Source: Tipula vernalis (taxonomy: Eukaryota > Arthropoda > Insecta > Diptera > Tipulidae). Taken from it: DNA of 64,000 bases. The notes beneath the pieces are model-generated. The model was not told the DNA's origin. It ran no database searches and worked only from the letters and a program-made list of their open reading frames with translations. Both the position numbers and the translations under genes were made by a program. Numbering within the stretch: position 1 is the first letter of the stretch; the number at the start of each line of letters is the position of its first letter. Location of the stretch: contig OY282558.1 of NCBI GenBank assembly GCA_958295665.1, positions 461,998,995-462,062,994 on the forward strand. Reading direction: 5' to 3'. This document shows, in pieces, positions 1 through 64,000 of the stretch.

Positions 1-2159
1 TTTGTGTTTATATGTGATGCCAAAGTGGAATAAAAAATAGTTCATGGAATGCTTCCATCACGAATTTTGTTGGCATTAAAGTTGTAAATATTTGATGGAA
101 AAAAATAATAATAATTTTGATACTTTTAGAGCAAATATTTTAGAAAATGTATATCTTTATGAACTCTTGTAGGTGAGTAATAAATTAAGAAGCCACAAAT
201 GTATCTAATTGTTCACTTTTTTACAACAATATACGATTTAATTCTACAAAAATATAAAAGAAAACAAATTATGTAATTTCCAATTATGTACATTTCAGTA
301 ATTAATAAAAACTTCAACAAATTTCTACAACATACATAATATACGATTGTACATAATCAGTGTGCATTTAAATGCGGAATTGAAATTTATCTAAATCTAA
401 ACAAAACTGGAAACATTAATTATTTGAATAAATAATTCCATTTCCATAAATAATAATAATAAAACGAAGATAATAAAACAACTAACTTTTCTATTCTTTT
501 TCCGGTTTCCTATTCATTATTTAAAAATTAAATAAAATAAATTCTTCTGTACACGAGTTGTAGTATAATATTACATCCTTATCCGAGTAGAGTATCTGTT
601 TAGTATATGTACATAGTATAAATAGGAAAATGTAAAGAAGAAAATCTAAAATCAACACGGAAATTACACTTATCGTGTTTTTCTATTCTCGTACCATAAA
701 AATTTCTATTAATAGCTCTCCACATAACAAGAGCTTTCACTTTATTACCGTATTTGTATATCAGTTTCATAATACACCACTAAATACACATTGAAGAAAA
801 TCAATAAGTTAAGACGACATGATAAATTAAATCATATCTTCTGTACGTTCTGTTCCCGTGCTATAAAGTAACTCGGTATACTCAAATATTCTAAATTTTC
901 ATTTATCAATTTTGAGAAATTCTGCTCATGAAAAACTGTTGTAAAAAAATGATAGATTTCTTTTTGATTCGACAACCAGTTGGTGTACAATATGAGATGT
1001 GATATGAAAAATTACTGCGGGTGTAGGTAAGACTAAAAGCATTTGTTAACTATTTATTGTGAAATGATTGTAACGTTGGATTTCGATTTAATATTGCCTA
1101 ATATTTTTGTCTCAATGGTTTACAATATAAGATTCATTTCATTGATCAAGATACATTATTAATTTCTTGTAAACCAGTTAAAAAGTTAAATTTATAGAGA
1201 CACTAAAATATTGTTAAATCTTCAGCCGCTGTTGAATAACATACCGACTTGTTGTAAGTAACGCCGTTACCTTTGTTTGTATGTATTTAAGTTAGAAAAA
1301 ACAGTTGTAAAATATAGTGAACAATTAATACATTGGTTCATTCAAAGCCAAATTTTGTAAAATTAAATTCGCTTAAATATATGCTAACTAAAAGGAGTAT
1401 GTATGTTTTTTAGTACTTAGTTAGAAGGCGGGGTTTAAATTCATAACAAAGGAGTTTTTATCGTGTCGAATGGATTTATATTTTGAAATATTTTATTTGA
1501 TTAGTAAAATATTTTAGTTTTCGTTAGTATCAGTCGAATTCCCCGCAAGCCGAACTAAAAAAAAATGAAAAAATTGTCTGCAATACAAAAATATTCATGA
1601 TTATTATAAACCAGCTATTTATGATTACTATTTGTAGATTTTGCATGTGGTCAAAACTGAGTAATCATCAGTGTAGTATTTTGAGAAAGAGATTGAAAAT
1701 GGTTTAAGGAATTATTCTAATTCGACAAGTACAAATTAACTTTTTTGAGCTGTGCAGCGACGATGGAAATGGTTTTAATCTTTTCCCAGGTACACAAAAG
1801 TTTCTTTATAACTGGAACCGCAAATAAAAAACTGTACTTAAAAAGTTTTTATTTCCGGTTCCAGTTACAAAAAAAACTTTTACACTTCTGTCTACAAGTA
1901 CAAAAAGCTTGCCAAACTATGCGAATTGACTTCATTTTAAATTAATTTTAAATTAAACTACAATAATTAAAATGCATATGAATATGTTTCAAAATTATTT
2001 AAGTGCGAATTTTTCAAATCTGAAGTCTATCCTAAGTTAAAAAATCCAAGCACATAAAATTAATTAAGACAAATAATTAGTACTTCCGCAATGTTAATCC
2101 AATAAAACTAATAAGTTTAACCTTTAAAAATCGGCACTAATTCTAAAATTTTAAAAAAT
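1..2159. other. AT-rich non-coding stretch, nothing recognised
   Basis: AT-rich sequence with frequent stops in all frames. The only open frame of note (1745-1945) has low-complexity composition and no recognisable motif. I see no gene, RNA gene or clear repeat. Confidence 0.6.
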
Positions 2160-2600
2160 TAATCTTAGTAATGTTTAAGGTAAACCCATCGGTTAAAAAA
2201 TCGTATAGGGTTACCTATTCAATTATCGATTATTCATTCGTCTATAAGAAATTTGATAACTCAAAATTTTCTGATTTCGACACACATCTGACTATAATTT
2301 TCTAGTTGCCTTAAATTTGTCAAGGAAATCCATTAAAAAGTCGTATAGCTTTTTAGCTATTTAAATATCGAATAAGGAAAATATTTGAAAAATGTATTCT
2401 TATTCATATCTAACAATATCGTTTTTTTAAATTTTCTTCTATCGGCCAACATTTAACCTTGATTTTCTGGTAGGCCTGTGAGTTTAGTTTAATCATTCTC
2501 ATCTGTTAAAAAATCGTATGGGTGTACCAAAGTAAATATCGATTATTCTAAAACTTGAAAAACCTAACCTTATTCATGTCTAAGAAAATGGTCGACAAAG
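2160..2600. repeat. Diverged tandem repeat, about 3 copies, 140-180 bp period
   Basis: The motif TTAAAAAATCGTAT or a close variant recurs with TCGTAT at 2201, 2341 and 2524. The first and third copies are followed by a similar tail ending in ATCGATTATTC, and the second by ATATCGAATA. The copies are old and differ by many substitutions. This is probably a remnant of a small tandem array or of an element with internal repeats. Function is unknown. Confidence 0.5.
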
Positions 2601-5460
2601 TCAATTTTAAGAAATTATTTAATTAATTAGGGCTTCTGCTGGCTGAAGATTTGAGCAAACTACTTTATCCAATAGCAACCATAATCGGCACAAAAACTGA
2701 ACGATGAGTGACAATTTAACAATGACCGCCATAAGAAGTTATTGAATTAAACTTTTAAACTAAACCTGCCGAACCTATAAATTTCCAACTATTTTTCTAA
2801 TGAGAATTTGAATAATTTCGTTTCGCACAAGTGTTCGCACAATTCAAATAGCAATTTATTCAAGCTCAATATTACAAGTCTAGAGTTCAGAGTTCAAATA
2901 TTTTCGGAAGGATATACAAGTATAGTGTTCAATATAAAATGGTTTTTGTCAAGTTTATATGACTAGAATTTAGTTGCTATATAATCCATTTCGTTCGACT
3001 TTACAGCATTTTGAGACAAAAAAAATGTTGAGTCTAGAAGTATGCAGTATTGATGGTTGGATCGCAGGCCGGCTTAAAATGTTTCTTGTTAACTGTATAT
3101 GATGTCAAGCCCTGTCTGCATACTCCATTATGAATTAGCGCATGCTCAAAATAGGGTGTGGAGGTAAGCCGGAGAGAATTTTAGTAATCAAAAAAATAAA
3201 TAAAACTATTTGTTTCAAATAATTAAAATTACGCCTTCTTTCTAGGCATACCTATGATAACAAAACTAAATCAATTTATAGTACTAACAGAGTAGCATAC
3301 ATACAGGCGAATATAGCAACAGCTAATTATAATTTTTCTCAGTACATAGATATTTATCAACGGCCTTTGATTGTCAGTTCAGTGAAAATAAATTAAAAAT
3401 AAAATTTGATAAGATTGATAAGACTTATATTAAATTATGCAAGATCACCAAATCTATGGCATACATATGTATAGCATATATAAATATAACAAACACGATA
3501 ATATCTGTAATCATTATGTATGTATGTATGTACCTATATAGAAATTATACTACACCCACAATTTTTGATTTACTAAAGCACAAATATCTAATTATACAAA
3601 AAAGACAAAAAAAAATTTTGGTGTTTCTACTTCCATGCCTTCACATTATTTTCCAAACAATTTTCCATTTGTTCATTGACGCGAATTTAACAATAAAGAG
3701 ATGCTGTTTTATTTACTTTTTTTTTACTACATACACGATATTTTATGAATTTTATCCTATGTACATACATATGTTTATCTAAAAAAAAAAAAAATCAAAG
3801 CGCCTGATATCTACTTCGCCCCCACATGCCGGTATTAAAACGTCGGAAAATCAATTTTCATCGATTCATAATTATTTTACGCAAATTTCAATAAAAATCT
3901 TTTTTTTTTGTTTTTATTTAAATTACACGCAGTGTGGAATTTCCTGGAAATAGAAAATATGCGGTGCGGTATGTATTTTTATGTGTACTGAGGCTTATTA
4001 TTGTTAAAAGCATACATTAAATTTTATAAATATTTTTTTTTCGGAATTTGATAGAAATTATTGTGTTATATGTATAGAATTAAATTAATTATTGTCTTAT
4101 GTCTCCGTTTATATACCGCCCTGTTTTGTATAAATTTTATTTGCGTTTTTCCATTCGATTCAAATTTTTTTAGAAACAAAAAAACAAATTTCCATCGCAT
4201 TTAAATGCTGATTGCAATTTTTATTGCAATGAGTCATGCAATAGTTGATTATAATACATACGATTGTCTGCAAACTTATTTTATAATATATACTTTGTCA
4301 CCTACAGTTAAGTATATTAACCTGCGTACCCTAAAATTAATAAACAAACAAAAAAAATTGGAAAATCATTTTCATTACGGTCCACAAGTGAGAAACTCGT
4401 TTAATTAATCAAAATATATTTACGTTTCACCTTGAATCGTTTATTCTTTATACGTAATACTTTATGAACTTTTGCTGCTGTCATAAAAAAAATGTCAAAT
4501 ACATCAGAACAAAGACCAAACTAATCGCATTGATACTGTGCCATGCTCCCTTTATTTAACATCATCTACATGAGTGTTTGAATTTTTTCGTTCTTTGTTT
4601 GTTTTGTCTTCGCCTTTCCTACTTTCCTCGATTTATTCATAAATCATTTAACCTAAACAAAAGAAAAATGTATAAAGACATGGAAAGCGATTATTTAAGA
4701 TCACCTGGTGACATTGAATGATTTTTCATCGTTTCAAAACGTGTGTGTCGCTTTTAGATGAAATAGATAATTTACATAAGTGTAGGTAAGACGGAATAAT
4801 TTTGGGAAAATTGTTACTGTGATAAGTAGGCAACTGCAATTTCCTTAATTTAGAAAGATAGTCCTCTAGTGATGCGAGATATTACCAAAACAATCAGAAC
4901 ATCATCACAATACTGCAATATCGTACTAAATTTCGACATCAATAGCAACAAGACTTTGACAGCAAAAAACTCTCTGAAATGATCATCCCTTCACCTAGAA
5001 CATCAAAGTTACACGGAATCTCAAAATCTAGAATTTAATAGAAATGTGCGATTTCTGTGCAACAAGCAAAATAAAAATCAATGCCTCATCAAGCGGTAAT
5101 GCAAAATCATATTCATCTCAATAACAATAAATGAACAGTTGATATTACCGCACTAGCAATTACTACAATGTCAATTACTACAAACAGCGCAACAAAAACA
5201 ATATGACAAGCAACAACAATCGTAATCAGTATTCCAATGAACAAATCCTTTCATTTTACATACACAGTTCTCTGCATTGAAGGGATTGAATTGGAAATTC
5301 AGGAAATGCAAAAGCATCAATTATTCCATCTTAACATCCGACAAGAGTTTGGAGGTAAAGGGTAACGTAACAATTGGCAAAATGAGAGGGAGACCACAAA
5401 ATCCTACGTTTTATCTGGGGCCCTTGAAAAATTCATTTTTCAAGTTCTGATCGGAAACAA
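2601..5460. other. AT-rich non-coding stretch, nothing recognised
   Basis: No supported gene. The 108-codon open frame at 3456-3782 is isoleucine/tyrosine/phenylalanine-rich, as expected from translated AT-rich DNA with TATGTATG runs, and shows no domain. Short A and T runs are present near 3780-3795 and 3900. Confidence 0.6.
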
Positions 5461-5780
5461 ACAAAATGATGGGTTTCCAACGTGAGCCCAAAGTCAGCCC
5501 TCAATTCAAAGCCAAACTCAACGCCCAACTCAATCCCACAATTAACCCCTCAATAAAACCTAATTCAACTCCAACTCGTCTCCCAATTCAACCCCAACAT
5601 AACCCCAAACTCAATGCTCTATTCTACCCGAACCCAATCCCAAGTCGACCCGCTACTCAGCCCATAACTCACCCTAAACTCAGCGCTTAATTTAACTCCG
5701 TATTCCGTGTGTGTGTGGATGAATTCAACTCAAATCAACCCAAGATAACTCTAATTCGGCCCACCCCTAACTGGGCAAAA
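5461..5780 (+). repeat. Degenerate CAACTC-rich short tandem repeat
   Basis: The block is built from degenerate units resembling CCCAACTCAA, for example AACTCAACGCCCAACTCAAT near 5517, with strong strand asymmetry (C and A on the plus strand). It translates as a proline/asparagine-rich open frame at 5466-5690, which I take to be a by-product of the repeat. The same family recurs at 43360-43770 on this strand and at 20797-20895 on the other. It is best read as an old minisatellite. Confidence 0.65.
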
Positions 5781-5974
5781 GCAAATTATAACCTTGTTAG
5801 GAAACTATCCTTGGTAAGACTTTACCAGATACAGTAACTACCGATATCCAGAGTTCAATTTAACCAGTGAACGAGTAAAAATCTGTTCGATCAATTTACT
5901 TTTACTAGTGATCAAGTGAAATAATGTTTAATAAGTGAAGCAATAAAACACATTGAAATTGACATTGAAAAGTC

Positions 5975-6211
5975 TTGAAATATTGTTGGAAACTTCTTTT
6001 AATCAATCGTCTTTTAATTATAAAATTCAGTAATCGAATTGATTTTAACCTACAAATCGTGACACATTCATATCTCAGCAGCTATAATATGAAATGGAAT
6101 GGCAAGGATCAGGTTCAACATTATCAGGCAGAAGCTCAGTTTGAGGAGGAAAAGATATACATGGATAGAAAACAGGAATGCGAAACGATCAGGAGCAGGA
6201 TAAAGGAGTAG
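5975..6211 (+). pseudogene. Possible coiled-coil/gag-like coding remnant
   Basis: This 78-codon frame ends in a charged, helix-prone segment rich in Glu, Gln, Lys and Arg (roughly residues 42-78). After the stop, other frames down to about 6350 continue with Gln/Met/Lys-rich residues. Such composition is common in gag-type regions of insect LTR elements, but I see no zinc knuckle, protease or LTR nearby. It could be an eroded gag fragment or chance. The assignment is weak. Confidence 0.2.
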
Positions 6212-9164
6212 CACTTGTCCCACAGCAATCAGGGGAGGCGAAAAATATCCAGAAAATGCTAAAGAGCTTAATATTGCAAATGATAAAGCAAAATTCTATA
6301 ATGGAGCAACAAATGCACGTCCTTAACTCGAAATTCTTGTAGCAAAGATTGGGACACAAAAAAATGGAAATTTTGACTCGAAGGGTACATAGATTTAATA
6401 TTTATTTATTTATTTCGGTAGCAGCCTTAGGGGAGGCAGGAGAAGGCTTGAGCCTAAGATCAGCGCACTAGGTGGGGGAGTGTCCAGAAAGCCTTAGAGA
6501 CAGGCAAACGCTGTTAGAATCATAGGAAATCGTAGGGATGTTCAGTGAAAGTCGGTTGCTACAAAAAACTGCATAAATTACCTAATATAAAAGAAACCTG
6601 ATCACTAGAGACTGGAGGTGGAGGTACAAGTCAGGTGGAGTGTCAACGAATGAGTTACTACACATGAAAAAGAAAATTTATTAATTTAAATTTCAACAGG
6701 GTTGGCGACTTGAAATATGAAGTATCCCGTAGAGAAAGTAGGATAATTAAATGTGTTCTAAAGAATATCGACCATTGCTGATCCAATGACGGAAATAACA
6801 GTGCCATAAACTCTGAGGTCCTATTAAAGACTATTTTAGAGTTTTCTTCAATGTGTAAAATAAACGACAACAAGGTTAGGATTCTTCTATTTTCTGTGTT
6901 TTAGGAGTTTGATAATTTGGGATGAAGCTTCAATTATTCCAGCTGCTAGATACGTTATAAATTATTGATATTTTATTAATAGTTAAACCGAGTACAGGTT
7001 ACCAAGAGAGCCGATACCAAAAAAAAAAATTAATCAATGATCGCACCAACAAATAATTATTTTTTTTGTTTTTACTAACAGTGGCAACAAAAATGTTATT
7101 CAATCAATCATTTCTGTTTTAAATTTCTCCCATTTTTTATATGAAAAATTGCATTCAGTTTCGTTGCTCTTGACGTTACATACTGTTTGGTTAAACTATA
7201 AGGAATTCTGCAACAAGAATACGGAAAATAGCAAACAGAAAAGAAATATAAAAGATTTTGTTTTGTTAAAGAAACTGAACGAAAATTTATAAACTTCTGC
7301 GGAAGCAAAAGATGGTACTTTAAAGGTTGAAATTAAATTTTCTGAAGTTAGATAACTACAATAATGCTCCGCGCAGGAGGAGCTTCCTTTGGCGATTTAG
7401 ATTATTTAGAATCTCACAATTTTCCAATGTTGTTTTTTTTTTATTGTGCCTTACTCAACCTATTCAGATTTATGAATTATACGGGAAACGTCCCGATAAA
7501 TAAATATCAAACCAAACCATGTACATAGCTATTGAACCGAATCAAAAAAACAAAATGAAACGCTGTTCACGAGAAACAAAAGAACACCACACATGCCTAT
7601 AAATCCCTTCCTTTGTCTAATCGAATTTGCATTAAAATAATGGCCATTGCTGTAAAATCAATATGTTCTATCTACTATATAAATATATATCCCATTGGTT
7701 TTTTTATAATATTTTATTTCGAATAGTCGAATACATTACATCTTCTTTTGTATATTGTACGTATAAACACCAAAACCCTCAATATAATACCAACAACAAG
7801 TAGGTAAAATTGTTCAATTTTAATTAAAACCATTTTCACGTCCAAAAAATTGGTAATCTAGACCATAGGTTTCATTAAAATTACACCTTTTGTATCCTTG
7901 TACATAGATATGCATACGTAATACTAAATAACGATGTAGTCATACTAAAAAAATTAAAAATAATTTCATCTCGTGTATAGAAGTGTACAAATTCTCGGTT
8001 TTTTCGTTTTTTTTTCTTTTGCATATTTTGGATATTTTAACTAAAAATAATGTGATTTTCGTTGCATATTCTCCACTTATGTGGTTTTCATAGTTTTTGA
8101 ATATCATATAATAACAACAACACGGTACACACATTTTCCATGGAAAATAATGTTAATAACAGTATAGTACAGTATATACTATTGCATCAACAACAAAATA
8201 AACCAAATACAAAAACAAAAACCAAAATCCGATATCATAATCAATTTATTTTTTATTCGTGTGTATTATACTAGCCCAATGTCAGAAAACTAAATCAATG
8301 GTCGAAAATTAAAAAAAAAAACTGGCGAACTATTTAAATGGCAATAAAACCAGCATATGTAACAAATATTCCAAATATACATATGTGTATGATTTATATA
8401 CAATCGTATACAAGCATATACGAGAGGGATCTCGACTAATTGAAAATTAAAAATATTCATAAAACAAATTCGATACACAACATACTGTATGTGTTTATGC
8501 GCCGGAAAATCTAAGCAAAAAATACATTTTTAAATACAAAAAATTGATAGAATTACTATGGTAAAAATTTGGGTTACATTTTTTCCAATTTTGTAATCAA
8601 ATTTTTAAATTTTTTGTCATACATTCTGCAATTATGAGTTCAACTATTATGAACATATGACATTAGTATAATTGAATTAATAAATAATAGATTGAATTAT
8701 TAATAATTTTTATTTGTGTGATGTGGACCACATAATAGAGTTGGGAATTTGTATTTTGTTTTGCGTTTATTTTTTCAGCTAAAGTTGTGAGAATTACCAC
8801 ATGAGTTATCGAATGTGTTCCAAATATTGCAGGATAAAGAGTAGTAAACGAAGTGGTTATGAACGTGCTCGGCTTGCCTAATAATCGTACATCTTTCTTC
8901 AATAAATCAATAATTAATTCATCTTGTAAAGAAGTTGATCATACGTGTAAGCATATCGTGCGTTTTTCAAATGCTTTTCTGACAAAATACAATATATACT
9001 CGAGTTTCTATAGACGAACTCAGTTAGTATTAAAATTTTTAATTTAATTTAATACATTGTCACATTAAAATATATAAAACAGATACATTTCATAATTAAG
9101 CATCACAAAAGTAGTTACTAAAATATGAATAAAAAATTTTTTTGGTTGTTCAAACTGAAAAATT
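6212..9164. other. AT-rich non-coding stretch, nothing recognised
   Basis: No gene is supported. 6400-6660 is somewhat more GC-rich and may be an eroded transposon fragment, but no conserved motif is visible. Short open frames here on both strands lack domains. Confidence 0.55.
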
Positions 9165-10262
9165 CAAATTTGCGGGGCCTCGTCATTCCGATTCGCGTGA
9201 AGTTTATCCTAAACCAGTCCTAAAGAAAAAAGTGAAGAAAAATGTTGGATTGTTTTACGAAAAACTTTATGAATCCATAGACGTAAGAGAAATTTGTCTT
9301 AAATCTGTCCTAAAAACGTCAATAAAATAATTCATTACAACGTAGGCGAACATTGCCCTAAATCTGATCTAAAAAAAAAACAGAATGTCTCTTTATTACG
9401 TATTTACTGTTTGGGTAATAAATGTTGAAATTATTCAAGTTTAAATAAGACGCTAAAGATTACAAGATACAAAAAAACTCATTCTTTCCGAGAAACACTT
9501 CTTGGAAAAAAAAAAGGTTCAGGATGTTTAGGACAACCATGTTTGATACGATCTTACACAATAAATAGCGAATGTTATGAATAAATTAATTTCCAATTTT
9601 CTTGAGAAAATCCTATTAAACCCACACCAAAATGGCTTATATGTACAAAGTTGTCACAGGGCTTAGGCTATCCCAAACAAGTTTCAGTTTTGGAAAAATA
9701 GGGGATTAGGATGTCTAGGACGCATTGTTTGTTGCGATCTTATATGATTTATGGCGAATATTATCAATAATTCTTGATTTCTTGAAAAAATCCTAGGAAT
9801 ATGCCCCGCCAATTGGCCTATAAATGTATAAAATTGACATAGGTTTTGAGCTAACATAAAAAAGAATCAGTTTTGCTAAAAATAGGGGACTAGTGTGTTT
9901 AGGATAACCTTCGATCTCATACTATATATTAACCGTATGACAACATTTTACATAATTTTAAATACATCCTGCTGAGATCGTATCAAGCATGGTTATCCTA
10001 ACAACCCTAGCTCTCTAATTTTACCCAAAAATATTTTTCCGAAGGCATGAGATATTTTAATAAATTTCTTTCTATCTTGTAATCGTAAATATGAAGAAGA
10101 GTTAAATACGTTTTAAATCGGTTTGAGGTCTATTAAAGCAAAAATAAAATTCATAAAAACGAAATAATCAGATTTTTTACTAATACAACCATATAATAGA
10201 TTTTTTTATTTTTTTTGGAATAGATTTAGGACAAGCTTCACATACGTGTCATTTCGGCACCA
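9165..10262. repeat. Composite inverted/tandem repeat, foldback-like relic
   Basis: Three diverged direct units of about 185 bp carry an AGGATGTTTAGGACAACC-like tag at about 9521, 9708 and 9891. A fourth copy of the tag is inverted at 9974-10010. Outside these, 9458-9469 and 10073-10084 are exact inverted 12-mers (GATTACAAGATA and its complement), each about 20-30 bp outside TTCCGA or its complement. Further out, GTGAAGTTTATCCTAAA near 9198 is mirrored imperfectly at 10215-10240. This is the architecture of a small non-autonomous element with long imperfect inverted arms and internal tandem units. No coding capacity or clear target duplication is seen. Confidence 0.55.
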
Positions 10263-11052
10263 AAACGCACTTCGGACACCGGAAAAACGCAATTTTTAAT
10301 GAAACGAAACTGAAACTAAATATAAAAGATATTAAACCGAAACCGTTGCTTATGAATAATAATAAAGCAACTTTAAAAAATCGAAACTTTTTATATACAA
10401 ATGTGAAATCACGTTTTGAAACGTGAATTGATAAATGTTCACCAAAACATATAAAAAGTTCTTAGCTACAAAGTTCGAGTCAAATGGAAATTAAAGGTTA
10501 CGACAAAATGTTTTAAAATCTTTAAAATCGATACTGTAAATTAATAACTCAACTTTATCATAAATCGTTGCCCTCTCGATCGGTGTTGTGTTGTCCGAGA
10601 TGCTGCTATTTTAAAATAACATTTCAATCAAACAATAAATAGGACGTCTCTTTTTGCAATTTTGCTCAAATTCTGGTTGTAAATTTGAAATTGAAATTTT
10701 GAAGCTTCATAACTCAGTAACCAGGCTTAAAAATAATGGTGAAAAGTAAATAATTTCTACAGTTTTTAAATTTACCAGATATGATTTTTAAGGTAGTAGA
10801 AATTTGTAAAAAAAAAGTTTACTAATGTATATCAGGCGCTCCTTCTGCTGCAGCGAGAGGAAAAAAGGACATAAAAAAATATAAAATAACGTGCCTCATT
10901 AAAAAGGAAGACGCCATTAAATTTTTGGTAACTACAACATGAAAACAAAAGGAAGCTAAATAATTTCTTGTCATCCTTGCACAGAAAGGACCAATGCTAA
11001 GCGGCTATAGGGAGTTTTAATACTTCTAAATTTAAATTTTTATAATACACTC

Positions 11053-11083
<31 letters not shown>

Positions 11084-13769
11084 GAAGAACTAGAATCTAA
11101 AATATAATTTTTACTGCGGATTTATACAGGAAACCAAGAATCAGTAAAAGAAATTAGGGAAAGCAAATAAACTTTGGAAAGTAAAACTGGAAGAACTATA
11201 TTACATTGCGGTAGGGCTTTACTTGAAATAAAAGAAATTCAATTCTCAGAAAGGTAAATAAACTCATAAAAAATGTTTACATCAGACTTCCGACATTCAG
11301 TGCTTTCTTTCCAAGTTCAACTTATAGTTTGAGTAATTAAATTAAAAATTTTGAAATTAAATAATATTAGCAATCATATTTTTCTCGACGATTTATCAAA
11401 TAAAAATACTGGAAAGGGCATTACAACCTTCTTCCGTTTAGATATTAAGAGTTATAAATACAACAAAAACATTTCGTTTCAATATAAACGGAAACAAATT
11501 ATTCCTAAAGACGTATTTATGTGGTATAAAATCTAAATTCCCATAACACATCCTCATATCCATATTAAGCCGTTATCATTTCATATATCGTTTTATCACC
11601 TGGCAAAAAAAAATCCCCTTATACGATACATAAACATCTTCAAGATTTACAAAAATATTACGTTCAACTATAGCAAAAAAAAAAAATCGAAAGGAACAAA
11701 AAAATACTTCCTGATACAACCCTTATCAGCTCATCACAACAATTTCTTTTTAGAATATAAAATATAATTTGTCAAATTTATTGAATTTTCTTCCTCTCTC
11801 TCTTTCTCTCTTCTTCTTCTTGGGTCCTCTTTTTTACTTTTGAGCTTTGCTGATACCATTAAATCGCCATTATCGTTTTTTTTTACCTCCCTACGTAATG
11901 TATTTGTTCTCACGTTTCTCTATTCTTTGAATGTGAATATAAATTATGTCATCCCCACTACGTTTCGTGAGAGAGAAATTATAAAATTTTATTGAAAGTG
12001 GTGGGGATAGTATAAAATATGTTTTGTGGAATGGAGGAAAATCGATAAAATATTTTTCCGCTCTGAAAATTTGTTTCTCGCTCCTGTGTTACGCTCTTTT
12101 TATATATTAAAGTATTTTTTGTACGAAACGTCTTTAATATTTTGAATTTAAGAAATCCTTCTTGGAAATATTTATATAGAAAATATTCAACACCTCCTCA
12201 ATATACAAAACTTTAGATGATGCCACCGCACCCATAAAAAAAAATTGTTATATCACCATAAATTCCATTGTCACTGAAAATTACGCAGGATAATATACAC
12301 TTACCCAACAACAAACAATAAAACGACGTACTGAAACAAATTCTCAAGAAATCTTGTTCCTTATTGGAGATAAATCGTGTTGTTGTAAATATAATTGATG
12401 CAAAATTGCAATCCAAACATAGATCCAAATACTTTTTACAAAAAGAAAAAACTTTGCGAGAAAAATCCTCAAAATTTATAAGATTTCCTCGTACTCGTAC
12501 ACGCATTTATACATTTATAGGGTATATATGTAGTATGAATAAATGCGTTTCAATTAAATTAGCACGAAAATATTCCATCACACGTTGTAGATATAAAATA
12601 TAAGATTTATTTCGGAAATAAAAAAGCAACAACAACAAAGTGAGTTGAACGAATGAATGGAATATCATTGATACCAATAATACTTACTACTTTTATTGGC
12701 GCGGGTATAGTTTATTATTGTTATTATTTTTTATTTTTTTTTTTTTGCTAATAAGTTTGAGGTCGAAGGCAAAATGTTTATGTTGTGCTTGTTTGGACGA
12801 ATTACATGTGTAGGAGTTTTTGTTTCAAAAAAGTAGAAAAGCTTCAAATATTCGAGGGCTTTTGAATTAAAATTTAAAAATAGAACAATACCTACTATGC
12901 GTTTAGATTTATTGTTCGCATTATGCTTTTATGAGTATCATGTCTAGATCTATGTACACAAATGTACATTCGAAAACATCGAAAACGATGGTGCGAAGGC
13001 ATTTAGGTTTATACCAGCGTTTCAAAAAATGTAATACCGAGCGAGGTATGGTGTGGGTCGACGGTTTGATCAAACTTCAGTGGATAATTTTTTGTTAAGC
13101 GTTGTTTGTGTATTCATTTTTAATCTAATCTTCCACCATATGAATGCCGATCATCTACGAGCGCACCAAAAAACAGAAATAAATGAACAATTTTACCTTT
13201 CTGCGGCATTATATGATAGTTCGTTTCTCTTCAACCGTAATGACAAAAATTAATTTAAAATAAAAAATTTAAAAGGTGAAGACTCATAGGCGTCACACAT
13301 AGGCATCATTTTATTGCTAATAGTTCACTACTTATTTAACTAAGGATAACCAACGAGCCATCATCATAAATTTTTAAAATTTTTTAAAAAATTTTAAAAT
13401 GTTTAAAGATTTCTTTAACAAGTATTTTATATCGCTCTATTATTAGAATTGTATATGTAAATTGTGAATAAAATAATGTTATTGTGATGTGCTTTGTAAA
13501 ACATAAAATTTTTGAAAAGAATCATCAAAAGGCAAATATTTAAAAGGTGATAACTCGAGTTATACCCTTTTACGTATTATTTCAAATTCAAAATCTCCAT
13601 ATTCGATTTCATATCATATCAAGTTTTTGTAATATTCTGGCAACTACAAGTATTCGTAATAAGCGTTTACAAAAAGTAGAATTTTAAAAACTCACGATTT
13701 TGAGTAACTCTTTTGAATTTTTGTGTTATCAGATTATATAGATTTATTGAATATTACATAAATATTTTT
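10263..13769. other. AT-rich non-coding stretch with a 27-base poly-T run
   Basis: There is a run of 27 T at 11057-11083, a CT-rich tract near 11793-11820, and otherwise AT-rich sequence. The overlapping opposite-strand open frames at 12213-12603 are not supported by any motif. No gene seen. Confidence 0.6.
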
Positions 13770-14330
13770 AATTTTTGTTGCATGCTTTATAGCGTTGTTA
13801 TATGAGATGTTATGATATATATTGAAAACAAACATTTATTTACTAATGTTTCTAGTACGTATTTACAGAGCAATATTAAAAAGTAAATGGTATGATAACA
13901 TTTTTAAGTGTATAACGTGAAAAACAAATTTCACTAAATTTTGATAATATGTTAAATAACAACAAAACGATTAATACGTAACATATTATATAACAATGTT
14001 ATGTAACATGTTTCAAAAATTGATAAAAAAATTATCTGTAGCAATGTATAATAATAACATTTGTTGTCTCGCCTTTAAGACGAGTTTTCCCTAAATAGCA
14101 ATGGTTAACAAGAAACGCATTGATACATAATATGAAAACCGTTATCTAACATAGTAATACATATAAAATGTGTATTAATTTTTGTAACGTGTTATATACC
14201 ATTGTTGTATAACATGTTAACATTGCTATTATTAACATTGTTATTTGTTACATAGTTGAACCACGCCCTAACATTGATATTTGTTTAGGCGCGTTTACAC
14301 TGTACAATATACCATTTTTTATAACTGTTG
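13770..14330. repeat. TGTAACATGTTATA-rich repeat region, copy A
   Basis: Many near-palindromic variants of TATAACATGTTATATA and TAACAATGTTATGTAACATG occur. The stretch from about 14172 (TAATTTTTGTAACGTGTTAT) to GGCGCGTTTACACTGTACAA near 14287 has a diverged direct counterpart about 2.0 kb downstream (16170 to 16270). It resembles the subterminal repeats of a MITE-type element. I cannot place its ends. Confidence 0.45.
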
Positions 14331-15299
14331 AAGCAAGGAAAGCAAGTAGAATCGAATCAGCTTACAACTTAAATTGAAACCTTAGATAAATTAAAACCAA
14401 ACTATAATTACTCGAATAAAAGGCTTTAGCTAAAATAAGTTTAAAAAATACTTTAGCACTAAATTTAGAAATAAAGTTTAAATTCTTCCAAGATAAATTA
14501 AATTAGATTGCGGAATGCATCCTAAATTTCCGTGTTTTAGGAGACCTTAATACTACTTAGTGACAGCGGTATTATTCTAAGTCATTTTAATAGTTATTTC
14601 ATGAATATAGGTAATGTCTTAAAGGAATCGAATAGTCGATATGGTAGATCTGGTAATTTTAATATTCTGCAATGTAGTAATGCTACCAGCATTTTTTTTT
14701 TATCCAACAAATAGTTTATCAAAAACCACAAAAATGTCTGTCCAAGCTCTAATCATCGCTCATGACTGATTTTTCGCAAAATACTTTAGTTTTGTTGCAA
14801 AGCACAAGTTTTCAAAATAATGTACCTGTTAAAAATGTAAGATGATATAGATGTTTCAAAATCGAAACTTATTTCCTGTTTTTTGATCGCCAAATGATAT
14901 GCGTGACACCATTAAACATGCAAGAATAAAAACTTTTTGATGTCGTTGAAACGAGTCGTAAGGATTAGTTTAGAAAAGAAGCAGCTACCGAACTATCGGT
15001 CAACTGATTCAACACGAAATTGATTAAAGTAGGAAGGATCAAACCATACAATATATAATATAAAAACAATTTAAACACTGATGAAAACTAACGTGATATT
15101 AATCACAAAACACAAAAGAAAAGATTTGTTAGAACTATTGAAATAGTTTGCACTATAAACTAACATAAAGCGGAGATTAGGGCATGATCGGTTAATCAGT
15201 TTTCGAAAAAAAAACATTTAAGATTAATAGATCAGTCTTAAACCGATAAATCGATTAATTGTTAGCATTTTACATTAATTAGATGGAACTTGCGTATTT
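14331..15299. other. AT-rich non-coding stretch between repeats
   Basis: No gene, RNA or clear repeat recognised. Confidence 0.55.
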
Positions 15300-15665
15300 C
15301 TCAATCGATTTGAATGAAATTCTACATGTATACGTTGAAAAAGTTCTGGAATAAGGCAAAGTAGGATGTAATTTGGCTATTCCGTAACCGTTTGTGATGA
15401 AATTCGATGAGTACATTCAAAATAAAATTTAAATGCAATTCTGGAATATGGCCAATCTGTATGGGCGTATTATTTAACCGATTCTAATATAATTTTCGGA
15501 TATAGTTCTGGAATATCACTTCTTCTCTAATTCTTAACCGATTATGATAAAACTCGAAAGATACAATGGAAATAGGATTCTAAAATGATTTTGAAATGAA
15601 ATTCTGGGATATGACTCTTACGACAAAACTCAGCTATTTCTTAACCGATTATTATGAAATTTGAC
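15300..15665 (+). repeat. Diverged tandem repeat with TTAACCGATTATGATGAAATTC core
   Basis: Five degenerate copies of the core lie at about 15301, 15385, 15474, 15534 and 15641, so spacing varies from 60 to 107 bp. They are separated by variants of TTCTGGAATATGGC. The unequal spacing and heavy divergence point to an old, no longer homogenised array. Confidence 0.6.
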
Positions 15666-16089
15666 GTTTACGTTGGAAATAAGTCACTAAAATTATTTTT
15701 AGATGAGGTTGTGACAAATATACCAATACTGTGCTTCTATGATGTGGTCTGTTGAATTAGGCAGCTATTGAGGTTTTTTTGAGGCAGTGTAAACGAACTA
15801 ATTCATTTGCTATGCGATAGAAATTATCTTCATAATTATATTCAAGTTCGGTTAGAAATAATTCTTTCTAATCTCTCGCTTTAAGCTTTGGATCATATTT
15901 GCTGAGTGATTAGAGAACCGTGGTAAGATTGACATTGTTTCAAATTGAGTGATGTGAAATTACTAAAGGCCTGGACTTGGCATCTGACCCGTCCATATGT
16001 TGGAAATAACGCTTTATATATAATTACCAATGTTTTAATATAGAAATGATTTGAAATATGAAAACTAATAAAAATTATTATATAACAAT
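15666..16089. other. AT-rich non-coding stretch
   Basis: GGCAGTGTAAACGAACTA near 15783 is an approximate inverse of TAGGCGCGTTTACACTGT near 14283. The two may be the arms of one element about 1.5 kb long, but the match is short. Nothing else is recognised. Confidence 0.4.
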
Positions 16090-16320
16090 TCTTTTAAAAC
16101 ATTTACTGTATAACATTCCTATTTGTTTCAAAGCGAAAGCGCACCTTTTATATAGCACAAAATATTTAGTAATTTTTGTAACATGTTATATGGTTATATA
16201 TTGGAAAGGGCCCATATATTAATAACGTTTTTTATCATTTGTAAGCCGCATTCCCACTGTATAACATAACGTGTTAAATAACAATGTTACATTACATGTA
16301 ATATAACATGCTTTTATTTA
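16090..16320. repeat. TGTAACATGTTATA-rich repeat region, copy B
   Basis: TAATTTTTGTAACATGTTATAT near 16171 and GCCGCATTCCCACTGTATAACATAAC near 16248 parallel, in the same order and orientation, the motifs of the copy at 13770-14330. The repeat is diverged and has no coding capacity. Confidence 0.45.
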
Positions 16321-19300
16321 CATGAGTTTATTGAAAATAATAACTGTTTACTCAAGTAAACATGCCTCTCTTATGCAGAAAAAAAAATCCGGAAACAAAA
16401 AAATTTAAATGTTTAATTTAAAATTTATAAAACTTCTATAATATTTTCTTTTTCTTTAAGAGTTATTGATGTTTATGATCATGAAAACCACGTCGACACC
16501 TTTAAAGACACGGATCAAAGGAGTTGTATTGCTGATATCACTTCTTATGCTGATAGATTTACCACAAATTTTTTTAAGTATTTATATCATTCGTATCGCT
16601 TTTACTGATAGATGTACATACATACCACAAATATTTCAAGTTGTCACAAAAGTCTAAATGCCTATTAGATTATTTCATTCGAAAAATCCTTCGGCGTTAT
16701 TTTAAAATTTGATATTGCAAAATTTAATCAAAAATTTTATTCGACATTTTGTTTTGTCAAATTTTATCAAATTTTATAATACCGAATTTTAGGATATCGC
16801 CAAAGAATTTCTCGGATACTATAATCTCGCAAAGACAATGAAATTCATATTCAATTTTTTTTTAATTTAAATGGAAATGAACTTTTTGGAATCACTAGTG
16901 AGAAAAAAATACAATCTGCATTATCGATGTTTTACCTTCGGCTGGAAACCAATTTTATTGTGTTGGAAATGATTCGACTATTTGCCGAATTCTTAATTTA
17001 TTATCGCATGTCATCTACAATTGCTGCTCACAACTCAGTAATAAGTAACAGATGGATGGCAAATTTTAATTGGATTTTTTCGACCGTACGGTTAGAGTAA
17101 AAAGAACTGTCGATTAGACAGTGTTAGAGTAAAAAGACCTTGAAAACTTTATTACTCAAATCCGTTGACATTCATTATTGTACGTCACGAAAACTATACG
17201 TAGTTCGCTCATCATAGATAATATTTAATAAAGAGAAGGAGATGGATTAGTCAAAAATTGTTAATCTGATGACATTTTTCTAATGGAATAGCAGTCATAG
17301 GTCAATGTTTATTGGTAAATCTTAGGTTAATGATTAATGTTTATTGGTAAATCTTTCCAGGTTTCCATTGACACTTAAATTTTTATTTGGTTTTATGAAA
17401 TATTTTTCAATATTTTCAAATTGAGAGCACATTGCACATCTATACATACATGACCATAAACATTTACATTTTTTTCCTTGGAATTTTGACTCATCGCCAA
17501 AGAATTTATTGAGCCCCTCAATTTAAAAAACAAAATGTTTTATTTGATTTAAATTTGTTTACAATTCAACAAATTGACAAAACAATTTTATTTCTCAAGA
17601 TTGCTAGAAAAGTTAATTTCCTTAAACATCGTTTACTGAAAATTGCCCACGACAATTCACAGACTTTATTAGAATTACCCAAAAATCATCTACTTGTAAA
17701 CAAAAATACAAAATTCCAACAATTGAATAATTGGAATTTCCTAAAAAAAAAAACCGATTTGATTTTCATCGGAAATAAAAAATTAAATCAAAGCAATTTG
17801 TATTGATGTAATGGAAATTCCAAATTTTGTACGCTTTTCGCAATGAATTCAAATCCTTATTCAACCTAAATACCTGCTTTGTTTAATGCATAAATCGAAT
17901 GAATCAAATTCTACTAATCGGCACCTTATCATGTTTAGTTTTTACAAAAAATTATCATTTTATTGATTTTGAATCACAAAAAATAAATTCTCGAGACTAG
18001 AGTGAGACATCCCAGCACAAAATTGAAAAAAGTTTGTGAATTTTTATTTTTTTTTATTTTATTGTCTATTTGAGAATCACAAGTGGAAAATGATAAACAA
18101 TGTATCATTTTTCTTACTCGGGGAAAACTTCTTTTTGATTTATGATTTTATGAAAAAAAAAAACAAAAAACATTTTTCTTCTATAATTTCCGTCGTTTCT
18201 TTAAGTTATTTGAATAAAAGTGTCATTAGTTTTATTTCTATTTCTTCGTTCTTGTTGATCACTGCCTTTCTGTTGTTATTGTTGTTTGCCATAATTTTCT
18301 TTTTCCTGCGCTATTCGTCATTTTCAGACAAAAACTTGGTTATGGTGAGAAGATAATATTGTTATATCGGAAAGATGAACAAATTAAAATATTTTCCTTT
18401 TGGTTTTTTGACGTTTTTGTCATTGTTGCCCGTAGAGCGCGCGATACAATTTCTAGCTCTTCAATCCAATAACAATATTATGCAAATATCTAGCACACAA
18501 AATTTGACTGCGGAGCTATGGGGAGCAAAAAACCAAAAATTATTTTTTTTTTTTTAATTTATTTAATTAAATAACAAAAATTTATAACAAGGCAAATTAA
18601 AAATATATAAAATTTGTGTTGTATAAAATAAATATATTTATTGTTAAATTAATTTTATTATACACAATTTTAATAAAAAAAAAATAATAATTTCCATTAA
18701 TTTCCATATAATTATATTCGCAGCAACAACAATGCTTAATGAAAATATTTTTTTTGTTTATTTTATTTACCAATTTTTATTATTATAACATTGTTGTTAT
18801 TTTCATTTAATTGAATTTGGATAAATTATATTTGTGTACAAAAAATTTCATTTGATGGAATATATATATTTGTATTGCATTAAACATTTATTTTTTTTTA
18901 ATTTTATTAATTTCGGGTTAGTTTAAAGATTATCTTTAAAATGAAATTCTTTCGATGATTAACATTAAAGGACATCATTGGATAATCATTTTCAAAAGTG
19001 CTTCAAATAAATTACTTTGTAAGAAGTTTATCATCTTTATATTCATTTCCAGAGTTCCAATGTATACGAATTTTTTATTTAATGTTGCAGAAACTCAAAC
19101 ACCGCTGCGAGCGGTGATATTTTTCTGAAGATCAAGATAAAAAGCTCATATTCTATTGAGGTGTGAGCTGAATTATTAATATAAGGGTTAACATATTGCC
19201 TGCTAATAACAAAAAATATCAGCTGAATTAACGGTGAATATTTTGATCACATACATCGACGTTAGAATGAGAATTTTACAACATCGAACACGGCATTTAT

Positions 19301-19479
19301 GACTTAGCAGTTGACTCAGTTTCTATTACAAAATAGTTAAACGAGTTTTTTTACATAGAGTACTTGAGCGAGTTTAGCTAAATCGAATTTAATAAACCCA
19401 GTTTGTCTATTAGCCAACACATTACCAACAGTTCGACTATTGATGGTCAAGGAGTCATTCGGAGGTCAGCTTCGATCAT
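16321..19479. other. AT-rich non-coding stretch, nothing recognised
   Basis: Contains two small direct repeats: GTTAGAGTAAAAAGA near 17092 and 17123, and AATGTTTATTGGTAAATCTT near 17303 and 17336. Open frames such as 18036-18356 (106 codons, hydrophobic, low complexity) show no domain and end in AT-rich sequence. No gene seen. Confidence 0.6.
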
Positions 19480-20110
19480 TTCTAGCCTAACACACTCAGT
19501 AGGACAATTCCCGTTTTCCCGCTCGTGGAGTTTAGACACGAAAACACAAGATTGCGAAGAAATGGTTCGAGAACATGAATTCAATAGGCCTGTGTAGACA
19601 ATAAAAGTGAACCTTTGCACATTGTTCCTAAAATCATTAGTAGCGATCGACGACGTTGCGGGGATTATCAGGTGACAATACCAAACAGCTGTCCTCTTCC
19701 TCATATTTAGAATTTTTCACCAGGTTGTACTATGTCTATTCAAAGATACACCTAATGCGAGCTTACCACCTAATATCAGTAGCAATGGAAGAAGTATACA
19801 AGACAGTCACCAAGCTATTCCTTTGGTTGATATGCGAACAACAACAGTAGTACAGGGATTCGTAGACCACTTCATTTTGAGATTTAGTGTACCGCTATAG
19901 GTATTATGACTGATGAAAGCAACCAATTTGAAAGTAATCCTTTTCAGGAATTTAATCAACTGTTAGGTACACACAGGTCAAGTTCACATTATTTGCTGAA
20001 GAAACACCCTGAACTGAGGCACTGGGCTGCCATTCATTTTCGTAGCAATCAGAACTTCAGTCAAGCATCCTCTCTTTTGCGACATCGACAGACCTCACTT
20101 CACTTACGGA
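19480..20110 (+). pseudogene. Degenerate Ty3/gypsy-type pol fragment, RT joined to integrase
   Basis: Translation in successive frames gives a recognisable retrotransposon polyprotein. EPLHIVPK (19609-19632) and CGDY (19657-19668) share one frame and match the reverse transcriptase fingers. SKIHLMRAYHLISVA (about 19740-19784), in a second frame, matches the palm motif usually seen as K-[IV]-D-L-x-R-A-Y-H-x-I-P. GFVDHFILRFSVPL (about 19856-19897), in a third frame, and MTDESNQFESNPFQEFNQLLG (19906-19968), in the CGDY frame again, match the integrase core around its second Asp. The catalytic YxDD half of RT, RNase H and the zinc-binding part of integrase are missing between about 19830 and 19855, so the element has a large internal deletion as well as several frameshifts and stops. 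No LTRs were found. It is a dead copy. Confidence 0.8.
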
Positions 20111-20796
20111 TAAGACGTAGACCTGGCAATATTTAGTTAGTTACGTATCTGTTCGAAATATATGTTTTCCGTTTCAAACTATATTCTGCGCACACCAATT
20201 TCCAACTCATCGCTCTCAGCTCAACTATCTGCTAAATCTACTACAGACCAAGGGTTTGCTTTTTGATTCGCATCATGCAGTCCAGTTAATTATTGTTCCT
20301 TGTCTGCTTTGATTATTTGCTACTGGAGAAACAAGGGAAAATCTACACAGCACTGCCCGGTATACATAAAAAAATAGAACGATCCAGCTTATAGACCTAT
20401 TTAGGTATTCGACGCGCCAAAATGTAAGCAAGCCAAACCTCTATATCTGATTTAGAAAAAATATTAACGATTCGAGCATCACGGATTCCATATAGCGGAA
20501 AATTTCTAAACTGAGCTGCCTGATAATTTGACATTTAAGATTGTTGATAAAAATCATTTTTTTGGAAAATTCATTGCCGAAATTATATCGGTTTGTGAAT
20601 TTGAGCAACCTGAAAACCTGCAATTTGAATAATATATTTAACAAGTAACAGTAAACTTAACAAGTGAAAGTGGAGAGTTGTTTTTTTTCTTATGATGTTT
20701 TGCGAAGAATTACCTTTCGTACGAGGCTCTTCGGACCTTACCCCCCAAGGGTTTAGTTGTTCGTGGTAGTGCAAAGGGTTTTGCTATAATTTTATT
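20111..20796. other. Non-coding stretch downstream of the gypsy relic
   Basis: The first part (to about 20400) is less AT-rich and may continue the retrotransposon remnant, but I cannot match it to a domain. Nothing else recognised. Confidence 0.45.
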
Positions 20797-20895
20797 TGAG
20801 AGTTGAGTTGGAGATTAAATTAGGCCATGTTGATTTGGAGATTGAGTTGGGCATTGAGTTAAGGGTTGAGATTGGAGTTAGAGATTAGATTGGGT
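20797..20895 (-). repeat. Degenerate GAGTTG-rich tandem repeat (inverse of the CAACTC family)
   Basis: GAGTTGAGTTGGAGATTAAA near 20800 and following variants (GATTGAGTTGGGCATTGAGT near 20840) are the reverse complement of the CAACTC-rich blocks at 5461-5780 and 43360-43770. It is a short block of about 100 bp. Confidence 0.6.
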
Positions 20896-23800
20896 TGACT
20901 TATCAGATAAGTTTACGTATGCACTTGATTTCCGGACCGAAGCTGTGGTCAGCTCGTGAGGTTTCAACGTGGACGAAGCAGCACGTAGTAATTGAAATGG
21001 TCATTCCGATCAATCTCTAGGTTCTCGGCGACATAACCAATTTGATTTCTAATCTCGCCGATGAATCTGCTCCTCAAATGTTATAACAAAATAATTCGTC
21101 TGGTTGATTATTGATTTGTATATGTATACTCTTTGTAAACTAAATTGAACCGGTCAAATTTTATGCACAAGATTAGAGTTTTATATACATACATATATAG
21201 TATATATACCACGTTATCTGAATAAATTATACCACCCAATACACCATTCAATATCTCAAATCAAAGAGCACGAACTGTGTATTATAATATCTCGTACATA
21301 CAGCAAAAAAGAAACAAGATTACAAAGCTGTCGAAATATTTAATTTTATTACTATCCACCGATACTGATACATACCCGCTTCGGAGTCCGACCAAGCGAG
21401 AATATACAGATGGACTTAAAAAGTTAAATCTCGTTAAACTTTTATTACCAGGATTTTGTATTTTTTGTTGTTGTTATATATCGCCGTATATCGTATCATG
21501 ATAATCCAGAGTTATTATTATTACTGCCATTATCAAACAACAACAAATAGCCTTCTTTTTTTTTGTATTTTGGTGGCTGTATATGTACAAAATATTTTGT
21601 TGATTTTTATGTTGCAACAAGTATTAACGGGAAAATAAAAATTTTCATAAACAAAGAATCAACAACCAAATATTTTTTTTTCAATCAAACCCCAAAACTG
21701 AATCCAAACGAAATAATACCAGAACCAAGTTAATCCCTTATTGGTTTCTTATTTAAATAAACCGGGTGTGAGGGATTGCAAATTCGTTTCTTTGTTTGTA
21801 CATACATTATGCCTCCTGTAACGTTTTCTACAACATAAAAGGGTGGTTCAATCTGAAATATTTTTCATAAACTCTCAAAACTGGTGGACTAAACATGATA
21901 GTTTTCAAATCTGTTAACGGATTAAACATAAACGAATTTTGAAGCTCATTTATTGAGGAAGTTTTAAGTTGTGGAAAATATTAGATTTTAAAAATTGTTT
22001 CGAGGAAAACGAAAAAAAATGCTTTACGAGGTATTCCTGTACTTATGATTTTTGATTTTATATAAATAAACGATACCATAATCCCTCCTATGAAAATAAT
22101 TTAATTTCTCAGAAAACCCACAAGATTTTCCATATTCTATAAATTTAGGATTGTACACTGATTTAGGAATTTGTATATTATGTATATATTTTGTTGCTCC
22201 TATGTAAACGAATGAAGTAAATATTTATAACAGTAACTATGTGAACTTAAAACCAACTCTAATTTCGCTCACATAATACACGTTTTATTTTTAATCAAAC
22301 CTTGTAATAAAAAAGCACGTTTTACAAACAGAAAAGAAATAGAAATCCGCTTTTCATTTTCGACAAAGGTATGTATAGTATATGTATGTAAAAGCAACAT
22401 ACTCACAATATGTAATACAATTATGGTGTCCTTTTTCTATTTAATGGAACTACATAAAAAGGAATTCTTTATTCGTAGAAAATATACAAAAAAAAATGTT
22501 CTTTTCAAGCTTTATTGGCTTTTGTTGTTGGCTGTTCTAGATATAGGAAAAAACACTGTAAAACCAGAAAAATTTGTTTGATGTAATATTGAGTAGAGCA
22601 ACGGGATTTTTTCCCCCAAAGTGGTTGTTGCTAGATCGTATAATAGTCTATGGGGTGAAAGGGTGGTGAATATCACACAATACTTTGAAGTATAATCAGA
22701 AAATTTAACCTGATTAGTGATATAGTTTAATACACAACACGCTGGAGGTGGAATTTAACATTGTTTTATACAATGTCAAGTGGTTTTCATACCGATTTTT
22801 TTTATAGTTTTACTTTACTGTATAAAGGTGGTATGAGTACTATAATATAAAACGTTGCAAAATTATTACCTGTAATAATATGCATTTATTCTACATTAAG
22901 CTTGGTTAAATTTAGTTTTTATCGATACTTTTATTGAATTGGATGTATGTACATATAATAGGAGTATAAATGTTGCCATAAGGAGCCATAAATGTTGTAA
23001 AATTTGTTTACAAAGCCTGGGAGATTTTAAACCAATTAGCCCGGATTCAGTGGCGTAACTACAAATGCCCCATCCCCTCCCCTTTCTCTCCATCCCATCA
23101 AGGGATACTGCTGCCTGAAGACTTAGAAGGATGTTTGTCACTTCAAATCACAATTGTCGTTTCGATCGATTAAGAGAATACCAAAATTTGATTGTCGATG
23201 CAAGTGACTCGGCTAAAGGAATAGGTACGATAAAAAACGCTAGACATGACGATCGAGTGTGATTAGGTCCATTACGAGGCCTTCGGGCAGAGGATGTACC
23301 GCGAGGTTATACTGTCATTTTGCTTCAAGACCTGTTTGGTTATCCATTTGTGACGCAAAATGTTTCCAAGATGTCCTAGAAGAATATAATTTGAACCCGA
23401 TGAAATATTTTCGGATCTTATTACAAAATTAAATATGTAACAGAGAATTATATATTTGTAAAAAATTTTAAAAGGAACTAAATCAAATTCACAATGTTTC
23501 AAAATATGAAATGGAGGAGCTTTGGGAAGGGAGCAGATTAAAAATGAATTACCGTAGTGTGGATCGTGCCATTAAATGTATCTATTAGATGTTCGTCTTA
23601 CGTATGAAAAATATATATTCCTTACTATTTTAAAAAAACAGTGACATTAGGCCTCAATAGTTTAATATGGATCTCAGAAAGTTTAGGAATCATGTCAACA
23701 GTTTAATAAGTAAGTATCATTCTAAAGGGTCAGCTGTTAACTTCAATATAAGTTTCAAGAAGCTTGTAGGCAACTTACCAGCGCCATTGAATATAAAATT

Positions 23801-26299
23801 GTCCATTATCAAAATCAGGATAATTTAGAAGAATAAATGGTTTCAAGAGACTGTCTTTATTTTACAAATGACGTAGAAAATTTATTTTGTTCTTTGTCGT
23901 TTTTTTACAATATGGAGATAGAGAGAGAGAGAGGGAGACAGAGACTATAAATAAATAAGTAAATATTTTAAATTTTGGGGATCAACAGGTCACAGAAGCA
24001 TTTTTCAGCAATAATATACTACTAATAAAACAAAGGCAAATTGTTGTAGAACATTTTAAAATTAACCAACAATACAAAATATGAGCTGTACGCGGTAAAG
24101 TTGTTTATTTGTAACCTCACCCTTATTGTACATCAACCGCTTATTCTTCTACATATTTAAAGCTAATATTACGTACCAAAGCTTGATTTTAAGTCTATAC
24201 TTTTTTTTTGAATTTTCCTCGATGAAATGTTGACGAAAAGCATCACATCTCAAACAGGCGAGAATTTCCTTTATTGTACATATGTATAATTGAAAAATTA
24301 TTTGGTTATATGTCGATTATAATATGTAGTTTTCAATAAAAATTATGTTTTTTATTATGTTAGTTGATACAAGCACATAAAATGTAATAACGTTTAAATT
24401 CGGTTTCAGAACGCTCAGTTTAACGTTTTAAAACGTACATATTACAACAATTATGTACACGTTGGGCTTTTATTTTACTTTTGTCATAAAAAATTGTGCG
24501 CCGGGTGTATATATTACGAGTACAATATTCCTATAAAATACAATTTTTATGCCGCATAAATATATATAGAGAGGTTTTGTTGTGCTATTGAAATATGTTT
24601 TTATATGTTGGTTATTCCAATTTTTGGGGATTCAGATTTTTTTTTTTATGATTTATTCAAAAATATGTTTTACATTTTATTTTTATTTGCACATAACAGC
24701 TTGTAATCACCTGATGTAAACGGATAACGAACATACATACACATTTTCCCACAAGCTTCAGCCGCAGACTCAAAATAATTTATTCGGAACGGAAATTGAT
24801 ATAAAATGCTATACAATGCAATAAAAACATATCGAATTGTTTGCATTTTCAAGCGTGTGTGGATGTGTTGTTTATACGAGTACTACTTCAAAATTGTAAG
24901 TGAAATAAAAATTTTGGTATTTTTGATTTAAGTTATATCGTATCGTGACATCGATCGTAATAAGGTTCAGTTTAGAAATTTAGAAATTTTGATTTATGAG
25001 ACATCAAAATATAATAATAGCTAATGACATTGTTTGACTTTATTATATAAGAGTTTTTTATGTAGGGTAAAATAATGGCAACTTATAAAATGTAACATTC
25101 ATTCTAACATTTAACTTAATTTAATTGACAAAAATTATCAATTTTCCATAAAATCTTAGGAACGTGTGGGTTTAATCCCATATTTACCGCCATTCAAATG
25201 ATTAAAACAGAATTAGATAATTAACGAAACCTAGAGGAACACTACAGTTTAGAATAACCACCTGTTTAATCTTTCAACTATGTATTCCCTTTAGAAAATT
25301 TATGGCACCAAACTATTGTGGGTAAAATATGTAATTCTATTTTACTATGAATAACTTTTCAATTTATATTAAAAATATTTGTATTGGAGCGGACTGACTC
25401 AGAGGCCGCATCTCTTTGAAAACTATAGAAATATAAATTATTGTCGCCAAAACGTAATATATGTTTAAACTTCTACGAGCATTAAAGCAGTAAAAGATTT
25501 TCAAGGCACTTTTGAAATTTTTGTACGGGAACTTTTGACCGTGGATCTCGACCACTTTGAAATTTACGTAAATGCTTTGCTAATGAAGCTATGAAAATTT
25601 GTACATTTCCAGATCCCTATGTTTGATCTAAGGGGTATGTTATATCATTTTTCAGGTCAATTTTAAAATAGTTAGTATGGAAGCACCAAGATACAAACAA
25701 ACAGACATTTTCCAGAAATGGTAAATTTGGACGGAGTGCTTTTAAAATGACTTTTCTCAACAATATTAAATTGTTTTCGTAGTATTTTGAGCCTCACTTT
25801 CTTGCAAATCCGTCCTTTAAAAACCCCCTGCAATGGAATTTTGCAATTTGCTTAACTCAAATTCTCTATAACCATTTTTGCACAAATAAAAATTAACTTT
25901 TTATACTACTCCTAATTAAGCGTAGAAGGTACATTCGCTTCGATCATGTTAATCTAAAGTCATTTTAACCATAAATTCTTTATTAGGTAGTTCAGTCTGA
26001 AAATTGTTTATTTTTATAGAATTTGTAAATTTATAAAAGAGCGATACTCCTCCGAAACGAAATATTGCGATTGGCTGGTGAATTTTGAGTTTTATTCTTT
26101 TCGTCTAATTTTATCGCAATTTTCTAATGACGTTTTGGAAAATTTTTCGAGATTTCCTAAGGCAAATTTGAATTAAACGTTTTCTAGCTATAGCTATTTA
26201 CAACTCTAGATATAAAATTTTAGAGGCTGATTCTGCTTTCTGATCACTTTTAGAAAATCGAATTTTCATCAGCGAAAGCCTTCACAAAATACATTAAGG
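20896..26299. other. AT-rich non-coding stretch, nothing recognised
   Basis: No gene supported. Contains a short GA-rich tract near 23916-23945 and many TATGTA-type simple sequences. Open frames on both strands stay under 82 codons and lack motifs. Confidence 0.6.
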
Positions 26300-28170
26300 T
26301 AATATATCTTCAGACGTTAGACTTTAGAAGCTGAACGATCCAAGCAGTAAATTTTACAATCAGTTTAATTTTATAGCAAACATTTAATTAAACCAATAGG
26401 ATATATTATTGTTTTGAAAATGCTAAATGAGATGATGTATTTGTAAATGATTTTAGATTTTCAAAATTTTACGATTTTCGAGATTGCTCTCAATTCTTGT
26501 GACATTTTTCGTTGAAGTTTGGAATGTTTATAATACGTAGGTGGCTTAGACTTGTAGAAAACTTCAAAAGCTTTACGCTAGTAGCTTTAATACAAGTAAA
26601 CATTTTAACGGGCGTATTTTAATTAAATAAAAATATTCAGAGCTTTACGAGCTTTTAAGCCTGAAGCAAGCGTAAAGTGGACTACGATTAATTTATATTA
26701 AGAAACAATTTAAGCGTAGTACGATTTGAGATTTGAATCATTTTTCAACTCATATCACTTAGTTAAACCATTTTGATATGTTGTTGTTGTCAAAATACTA
26801 AATGAGATGTTGCTGTTATCAAATTTAAGGATATTTCAAAGACTTCTGGTTTTCGTGATAGTACCTCATTATTATGCTATTTTTGCTCAAAGTTTAGGCT
26901 ATTTTTAATATTTAGATAGTTTAGGCCTATAAAACTGTCAAGCTGGAGCAAGCTTTCTGGAAGTATTTCGAGCTTTCTTATTAGTAAATACTAAATAATT
27001 TTGGAATATAGAACATAAAACGTAAGGCATCAATAGCAGAAAAATTATTTTGGTTATAGAAAAATGATCAGAGTTTCACGAGCTTTCAAGTGTAAACAAG
27101 CATAAAACAGAAAAGCGGTTGGTGTTTATCTAAAAAGCACTTTAAGCTTAATGCGGTTTCAGATTTAAGCAATTTTGAACTTGCAACAATTAAATAAACC
27201 ACTACGATACTTTTTTGTTGCTAAAATACTTAATGACGCATTATTGTTGTGAAATTTTCGAATATTTGTAAAACTTGCATTTTTTGAGGTTGTCCTTTAT
27301 TTGTATTCCACGTTTGATTAAAGTTTAGCATATTTATAATATTTAGATAGTTAAGCCCTAGAAAACTGCCAAATCTCGGGCAAGCTTTCTATAGTTTAAG
27401 CTTTTTACTAGTAAATCATTTAACGAGCGTAAAACGTAAAGATCTATTATAGAAATGTCATTTTGATTAAATAATAATCTACAAAACTGTATGAGCTTTA
27501 AAGTTTAGATAAATGTTTAAACAGACACCGATTAAATTACCTAAAAAACTATTTTAAGTATAAATTTCACTCAGATTCTAGCATTATATACATTTCAATC
27601 AATTTTGTTTAGATGTTCCTATTGTCAAAATTCTATATGTGAGGCGTAATGTTGTCATCAATTTTGAGGTGGTGGTAATCACTCATTTGTATTTATAATA
27701 TTTAGATGGTTTAAGCCTATGAAACTGTCAAACCTCGAGTAAGCTTTCAGTATGTATTTCGATGTTTCGTACTAGTAAATGAATTAGCAAACATAAAACC
27801 TGAACTGTGATAACATTATTATCATTTTAGTTATTAAAAAATGCTTAAAGCTGTAGGAGCTTTCAAGTTTACAGCAAGCTTACTACAGACACTGATCAGA
27901 TTATCTTAAGAAACAGTTTAAGTTTAATACCCGATGGAATTACCCGATGTATTGTTGTTGTTGTAAAATCTATTGTAATTGGAAATATTGGTGATTTTCG
28001 ATGTTTGATTATAGAAAACTTTCTAACCTCGAGTCAGCTTTAATTAGTTCCAGGTTTTATGCAAGTAAATTATTTAGCGTTCAAAACTTAAAGCTGTCAT
28101 TAGAGAAAATAGTAAGTGCTTTATAAGCTTTTAAGTTTAAACCAATTTATAAACAGACAAAAATTAAAAA
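26300..28170 (+). repeat. Diverged tandem repeat, period about 370-420 bp, 4-5 copies
   Basis: An ordered set of motifs recurs. TTTATAATATTTAGATAGTTTA-like anchors lie near 26528, 26909, 27328 and 27695, each followed by AAACTGTCAA and then AGCAAGCTTTC-like and ACTAGTAAAT-like segments. Tags such as GAGATGTTGCTGTTATCAAAT recur near 26808, 27234, 27642 and 27955. The last copy is truncated near 28005. The copies keep the same order but differ at many positions, so this is an old array. No reading frame is conserved between copies. Confidence 0.65.
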
Positions 28171-29872
28171 AAAACATTAGAAGTAAAATTAAACTATACA
28201 AGGTATCGTGTGAGTTACAAAAAAAGATTTAGTGAAAACGTTGCTCTCGTCGATTATAACGATAACGGATGAATACGGTCATATAAAATAACTGGATGAG
28301 CAAAATTCTGTTATAATAAATATTCATAAAAATTCTCAACAACAGTAATCAAACGGTATCCAACAAAGAACTATAAAAAAATTGTATTATGAATAGTTAT
28401 TGTGTCTTGTACGAAAAAACGTAAAAAACATACCTAACTCTATATAAAAATCCAAAAATTTATTGCCATCCATAAAATGACTCATCAAATATTCATTAAT
28501 CAAGCAGAATACAAAAACGAACAGGACAACCCTTTTGTAATCCCTTAAATTTATCACTGAGTTTTCAGAAATCCAAAATACACAAAAAAAAGCATCGAAC
28601 ATTTACGACTTTTAATATCATTTTCGGTGATCTTTATGACTAATTTTAATTTTTTATAGCGCTATGTGTTGAATTGATAGAATTTTGCTTTTATGCAAAC
28701 TTTATGTCTAACGATAAAATTTTTGTTTGTCTCACCTAGCACACCCACACTGTTCGCTGTAAAAAAAATCAAAGATATACTTATTTTTTGTTGTTGGCTA
28801 GCCATTTAATATAATATTAGCAATCCATGTATCTACCACTAAAACCATTTACTTTTTAATACACAACAAAAACTCGATTTGTTAATAAAAGTTCAAAATA
28901 AATATTAAGAGCGTAGTGCTTTAAAGCATAACCCATAAAATATTTGATAACATTATTTACGTTTCAATGAATAAATAAAACGGTACGTACATAAAATCCA
29001 GCGAACCAGTCGACAAACCACGAATTATATAGATAAATTCAAAATTTATTGAACAAACGTGAACTAGCTAAATGAAAACATTTAGGATAAAGCTTTCGTT
29101 TATGGTCCAATGAACATCGCTGCAGAAAAAAAATGATTGTAGATTAATTTGTACAATAAAATTAAATGATCTTTAAAAAGAACTCCAATCGTCTAAAGTA
29201 AAAAATATTTTTACAAGAAATGTATTGAGCCAATCTTGATAAAAATCTCTCGTTATAATTATCTTTCCACTCTTCGAGTTCTTGTTTATGTGATATGTGT
29301 ATGTATGTATGTATTCGCTTTAGTTTGACATCAATCTTGTAAATAAATTCCAGAGCAAATTCAATCAGCAGTAAAAACGTGACGTGAAAATTTAAACATA
29401 ACAACAAAGTGTATATAGTTTATATATATACATAAATAGATGTATGTTTGTATAAGGGAAGAAGCTTTCGACCCAACCTCCTTAGATAATAACAGTAGTC
29501 TAAGTTTTTTATGTTTTTCTGTTACACAATATATTGCAAAGCATTTTTCCAGAGTATGAAGAGCGTTTTTCTTGTGATTTGAAATTAACGTGTTATTGAC
29601 GTATTGGAAAGCAATTAGGAGTTTTTATAACAAGCTTTTTTTGCTCGAATAAGAGGTTGTTTGATTTGTTGTATTTTTAATGCTTTCTTAATTGGTTGCT
29701 TTCCAAACATCATAATGATGTTTCAAAGTATTTAATTTTTTTAAAACTTGATTTGCTGCACGTATATTGTTGATGTTCTTTAATCACATTAGTAATTCTT
29801 AGACAATCACGTGTTTTAAGCAGAAATATAAAATTACAACACATTTGTAACTAAAAGATACACTCAGAGAAA
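28171..29872. other. AT-rich non-coding stretch left of the satellite element
   Basis: No gene recognised. TATGTATG and TATATA simple sequence near 29300 and 29410. The last bases form the left flank of the element insertion site. Confidence 0.6.
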
Positions 29873-29881
29873 TCTCGTGTG
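29873..29881. other. Target-site duplication, left copy (9 bp)
   Basis: TCTCGTGTG directly precedes the left inverted arm and is repeated exactly, in the same orientation, directly after the right arm (42578-42586). A 9 bp duplication is typical of Foldback-type and Mutator-like DNA transposons. The family is inferred from this length alone. Confidence 0.8.
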
Positions 29882-30162
29882 ACCGGTGTGAAGTATTTCA
29901 CACAAAGTGTAGCTACACAAATTAACGAAAAGTGTAAGTGTATGAAAAAGTGAAGGCCTACATAAAATGTGTAAATAAGAAGTAGAACCAGGTATGGGGC
30001 GATATTACCATAAAGTGGGCAGGTCAGGCTATCCGAAACCATTTTTCCTATTACAATAAAAAGGGTTGGGTATGTTCGACGATATTTTGAAAATTGTGAA
30101 AATCAAATAAACCGTCGAAACCTGATGCTACACTATGACCATTTACGAAAATAGCAGAGATG
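29882..30162 (+). repeat. Left terminal inverted repeat, 281 bp
   Basis: Reads ACCGGTGTGAAGTATTTCAC at the outer end and ends in CAGAGATG, next to the satellite. It is the reverse complement of 42297-42577, with roughly nine bases in ten matching by eye and small compensating indels. Recognisable matched blocks include GTAGCTACACAAATTAACGA, AGAAGTAGAACCAGGTATGG and CCTGATGCTACACTATGACC. The outer six bases, ACCGGT, are themselves palindromic. Confidence 0.85.
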
Positions 30163-30627
30163 CTCGATTATTTCTAAACATTTCTTAGAAAATTCAATTT
30201 TATTGAAAATTAACTGTGCTATAGCCCACAAGTTTTTGGGCGGCAAAAACCTAACATTGCCCGATTACTATGGTTGATACCTCTATCAATAGGTTTCGGG
30301 ACCTTTAATTGATCTGAAAATTTTCATTTTGATTGCTCGATTATTTCTAAACATTTCTTAGAAAATTCAATTTTATTGAAAATTAACTGTGCTATAGCCC
30401 ACAAGTTTTTGGGCGGCAAAAATCTAAAACGGTCCGATTACTATGGTTGATACCTCTATCAATAGGTTACGGGACCTATAATTGCTGCGAAAATTTTCAT
30501 TTTGATTGCTCGATTATTTCTAAACATTTCTTAGAAAATTCAATTTTATTGAAAATTAACTGTGCTGTAGCCCACAAGTTTTTGGGAGGCAAAAATCTAA
30601 AATGGTCCGATTACTATGGTTGATACT

Positions 30628-33600
30628 TCTATCAATAGGTTTCGGAACCTTTAATTGCTCTGAAAATTTTCATTTTGATTGCTCGATTATTTCTAAACAT
30701 TTCTTAGAAAATTCAATTTTATTTAAAATTAACTGTGCTATAGCCCACAAGTTTTTGGGCGGCAAAAATCTAAAATGGTCCGATTACGATGGTTGATACC
30801 TCTATCAATAGGTTTCGGGACCTTTAATTGCTGCGAAAATTTTCATTTTGATTGCTCGATTATTTCTAAACATTTCTTAGAAAATTCAATTTTATTGAAA
30901 ATTAACTGTGCTGTAGCCCACAAGTTTTTGGGAGGCAAAAATCTAAAATGGTCCGATTACTATGGTTGATACTTCTATCAATAGGTTTCGGGACCTTTAA
31001 TTGCTCTGAAAATTTTCATTTTGATTGCTCGATTATTTCTAAACATTTCTTAGAAAATTCAATTTTATTGAAAATTAACTGTGCTATAGCCCACAAGTTT
31101 TTGGGAGGCAAAAATCTAAAATGGTCCGATTACGATGGTTAATACCTCTATCAATAGGTTTCGGGACCTTTAATTGCTGTGAAAATTTTCATTTTGATTG
31201 CTCGATTATTTCTAAACATTTCTTAGAAAATTCAATTTTATTGAAAATTAACTGTGTATAGCCCACAAGTTTTTGGGCGGCAAAAATCTAAAATGGTCCG
31301 ATTACGATGGTTAATACCTCTATCAATAGGTTTCGGGACCTTTAATTGCTGTGAAAATTTTCATTTTGATTGCTCGATTATTTCTAAACATTTCTTAGAA
31401 AATTCAATTTTATTGAAAATTAACTGTGCTATAGCCCACAAGTTTTTGGGCGGCAAAAATCTAAAATGGTCCGATTACTATGGTTGATACCTCTATCAAT
31501 AGGTTTCGGGACCTTTAATTGCTGTGAAAATTTTCATTTTGATTGCTCATTTCTAAACTTTTCTTAGAAAATTCAATTTTATTGAAAATTAACTGTGGTC
31601 CGTATGGTACTATATAGCCCACAAGGTACTATATAGCCCACAAGTTTTTGGGAGGCAAAAATCTAAAATGGTACTATATAGCCCACTATGGTACTATATA
31701 GCCCACAAGTTTTTGGGAGGCAAAAATCTAAAATGGTCCGATTACGATGGATAATACCTCTATCAATAGGTTTCGGGACCTTTAATTGCTGTGAAAATTT
31801 TCATTTTGATTGCTCGATTATTTCTAAACATTTCTTAGAAAATTCAATTTTATTGAAAATTAACTGTGCTATAGCCCACAAGTTTTTGGGGGGCAAAAAT
31901 CTAAAATGGTCCGATTACTATGGTTGATACCTCTATCAATAGGTTTCGGGACCTTTAATTGCTGTGAAAATTTTCATTTTGATTGCTCGATTATTTCTAA
32001 ACATTTCTTAGAAAATTCAATTTTATTGAAAATTAACTGTGCTATAGCCCACAAGTTTTTGGGAGGCAAAAATCTAAAATGGTCCGATTACGATGGTTAA
32101 TACCTCTATCAATAGGTTTCGGGACCTTTAATTGCTGTGAAAATTTTCAGTTTTGATTGCTCGATTATTTCTAAACATTTCTTAGAAAATTCAATTTTAT
32201 TGAAAATTAACTGTGCTATAGCCCACAAGTTTTTGGGAGGCAAAAATCTAAAATGGTCCGATTACGATGGTTGATACCTCTATCAATAGGTTTCGGGACC
32301 TTTAATTGCTGCGAAAATTTTCATTATGATTGCTCGATTATTTCTAAACATTTCTTAGAAAATTCAATTTTATTGAAAATTAACTGTGCTGTAGCCCACA
32401 AGTTTTTGGGAGGCAAAAATCTAAAATGGTCCGATTACTATGGTTGATACCTCTATCAATAGGTTTCGGGGCCTTTAATTGCTGTGACAATTTTCATTTT
32501 GATTGCTCGATTATTTCTAAACATTTCTTAGAAAATTGAATTTTATTGAAAATTAACTGTGCTATAGCCCACAAGTTTTTGGGCGGCAAAAATCTAAAAT
32601 GGGCCGATTACTATGGTTGATACCTCTATCAATAGGTTTCGGAAACTTTAATTGCTGTGAAAATTTTCATTTTAATTGCTCGATTATTTCTAAACATTTT
32701 TTAGAAAATTCAATTTTATTGAAAATTAATTGTGCTATAGCCCACAAGTTTTTGGGCGGCAAAAATCTAAAATGCTCCGATTACGATGGTTGATACCTCT
32801 ATCAATAGGTTTCGGGACATTTAATTACTGTGAAAATTTTCATTTTGATTGCTCGATTATTTCTAAACATTTCTTAGAAAATTCAATTTTATTGAAAATT
32901 AACTGTGCTGTAGCCCACAAGTTTTTGGGCGGCAAAAATCTAAAATGGTCCGATTACTATGGTTGATACCTCTATCAATAGGTTACGGGACCTTTAATTG
33001 CTGTGAAAATTTTCATTTTGATTGCTTGATTATTTCTAAAGATTTCTTAGAAAATTCAATTTTATTGAAAATTAACTGTGCTATAGCCCACAAGTTTTTG
33101 GGCGGCAAAAATCTAAAATGGTCCGATTACTATGGTTGATACCTCTATCAATAGGTTTCGGGACCTTTAATTGCTGTCAAAATTTTCATTTTGATTGCTC
33201 GATTATTTCTAAACATTTCTTGGAAAATTCAATTTTATTGAAAATTAACTGTGATATAGCCTACAAGTTTTTGGGCGGCAAAAATCTAAAATGGTCCGAT
33301 TACGATGGTTGATACCTCTATCAATAGGTTTCGGAACCTTTAATTGCTGTTAAAATTTTCATTTTGATTGCTCGATTATTTCTAAACATTTTTTTAGAAA
33401 ATTCAATTTTATTGAAAATTAACTGTGCTATAGCCCACAAGTTTTTGGGCGGCAAAAATCTAAAATGCTCCGATTACTATGGTTGATACCTCTATCAATA
33501 GGTTTCGGGACCTTTAATTGCTGTGAAAATTTTCATTTTGATTGCTCGATTATTTCTAAACATTTCTTAGAAAATTCAATTTTATTGAAAATTAACTGTG

Positions 33601-35818
33601 CTATAGCCCACAAGTTTTTGGGCGGCAAAAATCTAAAATGGTCCGATTACTATGGTTGATACCTCTATCAATAGGTTTCGGGACCTTTAATTGCTGTGAA
33701 AATTTTCATTTTGATTGCTCGATTATTTCTAAACATTTCTTAGAAAATTCAATTTTATTGAAAATTAACTGTGTTATAGCCCACAAGTTTTTGGGTGGCA
33801 AAAATCTAAAATGGTCTGATTACTATGGTTGATACCTCTATCAATAGGTTTCGGGACCTTTAATTGCTGTGAAAATTTTCATTTTGATTGCTCGATTATT
33901 TCTAAACATTTCTTAGAAAATTCAATTTTATTGAAAATTAACTGTGCTATAGCCCACAAGTTTTTGGGCGGCAAAAATCTAAAATGGTCCGATTACTATG
34001 GTTGATACCTCTATCAATAGGTTTCGGGACCTTTAATTGCTGTGAAAATTTTCATTTTGATTGCTCGATTATTTCTAAACATTTTTTAGAAAATTCAATT
34101 TTATTGAAAATTAACTGTGCTATAGCCCACAAGTTTTTGGGCGGCAAAAATCTAAAATGGTCCGATTACTATGGTTGATACCTCTATCAATAGGTTTCGG
34201 GACCTTTAATTGCTGTGAAAATTTTCATTTTGATTGCTCGATTATTTCTAAACATTTCTTAGAAAATTCGATTTTATTGAAAATTAACTGTGCTATAGCC
34301 CACAAGTTTTTGGGCGGCAAAAATCTAAAATGGTCCGATTACTATGGTTGATACCTCTATCAATAGGTTTCGAGACCTTTAATTGCTGTGACAATTTTCA
34401 TTTTGATTGCTCGATTATTTCTAAACATTTCTTAGAAAATTCAATTTTATTGAAAATTAACTGTGCTATAGCCCACAAGTTTTTGGGCGGCAAAAATCTA
34501 AAATGGTCCGATTACTATGGTTGATACCTCTATGAATAGGTTTCGGAACCTTTAATTGCTGTGAAAATTTTCATTTTAATTGCTCGATTATTTCTAAACA
34601 TTTTATGGAAAATTCAATTTTATTGAAAATTAACTGTGCTATAGCCCACAAGTTTTTGGGCGGCAAAAATCTAAAATGCTCCGATTACGATGGTTGACAC
34701 CTCTATCAATAGGTTTCGGGACCTTTAATTGCTGTGAAAATTTTCATTTTGATTGCTCGATTATTTCTAAACATTTCTTAGAAAATTCAATTTTATTGAA
34801 AATTAACTGTGCTATAGCCCACAAGTTTTTGGGCGGCAAAAATCTAAAATGGTCCGATTACTATGGTTGATAACTCTATCAATAGGTTTCGGGACCTTTA
34901 ATTGCTGTGAAAATTTTCATTTTGATTGCTCGATTATTTCTAAACATTTCTTAGAAAATTGAATTTTATTGAAAATTAACTGTGCTATAGCCCACAAGTT
35001 TTTGGGCGGCAAAAATCTAAAATGGTCCGATTACTATGGTTGATACCTCTATCAATAGGTTTCGGGACCTTTAATTGCTGTCAAAATTTTCATTTTGATT
35101 GCTCGATTATTTCTAAACATTTTTTAGAAAATTCAATTTTATTGAAAATTTACTGTGCTATAGCCCATAAGTTTTTGGGCGGCAAAAATCTAAAATGATC
35201 CGATTACGATGGTTGATACCTCTATCAATAGGTTTCGGGACCTTTAATTGCTGTGAAAATTTTCATTTTGATTGCTCGATTATTTCTAAACATTTCTTAG
35301 AAAATTCAATTTTATTGAAAATTAACTGTGCTATAGCCCACAAGTTTTTGGGCGGCAAAAATCTAAAATGGTCCGATTACTATGGTTGATACCTCTATCA
35401 ATAGGTTTCGGGACCTTTAATTGCTGTGAAAATTTTCATTTTGATTGCTCGATTATTTCTAAACATTTCTTAGAAAATTCAATTTTATTGAAAATTAACT
35501 GTGCTCTATATAGCCCACAAGTTTTTGGGCGGCAAAAATCTAAAATGGTCCGATTACTATGGTTGATACCTCTATCAATAGGTTACGGGACCTTTAATTG
35601 CTGTGAAAATTTTCATTTTGATTGCTCGATTATTTCTAAACATTTCTTAGAAAAGTCAATTTTATTGAAAATTAACTGTGCTATAGCCCACAAGTTTTTG
35701 GGCGGCAAAAATCTAAAATGGTCCGATTACTATGGTTGATACCTCTATCAATAGGTTACGGGACCTTTAATTGCTGTGAAAATTTTCATTTTGATTGCTC
35801 GATTATTTCTAAACATTT
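30628..35818 (+). repeat. Higher-order duplication, copy 1 (period 6,328 bp)
   Basis: This 5,191 bp block reappears at 36956-42146. All variant monomers, including the aberrant ones at 31600-31710 and 35505-35520, occur in the same order at a constant offset of 6,328. The only difference I found is G at 30788 against T at 37116. The blocks stop matching at 30627/36955 (T against C) and 35819/42147 (T against C). The period is about 36 monomers plus roughly 100 bp of extra sequence. Confidence 0.93.
31600..31710 (+). repeat. Aberrant monomer junction with four GGTACTATATAGCCCAC copies
   Basis: The 17-mer GGTACTATATAGCCCAC occurs at 31606, 31625, 31670 and 31690, inside a monomer that is about 94 bp longer than the 173 bp standard. 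The same monomer has lost the CGATTA of CTCGATTATTTC near 31547. It looks like slippage or repair synthesis that reused the ATAGCCCACAAG segment. The whole structure is copied at 37928-38038. Confidence 0.85.
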
Positions 35819-36955
35819 TTTAGAAAATTCAATTTTATTGAAAATTAACTGTGCTATAGCCCACAAGTTTTTGGGCGGCAAAAATCTAAAATGGTCCGAT
35901 TACTATGGTTGATACCTCTATCAATAGGTTTCGGGACCTTTAATTGCTGTGAAAATTTTCATTTTGATTGCTCGATTATTTCTAAACATTTCTTAGAAAA
36001 TTCGATTTTATTGAAAATTAACTGTGCTATAGCCCACAAGTTTTTGGGCGGCAAAAATCTAAAATGGTCCGATTACTATGGTTGATACCTCTATCAATAG
36101 GTTTCGAGACCTTTAATTGCTGTGACAATTTTCATTTTGATTGCTCGATTATTTCTAAACATTTCTTAGAAAATTCAATTTTATTGAAAATTAACTGTGC
36201 TATAGCCCACAAGTTTTTGGGCGGCAAAAATCTAAAATGGTCCGATTACTATGGTTGATACCTCTATGAATAGGTTTCGGAACCTTTAATTGCTGTGAAA
36301 ATTTTCATTTTAATTGCTCGATTATTTCTAAACATTTTATGGAAAATTCAATTTTATTGAAAATTAACTGTGCTATAGCCCACAAGTTTTTGGGCGGCAA
36401 AAATCTAAAATGGTCCGATTACGATGGTTGATACCTCTATCAATAGGTTTCGGAACCTTTAATTGCTGTTAAAATTTTCATTTTGATTGCTCGATTATTT
36501 CTAAACATTTTTTTAGAAAATTCAATTTTATTGAAAATTAACTGTGCTATAGCCCACAAGTTTTTGGGCGGCAAAAATCTAAAATGCTCCGATTACGATG
36601 GTTGACACCTCTATCAATAGGTTTCGGGACCTTTAATTGCTGTGAAAATTTTCATTTTGATTGCTCGATTATTTCTAAACATTTCTTAGAAAATTCAATT
36701 TTATTGAAAATTAACTGTGCTATAGCCCACAAGTTTTTGGGCGGCAAAAATCTAAAATGGTCCGATTACTATGGTTGATAACTCTATCAATAGGTTTCGG
36801 GACCTTTAATTGCTGTGAAAATTTTCATTTTGATTGCTCGATTATTTCTAAACATTTCTTAGAAAATTGAATTTTATTGAAAATTAACTGTGCTATAGCC
36901 CACAAGTTTTTGGGTGGCAAAAATCTAAAATGGTCTGATTACTATGGTTGATACC
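35819..36955 (+). repeat. Mosaic spacer between the two higher-order copies
   Basis: Just before and within the first part, about 35830-36410 repeats the variants of 34096-34676 at an offset of 1,734 bp (about ten monomers), including the diagnostic GGTTTCGAGACC and GTGACAATTTTC changes. About 36410-36583 then matches a monomer type seen at 33290-33465 (TGTTAAAATTTT with a long T run before AGAAAA). About 36584-36900 matches 34676-34990. 36912-36940 carries the GGGTGGC and GGTCTGATT variants of 33793-33820. The segment therefore looks assembled from units elsewhere in the array. Confidence 0.75.
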
Positions 36956-39900
36956 TCTATCAATAGGTTTCGGAACCTTTAATTGCTCTGAAAATTTTCA
37001 TTTTGATTGCTCGATTATTTCTAAACATTTCTTAGAAAATTCAATTTTATTTAAAATTAACTGTGCTATAGCCCACAAGTTTTTGGGCGGCAAAAATCTA
37101 AAATGGTCCGATTACTATGGTTGATACCTCTATCAATAGGTTTCGGGACCTTTAATTGCTGCGAAAATTTTCATTTTGATTGCTCGATTATTTCTAAACA
37201 TTTCTTAGAAAATTCAATTTTATTGAAAATTAACTGTGCTGTAGCCCACAAGTTTTTGGGAGGCAAAAATCTAAAATGGTCCGATTACTATGGTTGATAC
37301 TTCTATCAATAGGTTTCGGGACCTTTAATTGCTCTGAAAATTTTCATTTTGATTGCTCGATTATTTCTAAACATTTCTTAGAAAATTCAATTTTATTGAA
37401 AATTAACTGTGCTATAGCCCACAAGTTTTTGGGAGGCAAAAATCTAAAATGGTCCGATTACGATGGTTAATACCTCTATCAATAGGTTTCGGGACCTTTA
37501 ATTGCTGTGAAAATTTTCATTTTGATTGCTCGATTATTTCTAAACATTTCTTAGAAAATTCAATTTTATTGAAAATTAACTGTGTATAGCCCACAAGTTT
37601 TTGGGCGGCAAAAATCTAAAATGGTCCGATTACGATGGTTAATACCTCTATCAATAGGTTTCGGGACCTTTAATTGCTGTGAAAATTTTCATTTTGATTG
37701 CTCGATTATTTCTAAACATTTCTTAGAAAATTCAATTTTATTGAAAATTAACTGTGCTATAGCCCACAAGTTTTTGGGCGGCAAAAATCTAAAATGGTCC
37801 GATTACTATGGTTGATACCTCTATCAATAGGTTTCGGGACCTTTAATTGCTGTGAAAATTTTCATTTTGATTGCTCATTTCTAAACTTTTCTTAGAAAAT
37901 TCAATTTTATTGAAAATTAACTGTGGTCCGTATGGTACTATATAGCCCACAAGGTACTATATAGCCCACAAGTTTTTGGGAGGCAAAAATCTAAAATGGT
38001 ACTATATAGCCCACTATGGTACTATATAGCCCACAAGTTTTTGGGAGGCAAAAATCTAAAATGGTCCGATTACGATGGATAATACCTCTATCAATAGGTT
38101 TCGGGACCTTTAATTGCTGTGAAAATTTTCATTTTGATTGCTCGATTATTTCTAAACATTTCTTAGAAAATTCAATTTTATTGAAAATTAACTGTGCTAT
38201 AGCCCACAAGTTTTTGGGGGGCAAAAATCTAAAATGGTCCGATTACTATGGTTGATACCTCTATCAATAGGTTTCGGGACCTTTAATTGCTGTGAAAATT
38301 TTCATTTTGATTGCTCGATTATTTCTAAACATTTCTTAGAAAATTCAATTTTATTGAAAATTAACTGTGCTATAGCCCACAAGTTTTTGGGAGGCAAAAA
38401 TCTAAAATGGTCCGATTACGATGGTTAATACCTCTATCAATAGGTTTCGGGACCTTTAATTGCTGTGAAAATTTTCAGTTTTGATTGCTCGATTATTTCT
38501 AAACATTTCTTAGAAAATTCAATTTTATTGAAAATTAACTGTGCTATAGCCCACAAGTTTTTGGGAGGCAAAAATCTAAAATGGTCCGATTACGATGGTT
38601 GATACCTCTATCAATAGGTTTCGGGACCTTTAATTGCTGCGAAAATTTTCATTATGATTGCTCGATTATTTCTAAACATTTCTTAGAAAATTCAATTTTA
38701 TTGAAAATTAACTGTGCTGTAGCCCACAAGTTTTTGGGAGGCAAAAATCTAAAATGGTCCGATTACTATGGTTGATACCTCTATCAATAGGTTTCGGGGC
38801 CTTTAATTGCTGTGACAATTTTCATTTTGATTGCTCGATTATTTCTAAACATTTCTTAGAAAATTGAATTTTATTGAAAATTAACTGTGCTATAGCCCAC
38901 AAGTTTTTGGGCGGCAAAAATCTAAAATGGGCCGATTACTATGGTTGATACCTCTATCAATAGGTTTCGGAAACTTTAATTGCTGTGAAAATTTTCATTT
39001 TAATTGCTCGATTATTTCTAAACATTTTTTAGAAAATTCAATTTTATTGAAAATTAATTGTGCTATAGCCCACAAGTTTTTGGGCGGCAAAAATCTAAAA
39101 TGCTCCGATTACGATGGTTGATACCTCTATCAATAGGTTTCGGGACATTTAATTACTGTGAAAATTTTCATTTTGATTGCTCGATTATTTCTAAACATTT
39201 CTTAGAAAATTCAATTTTATTGAAAATTAACTGTGCTGTAGCCCACAAGTTTTTGGGCGGCAAAAATCTAAAATGGTCCGATTACTATGGTTGATACCTC
39301 TATCAATAGGTTACGGGACCTTTAATTGCTGTGAAAATTTTCATTTTGATTGCTTGATTATTTCTAAAGATTTCTTAGAAAATTCAATTTTATTGAAAAT
39401 TAACTGTGCTATAGCCCACAAGTTTTTGGGCGGCAAAAATCTAAAATGGTCCGATTACTATGGTTGATACCTCTATCAATAGGTTTCGGGACCTTTAATT
39501 GCTGTCAAAATTTTCATTTTGATTGCTCGATTATTTCTAAACATTTCTTGGAAAATTCAATTTTATTGAAAATTAACTGTGATATAGCCTACAAGTTTTT
39601 GGGCGGCAAAAATCTAAAATGGTCCGATTACGATGGTTGATACCTCTATCAATAGGTTTCGGAACCTTTAATTGCTGTTAAAATTTTCATTTTGATTGCT
39701 CGATTATTTCTAAACATTTTTTTAGAAAATTCAATTTTATTGAAAATTAACTGTGCTATAGCCCACAAGTTTTTGGGCGGCAAAAATCTAAAATGCTCCG
39801 ATTACTATGGTTGATACCTCTATCAATAGGTTTCGGGACCTTTAATTGCTGTGAAAATTTTCATTTTGATTGCTCGATTATTTCTAAACATTTCTTAGAA

Positions 39901-42146
39901 AATTCAATTTTATTGAAAATTAACTGTGCTATAGCCCACAAGTTTTTGGGCGGCAAAAATCTAAAATGGTCCGATTACTATGGTTGATACCTCTATCAAT
40001 AGGTTTCGGGACCTTTAATTGCTGTGAAAATTTTCATTTTGATTGCTCGATTATTTCTAAACATTTCTTAGAAAATTCAATTTTATTGAAAATTAACTGT
40101 GTTATAGCCCACAAGTTTTTGGGTGGCAAAAATCTAAAATGGTCTGATTACTATGGTTGATACCTCTATCAATAGGTTTCGGGACCTTTAATTGCTGTGA
40201 AAATTTTCATTTTGATTGCTCGATTATTTCTAAACATTTCTTAGAAAATTCAATTTTATTGAAAATTAACTGTGCTATAGCCCACAAGTTTTTGGGCGGC
40301 AAAAATCTAAAATGGTCCGATTACTATGGTTGATACCTCTATCAATAGGTTTCGGGACCTTTAATTGCTGTGAAAATTTTCATTTTGATTGCTCGATTAT
40401 TTCTAAACATTTTTTAGAAAATTCAATTTTATTGAAAATTAACTGTGCTATAGCCCACAAGTTTTTGGGCGGCAAAAATCTAAAATGGTCCGATTACTAT
40501 GGTTGATACCTCTATCAATAGGTTTCGGGACCTTTAATTGCTGTGAAAATTTTCATTTTGATTGCTCGATTATTTCTAAACATTTCTTAGAAAATTCGAT
40601 TTTATTGAAAATTAACTGTGCTATAGCCCACAAGTTTTTGGGCGGCAAAAATCTAAAATGGTCCGATTACTATGGTTGATACCTCTATCAATAGGTTTCG
40701 AGACCTTTAATTGCTGTGACAATTTTCATTTTGATTGCTCGATTATTTCTAAACATTTCTTAGAAAATTCAATTTTATTGAAAATTAACTGTGCTATAGC
40801 CCACAAGTTTTTGGGCGGCAAAAATCTAAAATGGTCCGATTACTATGGTTGATACCTCTATGAATAGGTTTCGGAACCTTTAATTGCTGTGAAAATTTTC
40901 ATTTTAATTGCTCGATTATTTCTAAACATTTTATGGAAAATTCAATTTTATTGAAAATTAACTGTGCTATAGCCCACAAGTTTTTGGGCGGCAAAAATCT
41001 AAAATGCTCCGATTACGATGGTTGACACCTCTATCAATAGGTTTCGGGACCTTTAATTGCTGTGAAAATTTTCATTTTGATTGCTCGATTATTTCTAAAC
41101 ATTTCTTAGAAAATTCAATTTTATTGAAAATTAACTGTGCTATAGCCCACAAGTTTTTGGGCGGCAAAAATCTAAAATGGTCCGATTACTATGGTTGATA
41201 ACTCTATCAATAGGTTTCGGGACCTTTAATTGCTGTGAAAATTTTCATTTTGATTGCTCGATTATTTCTAAACATTTCTTAGAAAATTGAATTTTATTGA
41301 AAATTAACTGTGCTATAGCCCACAAGTTTTTGGGCGGCAAAAATCTAAAATGGTCCGATTACTATGGTTGATACCTCTATCAATAGGTTTCGGGACCTTT
41401 AATTGCTGTCAAAATTTTCATTTTGATTGCTCGATTATTTCTAAACATTTTTTAGAAAATTCAATTTTATTGAAAATTTACTGTGCTATAGCCCATAAGT
41501 TTTTGGGCGGCAAAAATCTAAAATGATCCGATTACGATGGTTGATACCTCTATCAATAGGTTTCGGGACCTTTAATTGCTGTGAAAATTTTCATTTTGAT
41601 TGCTCGATTATTTCTAAACATTTCTTAGAAAATTCAATTTTATTGAAAATTAACTGTGCTATAGCCCACAAGTTTTTGGGCGGCAAAAATCTAAAATGGT
41701 CCGATTACTATGGTTGATACCTCTATCAATAGGTTTCGGGACCTTTAATTGCTGTGAAAATTTTCATTTTGATTGCTCGATTATTTCTAAACATTTCTTA
41801 GAAAATTCAATTTTATTGAAAATTAACTGTGCTCTATATAGCCCACAAGTTTTTGGGCGGCAAAAATCTAAAATGGTCCGATTACTATGGTTGATACCTC
41901 TATCAATAGGTTACGGGACCTTTAATTGCTGTGAAAATTTTCATTTTGATTGCTCGATTATTTCTAAACATTTCTTAGAAAAGTCAATTTTATTGAAAAT
42001 TAACTGTGCTATAGCCCACAAGTTTTTGGGCGGCAAAAATCTAAAATGGTCCGATTACTATGGTTGATACCTCTATCAATAGGTTACGGGACCTTTAATT
42101 GCTGTGAAAATTTTCATTTTGATTGCTCGATTATTTCTAAACATTT
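36956..42146 (+). repeat. Higher-order duplication, copy 2
   Basis: Near-identical to 30628-35818 at offset 6,328. Its right end coincides, within about 15 bp, with the end of the satellite at the extra arm module, so the second copy is cut by the array boundary. Near-identity over 5.2 kb implies either a very recent unequal exchange or an assembly duplication. Confidence 0.93.
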
Positions 42147-42160
42147 CTTAGAAAATTCAA

Positions 42161-42296
42161 TTTCGACAGTTTATTTGATTTTCACAATTTTCAAAATAGC
42201 GTCGAATATACCCAACCCTTTTTATTTTAATAAGAAAAATTGTTTCGAATAGCTTGACCTGTCCACTTTATGGAAATATAAGCCCACATCTGGTAA
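42161..42296 (-). repeat. Extra partial copy of the right inverted arm
   Basis: TTTCGACAGTTTATTTGATT at 42161 repeats the outer-arm sequence at 42339 in the same orientation, and similarity continues through CAAAATAGCGTCGAA, CCCAACCC and TAGCTTGACCTGTCCACTTT to about 42293. The offset is about 178 bp. The right arm therefore contains 1.5 modules while the left arm has one. Modular arms of this kind are known from Foldback elements. Confidence 0.85.
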
Positions 42297-42577
42297 CATC
42301 TCTGAGTTTTTCGTTAATGGTCATAGTGTAGCATCAGGTTTCGACAGTTTATTTGAATTTCACAATTTTCAAAATAGCGTCGAACATACCCAACCCTTTT
42401 ATTTTAATAAGAAAAATTGTTTCGGATAGCTTGACCTGTTCACTTTATGGTAATATCGCCCCATACCTGGTTCTACTTCTGTTTTACTTTTTTTATGTAG
42501 GCCTACACTTTTTCAGTACACTTACACTTTTCGTTAATTTGTGTAGCTACACTTTGTGTGGAATACTTCACACCGGT
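42297..42577 (-). repeat. Right terminal inverted repeat, 281 bp
   Basis: Inverse of 29882-30162. It begins with CATCTCTG next to the extra module and ends ACTTCACACCGGT at the outer boundary. It has the same length as the left arm. The 96-codon frame across it at 42353-42643 is incidental. Confidence 0.85.
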
Positions 42578-42586
42578 TCTCGTGTG
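42578..42586. other. Target-site duplication, right copy (9 bp)
   Basis: TCTCGTGTG, identical to 29873-29881, abuts the outer end of the right arm. The exact match next to both arm ends is what fixes the element boundaries. Confidence 0.8.
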
Positions 42587-43359
42587 AGGTTAAATGCTAG
42601 CACGTTTAATGTAAGGTTCCTCTTTTGGATCCCCAGCTATTGATTATTCCGAATCCTGAATATTAAAATGTTAGATAAATTGGGAGACTGTAATTTTCCT
42701 GCCGTACCTGGGTTAACAAAATGTATTTAGAAGTGATATGCTAAATGTGCAGATGCTTCAAACAATCTGAATCAAACCCAATTCACTCATAATTTCAAAA
42801 TCAGTATGGTTACCTTAAAGAACACATTTATAATAGTATTGAAACCACTTTGGAAACGGATGCAAATATTAAACTCTGTTTTTCCGAGTTTGTACACATA
42901 AATTACTGAAATGACCGACTTCCACCCCATATATTATTTTACGGTATTTATATTTAAACTCATTTGGTTGAAATCGGGTCGACATCGTCATCTTATGAAT
43001 ATAATATTGGATATCGGGGAACATCAGTTAAAAAAAGCGCCCCGTGCAGATGGCACCCTAGTGCGAATTTATAAATAGGCAAATCCGAGGAGCAGGAGTG
43101 GGTCCGAAAGGTTGAATAGTACCCGATCCGCTAAAATTCTACAGAGGGGAAACTTGCGTCTGACAGGTTGCCAATTGGTTGGATGACATACCGATCAAAT
43201 ATCAGCAGGCGACTGCGAAAATGACTCTAAGTGCAGTTCACTGACGGCCATTTGCCCTGGGTAGACAATTCGTTGAAAAGAATTATTACTTTGAAGTGCA
43301 GTAAGAACGCATGAAATCCCAAAAACCACTTAACTCCGAACTGCAGTGTCCAAAATAAT
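42587..43359. other. Non-coding stretch right of the element
   Basis: 42960-43330 is less AT-rich than its surroundings and may be transposon-derived, but I recognise no domain in any frame. Confidence 0.5.
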
Positions 43360-43770
43360 CCTTACACGGACCGACTTAAAACAACTCAATCTAACTTCTA
43401 ACTCAACCATCAAGACAACCGCTTATAAATTCCCAACATAACCGCTGACATCTACTAAATTTAACTCTAACTCAACTGTTACTCAGTCCTGGTCCAACTT
43501 GCAGCTAAGCGCTCAAATCGACAACAAACTCACGCGCAACTCAACTCAAAAATCAAAATGGTTTTAAAAACTACGCGCGTAAATGAACTCAATACAATCT
43601 AGCTTCAACTGTTAATTCAACACACAAATAAACCCACCGCTGAACTGCCCACTTAACCCTGGAGCAACCCCAGCTCAACTCCAACTCTACCACAAACGAA
43701 CTACAATTACCACTTGACTCTAATCCAACACTGAACTTAACAGTAAACTCAACGCCCAACTCAATCCTCA
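43360..43770 (+). repeat. Degenerate CAACTC-rich tandem repeat, large block
   Basis: Variants of AACTCAACTCYAACTC run through about 400 bp. AACTCAACGCCCAACTCAAT near 43747 is identical to a segment of the block at 5461-5780. The minus-strand open frame at 43589-43825 (Val/Glu/Leu-rich) is the translated repeat, not a gene. Confidence 0.65.
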
Positions 43771-46700
43771 AAGAAGCGTATATAAAAAATTGGTCAACGC
43801 GTTGATACCACCAGGGATACCACATTTCATAATTCTCTGCGTTGACTAAAGAACTGGCAGGATTTCAATAATTTCCGAAGTTAATTAGGATTTATTTCAA
43901 TTTTTGAGAGATAAGTAGAATTTTCGCACGTCAAAATTCCAATTTCGTATCGGCTCCGATGATAACGGCTTTTAACCTTCGTTTAGTATAATATTATATA
44001 TTATCAGGTGCCCATATGTGAAAGGTTACATTGGTACACAATTAGTTAGTTTATTGTTTTGGAGGAACTAAGTAGAATAAATTTCACATCACGTAAGAAC
44101 TGTTTCAAAAAATATTCCAAAATTTTTGTTTTTCTTGTTTTTTGAAATATACAGAAATTAACTGAATAAATTTCACAAGCATATGCAATTGGTTACTGAA
44201 ACTGTGGCAACAAACCTACCAAATTCTACTTAATTTTTAATAAAAGCCCAAGCTTGGTTCAGATTGAAATTATTTGTAGAAAGAAATCCTACCAATAAGG
44301 AAGGTATTATTTTTGATAAAATTGTTAAAACCGAGGCACTCGTAATCATGTTATAACTAAACCAAACAACACCATTAGACAGCAAAATATCTTTCCGAAA
44401 TGACCTCACAATGATCTTTTTGGTATTCGGTGGTAAAACCACCTTCCCAAACTTCCACACCTATTTCTCGATAACTATTATGTCTGCAACAATTACGTGA
44501 TTCTATTTCTCGATTCTTGTCTATATCCTTGTACACGTCCATACATATTTAGTAAAAATAACAACAATAACACCGAGAACAACAAGAAAGGATAATTTTA
44601 TTTTAACTGACTTGATGCCTATTGAGAGAGAAACAAAACGAAAATATGCAGGAACATAAACTGAACAGAACGAAAAATAAAAGTTTAAAAAAATAAACGG
44701 AAATTGAAAAGCACAAAAAAGCACTTTTAAACAATTCTTTAAAAAACAAAAAAAAACTTTCTTTTCATACGTTCGTTCGTTTCGCTTTTTATTAGAATTA
44801 ATTTCAAAAGTTTTATCAATAAAGACGTTTTTTCCTTACTACGCTACACTCGTGTACAATACTCCGTGCGATTATTTAATTTGTACAGTGATCGCAATCT
44901 ATACACAAAATATAGAGCTAACCTGAATATTTTCGGATAATACAAAAAAAAATTGGTTCATCACTGTATTTTTATAACCGGTAAGAAATATTTTCCAAAA
45001 AAAAAAAAAAAAAAAAAAAAAAATCGGAAATATCGACGAAAGGTAACTGCTGAATAAATATGAATCACGCGAAAAGCTCAACTCATTTTAATTATGATAA
45101 ATTGAAAATCTTTTGTTTTATATAGAATTTTACTTTCACTTAGAGTGTGTGTGTGTGTGTGTGTGTGTCTGTGTGGATGTGCAAGTAATACGAAGCAAAA
45201 TCATAATTTATGTTGCTAAATATAAAACATAAATTGATTGATCGATTTATGATTCGAGTTAATAATATTGCAAATTGGATTATTTAAGAATACTGTACAT
45301 ATTTTTCTAATTCCAGCTAAATATGAAAAGCTATTAACATAAATTTTTATTAGTTTATTTATGATTAGATTAAAGGAGAAGAAGAAGTAGAAAAGGGCAA
45401 AAAATGCGAACTGAATTATGTTTAAGAAATTATTTTACCGTAAATATCATACGTAATTATATATAAACAAATCATAAAAAATTATGAACATTAAACATAG
45501 AATATACTGTGTGTGTTTTTATGTGTATGTGTGTTTGTACTTCTGTTAATTATCACACATAGTTAATATGTTTACCATTAAATTATTTAATTTGCTAGTC
45601 GCACGTTGTGAATTTTTTACACCGAAATGGGTTATTTTATGAATCTATGACACCTGTAATCGTTCTAATCCGCAAATAAATAGTTAGAGGTTTTTCTCCA
45701 GGAAATCTAATGATTTAGATAGATTTGATTTTGAAGTTGTAAAACAATTGTTTGAGTATGATTTGGTTTTTAAGTTGAGTTTATTATGATATAACATCGA
45801 AAATATATTAGCTTACGAGTAGCAGATACTTGCTAAACCGCATTTATTAAAATATTTTTTAGTTCAATTCACGCCCAATTCAAATTATTTTTGTAAACAA
45901 TTATGGTCAAACCCTATTTTATTGAAATCTAGAAAAGTCAGTTTATTGGGGCGTGGAAGTTTGTTTATTCTCGACGAAGGTTCGAGTAAACGAAAACAAA
46001 AAAGGAAAACACTGGGTACTCGGTTGTTGGAAATGTATAAAATTTTAAAAAGCTTTGGCTTTTAAATTCTTTAACATATTTGTTTTTCATTTTGCTCCAA
46101 TTTTTTATTTTGTTGGGTGTACCTTTTTCAACAACTCCAATTTTCTTCCAATTTGTATGAATTTAAAATGATGCGCTCCAATTAAACCAAATAGTTTTGT
46201 TTAGTTTTTAACTCCAATGGGAATAAAAAAATGTTTTTTTTACTGTTATGATTTTGCTTTACATTTTTTTTTTTTAATTTTGTTTTATGTTTGCCACTCC
46301 GGGGTACAAAATTATATCATGTACGAATATACACAGCCAAGCCAACTGACAAACAATAAACAAACGAAATATTTCGTAAGTATTTTGTTCGATGTGTTAG
46401 TATTATTGTATTATAGGTGAATACATGTTCAAATAAGAAATTGGAAAATGTATTTCCTTTTGTCCACAATAACAAGCAAAACAAACAAACAAACGAAAAA
46501 ATCATGATTCTTATCACCATAAAAATAGATAAGATTCTATAATATTATTAAAATATTATCAAAGATATTTCAATTTCTTGCAAATTTATACACAAAGTAT
46601 TTTTCCTTGTTATACAGACGATAAAACTTCCCTAATGTAGCCATATTATCGTTCCGATATTGATCGAGAATGACAAGTCGACAAAATAAATCCAAAATTA

Positions 46701-49700
46701 GATTTTATTTATGTCGGTTTTATCTCTGGAGGAAAGAGGTATACAAAATATATTTTATATTTTTGTTGTGTGGGAAACACTATTCCCAAATCCTGTATAC
46801 ATTATACGTGTATACCAAATACCAAGAAATTTAAATGCATAAAGGAAATTACCGGATCTCAGTCTACAGCTCTCTCAATATAACATAAACCAATCACCTA
46901 TTAGCAAGATTGAAATTGATACACACAAATACATAAATAATTTGGAATAAATTCATCCCAATATACAAAAAAAAATAGAAAGATAATTGACATAGTCTAT
47001 TAGATGACCCAGTTTTGTGACTACCAGTTGAAAAATTCAATAAATTTTTCATTTCTGTACTCATATAAGGCAAAAAAAATATTTCATCAGGAGGAAGAAG
47101 TGTAATTTCCTTTTTGTATATTAGAGTAGGATATTATACAGAAGTACGAGTACATAGTAGTTTTATGTACGAGTATGTATAGTTTTTTGCAGTAAAACCA
47201 GGAATAGGGAAATATGTTTGTAGAATTTTTGTACAGTAATTTACATGAAAAAGTATAATAGTATTACTTATTTTCAACAAAATACTAATTACTATTATTT
47301 TTATGGACTGAATAAATAATTTTAGTTCTGGTTCAATTTATTCTCTGTATTATACTGTTCACAAAAAGTAAAATTATATTTTGAATTGTTAATGCTTAAT
47401 TATAGCATCAGAAATATTCAATTTCGATACTGCTTGTACAATTAAACGTAACTTTTGGAATATTCATTTTATAGCATTATTTAAAAAAGGATGGAAGAAA
47501 TCTTTATAAAGGTTGATATGTAAATCAGATATTACTTATCCGAAGCTGGCTTTCTCATACCTTGTTTTCCATTTTAAAAAACGGATTTGGTTTCTATTTA
47601 GAGATTACTATTTGGTTTGAGTTTCTTAGACTAGCCCAATTATAAGTATGTGATTAAAAAATAAAACGCAGAAAATCAACTGAAGCTTGAAAGCAGGCCT
47701 CCAAGCTTTTCTCCGTTTTTTTTATTTCTTTTTTACAGACTACTATTGGAAACCAATTAAGGTAAAAAAGTTTAAATTTCGTTGTTTATTTACAATTTAT
47801 GGAAATTATGTTTTGTTTCGAATACATAATAATAACAAACTGCCATTTTTACCACAAAAAAAAATATAAAAGAAATAAAAATGGTTGGTGGCGTTAATAA
47901 ATGTTTGGAATTACAAAACCTCAGTTCCTGTTAAAAACACCCATTGTGAAACAATGAAAGTCGCTATGGCTTATATTTCGAGAAATGCTCGCCATTTCAA
48001 AGAGGACGTAAACGAATAGGTATATCATATGCACTATAGCCTTGTCCGTACCCAACACAAGGTTTTGTTGTTCGGAAAAAAACGGATGCTTAAAGAACAC
48101 GTAATATTAGGGGTTTGGGATGACAAACGAACCATATTTCTTTCACTGCGATCACTATGACGTTGATTTCGTTTAATATACCGTAATGTCGTCCAATTTT
48201 AAGAGTAAAGTCTAAAGATTAATATTTTAATGTTGCATACACTTAATCTATGCGTTCGTTGTTTGGAATGATGTTAACAACAGCTCGACAAATGGCAAAG
48301 AGATTTCTTTTTGTAAGCCATATTGCTGCAAAATGGAATGCGCTTCGCGAACAAATGTTCCTTTGAATCTTTGCGGTACTCTCTCCCTAAATTGGTTCAG
48401 GTGAATTTTCTAGTTTATTCTTCTTATTTAAATCTTTCAATTTAACAAAACCACCTCTAAGTCAATTGCATCTTCGTTCCAGATACACTTTAGCTAATAA
48501 ACTTTGTCAATCTCCCTAATAAAGAAATATTTCACCTAAATATACTTAATATTTTCTTAATAGCGTTGCTAATCATTTGGTTAATATTAATAAAACTTTA
48601 CGATCTGATTATGAATTTATTGCTTACATTTTAAATCCATTCACAACGGACATGGTACGATTATATCAGCAAATTAAAAATTAGGTTACCAAACAAAACA
48701 TAAGCAATTACTTAGATAAAGTATACAAACCGCTTGACTGACCGCACAAATATGATATCTTATATTATCTGGTTGATACCAGTAAGATTTCTTTCTATCT
48801 AAGACATACAGATTAGGGCAAATAACTATTACCCACATGCCAATTTCCCATCAATTGCATCATCATCCACACAGCAAACGTATATAAACACAATAACAAC
48901 TCAACTCAATCTATTCCAAAAAGAGATTGGTACACATACAGCATAATTTATCGTACACTCTTAAGATTTTATCTCATCATAAAAAAAGTGAAAAACCACA
49001 AAATGGTTATATTATAGTAAAATGTTTGTGCATCTTATTCGTTATTTTGGTAACCGCATGCAATCAAAAAAGAAAATCATTTATGGGGTTATTTAAATGC
49101 ATTCGGATTGCTTCGTAAACATTTTCCAATACTCAAATCTTACAGTAAAATGAACTGCAGAATTTTATTTTAGGAAAATTGGAAAATATAAATTATTTGT
49201 TTTATTTACATTTTTTGCAAATTTAGTCTCAACAGGTATAAGTACATATTTTGTAAAAAAACGGTGCTAAAATTTAATTACCGTTGTTAACCTATCTACT
49301 TTACAGGGATTAATATATAGACTGTGCAAAAGATTTTTTTTTTTTTTTTGTTTCAAACTCAGCTTGAGATTTTATTGGCCCGCAAGGTAAACGCAAAAAA
49401 AAAAATTAAAAAATGATTTGTTTATTAAATTATCAACGAAATTAAGGTTTACCTAAGTAGAATATTTTATGATAGGAAACCGAGACAACTGTGAAATGAA
49501 TTATTTGATTTGGTTTCTTCACCATTTTGTTCCGCGCAGGTTGGTTTCAAATTTTTGAATAGCACGACAATAATTTATTTTTGTGTTGATTTTAAGAAGG
49601 AGGAAATTCATAAATTTGGTTTTAATTTTCCTTCTTTACATTTTAATACTGTATATTGGTATTTAGCGTAATTAATGATGTGTTTCCTAGAAACATACTT

Positions 49701-52700
49701 CGTTATAAGCTTTTTAGGATATGATATTTTTGTGTTATTTATTTATTTAGACAGTGTGAAATTCTTTTTTCTGCAATAAGATATCTCGAGCGTGGCAGGG
49801 CAAAAATAAATATCTGTTTGAGATAGCAGTTGCCGCAGCTTTCGAGTAATAGGCTAAGTGAAACAAACAGGTGTTAAGTTTATCCTAACATAAACATTAT
49901 CCTGAAATTTTATTGAAACAAAAGATAATCTCGATATAACGAATTTTTACGTGTAATTGGAACATTTTTGATATCTTGGGATCAAAAAAATTTGTACGTT
50001 TCTCTTGTTGTACTCTGCAAAATTACTAGCGAAAACTTATTTAAAAATTCAAAAATTGGATCGCATGGCTGCAAGATTTTAATGACACATTTTCTACTGT
50101 ATAAATCTTTTGAAAAATTGAGCTAACACCCATAATTTGGCAAATTGATCAGAGTTTATCTGAAAAATAAAATCATTTATTCACATAACTTGAGCTAAGA
50201 TGAAAACTAAATGAACTTTTAAACAAAATTTCAATATTTATTGATTTAGATATTACATTATTATCATATTCACTAATTATTCACTCATTATTCAAGCGTT
50301 ATTCACTGCTAATTTATCGACAAATTATATTCACTTATTATTCAGTGTATATTCCTTGATTATTTACTCGTAACTTTTCACCCGTTGAACAAACAGTATT
50401 CAATCAGTATTTCTTTATTCGAAAATGGCGGAATTGAAAATGGGAGAATCCAGCCGAAATGACTGTTATACATAAGCAAAAGGTTGTTTTTAATTCGATG
50501 TACTTTTCCACGTAGATTAAGAATTCGATGAGTCCCGAGGTCGAACGAATCAGGAAAGAGTCGAAAAAATTTGGTTTTCACTCTTTTATAGAGTCGTGGC
50601 CACGTTTTCGCGAATAACTCGATTATTTTGCAGTTTAGGTTAAAATATCATACAGCTAAATGTTGTTCTACGGAAAAGTTTTAAGCATAAAATGGGGTAA
50701 AATGTCACTGTAGGAATTGTGTTACTTTTTAGTTCTGTTATAAAATGTCTGTATTTTGAATTTAAAAAAGAATTAAATAAACAGCTATATCGATAGGAAA
50801 TTTTCCACAGAATAACTATGCCATTTAATGTTTACTCCTAAAGCGCAAAATAACCGAATAATTTGAGAAAACGTGACAGGGAACCAGCACCATCTCAAAC
50901 TAGCGTAAATTGTTGCCTTTATTGTCGCTACTTTCTCAACTACGGCAAATTGTTACCTTTATTGCAAACCTATAAATAGACTCTAGTCTGAAACCGTGGC
51001 AAATTAAAGATTTTTTAGCCTTCGTAGAATCACAGTATATTTTTTGCCGTTCAGAAATATCAATTTTCAAATTCGATATACAAAATAAAACAATGTCCAG
51101 TTTTGTATTTTTGCCTTAAAGGCATTAGAAATCACCTGCTTGACGCGACTAATTTTTCTGGCTTAAGACAAAAATTGTATATGTATTACTTCCTTAATTG
51201 GGCATTATAAAGTTTAGACAAAAAACTTCATTTTCATCTCAATTTTTCAGTCATTTTGATGAGTTTGTTACAATAATTTTATTGTAAGACAAATTGACCA
51301 CGGCTAGCTAGAAGCTAAACTAATTTTGGTATAATAGTCCTCCTTGCTCACTGCGTTATCGCAGGAGTCGTTAATTTAAAAATGTGGTAAAAACACCAGG
51401 CGCATAATAACATGAAAATAAGCATTGTTACGAACGTTCAAGGAAATGTTGTTTGGTCTATAAAGACTAACACTAAGCTAAATTCTTATTTTCGAACTCC
51501 AAATCTTATAAGGACCCATCAGATTCTGTAACCTCTTGACAAATAATTTGGACAAATGTTTGGAATAGTGACTGTTCCCGAAATCCGCCTGCTAAATTCC
51601 AAATATTTTTATTTTAGGATTCAACGACCTTATCTAATGAAATCTAAAAAATTATCGTGTATGATTACTACCATAAATTATGTAAATTCTTAAAAGCATA
51701 TTCAATTATTTCAAATAAACAAAGAAAAATGTCAAATCATCTTTTACAACCCAACCTCCTCCACCCATAAAATTAAATATGCATAAAATATTTTCAATTT
51801 TTCCTCCCCCTCCTTTTCTTCCTTCCTTCAATATCGGAAAACCTTTTATAATAAATTTTGCATCAATTTCATTCGAACTTTTGGTAACCATTTATTGTGT
51901 TACATGTACATATGTGTATATGAAAATATTATTATTACTAATGGAAAACCTTTTTGAATTTTAACTTACTATTTAATAATAAATAAATATAGAAAATTCT
52001 TTTAAAAATAATTTTCATAATATTTTAAACAAAATAAAATAAAAATAAAAATAAAACTGGAAAAATTGTATCATGATCCCTCATCATCTTTAAATACAAA
52101 ACCATTTTACTCCACCCCACAATAGTATCGTTACATATTTTTTGTTTTTATCTGGAAGTACAGTAATGGATGTGCCGATTGTTTATACTAAATTGGTTAA
52201 AATTGGGGTGGTTTATAGTGCAACGACTGTTTCAGAAAAATTCATTTTTTTCATTAATAAAAAAAAAAAAGAAAAAATGTTCCAAAACAATAAACACAAC
52301 CAAAGAAAAACCGAAAAGTCGAATTTTTCATTGTCTATTTTTCGTTCGAATCTGATTCCTCTACTAAAAATGTATATAAAGAGGGTGGGAAAAGCGGGAA
52401 AAATGTATCAGTTTTTTGTTTTTTTCATCTTTCTAATGGTTCTTTGTTGTTGTTGTTCTTTGGTAACTTTTTCTGTTTCATGATGATGAAGATGTGTTTT
52501 TTTTGGTTTTTCGTTTCTTTCGAATAAAAAAAAAATTCGTCTTTTTTTTTTTTTTTGATTCATTATAGGCCATTTAGTTGATTTATTACTTTTTAAAGAA
52601 AATCATTTTCCAACAAAAGTTTTGAGTTTATTTTTATTTTTTTTAAACATCCCGGTTATTATTATTATTTTCAGTTAAAAAAAAACGGGATCATTTTTAT

Positions 52701-54394
52701 GGAGTTACATCAATATAATGAGGTTACTTTCTAGATTCTTGAAATTATGATTGTTATTAATTTTATAATTGGAAAAATTTAGAACTTAGGCGATAGAACA
52801 TTTTTTTGTATATACCACACAATGGTTTAACATTTTTAATATTTGTTGTGACCTTAACAATTTCATTTTGACTTCCGGGAATAATTTGTCAAATAACAAA
52901 AAAAAAATAGTCGAATTAATCCCACATAATTCGAGCTCGACGGAATTCTTTTTTATAGGTTGCGGTTTTTTACAACCGCGATGAAAGAATGAAGAGAAAT
53001 TTAAATTTTGTTTTGGAAACTTTCACTTCCCGTCGATATAAATTTGTAGAATTGCCAAAATTTAACTGTTCGGAAAACGATTCGTTGTTTATTAAGTACT
53101 TTTGTCAGAGTGTTTATCATCGGAGCCGGTCGAGATTACGCATTCAATGTCATGGATAGAACATTGCGCTTTATTTGTACATACATGATGCGCATCAGAG
53201 TCACTAGAAGGTAGAATGCCAACTATGATACCGGTCGGATATAAATTCTTATTGTGAAAGACATTTCCAATGCAGTTAAACACTTTTACAATATTGTTCA
53301 CAATAGAAACACGGACAGAAAATATAAAGTGAATGACGCTAATTAATAAATATAATTCACCACCATTTTGATGCCGAACACCCTATTATCCAAACGACTT
53401 ATACCATGTAGGCATCTCTTGCAACTCAACCTACAAATCATTTCAAATTGTCATCGTCAATGTAGAATTTCTATTTAAATTTGGTCTGTGGTCCTATAAT
53501 GAATTATAATTAGTAATACCAGTAACCAAAATGAAAATGTTAAAAAAAGAAAGTGCAGAAATGCCAGAAGTGCAGAATATTAAGAAATTGTTGTTTATTG
53601 ATGACAGGATAAAATTCCTCCATACACTTTTCTTATTATTTCTCTTAGTTATTTACAAGTTTGAAATATTTGATTTAATGATTTATTTGTAAGCTAAAGG
53701 TTCCCGAAGAGATGTCGATCCCACATATAACAAAACCGAAGATTAGGAAAGGTTTACTAGTATTAAAATTGATCTTATTTCAAACACCTGAGTAAAATAT
53801 ATTTAAGAGCTGTATGATTTTTCGTTCCCGAATTCAGGAGCATCTGACCTTATTAAGCGGCTCCATGGCCAGCGTCTGTACTCCAGTAGCGGTAACTATG
53901 TGTTTCTACGGAAATGAATTTAATAAGAGTTCAGTAGAGGATGATAATATAAGGATGCATGGATTAAGATAACTAGTTTCAGCCGAAGGGAGTGGGCAAC
54001 CAAGCAACCAACGGTCGAAAAAAGAAATTACTACAAACGAAACTAAGGATAAAACCGCTAAATCTGTGGATGAACATATACGAGTAGTATATGTATAATA
54101 CACATCAATCCGTTTAAAAAGAGAGGTAAGATATGATAAACCCGAAGAAAGGTGCCACTGAATAAAGGTAAAACATATATATCATGTGCTACCATATTTC
54201 GCAACATAAATTAAGATCCGGATCCATAGTTGTCTTGGGAATAAAATTAAACATATTTACAAAACGATAGAGGGAGATCTTCTATTAGAGCTGCAATAAA
54301 CCGTTCACTAAAAAGGCCCGGAAGTAACATGCTAAGCTTGAGGGTATTATTGGTTGAAAAGCTAGGATAGGATCTCTCACTCACTAAGTTTTGA
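43771..54394. other. Long AT-rich non-coding stretch with simple repeats
   Basis: No supported gene. Holds a 27-base poly-A run (44997-45023), a (GT)12 microsatellite (45145-45168), ATTATTCACT-type degenerate repeats (50260-50375) and a GGCAAATTGTTACCTTTATT near-duplicate (about 50900 and 50944). The 113-codon frame at 52142-52483 is low-complexity (Lys, Phe and Cys runs) and unsupported. The 69-codon minus-strand frame at 53092-53301 is less biased in composition, but I cannot assign it. Confidence 0.55.
45145..45168. repeat. (GT)12 microsatellite
   Basis: Twelve uninterrupted GT units, followed by imperfect CTGTGTGG. Confidence 0.9.
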
Positions 54395-55880
54395 TTGAAT
54401 ACAACTATGTCGACAAGGACATTTGAGAGTTCGAAATTCAGGTTTATAATGAAGATAGTAGCAGCCACGTGCCTTCCTAGCAGTCTAACGGAAAAAGTTA
54501 CTTCCGAAGGCAAAAGTTGGATGGGAAGCTCGATATCGATCTCTGTCCTTATCGTAGGTGATTTTTATGAACGGGCTGTTGAATCGGGCAACAGAGTATC
54601 AAGCAATCGGGAAGTGGACTTATAAGAAGTTTTGGCCTATTGCATATTTTCTTTTAAACAAGAGTAACACGCTAAGTTCATAGTTGTCCCTGCTTGGGTT
54701 ATTAGCTGTATTATTAGTAAAGGGTTCTCTAGGAAATTGAGTGGGCTATATACATATAGCAACCATCAGACTATAATTTGCGAACCTATCGGCGTTACTT
54801 CTAAGGAAACTCATCCCTTGAGCAGTTGGTGGTGGAAATTTTTCGATGAAAAAACTAGAAATAGAAAGAAATGCAAGTTTCTCAGGATGAGCTGAAAACT
54901 AAGTTTCTCAAGTTATGAGTGCTGCTACAAACGAATGTGGTGTAGCAATGCCTAAATGGGTAGTGGATAGCTATCGTACAGCTATCTACTGGTAGAATAG
55001 AGAGATTGTGAGTTTACGATGGAAATGCTCCTAGATCAGGCGGAGATAATAGTGTTATAGTCGTAGAAGTAATGAGTATCTATATGACAAACTGGATGCA
55101 GTGTTTTAGTAAGCAATACAAAAAAGTTCATGACAAACCTTGGAGATGATAATATTGTAACTTCGTTGTTCCCACGGCGGGAGAACAACAAACACGTCGA
55201 ATAATGAAGAATAAGCAAAAGGTATCTACAATCGAAATATATTTTGTCATAAAGGGTGGGCCATCTATTGGTAGGTTTTTAAATCATATTCTATAGCAAA
55301 ATCTTGGTGATTTGGCGTCTATTGGAGGGGGGGGGACCAAAGTTGAGTAGATTAATCTACCAGCTCCGTAACCTTCCAGTAGGGTGCGCATCACGTGAGC
55401 TGTTCTGGTGTCTTGTCATTAGGCAGCTGCGTGATGGGTACAATTGTGTAAGAAGTAACCTGTTCACAATTCGCAAGTGTACGTGCTATTTCCTCGTGCC
55501 AACCACTGGTAACTAAGGCCATTTGGCACATTTTTGGCCATTTGGCATAGGCTAAAGTATGGCGCTAAAGGAGAAAACCTTGACAAAAAAAACCCTAATC
55601 TAAGGTATAACAGCATATGCCGATGGATGAATGGCTCATAGGTTAATCAGTTCAAAATATGCGGACTCTGGATACCAGGCATCCTCCAGTTTTATTTAGC
55701 CTTCCTGTAGTAAAGCTGGGTGACCTACAGGCGATTTGAAATTCCCAACAACTCGTAAGAGTAAAATCAAAGGAATACGGGGCAGGAGTAGGAATACATG
55801 GGAGTGGGACAACCCTCTCGAAGTCCTTGGACTCCAATGCTACCGTCTTTCTAGCGGAACTACATGCTGTAGTAAACATC
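54395..55880 (+). pseudogene. Degenerate non-LTR retrotransposon (I/R1/LOA/Jockey-type) ORF2
   Basis: Pieces of one polyprotein occur in the expected order. The endonuclease is seen as LIVGDF (about 54548-54565, the usual GGDFNAH-type motif) and SNHQTI (54758-54775, the usual SDHxxI motif). A linker reads AIYW-stop-NREIVSLRWKC (54981-55028), matching the YWWNxEIxxLRxxC block typical of this group. AYADG (55613-55627) stands where the RT catalytic YADD should be, with the second Asp lost. An RNase H-like segment GAGVGIHGSG (55779-55808) is followed by ATVFLAELHAV (about 55839-55870). Spacing between motifs is far shorter than in intact elements, and stops and frameshifts abound, so it is a deleted, dead copy. 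Clade assignment rests on motif style only. Confidence 0.75.
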
Positions 55881-56133
55881 TAGGAGGGAAAGCAATAAGC
55901 CCAGATAGTATGTATTACGTACCGGGAGGCAGTATGGTCAGGTTCATTAAGAACCTGAATATTGACTGGACGGATAATTAAGCAGGGCCCAGCACAATAA
56001 ATCTTTTAGGTCGCAGTGCGAGGTGGCTGATCGCCCGCATGGCCCTCCAATAATAATAGCAAAATCTTCTTTGAACGATTTGCTTGAAATTTTGATAGCT
56101 CGTCAGTCTGATATTCCGCGTCACTAAACAATC

Positions 56134-56962
56134 ATGTTTTCGCTCGTGGAGCGTTTCGAAATATTGAAAAATGGTTTTAAAAGTCAATGTTGTGTAACGG
56201 AAACCGTGCGAGTTTTGAAAAGAAATATGGGTCGTGAAAGAGCGCCAAGCAAAACCGCTGTAGTGAAATTGTTAAAGAAAACTCATGAAAAAGGCTTGCT
56301 ATTAGATAACAGAAGCGGTCCCTGACTTTGGACAGTGCGCACGCCCGAGATTATTGCGTCTGTGGCCCATAGTACAGAACAAAACCATCGACCTCAACTC
56401 GACGCCGATTGTAGCAACTGGCCATTAGGAGAATACTGTACAAAGACCTCGGATTATTCACCTACAAAATCCAGATGACTCAGGAGTTGAAAGGGAATGA
56501 CCATCCACTTCGATAACAGTTCTCTGTGTGGGCCATAAGACCAGCTTGATAATGACGTCGGTTTTTGTCGAAAAATCTTCATTTCAGACGATATCGGGAG
56601 CTACGTAAACAGTCAGAACTGGCGGATTTGGGGTTCAGAACAATGATGTCAAATTTGGCGACCATTTGCGCTTAAAATTTGGCAACCAAATAATCAGCCG
56701 TTTTGGAGATATCTGCGAATTGACGCCATTGGACTTTTATCTATGGGGTTTCGTTAAAGATAGATGTTATGCGGATAATCCAGAGACAATTCCAGCTTTA
56801 AGACATAACGATGCGAATATTATTCGTGAGACAGGCGGTGAAATCATCGAAAAAGTTCTAGAAAACAGGACTTACAGAATGGCTTACCGTAAGGCAAGCA
56901 GAGGGAGCCACATGAACGAAATTGTTATAAACAATAAAAAAAAGTTTTCACAAACCTTTTAG
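56134..56962 (+). pseudogene. Tc1/mariner-superfamily transposase pseudogene
   Basis: The N-terminal frame from the ATG at 56134 (63 codons) carries the helix-turn-helix region, with APSKTAVVKLLKK readable. A stop follows at 56323. Further frames then show TVRTPEIIASV (about 56333-56365), RRILYKDLGLFTYKIQMTQE (about 56428-56490) and KIFISDD (about 56570-56590, first catalytic Asp region). NWRIWGSEQ follows near 56620. The block with the second catalytic Asp is missing. Sequence resumes at FGNQIISRFGD and continues to ELTPLDFYLWGFVKDRCYAD (third acidic residue) and the C-terminal RASRGSHMPEI-like tail (here KASRGSHMNEIVI), ending at 56962. Stops, frameshifts and a deletion of perhaps 80 codons make it non-functional. 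Inverted ends were not identified. Confidence 0.88.
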
Positions 56963-56999
56963 TTAACATTTTCGGTCCAGAATTTTTACAATCTATGCA

Positions 57000-57250
57000 A
57001 TAGTGATTTTCAATCAAAAATAATTTTTTTATTAAATCTGTATTAACCTGGCGATTTAAATGCAAATTGGCACAATATTTGCAAATGTCGAAAATTATTA
57101 TTAGTGATTTTAACCTTAGCAATAGAAACTTATTTTACTATGATTTACATTTTTGGCCTTTTAATAAAAATTAAATTTTTCATGAAATCTGTTGTAATAA
57201 CTAGGCGATTTAAGCACAAATTAGCAAAATATTTGCAAATGTCCAAACAT
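57000..57250 (+). repeat. Two-copy diverged repeat, about 155 bp apart
   Basis: GGCGATTTAAATGCAAATTG followed by GCACAATATTTGCAAATGTC near 57050 has a diverged second copy (GGCGATTTAAGCACAAATTA) near 57203. Both are preceded by related AT-rich sequence. It may be the downstream part of the adjacent mariner relic or an independent repeat. Confidence 0.6.
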
Positions 57251-59524
57251 ATCGAATTGTTGCAAACTATCAAATTGTAATTCTCAAAATTAATTTTTTT
57301 ATTCACATATACCATTTAGAGTTGCCTGAAATAAAAAGAAACATAAAGCAAGCAGCCATTTGCAGTTGAGTTAGTATAAAAGCGCGATCAAATCGTAGCA
57401 GATTTTCAGATTGTGTTGAATATAACATGTGATTTAGACAATGTGAAACGAAAACTTAGACTGTTTAATTTATCTTCCCTAAAATTGGTTTGGTCGAAGA
57501 ATTCGGTGAAACCATCGCATCGCTGAGACGTAACAATATTATAAATTAGAAAATTAGTCTTTTCTGCTAATGTTGTAGTGAGTTAACTTTGAGAAGACTA
57601 ATAAATTACTGTTAAAATAGATAACTATTTTGACAGCGATACGTGAAACTTTACCAAAACACCCAAACAAATCGAACGTGCAAAAGCCTTAACAATACAC
57701 TTAACAACTTCACATAAATTCCATTTACCGAATAACATTACCGTTCCCGACAAAACCATTTTAACTTTGACAACAAAAACAACAACAACAACACCATAAA
57801 TAAAATTATTTTATAGTTTTCATTAGATCTAATAAGACAATTTCCAGTCAATTAATTTTTTTTTTTTTTAAATTTCCAAACAACAACAACCAAAAATTAG
57901 TTCTTTCAACGAAAAGTTTCTTATTATTTTCCAACATAATTATTTAAAAAGCACAGCAGCTAACAAAAAAAAAAGTCTTCACAAAACACAAAAAAAAAAT
58001 AAGATATCTGACATTTCTCCAAAGTTCCTTGTATTCTATAGCAAGTAAAATTTTACCCAAACAAATTTTAATTAGAAAAACTTATTAAAACTTTTTGATT
58101 TCGTTTTTCAACTTTCTGTTGTACTTTCTGTGTTGTTGTTGGGAAATTTAAAATAACTAAACTACCAGTATAGTTTTAAATTGAATCACTGATTTGAGCT
58201 TAAAGTTTTTTTTTTTTAGAATACGAGATGGTGACTGGCATGATTTGTGACGAACCGAAAAAAAAAAAAAAATCAAGCGTACAGTTAAAAAACCAGGCCA
58301 ATTAAAATGCAAATTTTTATTGACACGAACCGAAACGAATAAAATTTTATATTTTTGCATTATTTGGCACATAAACCGTATTTTTCTCTGAATATCTATG
58401 TATAAATATAGATAAACATAAAAATGTCTAAATATAAGCTTAAACGAAATTATTGAATAATACATCATAAAGCTTTTTGTTCATTTGATATATGTGTACA
58501 TATGCGAACAAACACATATAGCAGCTTATCGTTAACGTTTCATCGAAATTAATATTTTATGATTATTTTTATGACTTTGGATCTTATTAAAATGTTATAT
58601 TATTTAAAACGATCCCATTCTCAAAGGAATTTGTATGTATATTGTGTGTTTGTACCAGGCAATATATACATAGATGGATGATAGGGTATTATGAATTTTT
58701 ATTTTTTATTTTTGTTTTGTCTAAGAAAGATACAAAAGGAAAATGATTTTTTCTGTTTTGATAAAAATGAAGTTATAAAATGTAATGTTAATCGTAACAT
58801 GTTTACTGCTTTGTTTATCTTATTTTGATCGAACGGGGGTTTTCACTTGTATTGTTACACATTGCGTCTTGACTGTGAATAATTTATCGGCAAATTGACC
58901 TTTATTTGGAAAATAATAAAGGAAGGTCCAGTAGCTGCTAGCTGCCAGCCTAAAATGATGGTAACCCAGTTCTAAACTCTAACAAATAGTCAAATATAGC
59001 TGCCTTTTATGACACTAAGTGATCCAGCTCAGATCAAAATTTATATTGAAAACAACAAAAAAATTTGAACCGATTTTGGTTTTGCTTTGATCCGAGTATT
59101 TGCATTGCTTATTGCTTCTTGAAACATGAACTGATTCGGATCAGATTAAACGTCAAGAAATATTCTGACAAATATAGACTGATTCAAGTACTATTACACT
59201 AGCAGTCCCTACCCTCTGCTGAACGCCCCTATTTATAGACAATATCGGCCACCAGCCCGAAAGTGAGAAGTCAATAATACAGGTTACGCTATTAACATTC
59301 CAGCCGAAAATAAAAAATATATCAAAAACATTCCCCAGTTGTCTTACCTGGAAAATTTTTTCCACCTATTCCTGGCAAATATTGGAAAATCAGAACAATC
59401 CAAAAAATATTTAAAATTGGAATAAAATCATCCTCTAGAGTATTATATCTGGAGATAGATTACATTGATGTGATTTGTTTTAATAGCCATCGCTGGACAA
59501 ACATACAGTTTATTTAAGACAAAG
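57251..59524. other. AT-rich non-coding stretch, nothing recognised
   Basis: AAC-rich simple sequence near 57768-57795 and several A/T runs. The 103-codon minus-strand frame at 58157-58468 is low-complexity and unsupported. Confidence 0.6.
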
Positions 59525-59810
59525 TGTCTATCTGCATTTCCCATTTCTTTATGCAATATATATGGGCCTATCAACATTTCCCATTCCGTATTCTACATTT
59601 CCTATTCCGCATACCATATGTCATTCCGCATTTTTCGTTATCCATATCTCATTCCACATTTTCCATAACTCATATCACAATCCTCATGGTTTATCCCGCA
59701 TTCCGTATTCAATATTCCCCAATTCTCATTTAAAATAGCGTTTCAGATATTCTATTTCACGCATGATGCATTCCTTGTTCCGCATTCCCCATTCTGCGTT
59801 TCATTCTCTC
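59525..59810 (+). repeat. Degenerate CATTCC-type minisatellite
   Basis: About 280 bp is composed of loose variants of CATTTCCCATTCCGTATTC, for example near 59575, 59606, 59696 and 59770. The strand is pyrimidine-rich. Units of roughly 10 bp are too diverged for an exact count. The 69-codon frame across it is the translated repeat. Confidence 0.6.
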
Positions 59811-62169
59811 GCGACGGTAACCCTGTTAAAGTTTGTAAATTAGTTTTGAGAAAATTCTTTATAGAAAAACCAACAGTCAGACTAGGCCACATACCCATCC
59901 GCAAACTTTTTCATTTTATCACTTTTTTATTTAGATCGGATCAACTCTAATGACACGTTTTATAATTTTGGTACAGGCATAAAACATTGCCGTACTTCAA
60001 ATATTATTATACATTAAGGTAGTTCACAGTATTGAGTAACGAAAATGAATGTATTTTTTCGGAATTTTTTACAAGAAAATGGCTTGGATGATCGCACCAT
60101 TCCTAACAATAAAATATAAAGTATATTTACAATAATCGCAGGGAAACAATGCTGTTGGTGGCATGGTATTAATATACAAATATGGAGACCGAAGGAAGAT
60201 GCTTTCTAATTTTTCAAATTATTTACAATTTTAAATCTACACTGTATCAAAAAATTCAGTTTTAATTTTTTTAAAACTCAAATTACATTTAAGAACCTGA
60301 AAATAATAATAATCATGATATACATTAAGTTACTTTCACGTTTGATAAGATATACTGTTTAAACCGCCTAAAACGATCTCAAATAATTGTCCGCACACAC
60401 AAAGAAGTTGAGGGAATTTGGTAAAAAAGTTAGGCCTAATATTTCGTGTTGTAACATATTCATGAAATGACACTTTGCAACCTTCTTTTCATTGAGAAAG
60501 CCAACTTCCGAGTTATTTCGGGGGGAATTTGTTACCCATTCCTTCACAATGAGCCATTTTAATTGTTCCTTGCCACTAATTTGGTGTTCACGGATCTCTC
60601 ACTCCAAATTATGGCATAAATTATCAATGGGGAGGCTCTGGTGGCTGGGGAGGATGAGGAAGTATTGACTTTACATTGTACAATTACATTGTACAATAAC
60701 CCTTCACCAACACCTCTGCAGCTCGGAGACAATCTAACAATCACACATAATCCAGTATAATTCATAAAAACCACACCATCAGACAAAATACTTGAACAAA
60801 CTATGACACTTTGATATAATTAAATTCAACAACCAAAAAGTGCTGAAACGTTCTCATCAACACCTCAAACATTCTTGCAATGCAATGTAGTACACAATAT
60901 CACATAAAAGGAAACTTCCCTATCCAAGACAACGTACGACGCCGCTCATTCAATCAGCACAGTGCTTCAATCTATATATATGTATATAAATTACAATTTA
61001 ACACCAACAAAGTGATTGATTTCAGCAGAAGATATTTAAAAAGTTTTGTGGTTTTCAGAGGCTTTGAAATTTTGATAAAGTCCAGAAAGCTTTAGAAACA
61101 ATAATGGAAAGCGGGAATTGGGCCACAATCCTCATAAAAGCACTAGGATTGCCTTTATTTTGGAAGTTTTGTTTCACTTTGGTTATGTTAAATTATTACC
61201 TTATGCCAAAAACTGTATTTTAATCGGTTAGACTTTCTTAGTTCGGTTCACTTTTCCTACCGTTGTGAAGTAAAAATGAAAACAAATAGCATAAAACTTA
61301 TGTCTTGACTTTTGATAAAATATAAATATAAATTTTATCAACCCATTTCATTTACTAAAATTGTTTTCAGTCCATGCCAAAAACAACAACAAAACGGTTG
61401 CGCTCGATCCCGTTACATAGTAAACGAAAAACTTTGCATACAAATAGGGCTGTATTTAAATGTGTTTGTTTAAGTATACGGACAAAAGCAACGGAAATTT
61501 ATCAGCAATACAAAATTAAATATTTATTTACACACTCATCAATTGCAAATATACATCCAACGGTACAAAATCAATATAATGAATAATTATTTCCACTACC
61601 ACATACAAGCGCATATGGCGTGGGATTACCTGGCTATAACGATTGACTGAGTGGTACAGTTATGTTAATTTTAACACGAGAATCCTGTCTCATGTGTCAA
61701 ATGTTAAAAAAACACTAAATTAACACAATTTTATTAATTGATTGGCACAACACTTAAAAAAAACACTGCGTAAACGAATTAATTCACTATTTTATTCTAT
61801 AAATATCACTATTTTGTACACAAAAACAAGAACACTTTTTTTTAACAAAAAGCACAAAATATTTTCACAATACATTTTCGCCAATCCCAAAAAATAAAAA
61901 AAGTTAATAAAATAAAATAAAATTAAATGTTTGAAGACGATAGAAAAAAAAACATCTATCCTCTTCGACGAATTCTCGCCAACCAACAATTTTAAATCTA
62001 TATCATTGCTAAAAAATTCGACAAACTATTTTACCGGTTAATTAACTTGACCATTATTTACACGACTAAGCGATTCAAATTTAATATCAGGTAAACGAAT
62101 TTTATTTGAACAGTATCAATCGCTTGCGAAGTTCCATGGAAGGACAAATTTTGACATGTATACCAAAAC

Positions 62170-62220
62170 TTGCGTCTTCTGGCCTTTTTATCCATAAGTT
62201 GCGTCTTCTGGCCTTTTTAT
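62170..62220 (+). repeat. 22 bp direct repeat, two copies
   Basis: TGCGTCTTCTGGCCTTTTTA, with one flanking T on each side, is present at 62170-62191 and 62199-62220, separated by CCATAAG. A small local duplication. Confidence 0.85.
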
Positions 62221-63434
62221 AATAAATTGTTAAAGAACGTTGATTTCCAAGTGCCATAATTGTTCTCAAATCTATAACGATCACACATTGTCGAGTGTCT
62301 ACAGGTGTAACCAAATGCTTTTTTAGCAAATTTAGATTTGTAATTTCTTTAAAAATGAATTTCGCCGAAAGAAATTTTTTTAAATTAATTTTGTTATGTT
62401 CAGCTCGTTTGGATAATGTTGCGAATTTTTCCTTGTCACATCTCCTTGTTATTCAAATATGCATAAATCCCATATCTCATCTATCTCGAGCATAAAACAA
62501 AACAATGAATAAATTTCCGATTTTTATGCTCGCGTGTACATAACGATGCGCACACACATAATTTATATTATAGAAAATTGTATTATTAATATTGTGCCTC
62601 ATAAATTTCAAATTCTTGTGTTTGGTGTTGTTCACACACATTTGTGTCACGTAATGATTGAAACATGTGTATTCCTTGTTGTTATGTCAGGCAAGATCAA
62701 TAACATCAAAAATGATGATGGGCTCGGAGACAAACAGTTTTGTATTATCAATCAAACTATAATACAAAATAATATACTCTTATGTCTTATTAAAATAATA
62801 TTTTACCTAAAATATGTAATAAGATGAGCATAAAACAAAACATTTCTAAAAAATTTATTATTTTGTTTTTCACATCAAGACTAATGCTAGAATCAAGACA
62901 GAGAGAGTAAATTTTCCAGAAGACCATATGCGCCGGACTTACCATCCAAATTGTGTGTGTTTGTGTATACAAAACATGAAAAGCTTGTCTAAAAATTATG
63001 ATATTTCAACCAAAGCATAAAAATATCCATAAATTATTTTACTTTTATGTATTTTATTGTTTTATTACTTTATCTCATCTTTCAGACTATATTTCATTTA
63101 TGTACAATATGATTTGTGGCAAATAGGTTAGACTTCGCTGGCGTGCACATTGTTTTGGGTTAACATTAAAAATAAAATCTACTCGTTCGCCTTCACCTTG
63201 AACGCATAATATATTTTTCATCCTATTGTATTTCAACCCTTTTAATATTTTTTTGTAATATTATTAATTATACAACGAACGAATCGTAAATAAACCGAAA
63301 TTCATAAAATTAATTTGCCATTTCGCATAACAAAAATGTATGACAAGATGATGGAGAACGTGGCATGCATTTCATTAAATTTTAATTTTTTAATTTATAT
63401 GATAGAAGAAAATTTTCTTCCTCTATTTTCGGAA

Positions 63435-63454
63435 GGGGGGGTGGGGGGGGGGGG
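63435..63454 (+). repeat. Interrupted poly-G tract (G7-T-G12)
   Basis: Seven G, one T, then twelve G in otherwise AT-rich sequence. The tract could in principle form a G-quadruplex, and it is also a place where sequencing length errors are likely. Confidence 0.85.
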
Positions 63455-64000
63455 TATTTTCTGCTTCAGTTGGCTTTTTGCTAAATTAAATTATTAATTT
63501 TTTAGTAAAGGCAATCGAATTAATTAAAAACAAAAAAGTATTTTTACAGTCGGGTGCGGAGGATTGGGGTTGTGAAATTGGGATAAGTTTTTCTTAGCTA
63601 ATATAGCTGTAAAAAGGATTGTGGTTGGTGCGGTTTCAACATAAAAATAAAATTAAAAATTTTGCGGTTTACGTAGAGTTTGGTATACTATTTCCTTCTA
63701 CTCGTAAAACTCAAAACAAAAATTTTATCTGCGGATTTTCGTATACCATCTAAGGTACTCAAAATTTACAACTGAATTAGTTTTGTATACTTTATAAAAA
63801 GCGACAAGCGATATGTCATCAGACAGATATCACACAGAGTTATAATATTTCGCTTTTTGTAATATTTTCTAAATGTTTGCATATTTTTTAGTTAAACCCT
63901 TCTGGAACATGATCGTATGACATATCGCTGTTTAAAAAATCCAAAAAATAATTTAAGTGGCTCGGAAAATTGACTTTTAATTTTATCCTCCTGAAAGATT

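Follow-up and report, generated by a model that had tools for sequence, protein, structure and literature searches.

A 173-bp satellite inside a probable Foldback-like transposon family of Tipula vernalis

A 12,696-bp block in the window, by which we mean the whole 64,000-nucleotide stretch of Tipula vernalis DNA analysed here, is likely to be one insertion of a non-autonomous Foldback-like, probably MULE, transposon, moved in trans by the product of an open reading frame (ORF) in sister copies and enlarged by growth of its satellite array in place. According to this explanation, the two arms of a founder copy would have come to enclose a small piece of a 173-bp satellite. Sister copies, which have the same tips and a 1,062-residue ORF, would supply the protein that moves the satellite copies and thereby generates 9-bp target duplications. 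After landing, the arrays would grow by unequal exchange or a similar process; some copies would have reached only a few units, and one about 39 kb. We followed the element through the genome of the window itself (1,270,886,964 bases, 1.27 Gb, in 340 contigs), where each search scored about the best 40 candidates.

The inserted unit and its array

The unit spans positions 29882-42577 of the window and ends in mutually inverted arms of 281 bp. The left arm (29882-30162, + strand) and the right arm (42297-42577, - strand) are identical at 260 of 282 aligned positions (92%, two gaps, E 4e-116). Exact copies of TCTCGTGTG abut both outer ends, at 29873-29881 and 42578-42586 on the + strand; these are the only two on that strand of the 64 kb, and an exact-match search of the whole 64 kb did not find the reverse complement. 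Given this base composition, the probability that 9 bp match by chance at fixed positions is about 1.4e-5. The tip ACCGGTGTGAAG has a single occurrence in the 64 kb, at 29882; the single reverse complement lies at 42566. On the inner side of the right arm lies an additional partial arm unit (42161-42294, - strand; 119 of 134 positions identical to the left arm), whose left end forms the satellite/arm junction. Inverted arms, flanking duplication and unit length had all been proposed by the sequence-only reading, and alignment and exact-match search confirm them.

That reading had also taken arms and array for one inserted unit. The evidence supports this: the same tips and junctions are found at other loci, flanked there by exact 9-bp duplications of other sequence. 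Could two arm copies instead have entered independently, to the left and right of a satellite array that was already there, with no transposon involved? Arms do occur without satellite, namely in the gene-bearing kind of copy, and the satellite is found at further sites. However, an exact 9-bp duplication across the whole unit, together with identical junctions at many places, already contradicts such a history, which we regard as extremely unlikely. A query of the joined flanks matched the window's own two flanks only (2 of 2 candidates), and thus no paralogous empty site was found in the genome.

Between the arms runs a single array in one orientation (30161-42163, + strand), delimited by a tandem repeat finder and by unit spacing. 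Its 12,003 bp correspond to 69.4 units of 173 bp and to 94.5% of the inserted unit, which bears out the earlier estimate of about 94%. In agreement with the claim that the unit codes for nothing, it has only two stop-to-stop frames of at least 130 residues, both of them satellite read-through. Long head-to-tail arrays of homogenised units at many sites characterise satellite DNA, and such an organisation is found here. Inside the array we observe a tandem duplication with a period of 6,328 bp. Its first copy (30789-35835, + strand) and its second (37117-42163, + strand), which reaches the right junction, differ in one of 5,047 bases, at 35819. An irregular stretch of small internal repeats (31604-31737, + strand) recurs at 37932-38065, both copies lying within the duplicated block.

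Near-perfect repeats are a known assembly hazard. The length of the array, and above all the 6,328-bp duplication, might therefore be an artefact of misassembly around a shorter real insertion. We consider this quite improbable, since arms, tips and target duplications are independent of array length, and short copies (715, 1,909 and 1,983 bp) have the same architecture.

Elsewhere in the window, degenerate direct repeats of about 66-74% identity and an offset of several hundred bases occupy 26379-28190. In an Rfam scan of the window, all families stayed below their gathering scores. Outside the array there are 127 frames of at least 62 residues; 62 of them were scanned against Pfam, and one, which may be a host-gene exon, resembles LEDGF weakly (E 0.0014).

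Satellite-bearing and gene-bearing copies

Copies with the same ends, 9-bp duplications and differing monomer numbers had been proposed as a check, and such copies were found. The left arm as a query yielded 1,485 candidates, and all of the best 40, which were scored, matched. Twenty stretches around arm matches revealed two kinds of copy with the same tips. In the first, the arm is joined to the 173-bp satellite (12 stretches, L009-L020). In the second, it is joined to arrays of its own 178-bp unit, as in E299 (L021 and L022), E294 (L023 and L024), L025, L027 and L028; in E299, E294 and E317 (L029 and L028) these arrays are inverted on the two sides. Two mixed copies, L026 and the one at C1:338427695, lead from the arm through one or more 178-bp units into the satellite.

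Eleven elements were read at both ends, this being limited to copies with both ends at hand; L011 is without a right tip, and others were read at one end. Ten of the 11 have exact 9-bp duplications, each different: the window element (12,696 bp, TCTCGTGTG), L017 (715 bp, GTTCTATCC), L018 (1,909 bp, GTCCCACAG), L025 (1,424 bp, ACGTTCTCT), E299 (14,583 bp, GTGTTTACT), E294 (13,740 bp, TTGATTCAA), E317 (15,385 bp, ACTTGTGGG), C3:61790371-61830070 (39,700 bp, ACTCATGAC), C3:60992501-61005445 (12,945 bp, GCAAACTAT) and C1:338427695-338429677 (1,983 bp, CAATTGTAA). L026 (870 bp) showed no target duplication at its two ends. Seven of the 11 carry satellite, and the six of these with a duplication range from 715 bp to 39.7 kb in length. 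In the 39.7-kb copy the first 15.4 kb of the array were read; beyond that point, three 200-bp samples are satellite on the expected strand.

The junctions between satellite and arm are shared in the same manner. A 161-bp query across the window's right junction was spanned at all 40 places scored (best 40 of 669; 91-100% identity, four scaffolds), and the common form of the left junction at 40 of 40 (best 40 of 809); these are fewer than 40 independent insertions, as some places lie close together or in duplicated regions (C2:333.05, 333.18 and 333.50 Mb; C2:329.30-329.33 Mb; perhaps C1:391.73 and 392.03 Mb). Among the best 40 on each side, five left/right pairs stand less than 150 kb apart, at spacings of 603, 1,288, 10,920, 12,514 and 39,081 bp, and most junctions have no partner there. 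The left junction of the window differs from the common one in that the arm continues with sequence like that of the 178-bp kind before the satellite sets in. This difference would be accounted for if the arm had later undergone exchange with one of the other kind. With the satellite lying between the same tips and junctions at other loci, the role of the mobile element as a satellite carrier is well supported.

What could move these elements? In E299, a frame of 1,086 codons from stop to stop lies between the two 178-bp arrays; searches used 1,062 residues of it, starting just after the first methionine. Among the 43 of 3,593 candidates that were scored in the genome, three loci are full-length, free of stops and near-identical at 100% (rounded), and others are broken. 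The copy in E317 has one internal stop. E299 and E317 share their tips with the satellite copies and have 9-bp duplications, and 178-bp units are present in the 1.5-kb flank of the gene, on one side, at 9 of 10 fetched gene loci. Relatives of the ORF with 43-57% identity, several without stops (for example C3:108671222, C2:111063390 and C1:377223931), probably represent further transposon families of this type. Also present in the gene region of E299 is a 150-residue frame (L021:7054-7506, + strand) with an imperfect 171-bp inverted repeat nearby; going by the look of its letters, this frame may be a mariner-type transposase.

The central part of the ORF matches the Pfam family MULE weakly (E 0.055; 14.3 bits against a curated cut-off of 27.6), a match that is unlisted at E 1 when the whole ORF is used. 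No protein homologue was found at E 0.001 among 7,992 scored candidates, nor any match in solved structures at E 1. Mutator elements make duplications of 8-10, mostly 9 bp, and the exact 9 bp at 10 of the 11 elements agree with this; together with the weak MULE match they point to a probable place in the Mutator superfamily. Long inverted arms with internal tandem repeats, the hallmark of Foldback elements, are seen in the window's arms with their extra partial unit and in the 178-bp tandem units on both sides of E299, E294 and E317. The sequence-only reading had suggested a Foldback- or Mutator-like group and a search for a transposase gene between the same arms. The grouping is likely in view of the duplications, the long arms with tandem units and the gene-bearing sisters; sister copies with the same tips and a long ORF do exist, and this ORF, its MULE match being sub-threshold, is a candidate transposase that may act in trans on the satellite copies.

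Placement in the P superfamily, close to Galileo of Drosophila, was rejected. Target duplications of Galileo are 7 bp long, and those found here 9 bp. Galileo resembles the present family in its long, internally repetitive inverted arms but has a P-element transposase with a THAP domain; neither the ORF nor any of its three parts has a Pfam match to a THAP domain or P-type transposase.

The arms of the gene-bearing, 178-bp kind are nearly identical, whereas those of satellite-bearing copies sit on longer private branches of an arm tree in which no branch is strongly supported. The gene-bearing kind therefore looks younger, and the satellite copies would be older, with arrays renewed later.

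Growth of the arrays and origin of the satellite

If arrays grow where they have landed, relationships among their monomers might record it. We compared 441 monomers from 13 elements, excluding those outside 165-182 bp; L017 yielded none. Along the monomer tree the element label changes 63 times, compared with at least 303 times in 100 shuffles. For every one of the window's 64 monomers the nearest monomer lies in the same element (share 1.00), and the share is similarly high in L010 (1.00), L012 (0.98), L013 (0.93), L014 (0.91), L011 (0.85), L020 (0.80) and L019 (0.78). It is low in L016 (0.56), L009 (0.48), L018 (0.43), L015 (0.00) and L026 (0.00). The mean monomer distance is 0.030 within the window and 0.044-0.067 between the window and other elements, and the window consensus differs from the commonest consensus at three positions; in L016 the within-element mean of 0.068 is as high as that between elements. 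Larger monomer samples are thus mostly private and smaller ones (1 to 20 monomers) less so, a pattern expected of growth after insertion and one that sample size itself favours. Judging from these sequence comparisons, arrays probably grow mainly after landing, because the monomers of long arrays cluster by insertion and the window contains its 6,328-bp tandem duplication.

A different scenario would let long arrays jump whole: elements of 12-40 kb would transpose, and later gene conversion, a possible sequel to such transposition, would make their arrays look private. Some long copies (12,696, 12,945 and 39,700 bp) do have intact ends and exact duplications, and gene-bearing copies of 14.6 and 15.4 kb with duplications suggest that such lengths may be movable. 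On the other hand, short copies have the same junctions, their monomers are private to a lesser degree than in long arrays, and the near-perfect 6,328-bp duplication is a growth event within the window's own array. We consider whole-array transposition unlikely. Our preferred explanation, a short satellite-bearing element that transposed and expanded, has observations counting against it too: the sub-threshold MULE match and the lack of an ORF homologue in the search above, L026 with its missing duplication, the divergent left junction of the window, the non-private monomers of L016, L009, L018, L015 and L026, and satellite elsewhere that may exist without arms.

Where does the satellite itself come from? 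Local alignment of the 173-bp unit with the 178-bp unit and with the arm was no better than with shuffles, 79 and 71 of 200 of which, respectively, scored as high; against the gene region, 48 of 60 shuffles did so. The shuffles kept letter pairs in blocks, not the full dinucleotide content. With similarity inside the shuffle range, none of these three sequences is supported as a source of the satellite. The monomer query revealed satellite at further sites (best 40 of 2,887 scored), including the unplaced contigs C194 and C267. At C1:20.91-20.95 Mb, three samples are satellite and agree in strand with hits at 20.891-20.895 Mb; the shared left junction lies at 20.969 Mb. Together they fit a single array, some 78 kb long or longer (C1:20891106-20969462), with its start at this junction. 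The region C1:74.65-74.77 Mb is not one simple array, with one sample on each strand and one without satellite. The satellite may have existed beforehand and been captured, or it may have been born within the family. The idea of the transposon as a birthplace of satellite DNA hence stands in part: it is supported for array growth, as long arrays look amplified inside single insertions, but not for the first source of the 173-bp unit, which is no more like arm, 178-bp unit and gene region than shuffles are.

One satellite array may have an element of its own inside. In L019:7123-8304 (- strand; C1:392.77 Mb) a 399-residue frame within the 173-bp array matches DUF3504 and Phage_integrase above their cut-offs. 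It is predicted to be a tyrosine recombinase nested in the satellite, perhaps from a Crypton-like element.

Related systems and implications

The closest known system is Tetris, a Foldback element of Drosophila virilis with a satellite that arose from the unit of its arm (Dias et al. 2014, PMC4079207). As described there, Tetris has long inverted arms in which an outer part is combined with tandemly repeated units of about 220 bp, varies in unit number, contains long arrays within the element, and is placed in Mutator on the basis of its 8-10 bp duplications. Its repeated unit has a 37-bp stretch in common with its arm, and a gene-bearing copy was not found (PMC4079207). Here, by contrast, same-tip copies carry an uninterrupted ORF, and the 173-bp unit is unlike the arm; an origin of this satellite from its own arm in the manner of Tetris is unsupported, the alignment being no better than shuffles. 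It is the second repeat, the 178-bp unit, that is a piece of the arm.

Tm1, a Mutator/Foldback element of root-knot nematodes, is likewise described as having repetitive inverted arms of variable length, mostly 9-bp duplications, and both gene-bearing and gene-less members (PMC3169594). Its arm units are only 13-15 bp long, the word satellite is absent from that text, and its transposase is a recognised Phantom/MULE protein (PMC3169594), whereas the ORF described here matches below threshold. A review describes miDNA4, a Tc1/mariner MITE of Xenopus, as having an internal satellite whose copy number varies, a tandem repeat that is proposed to have been captured (PMC12628747). This superfamily is a different one, and the present family has 9-bp duplications and one element of 39.7 kb. 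The Tipula case thus joins features of Tetris, Tm1 and miDNA4, and adds same-tip copies with an uninterrupted ORF and the 39.7-kb element. Our literature search found no description of this element, which does not show it to be unpublished.

A broader proposal, which we put forward tentatively and with slightly less than even confidence, is that a single transposon family serves as a nursery for satellites in two ways: it would multiply its own 178-bp arm unit and disperse an unrelated 173-bp satellite. Its insertions would seed private arrays of up to tens of kilobases, some of which would turn into ordinary satellite loci once they had outgrown their arms or lost them.

It has long been asked how satellite arrays arise at scattered sites and why arrays on different chromosomes have sequence in common. 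The same package at very different lengths throughout one genome suggests that a transposon spreads the satellite and that growth takes place where it has landed. Apparent stages of this process are found side by side: gene-bearing copies, short satellite copies in which the junctions are shared, and long arrays, homogenised privately, in which transposon ends and target duplications are preserved. Since these apparent stages coexist in one genome, the order of transposition followed by expansion can be tested by comparing insertions and alleles.
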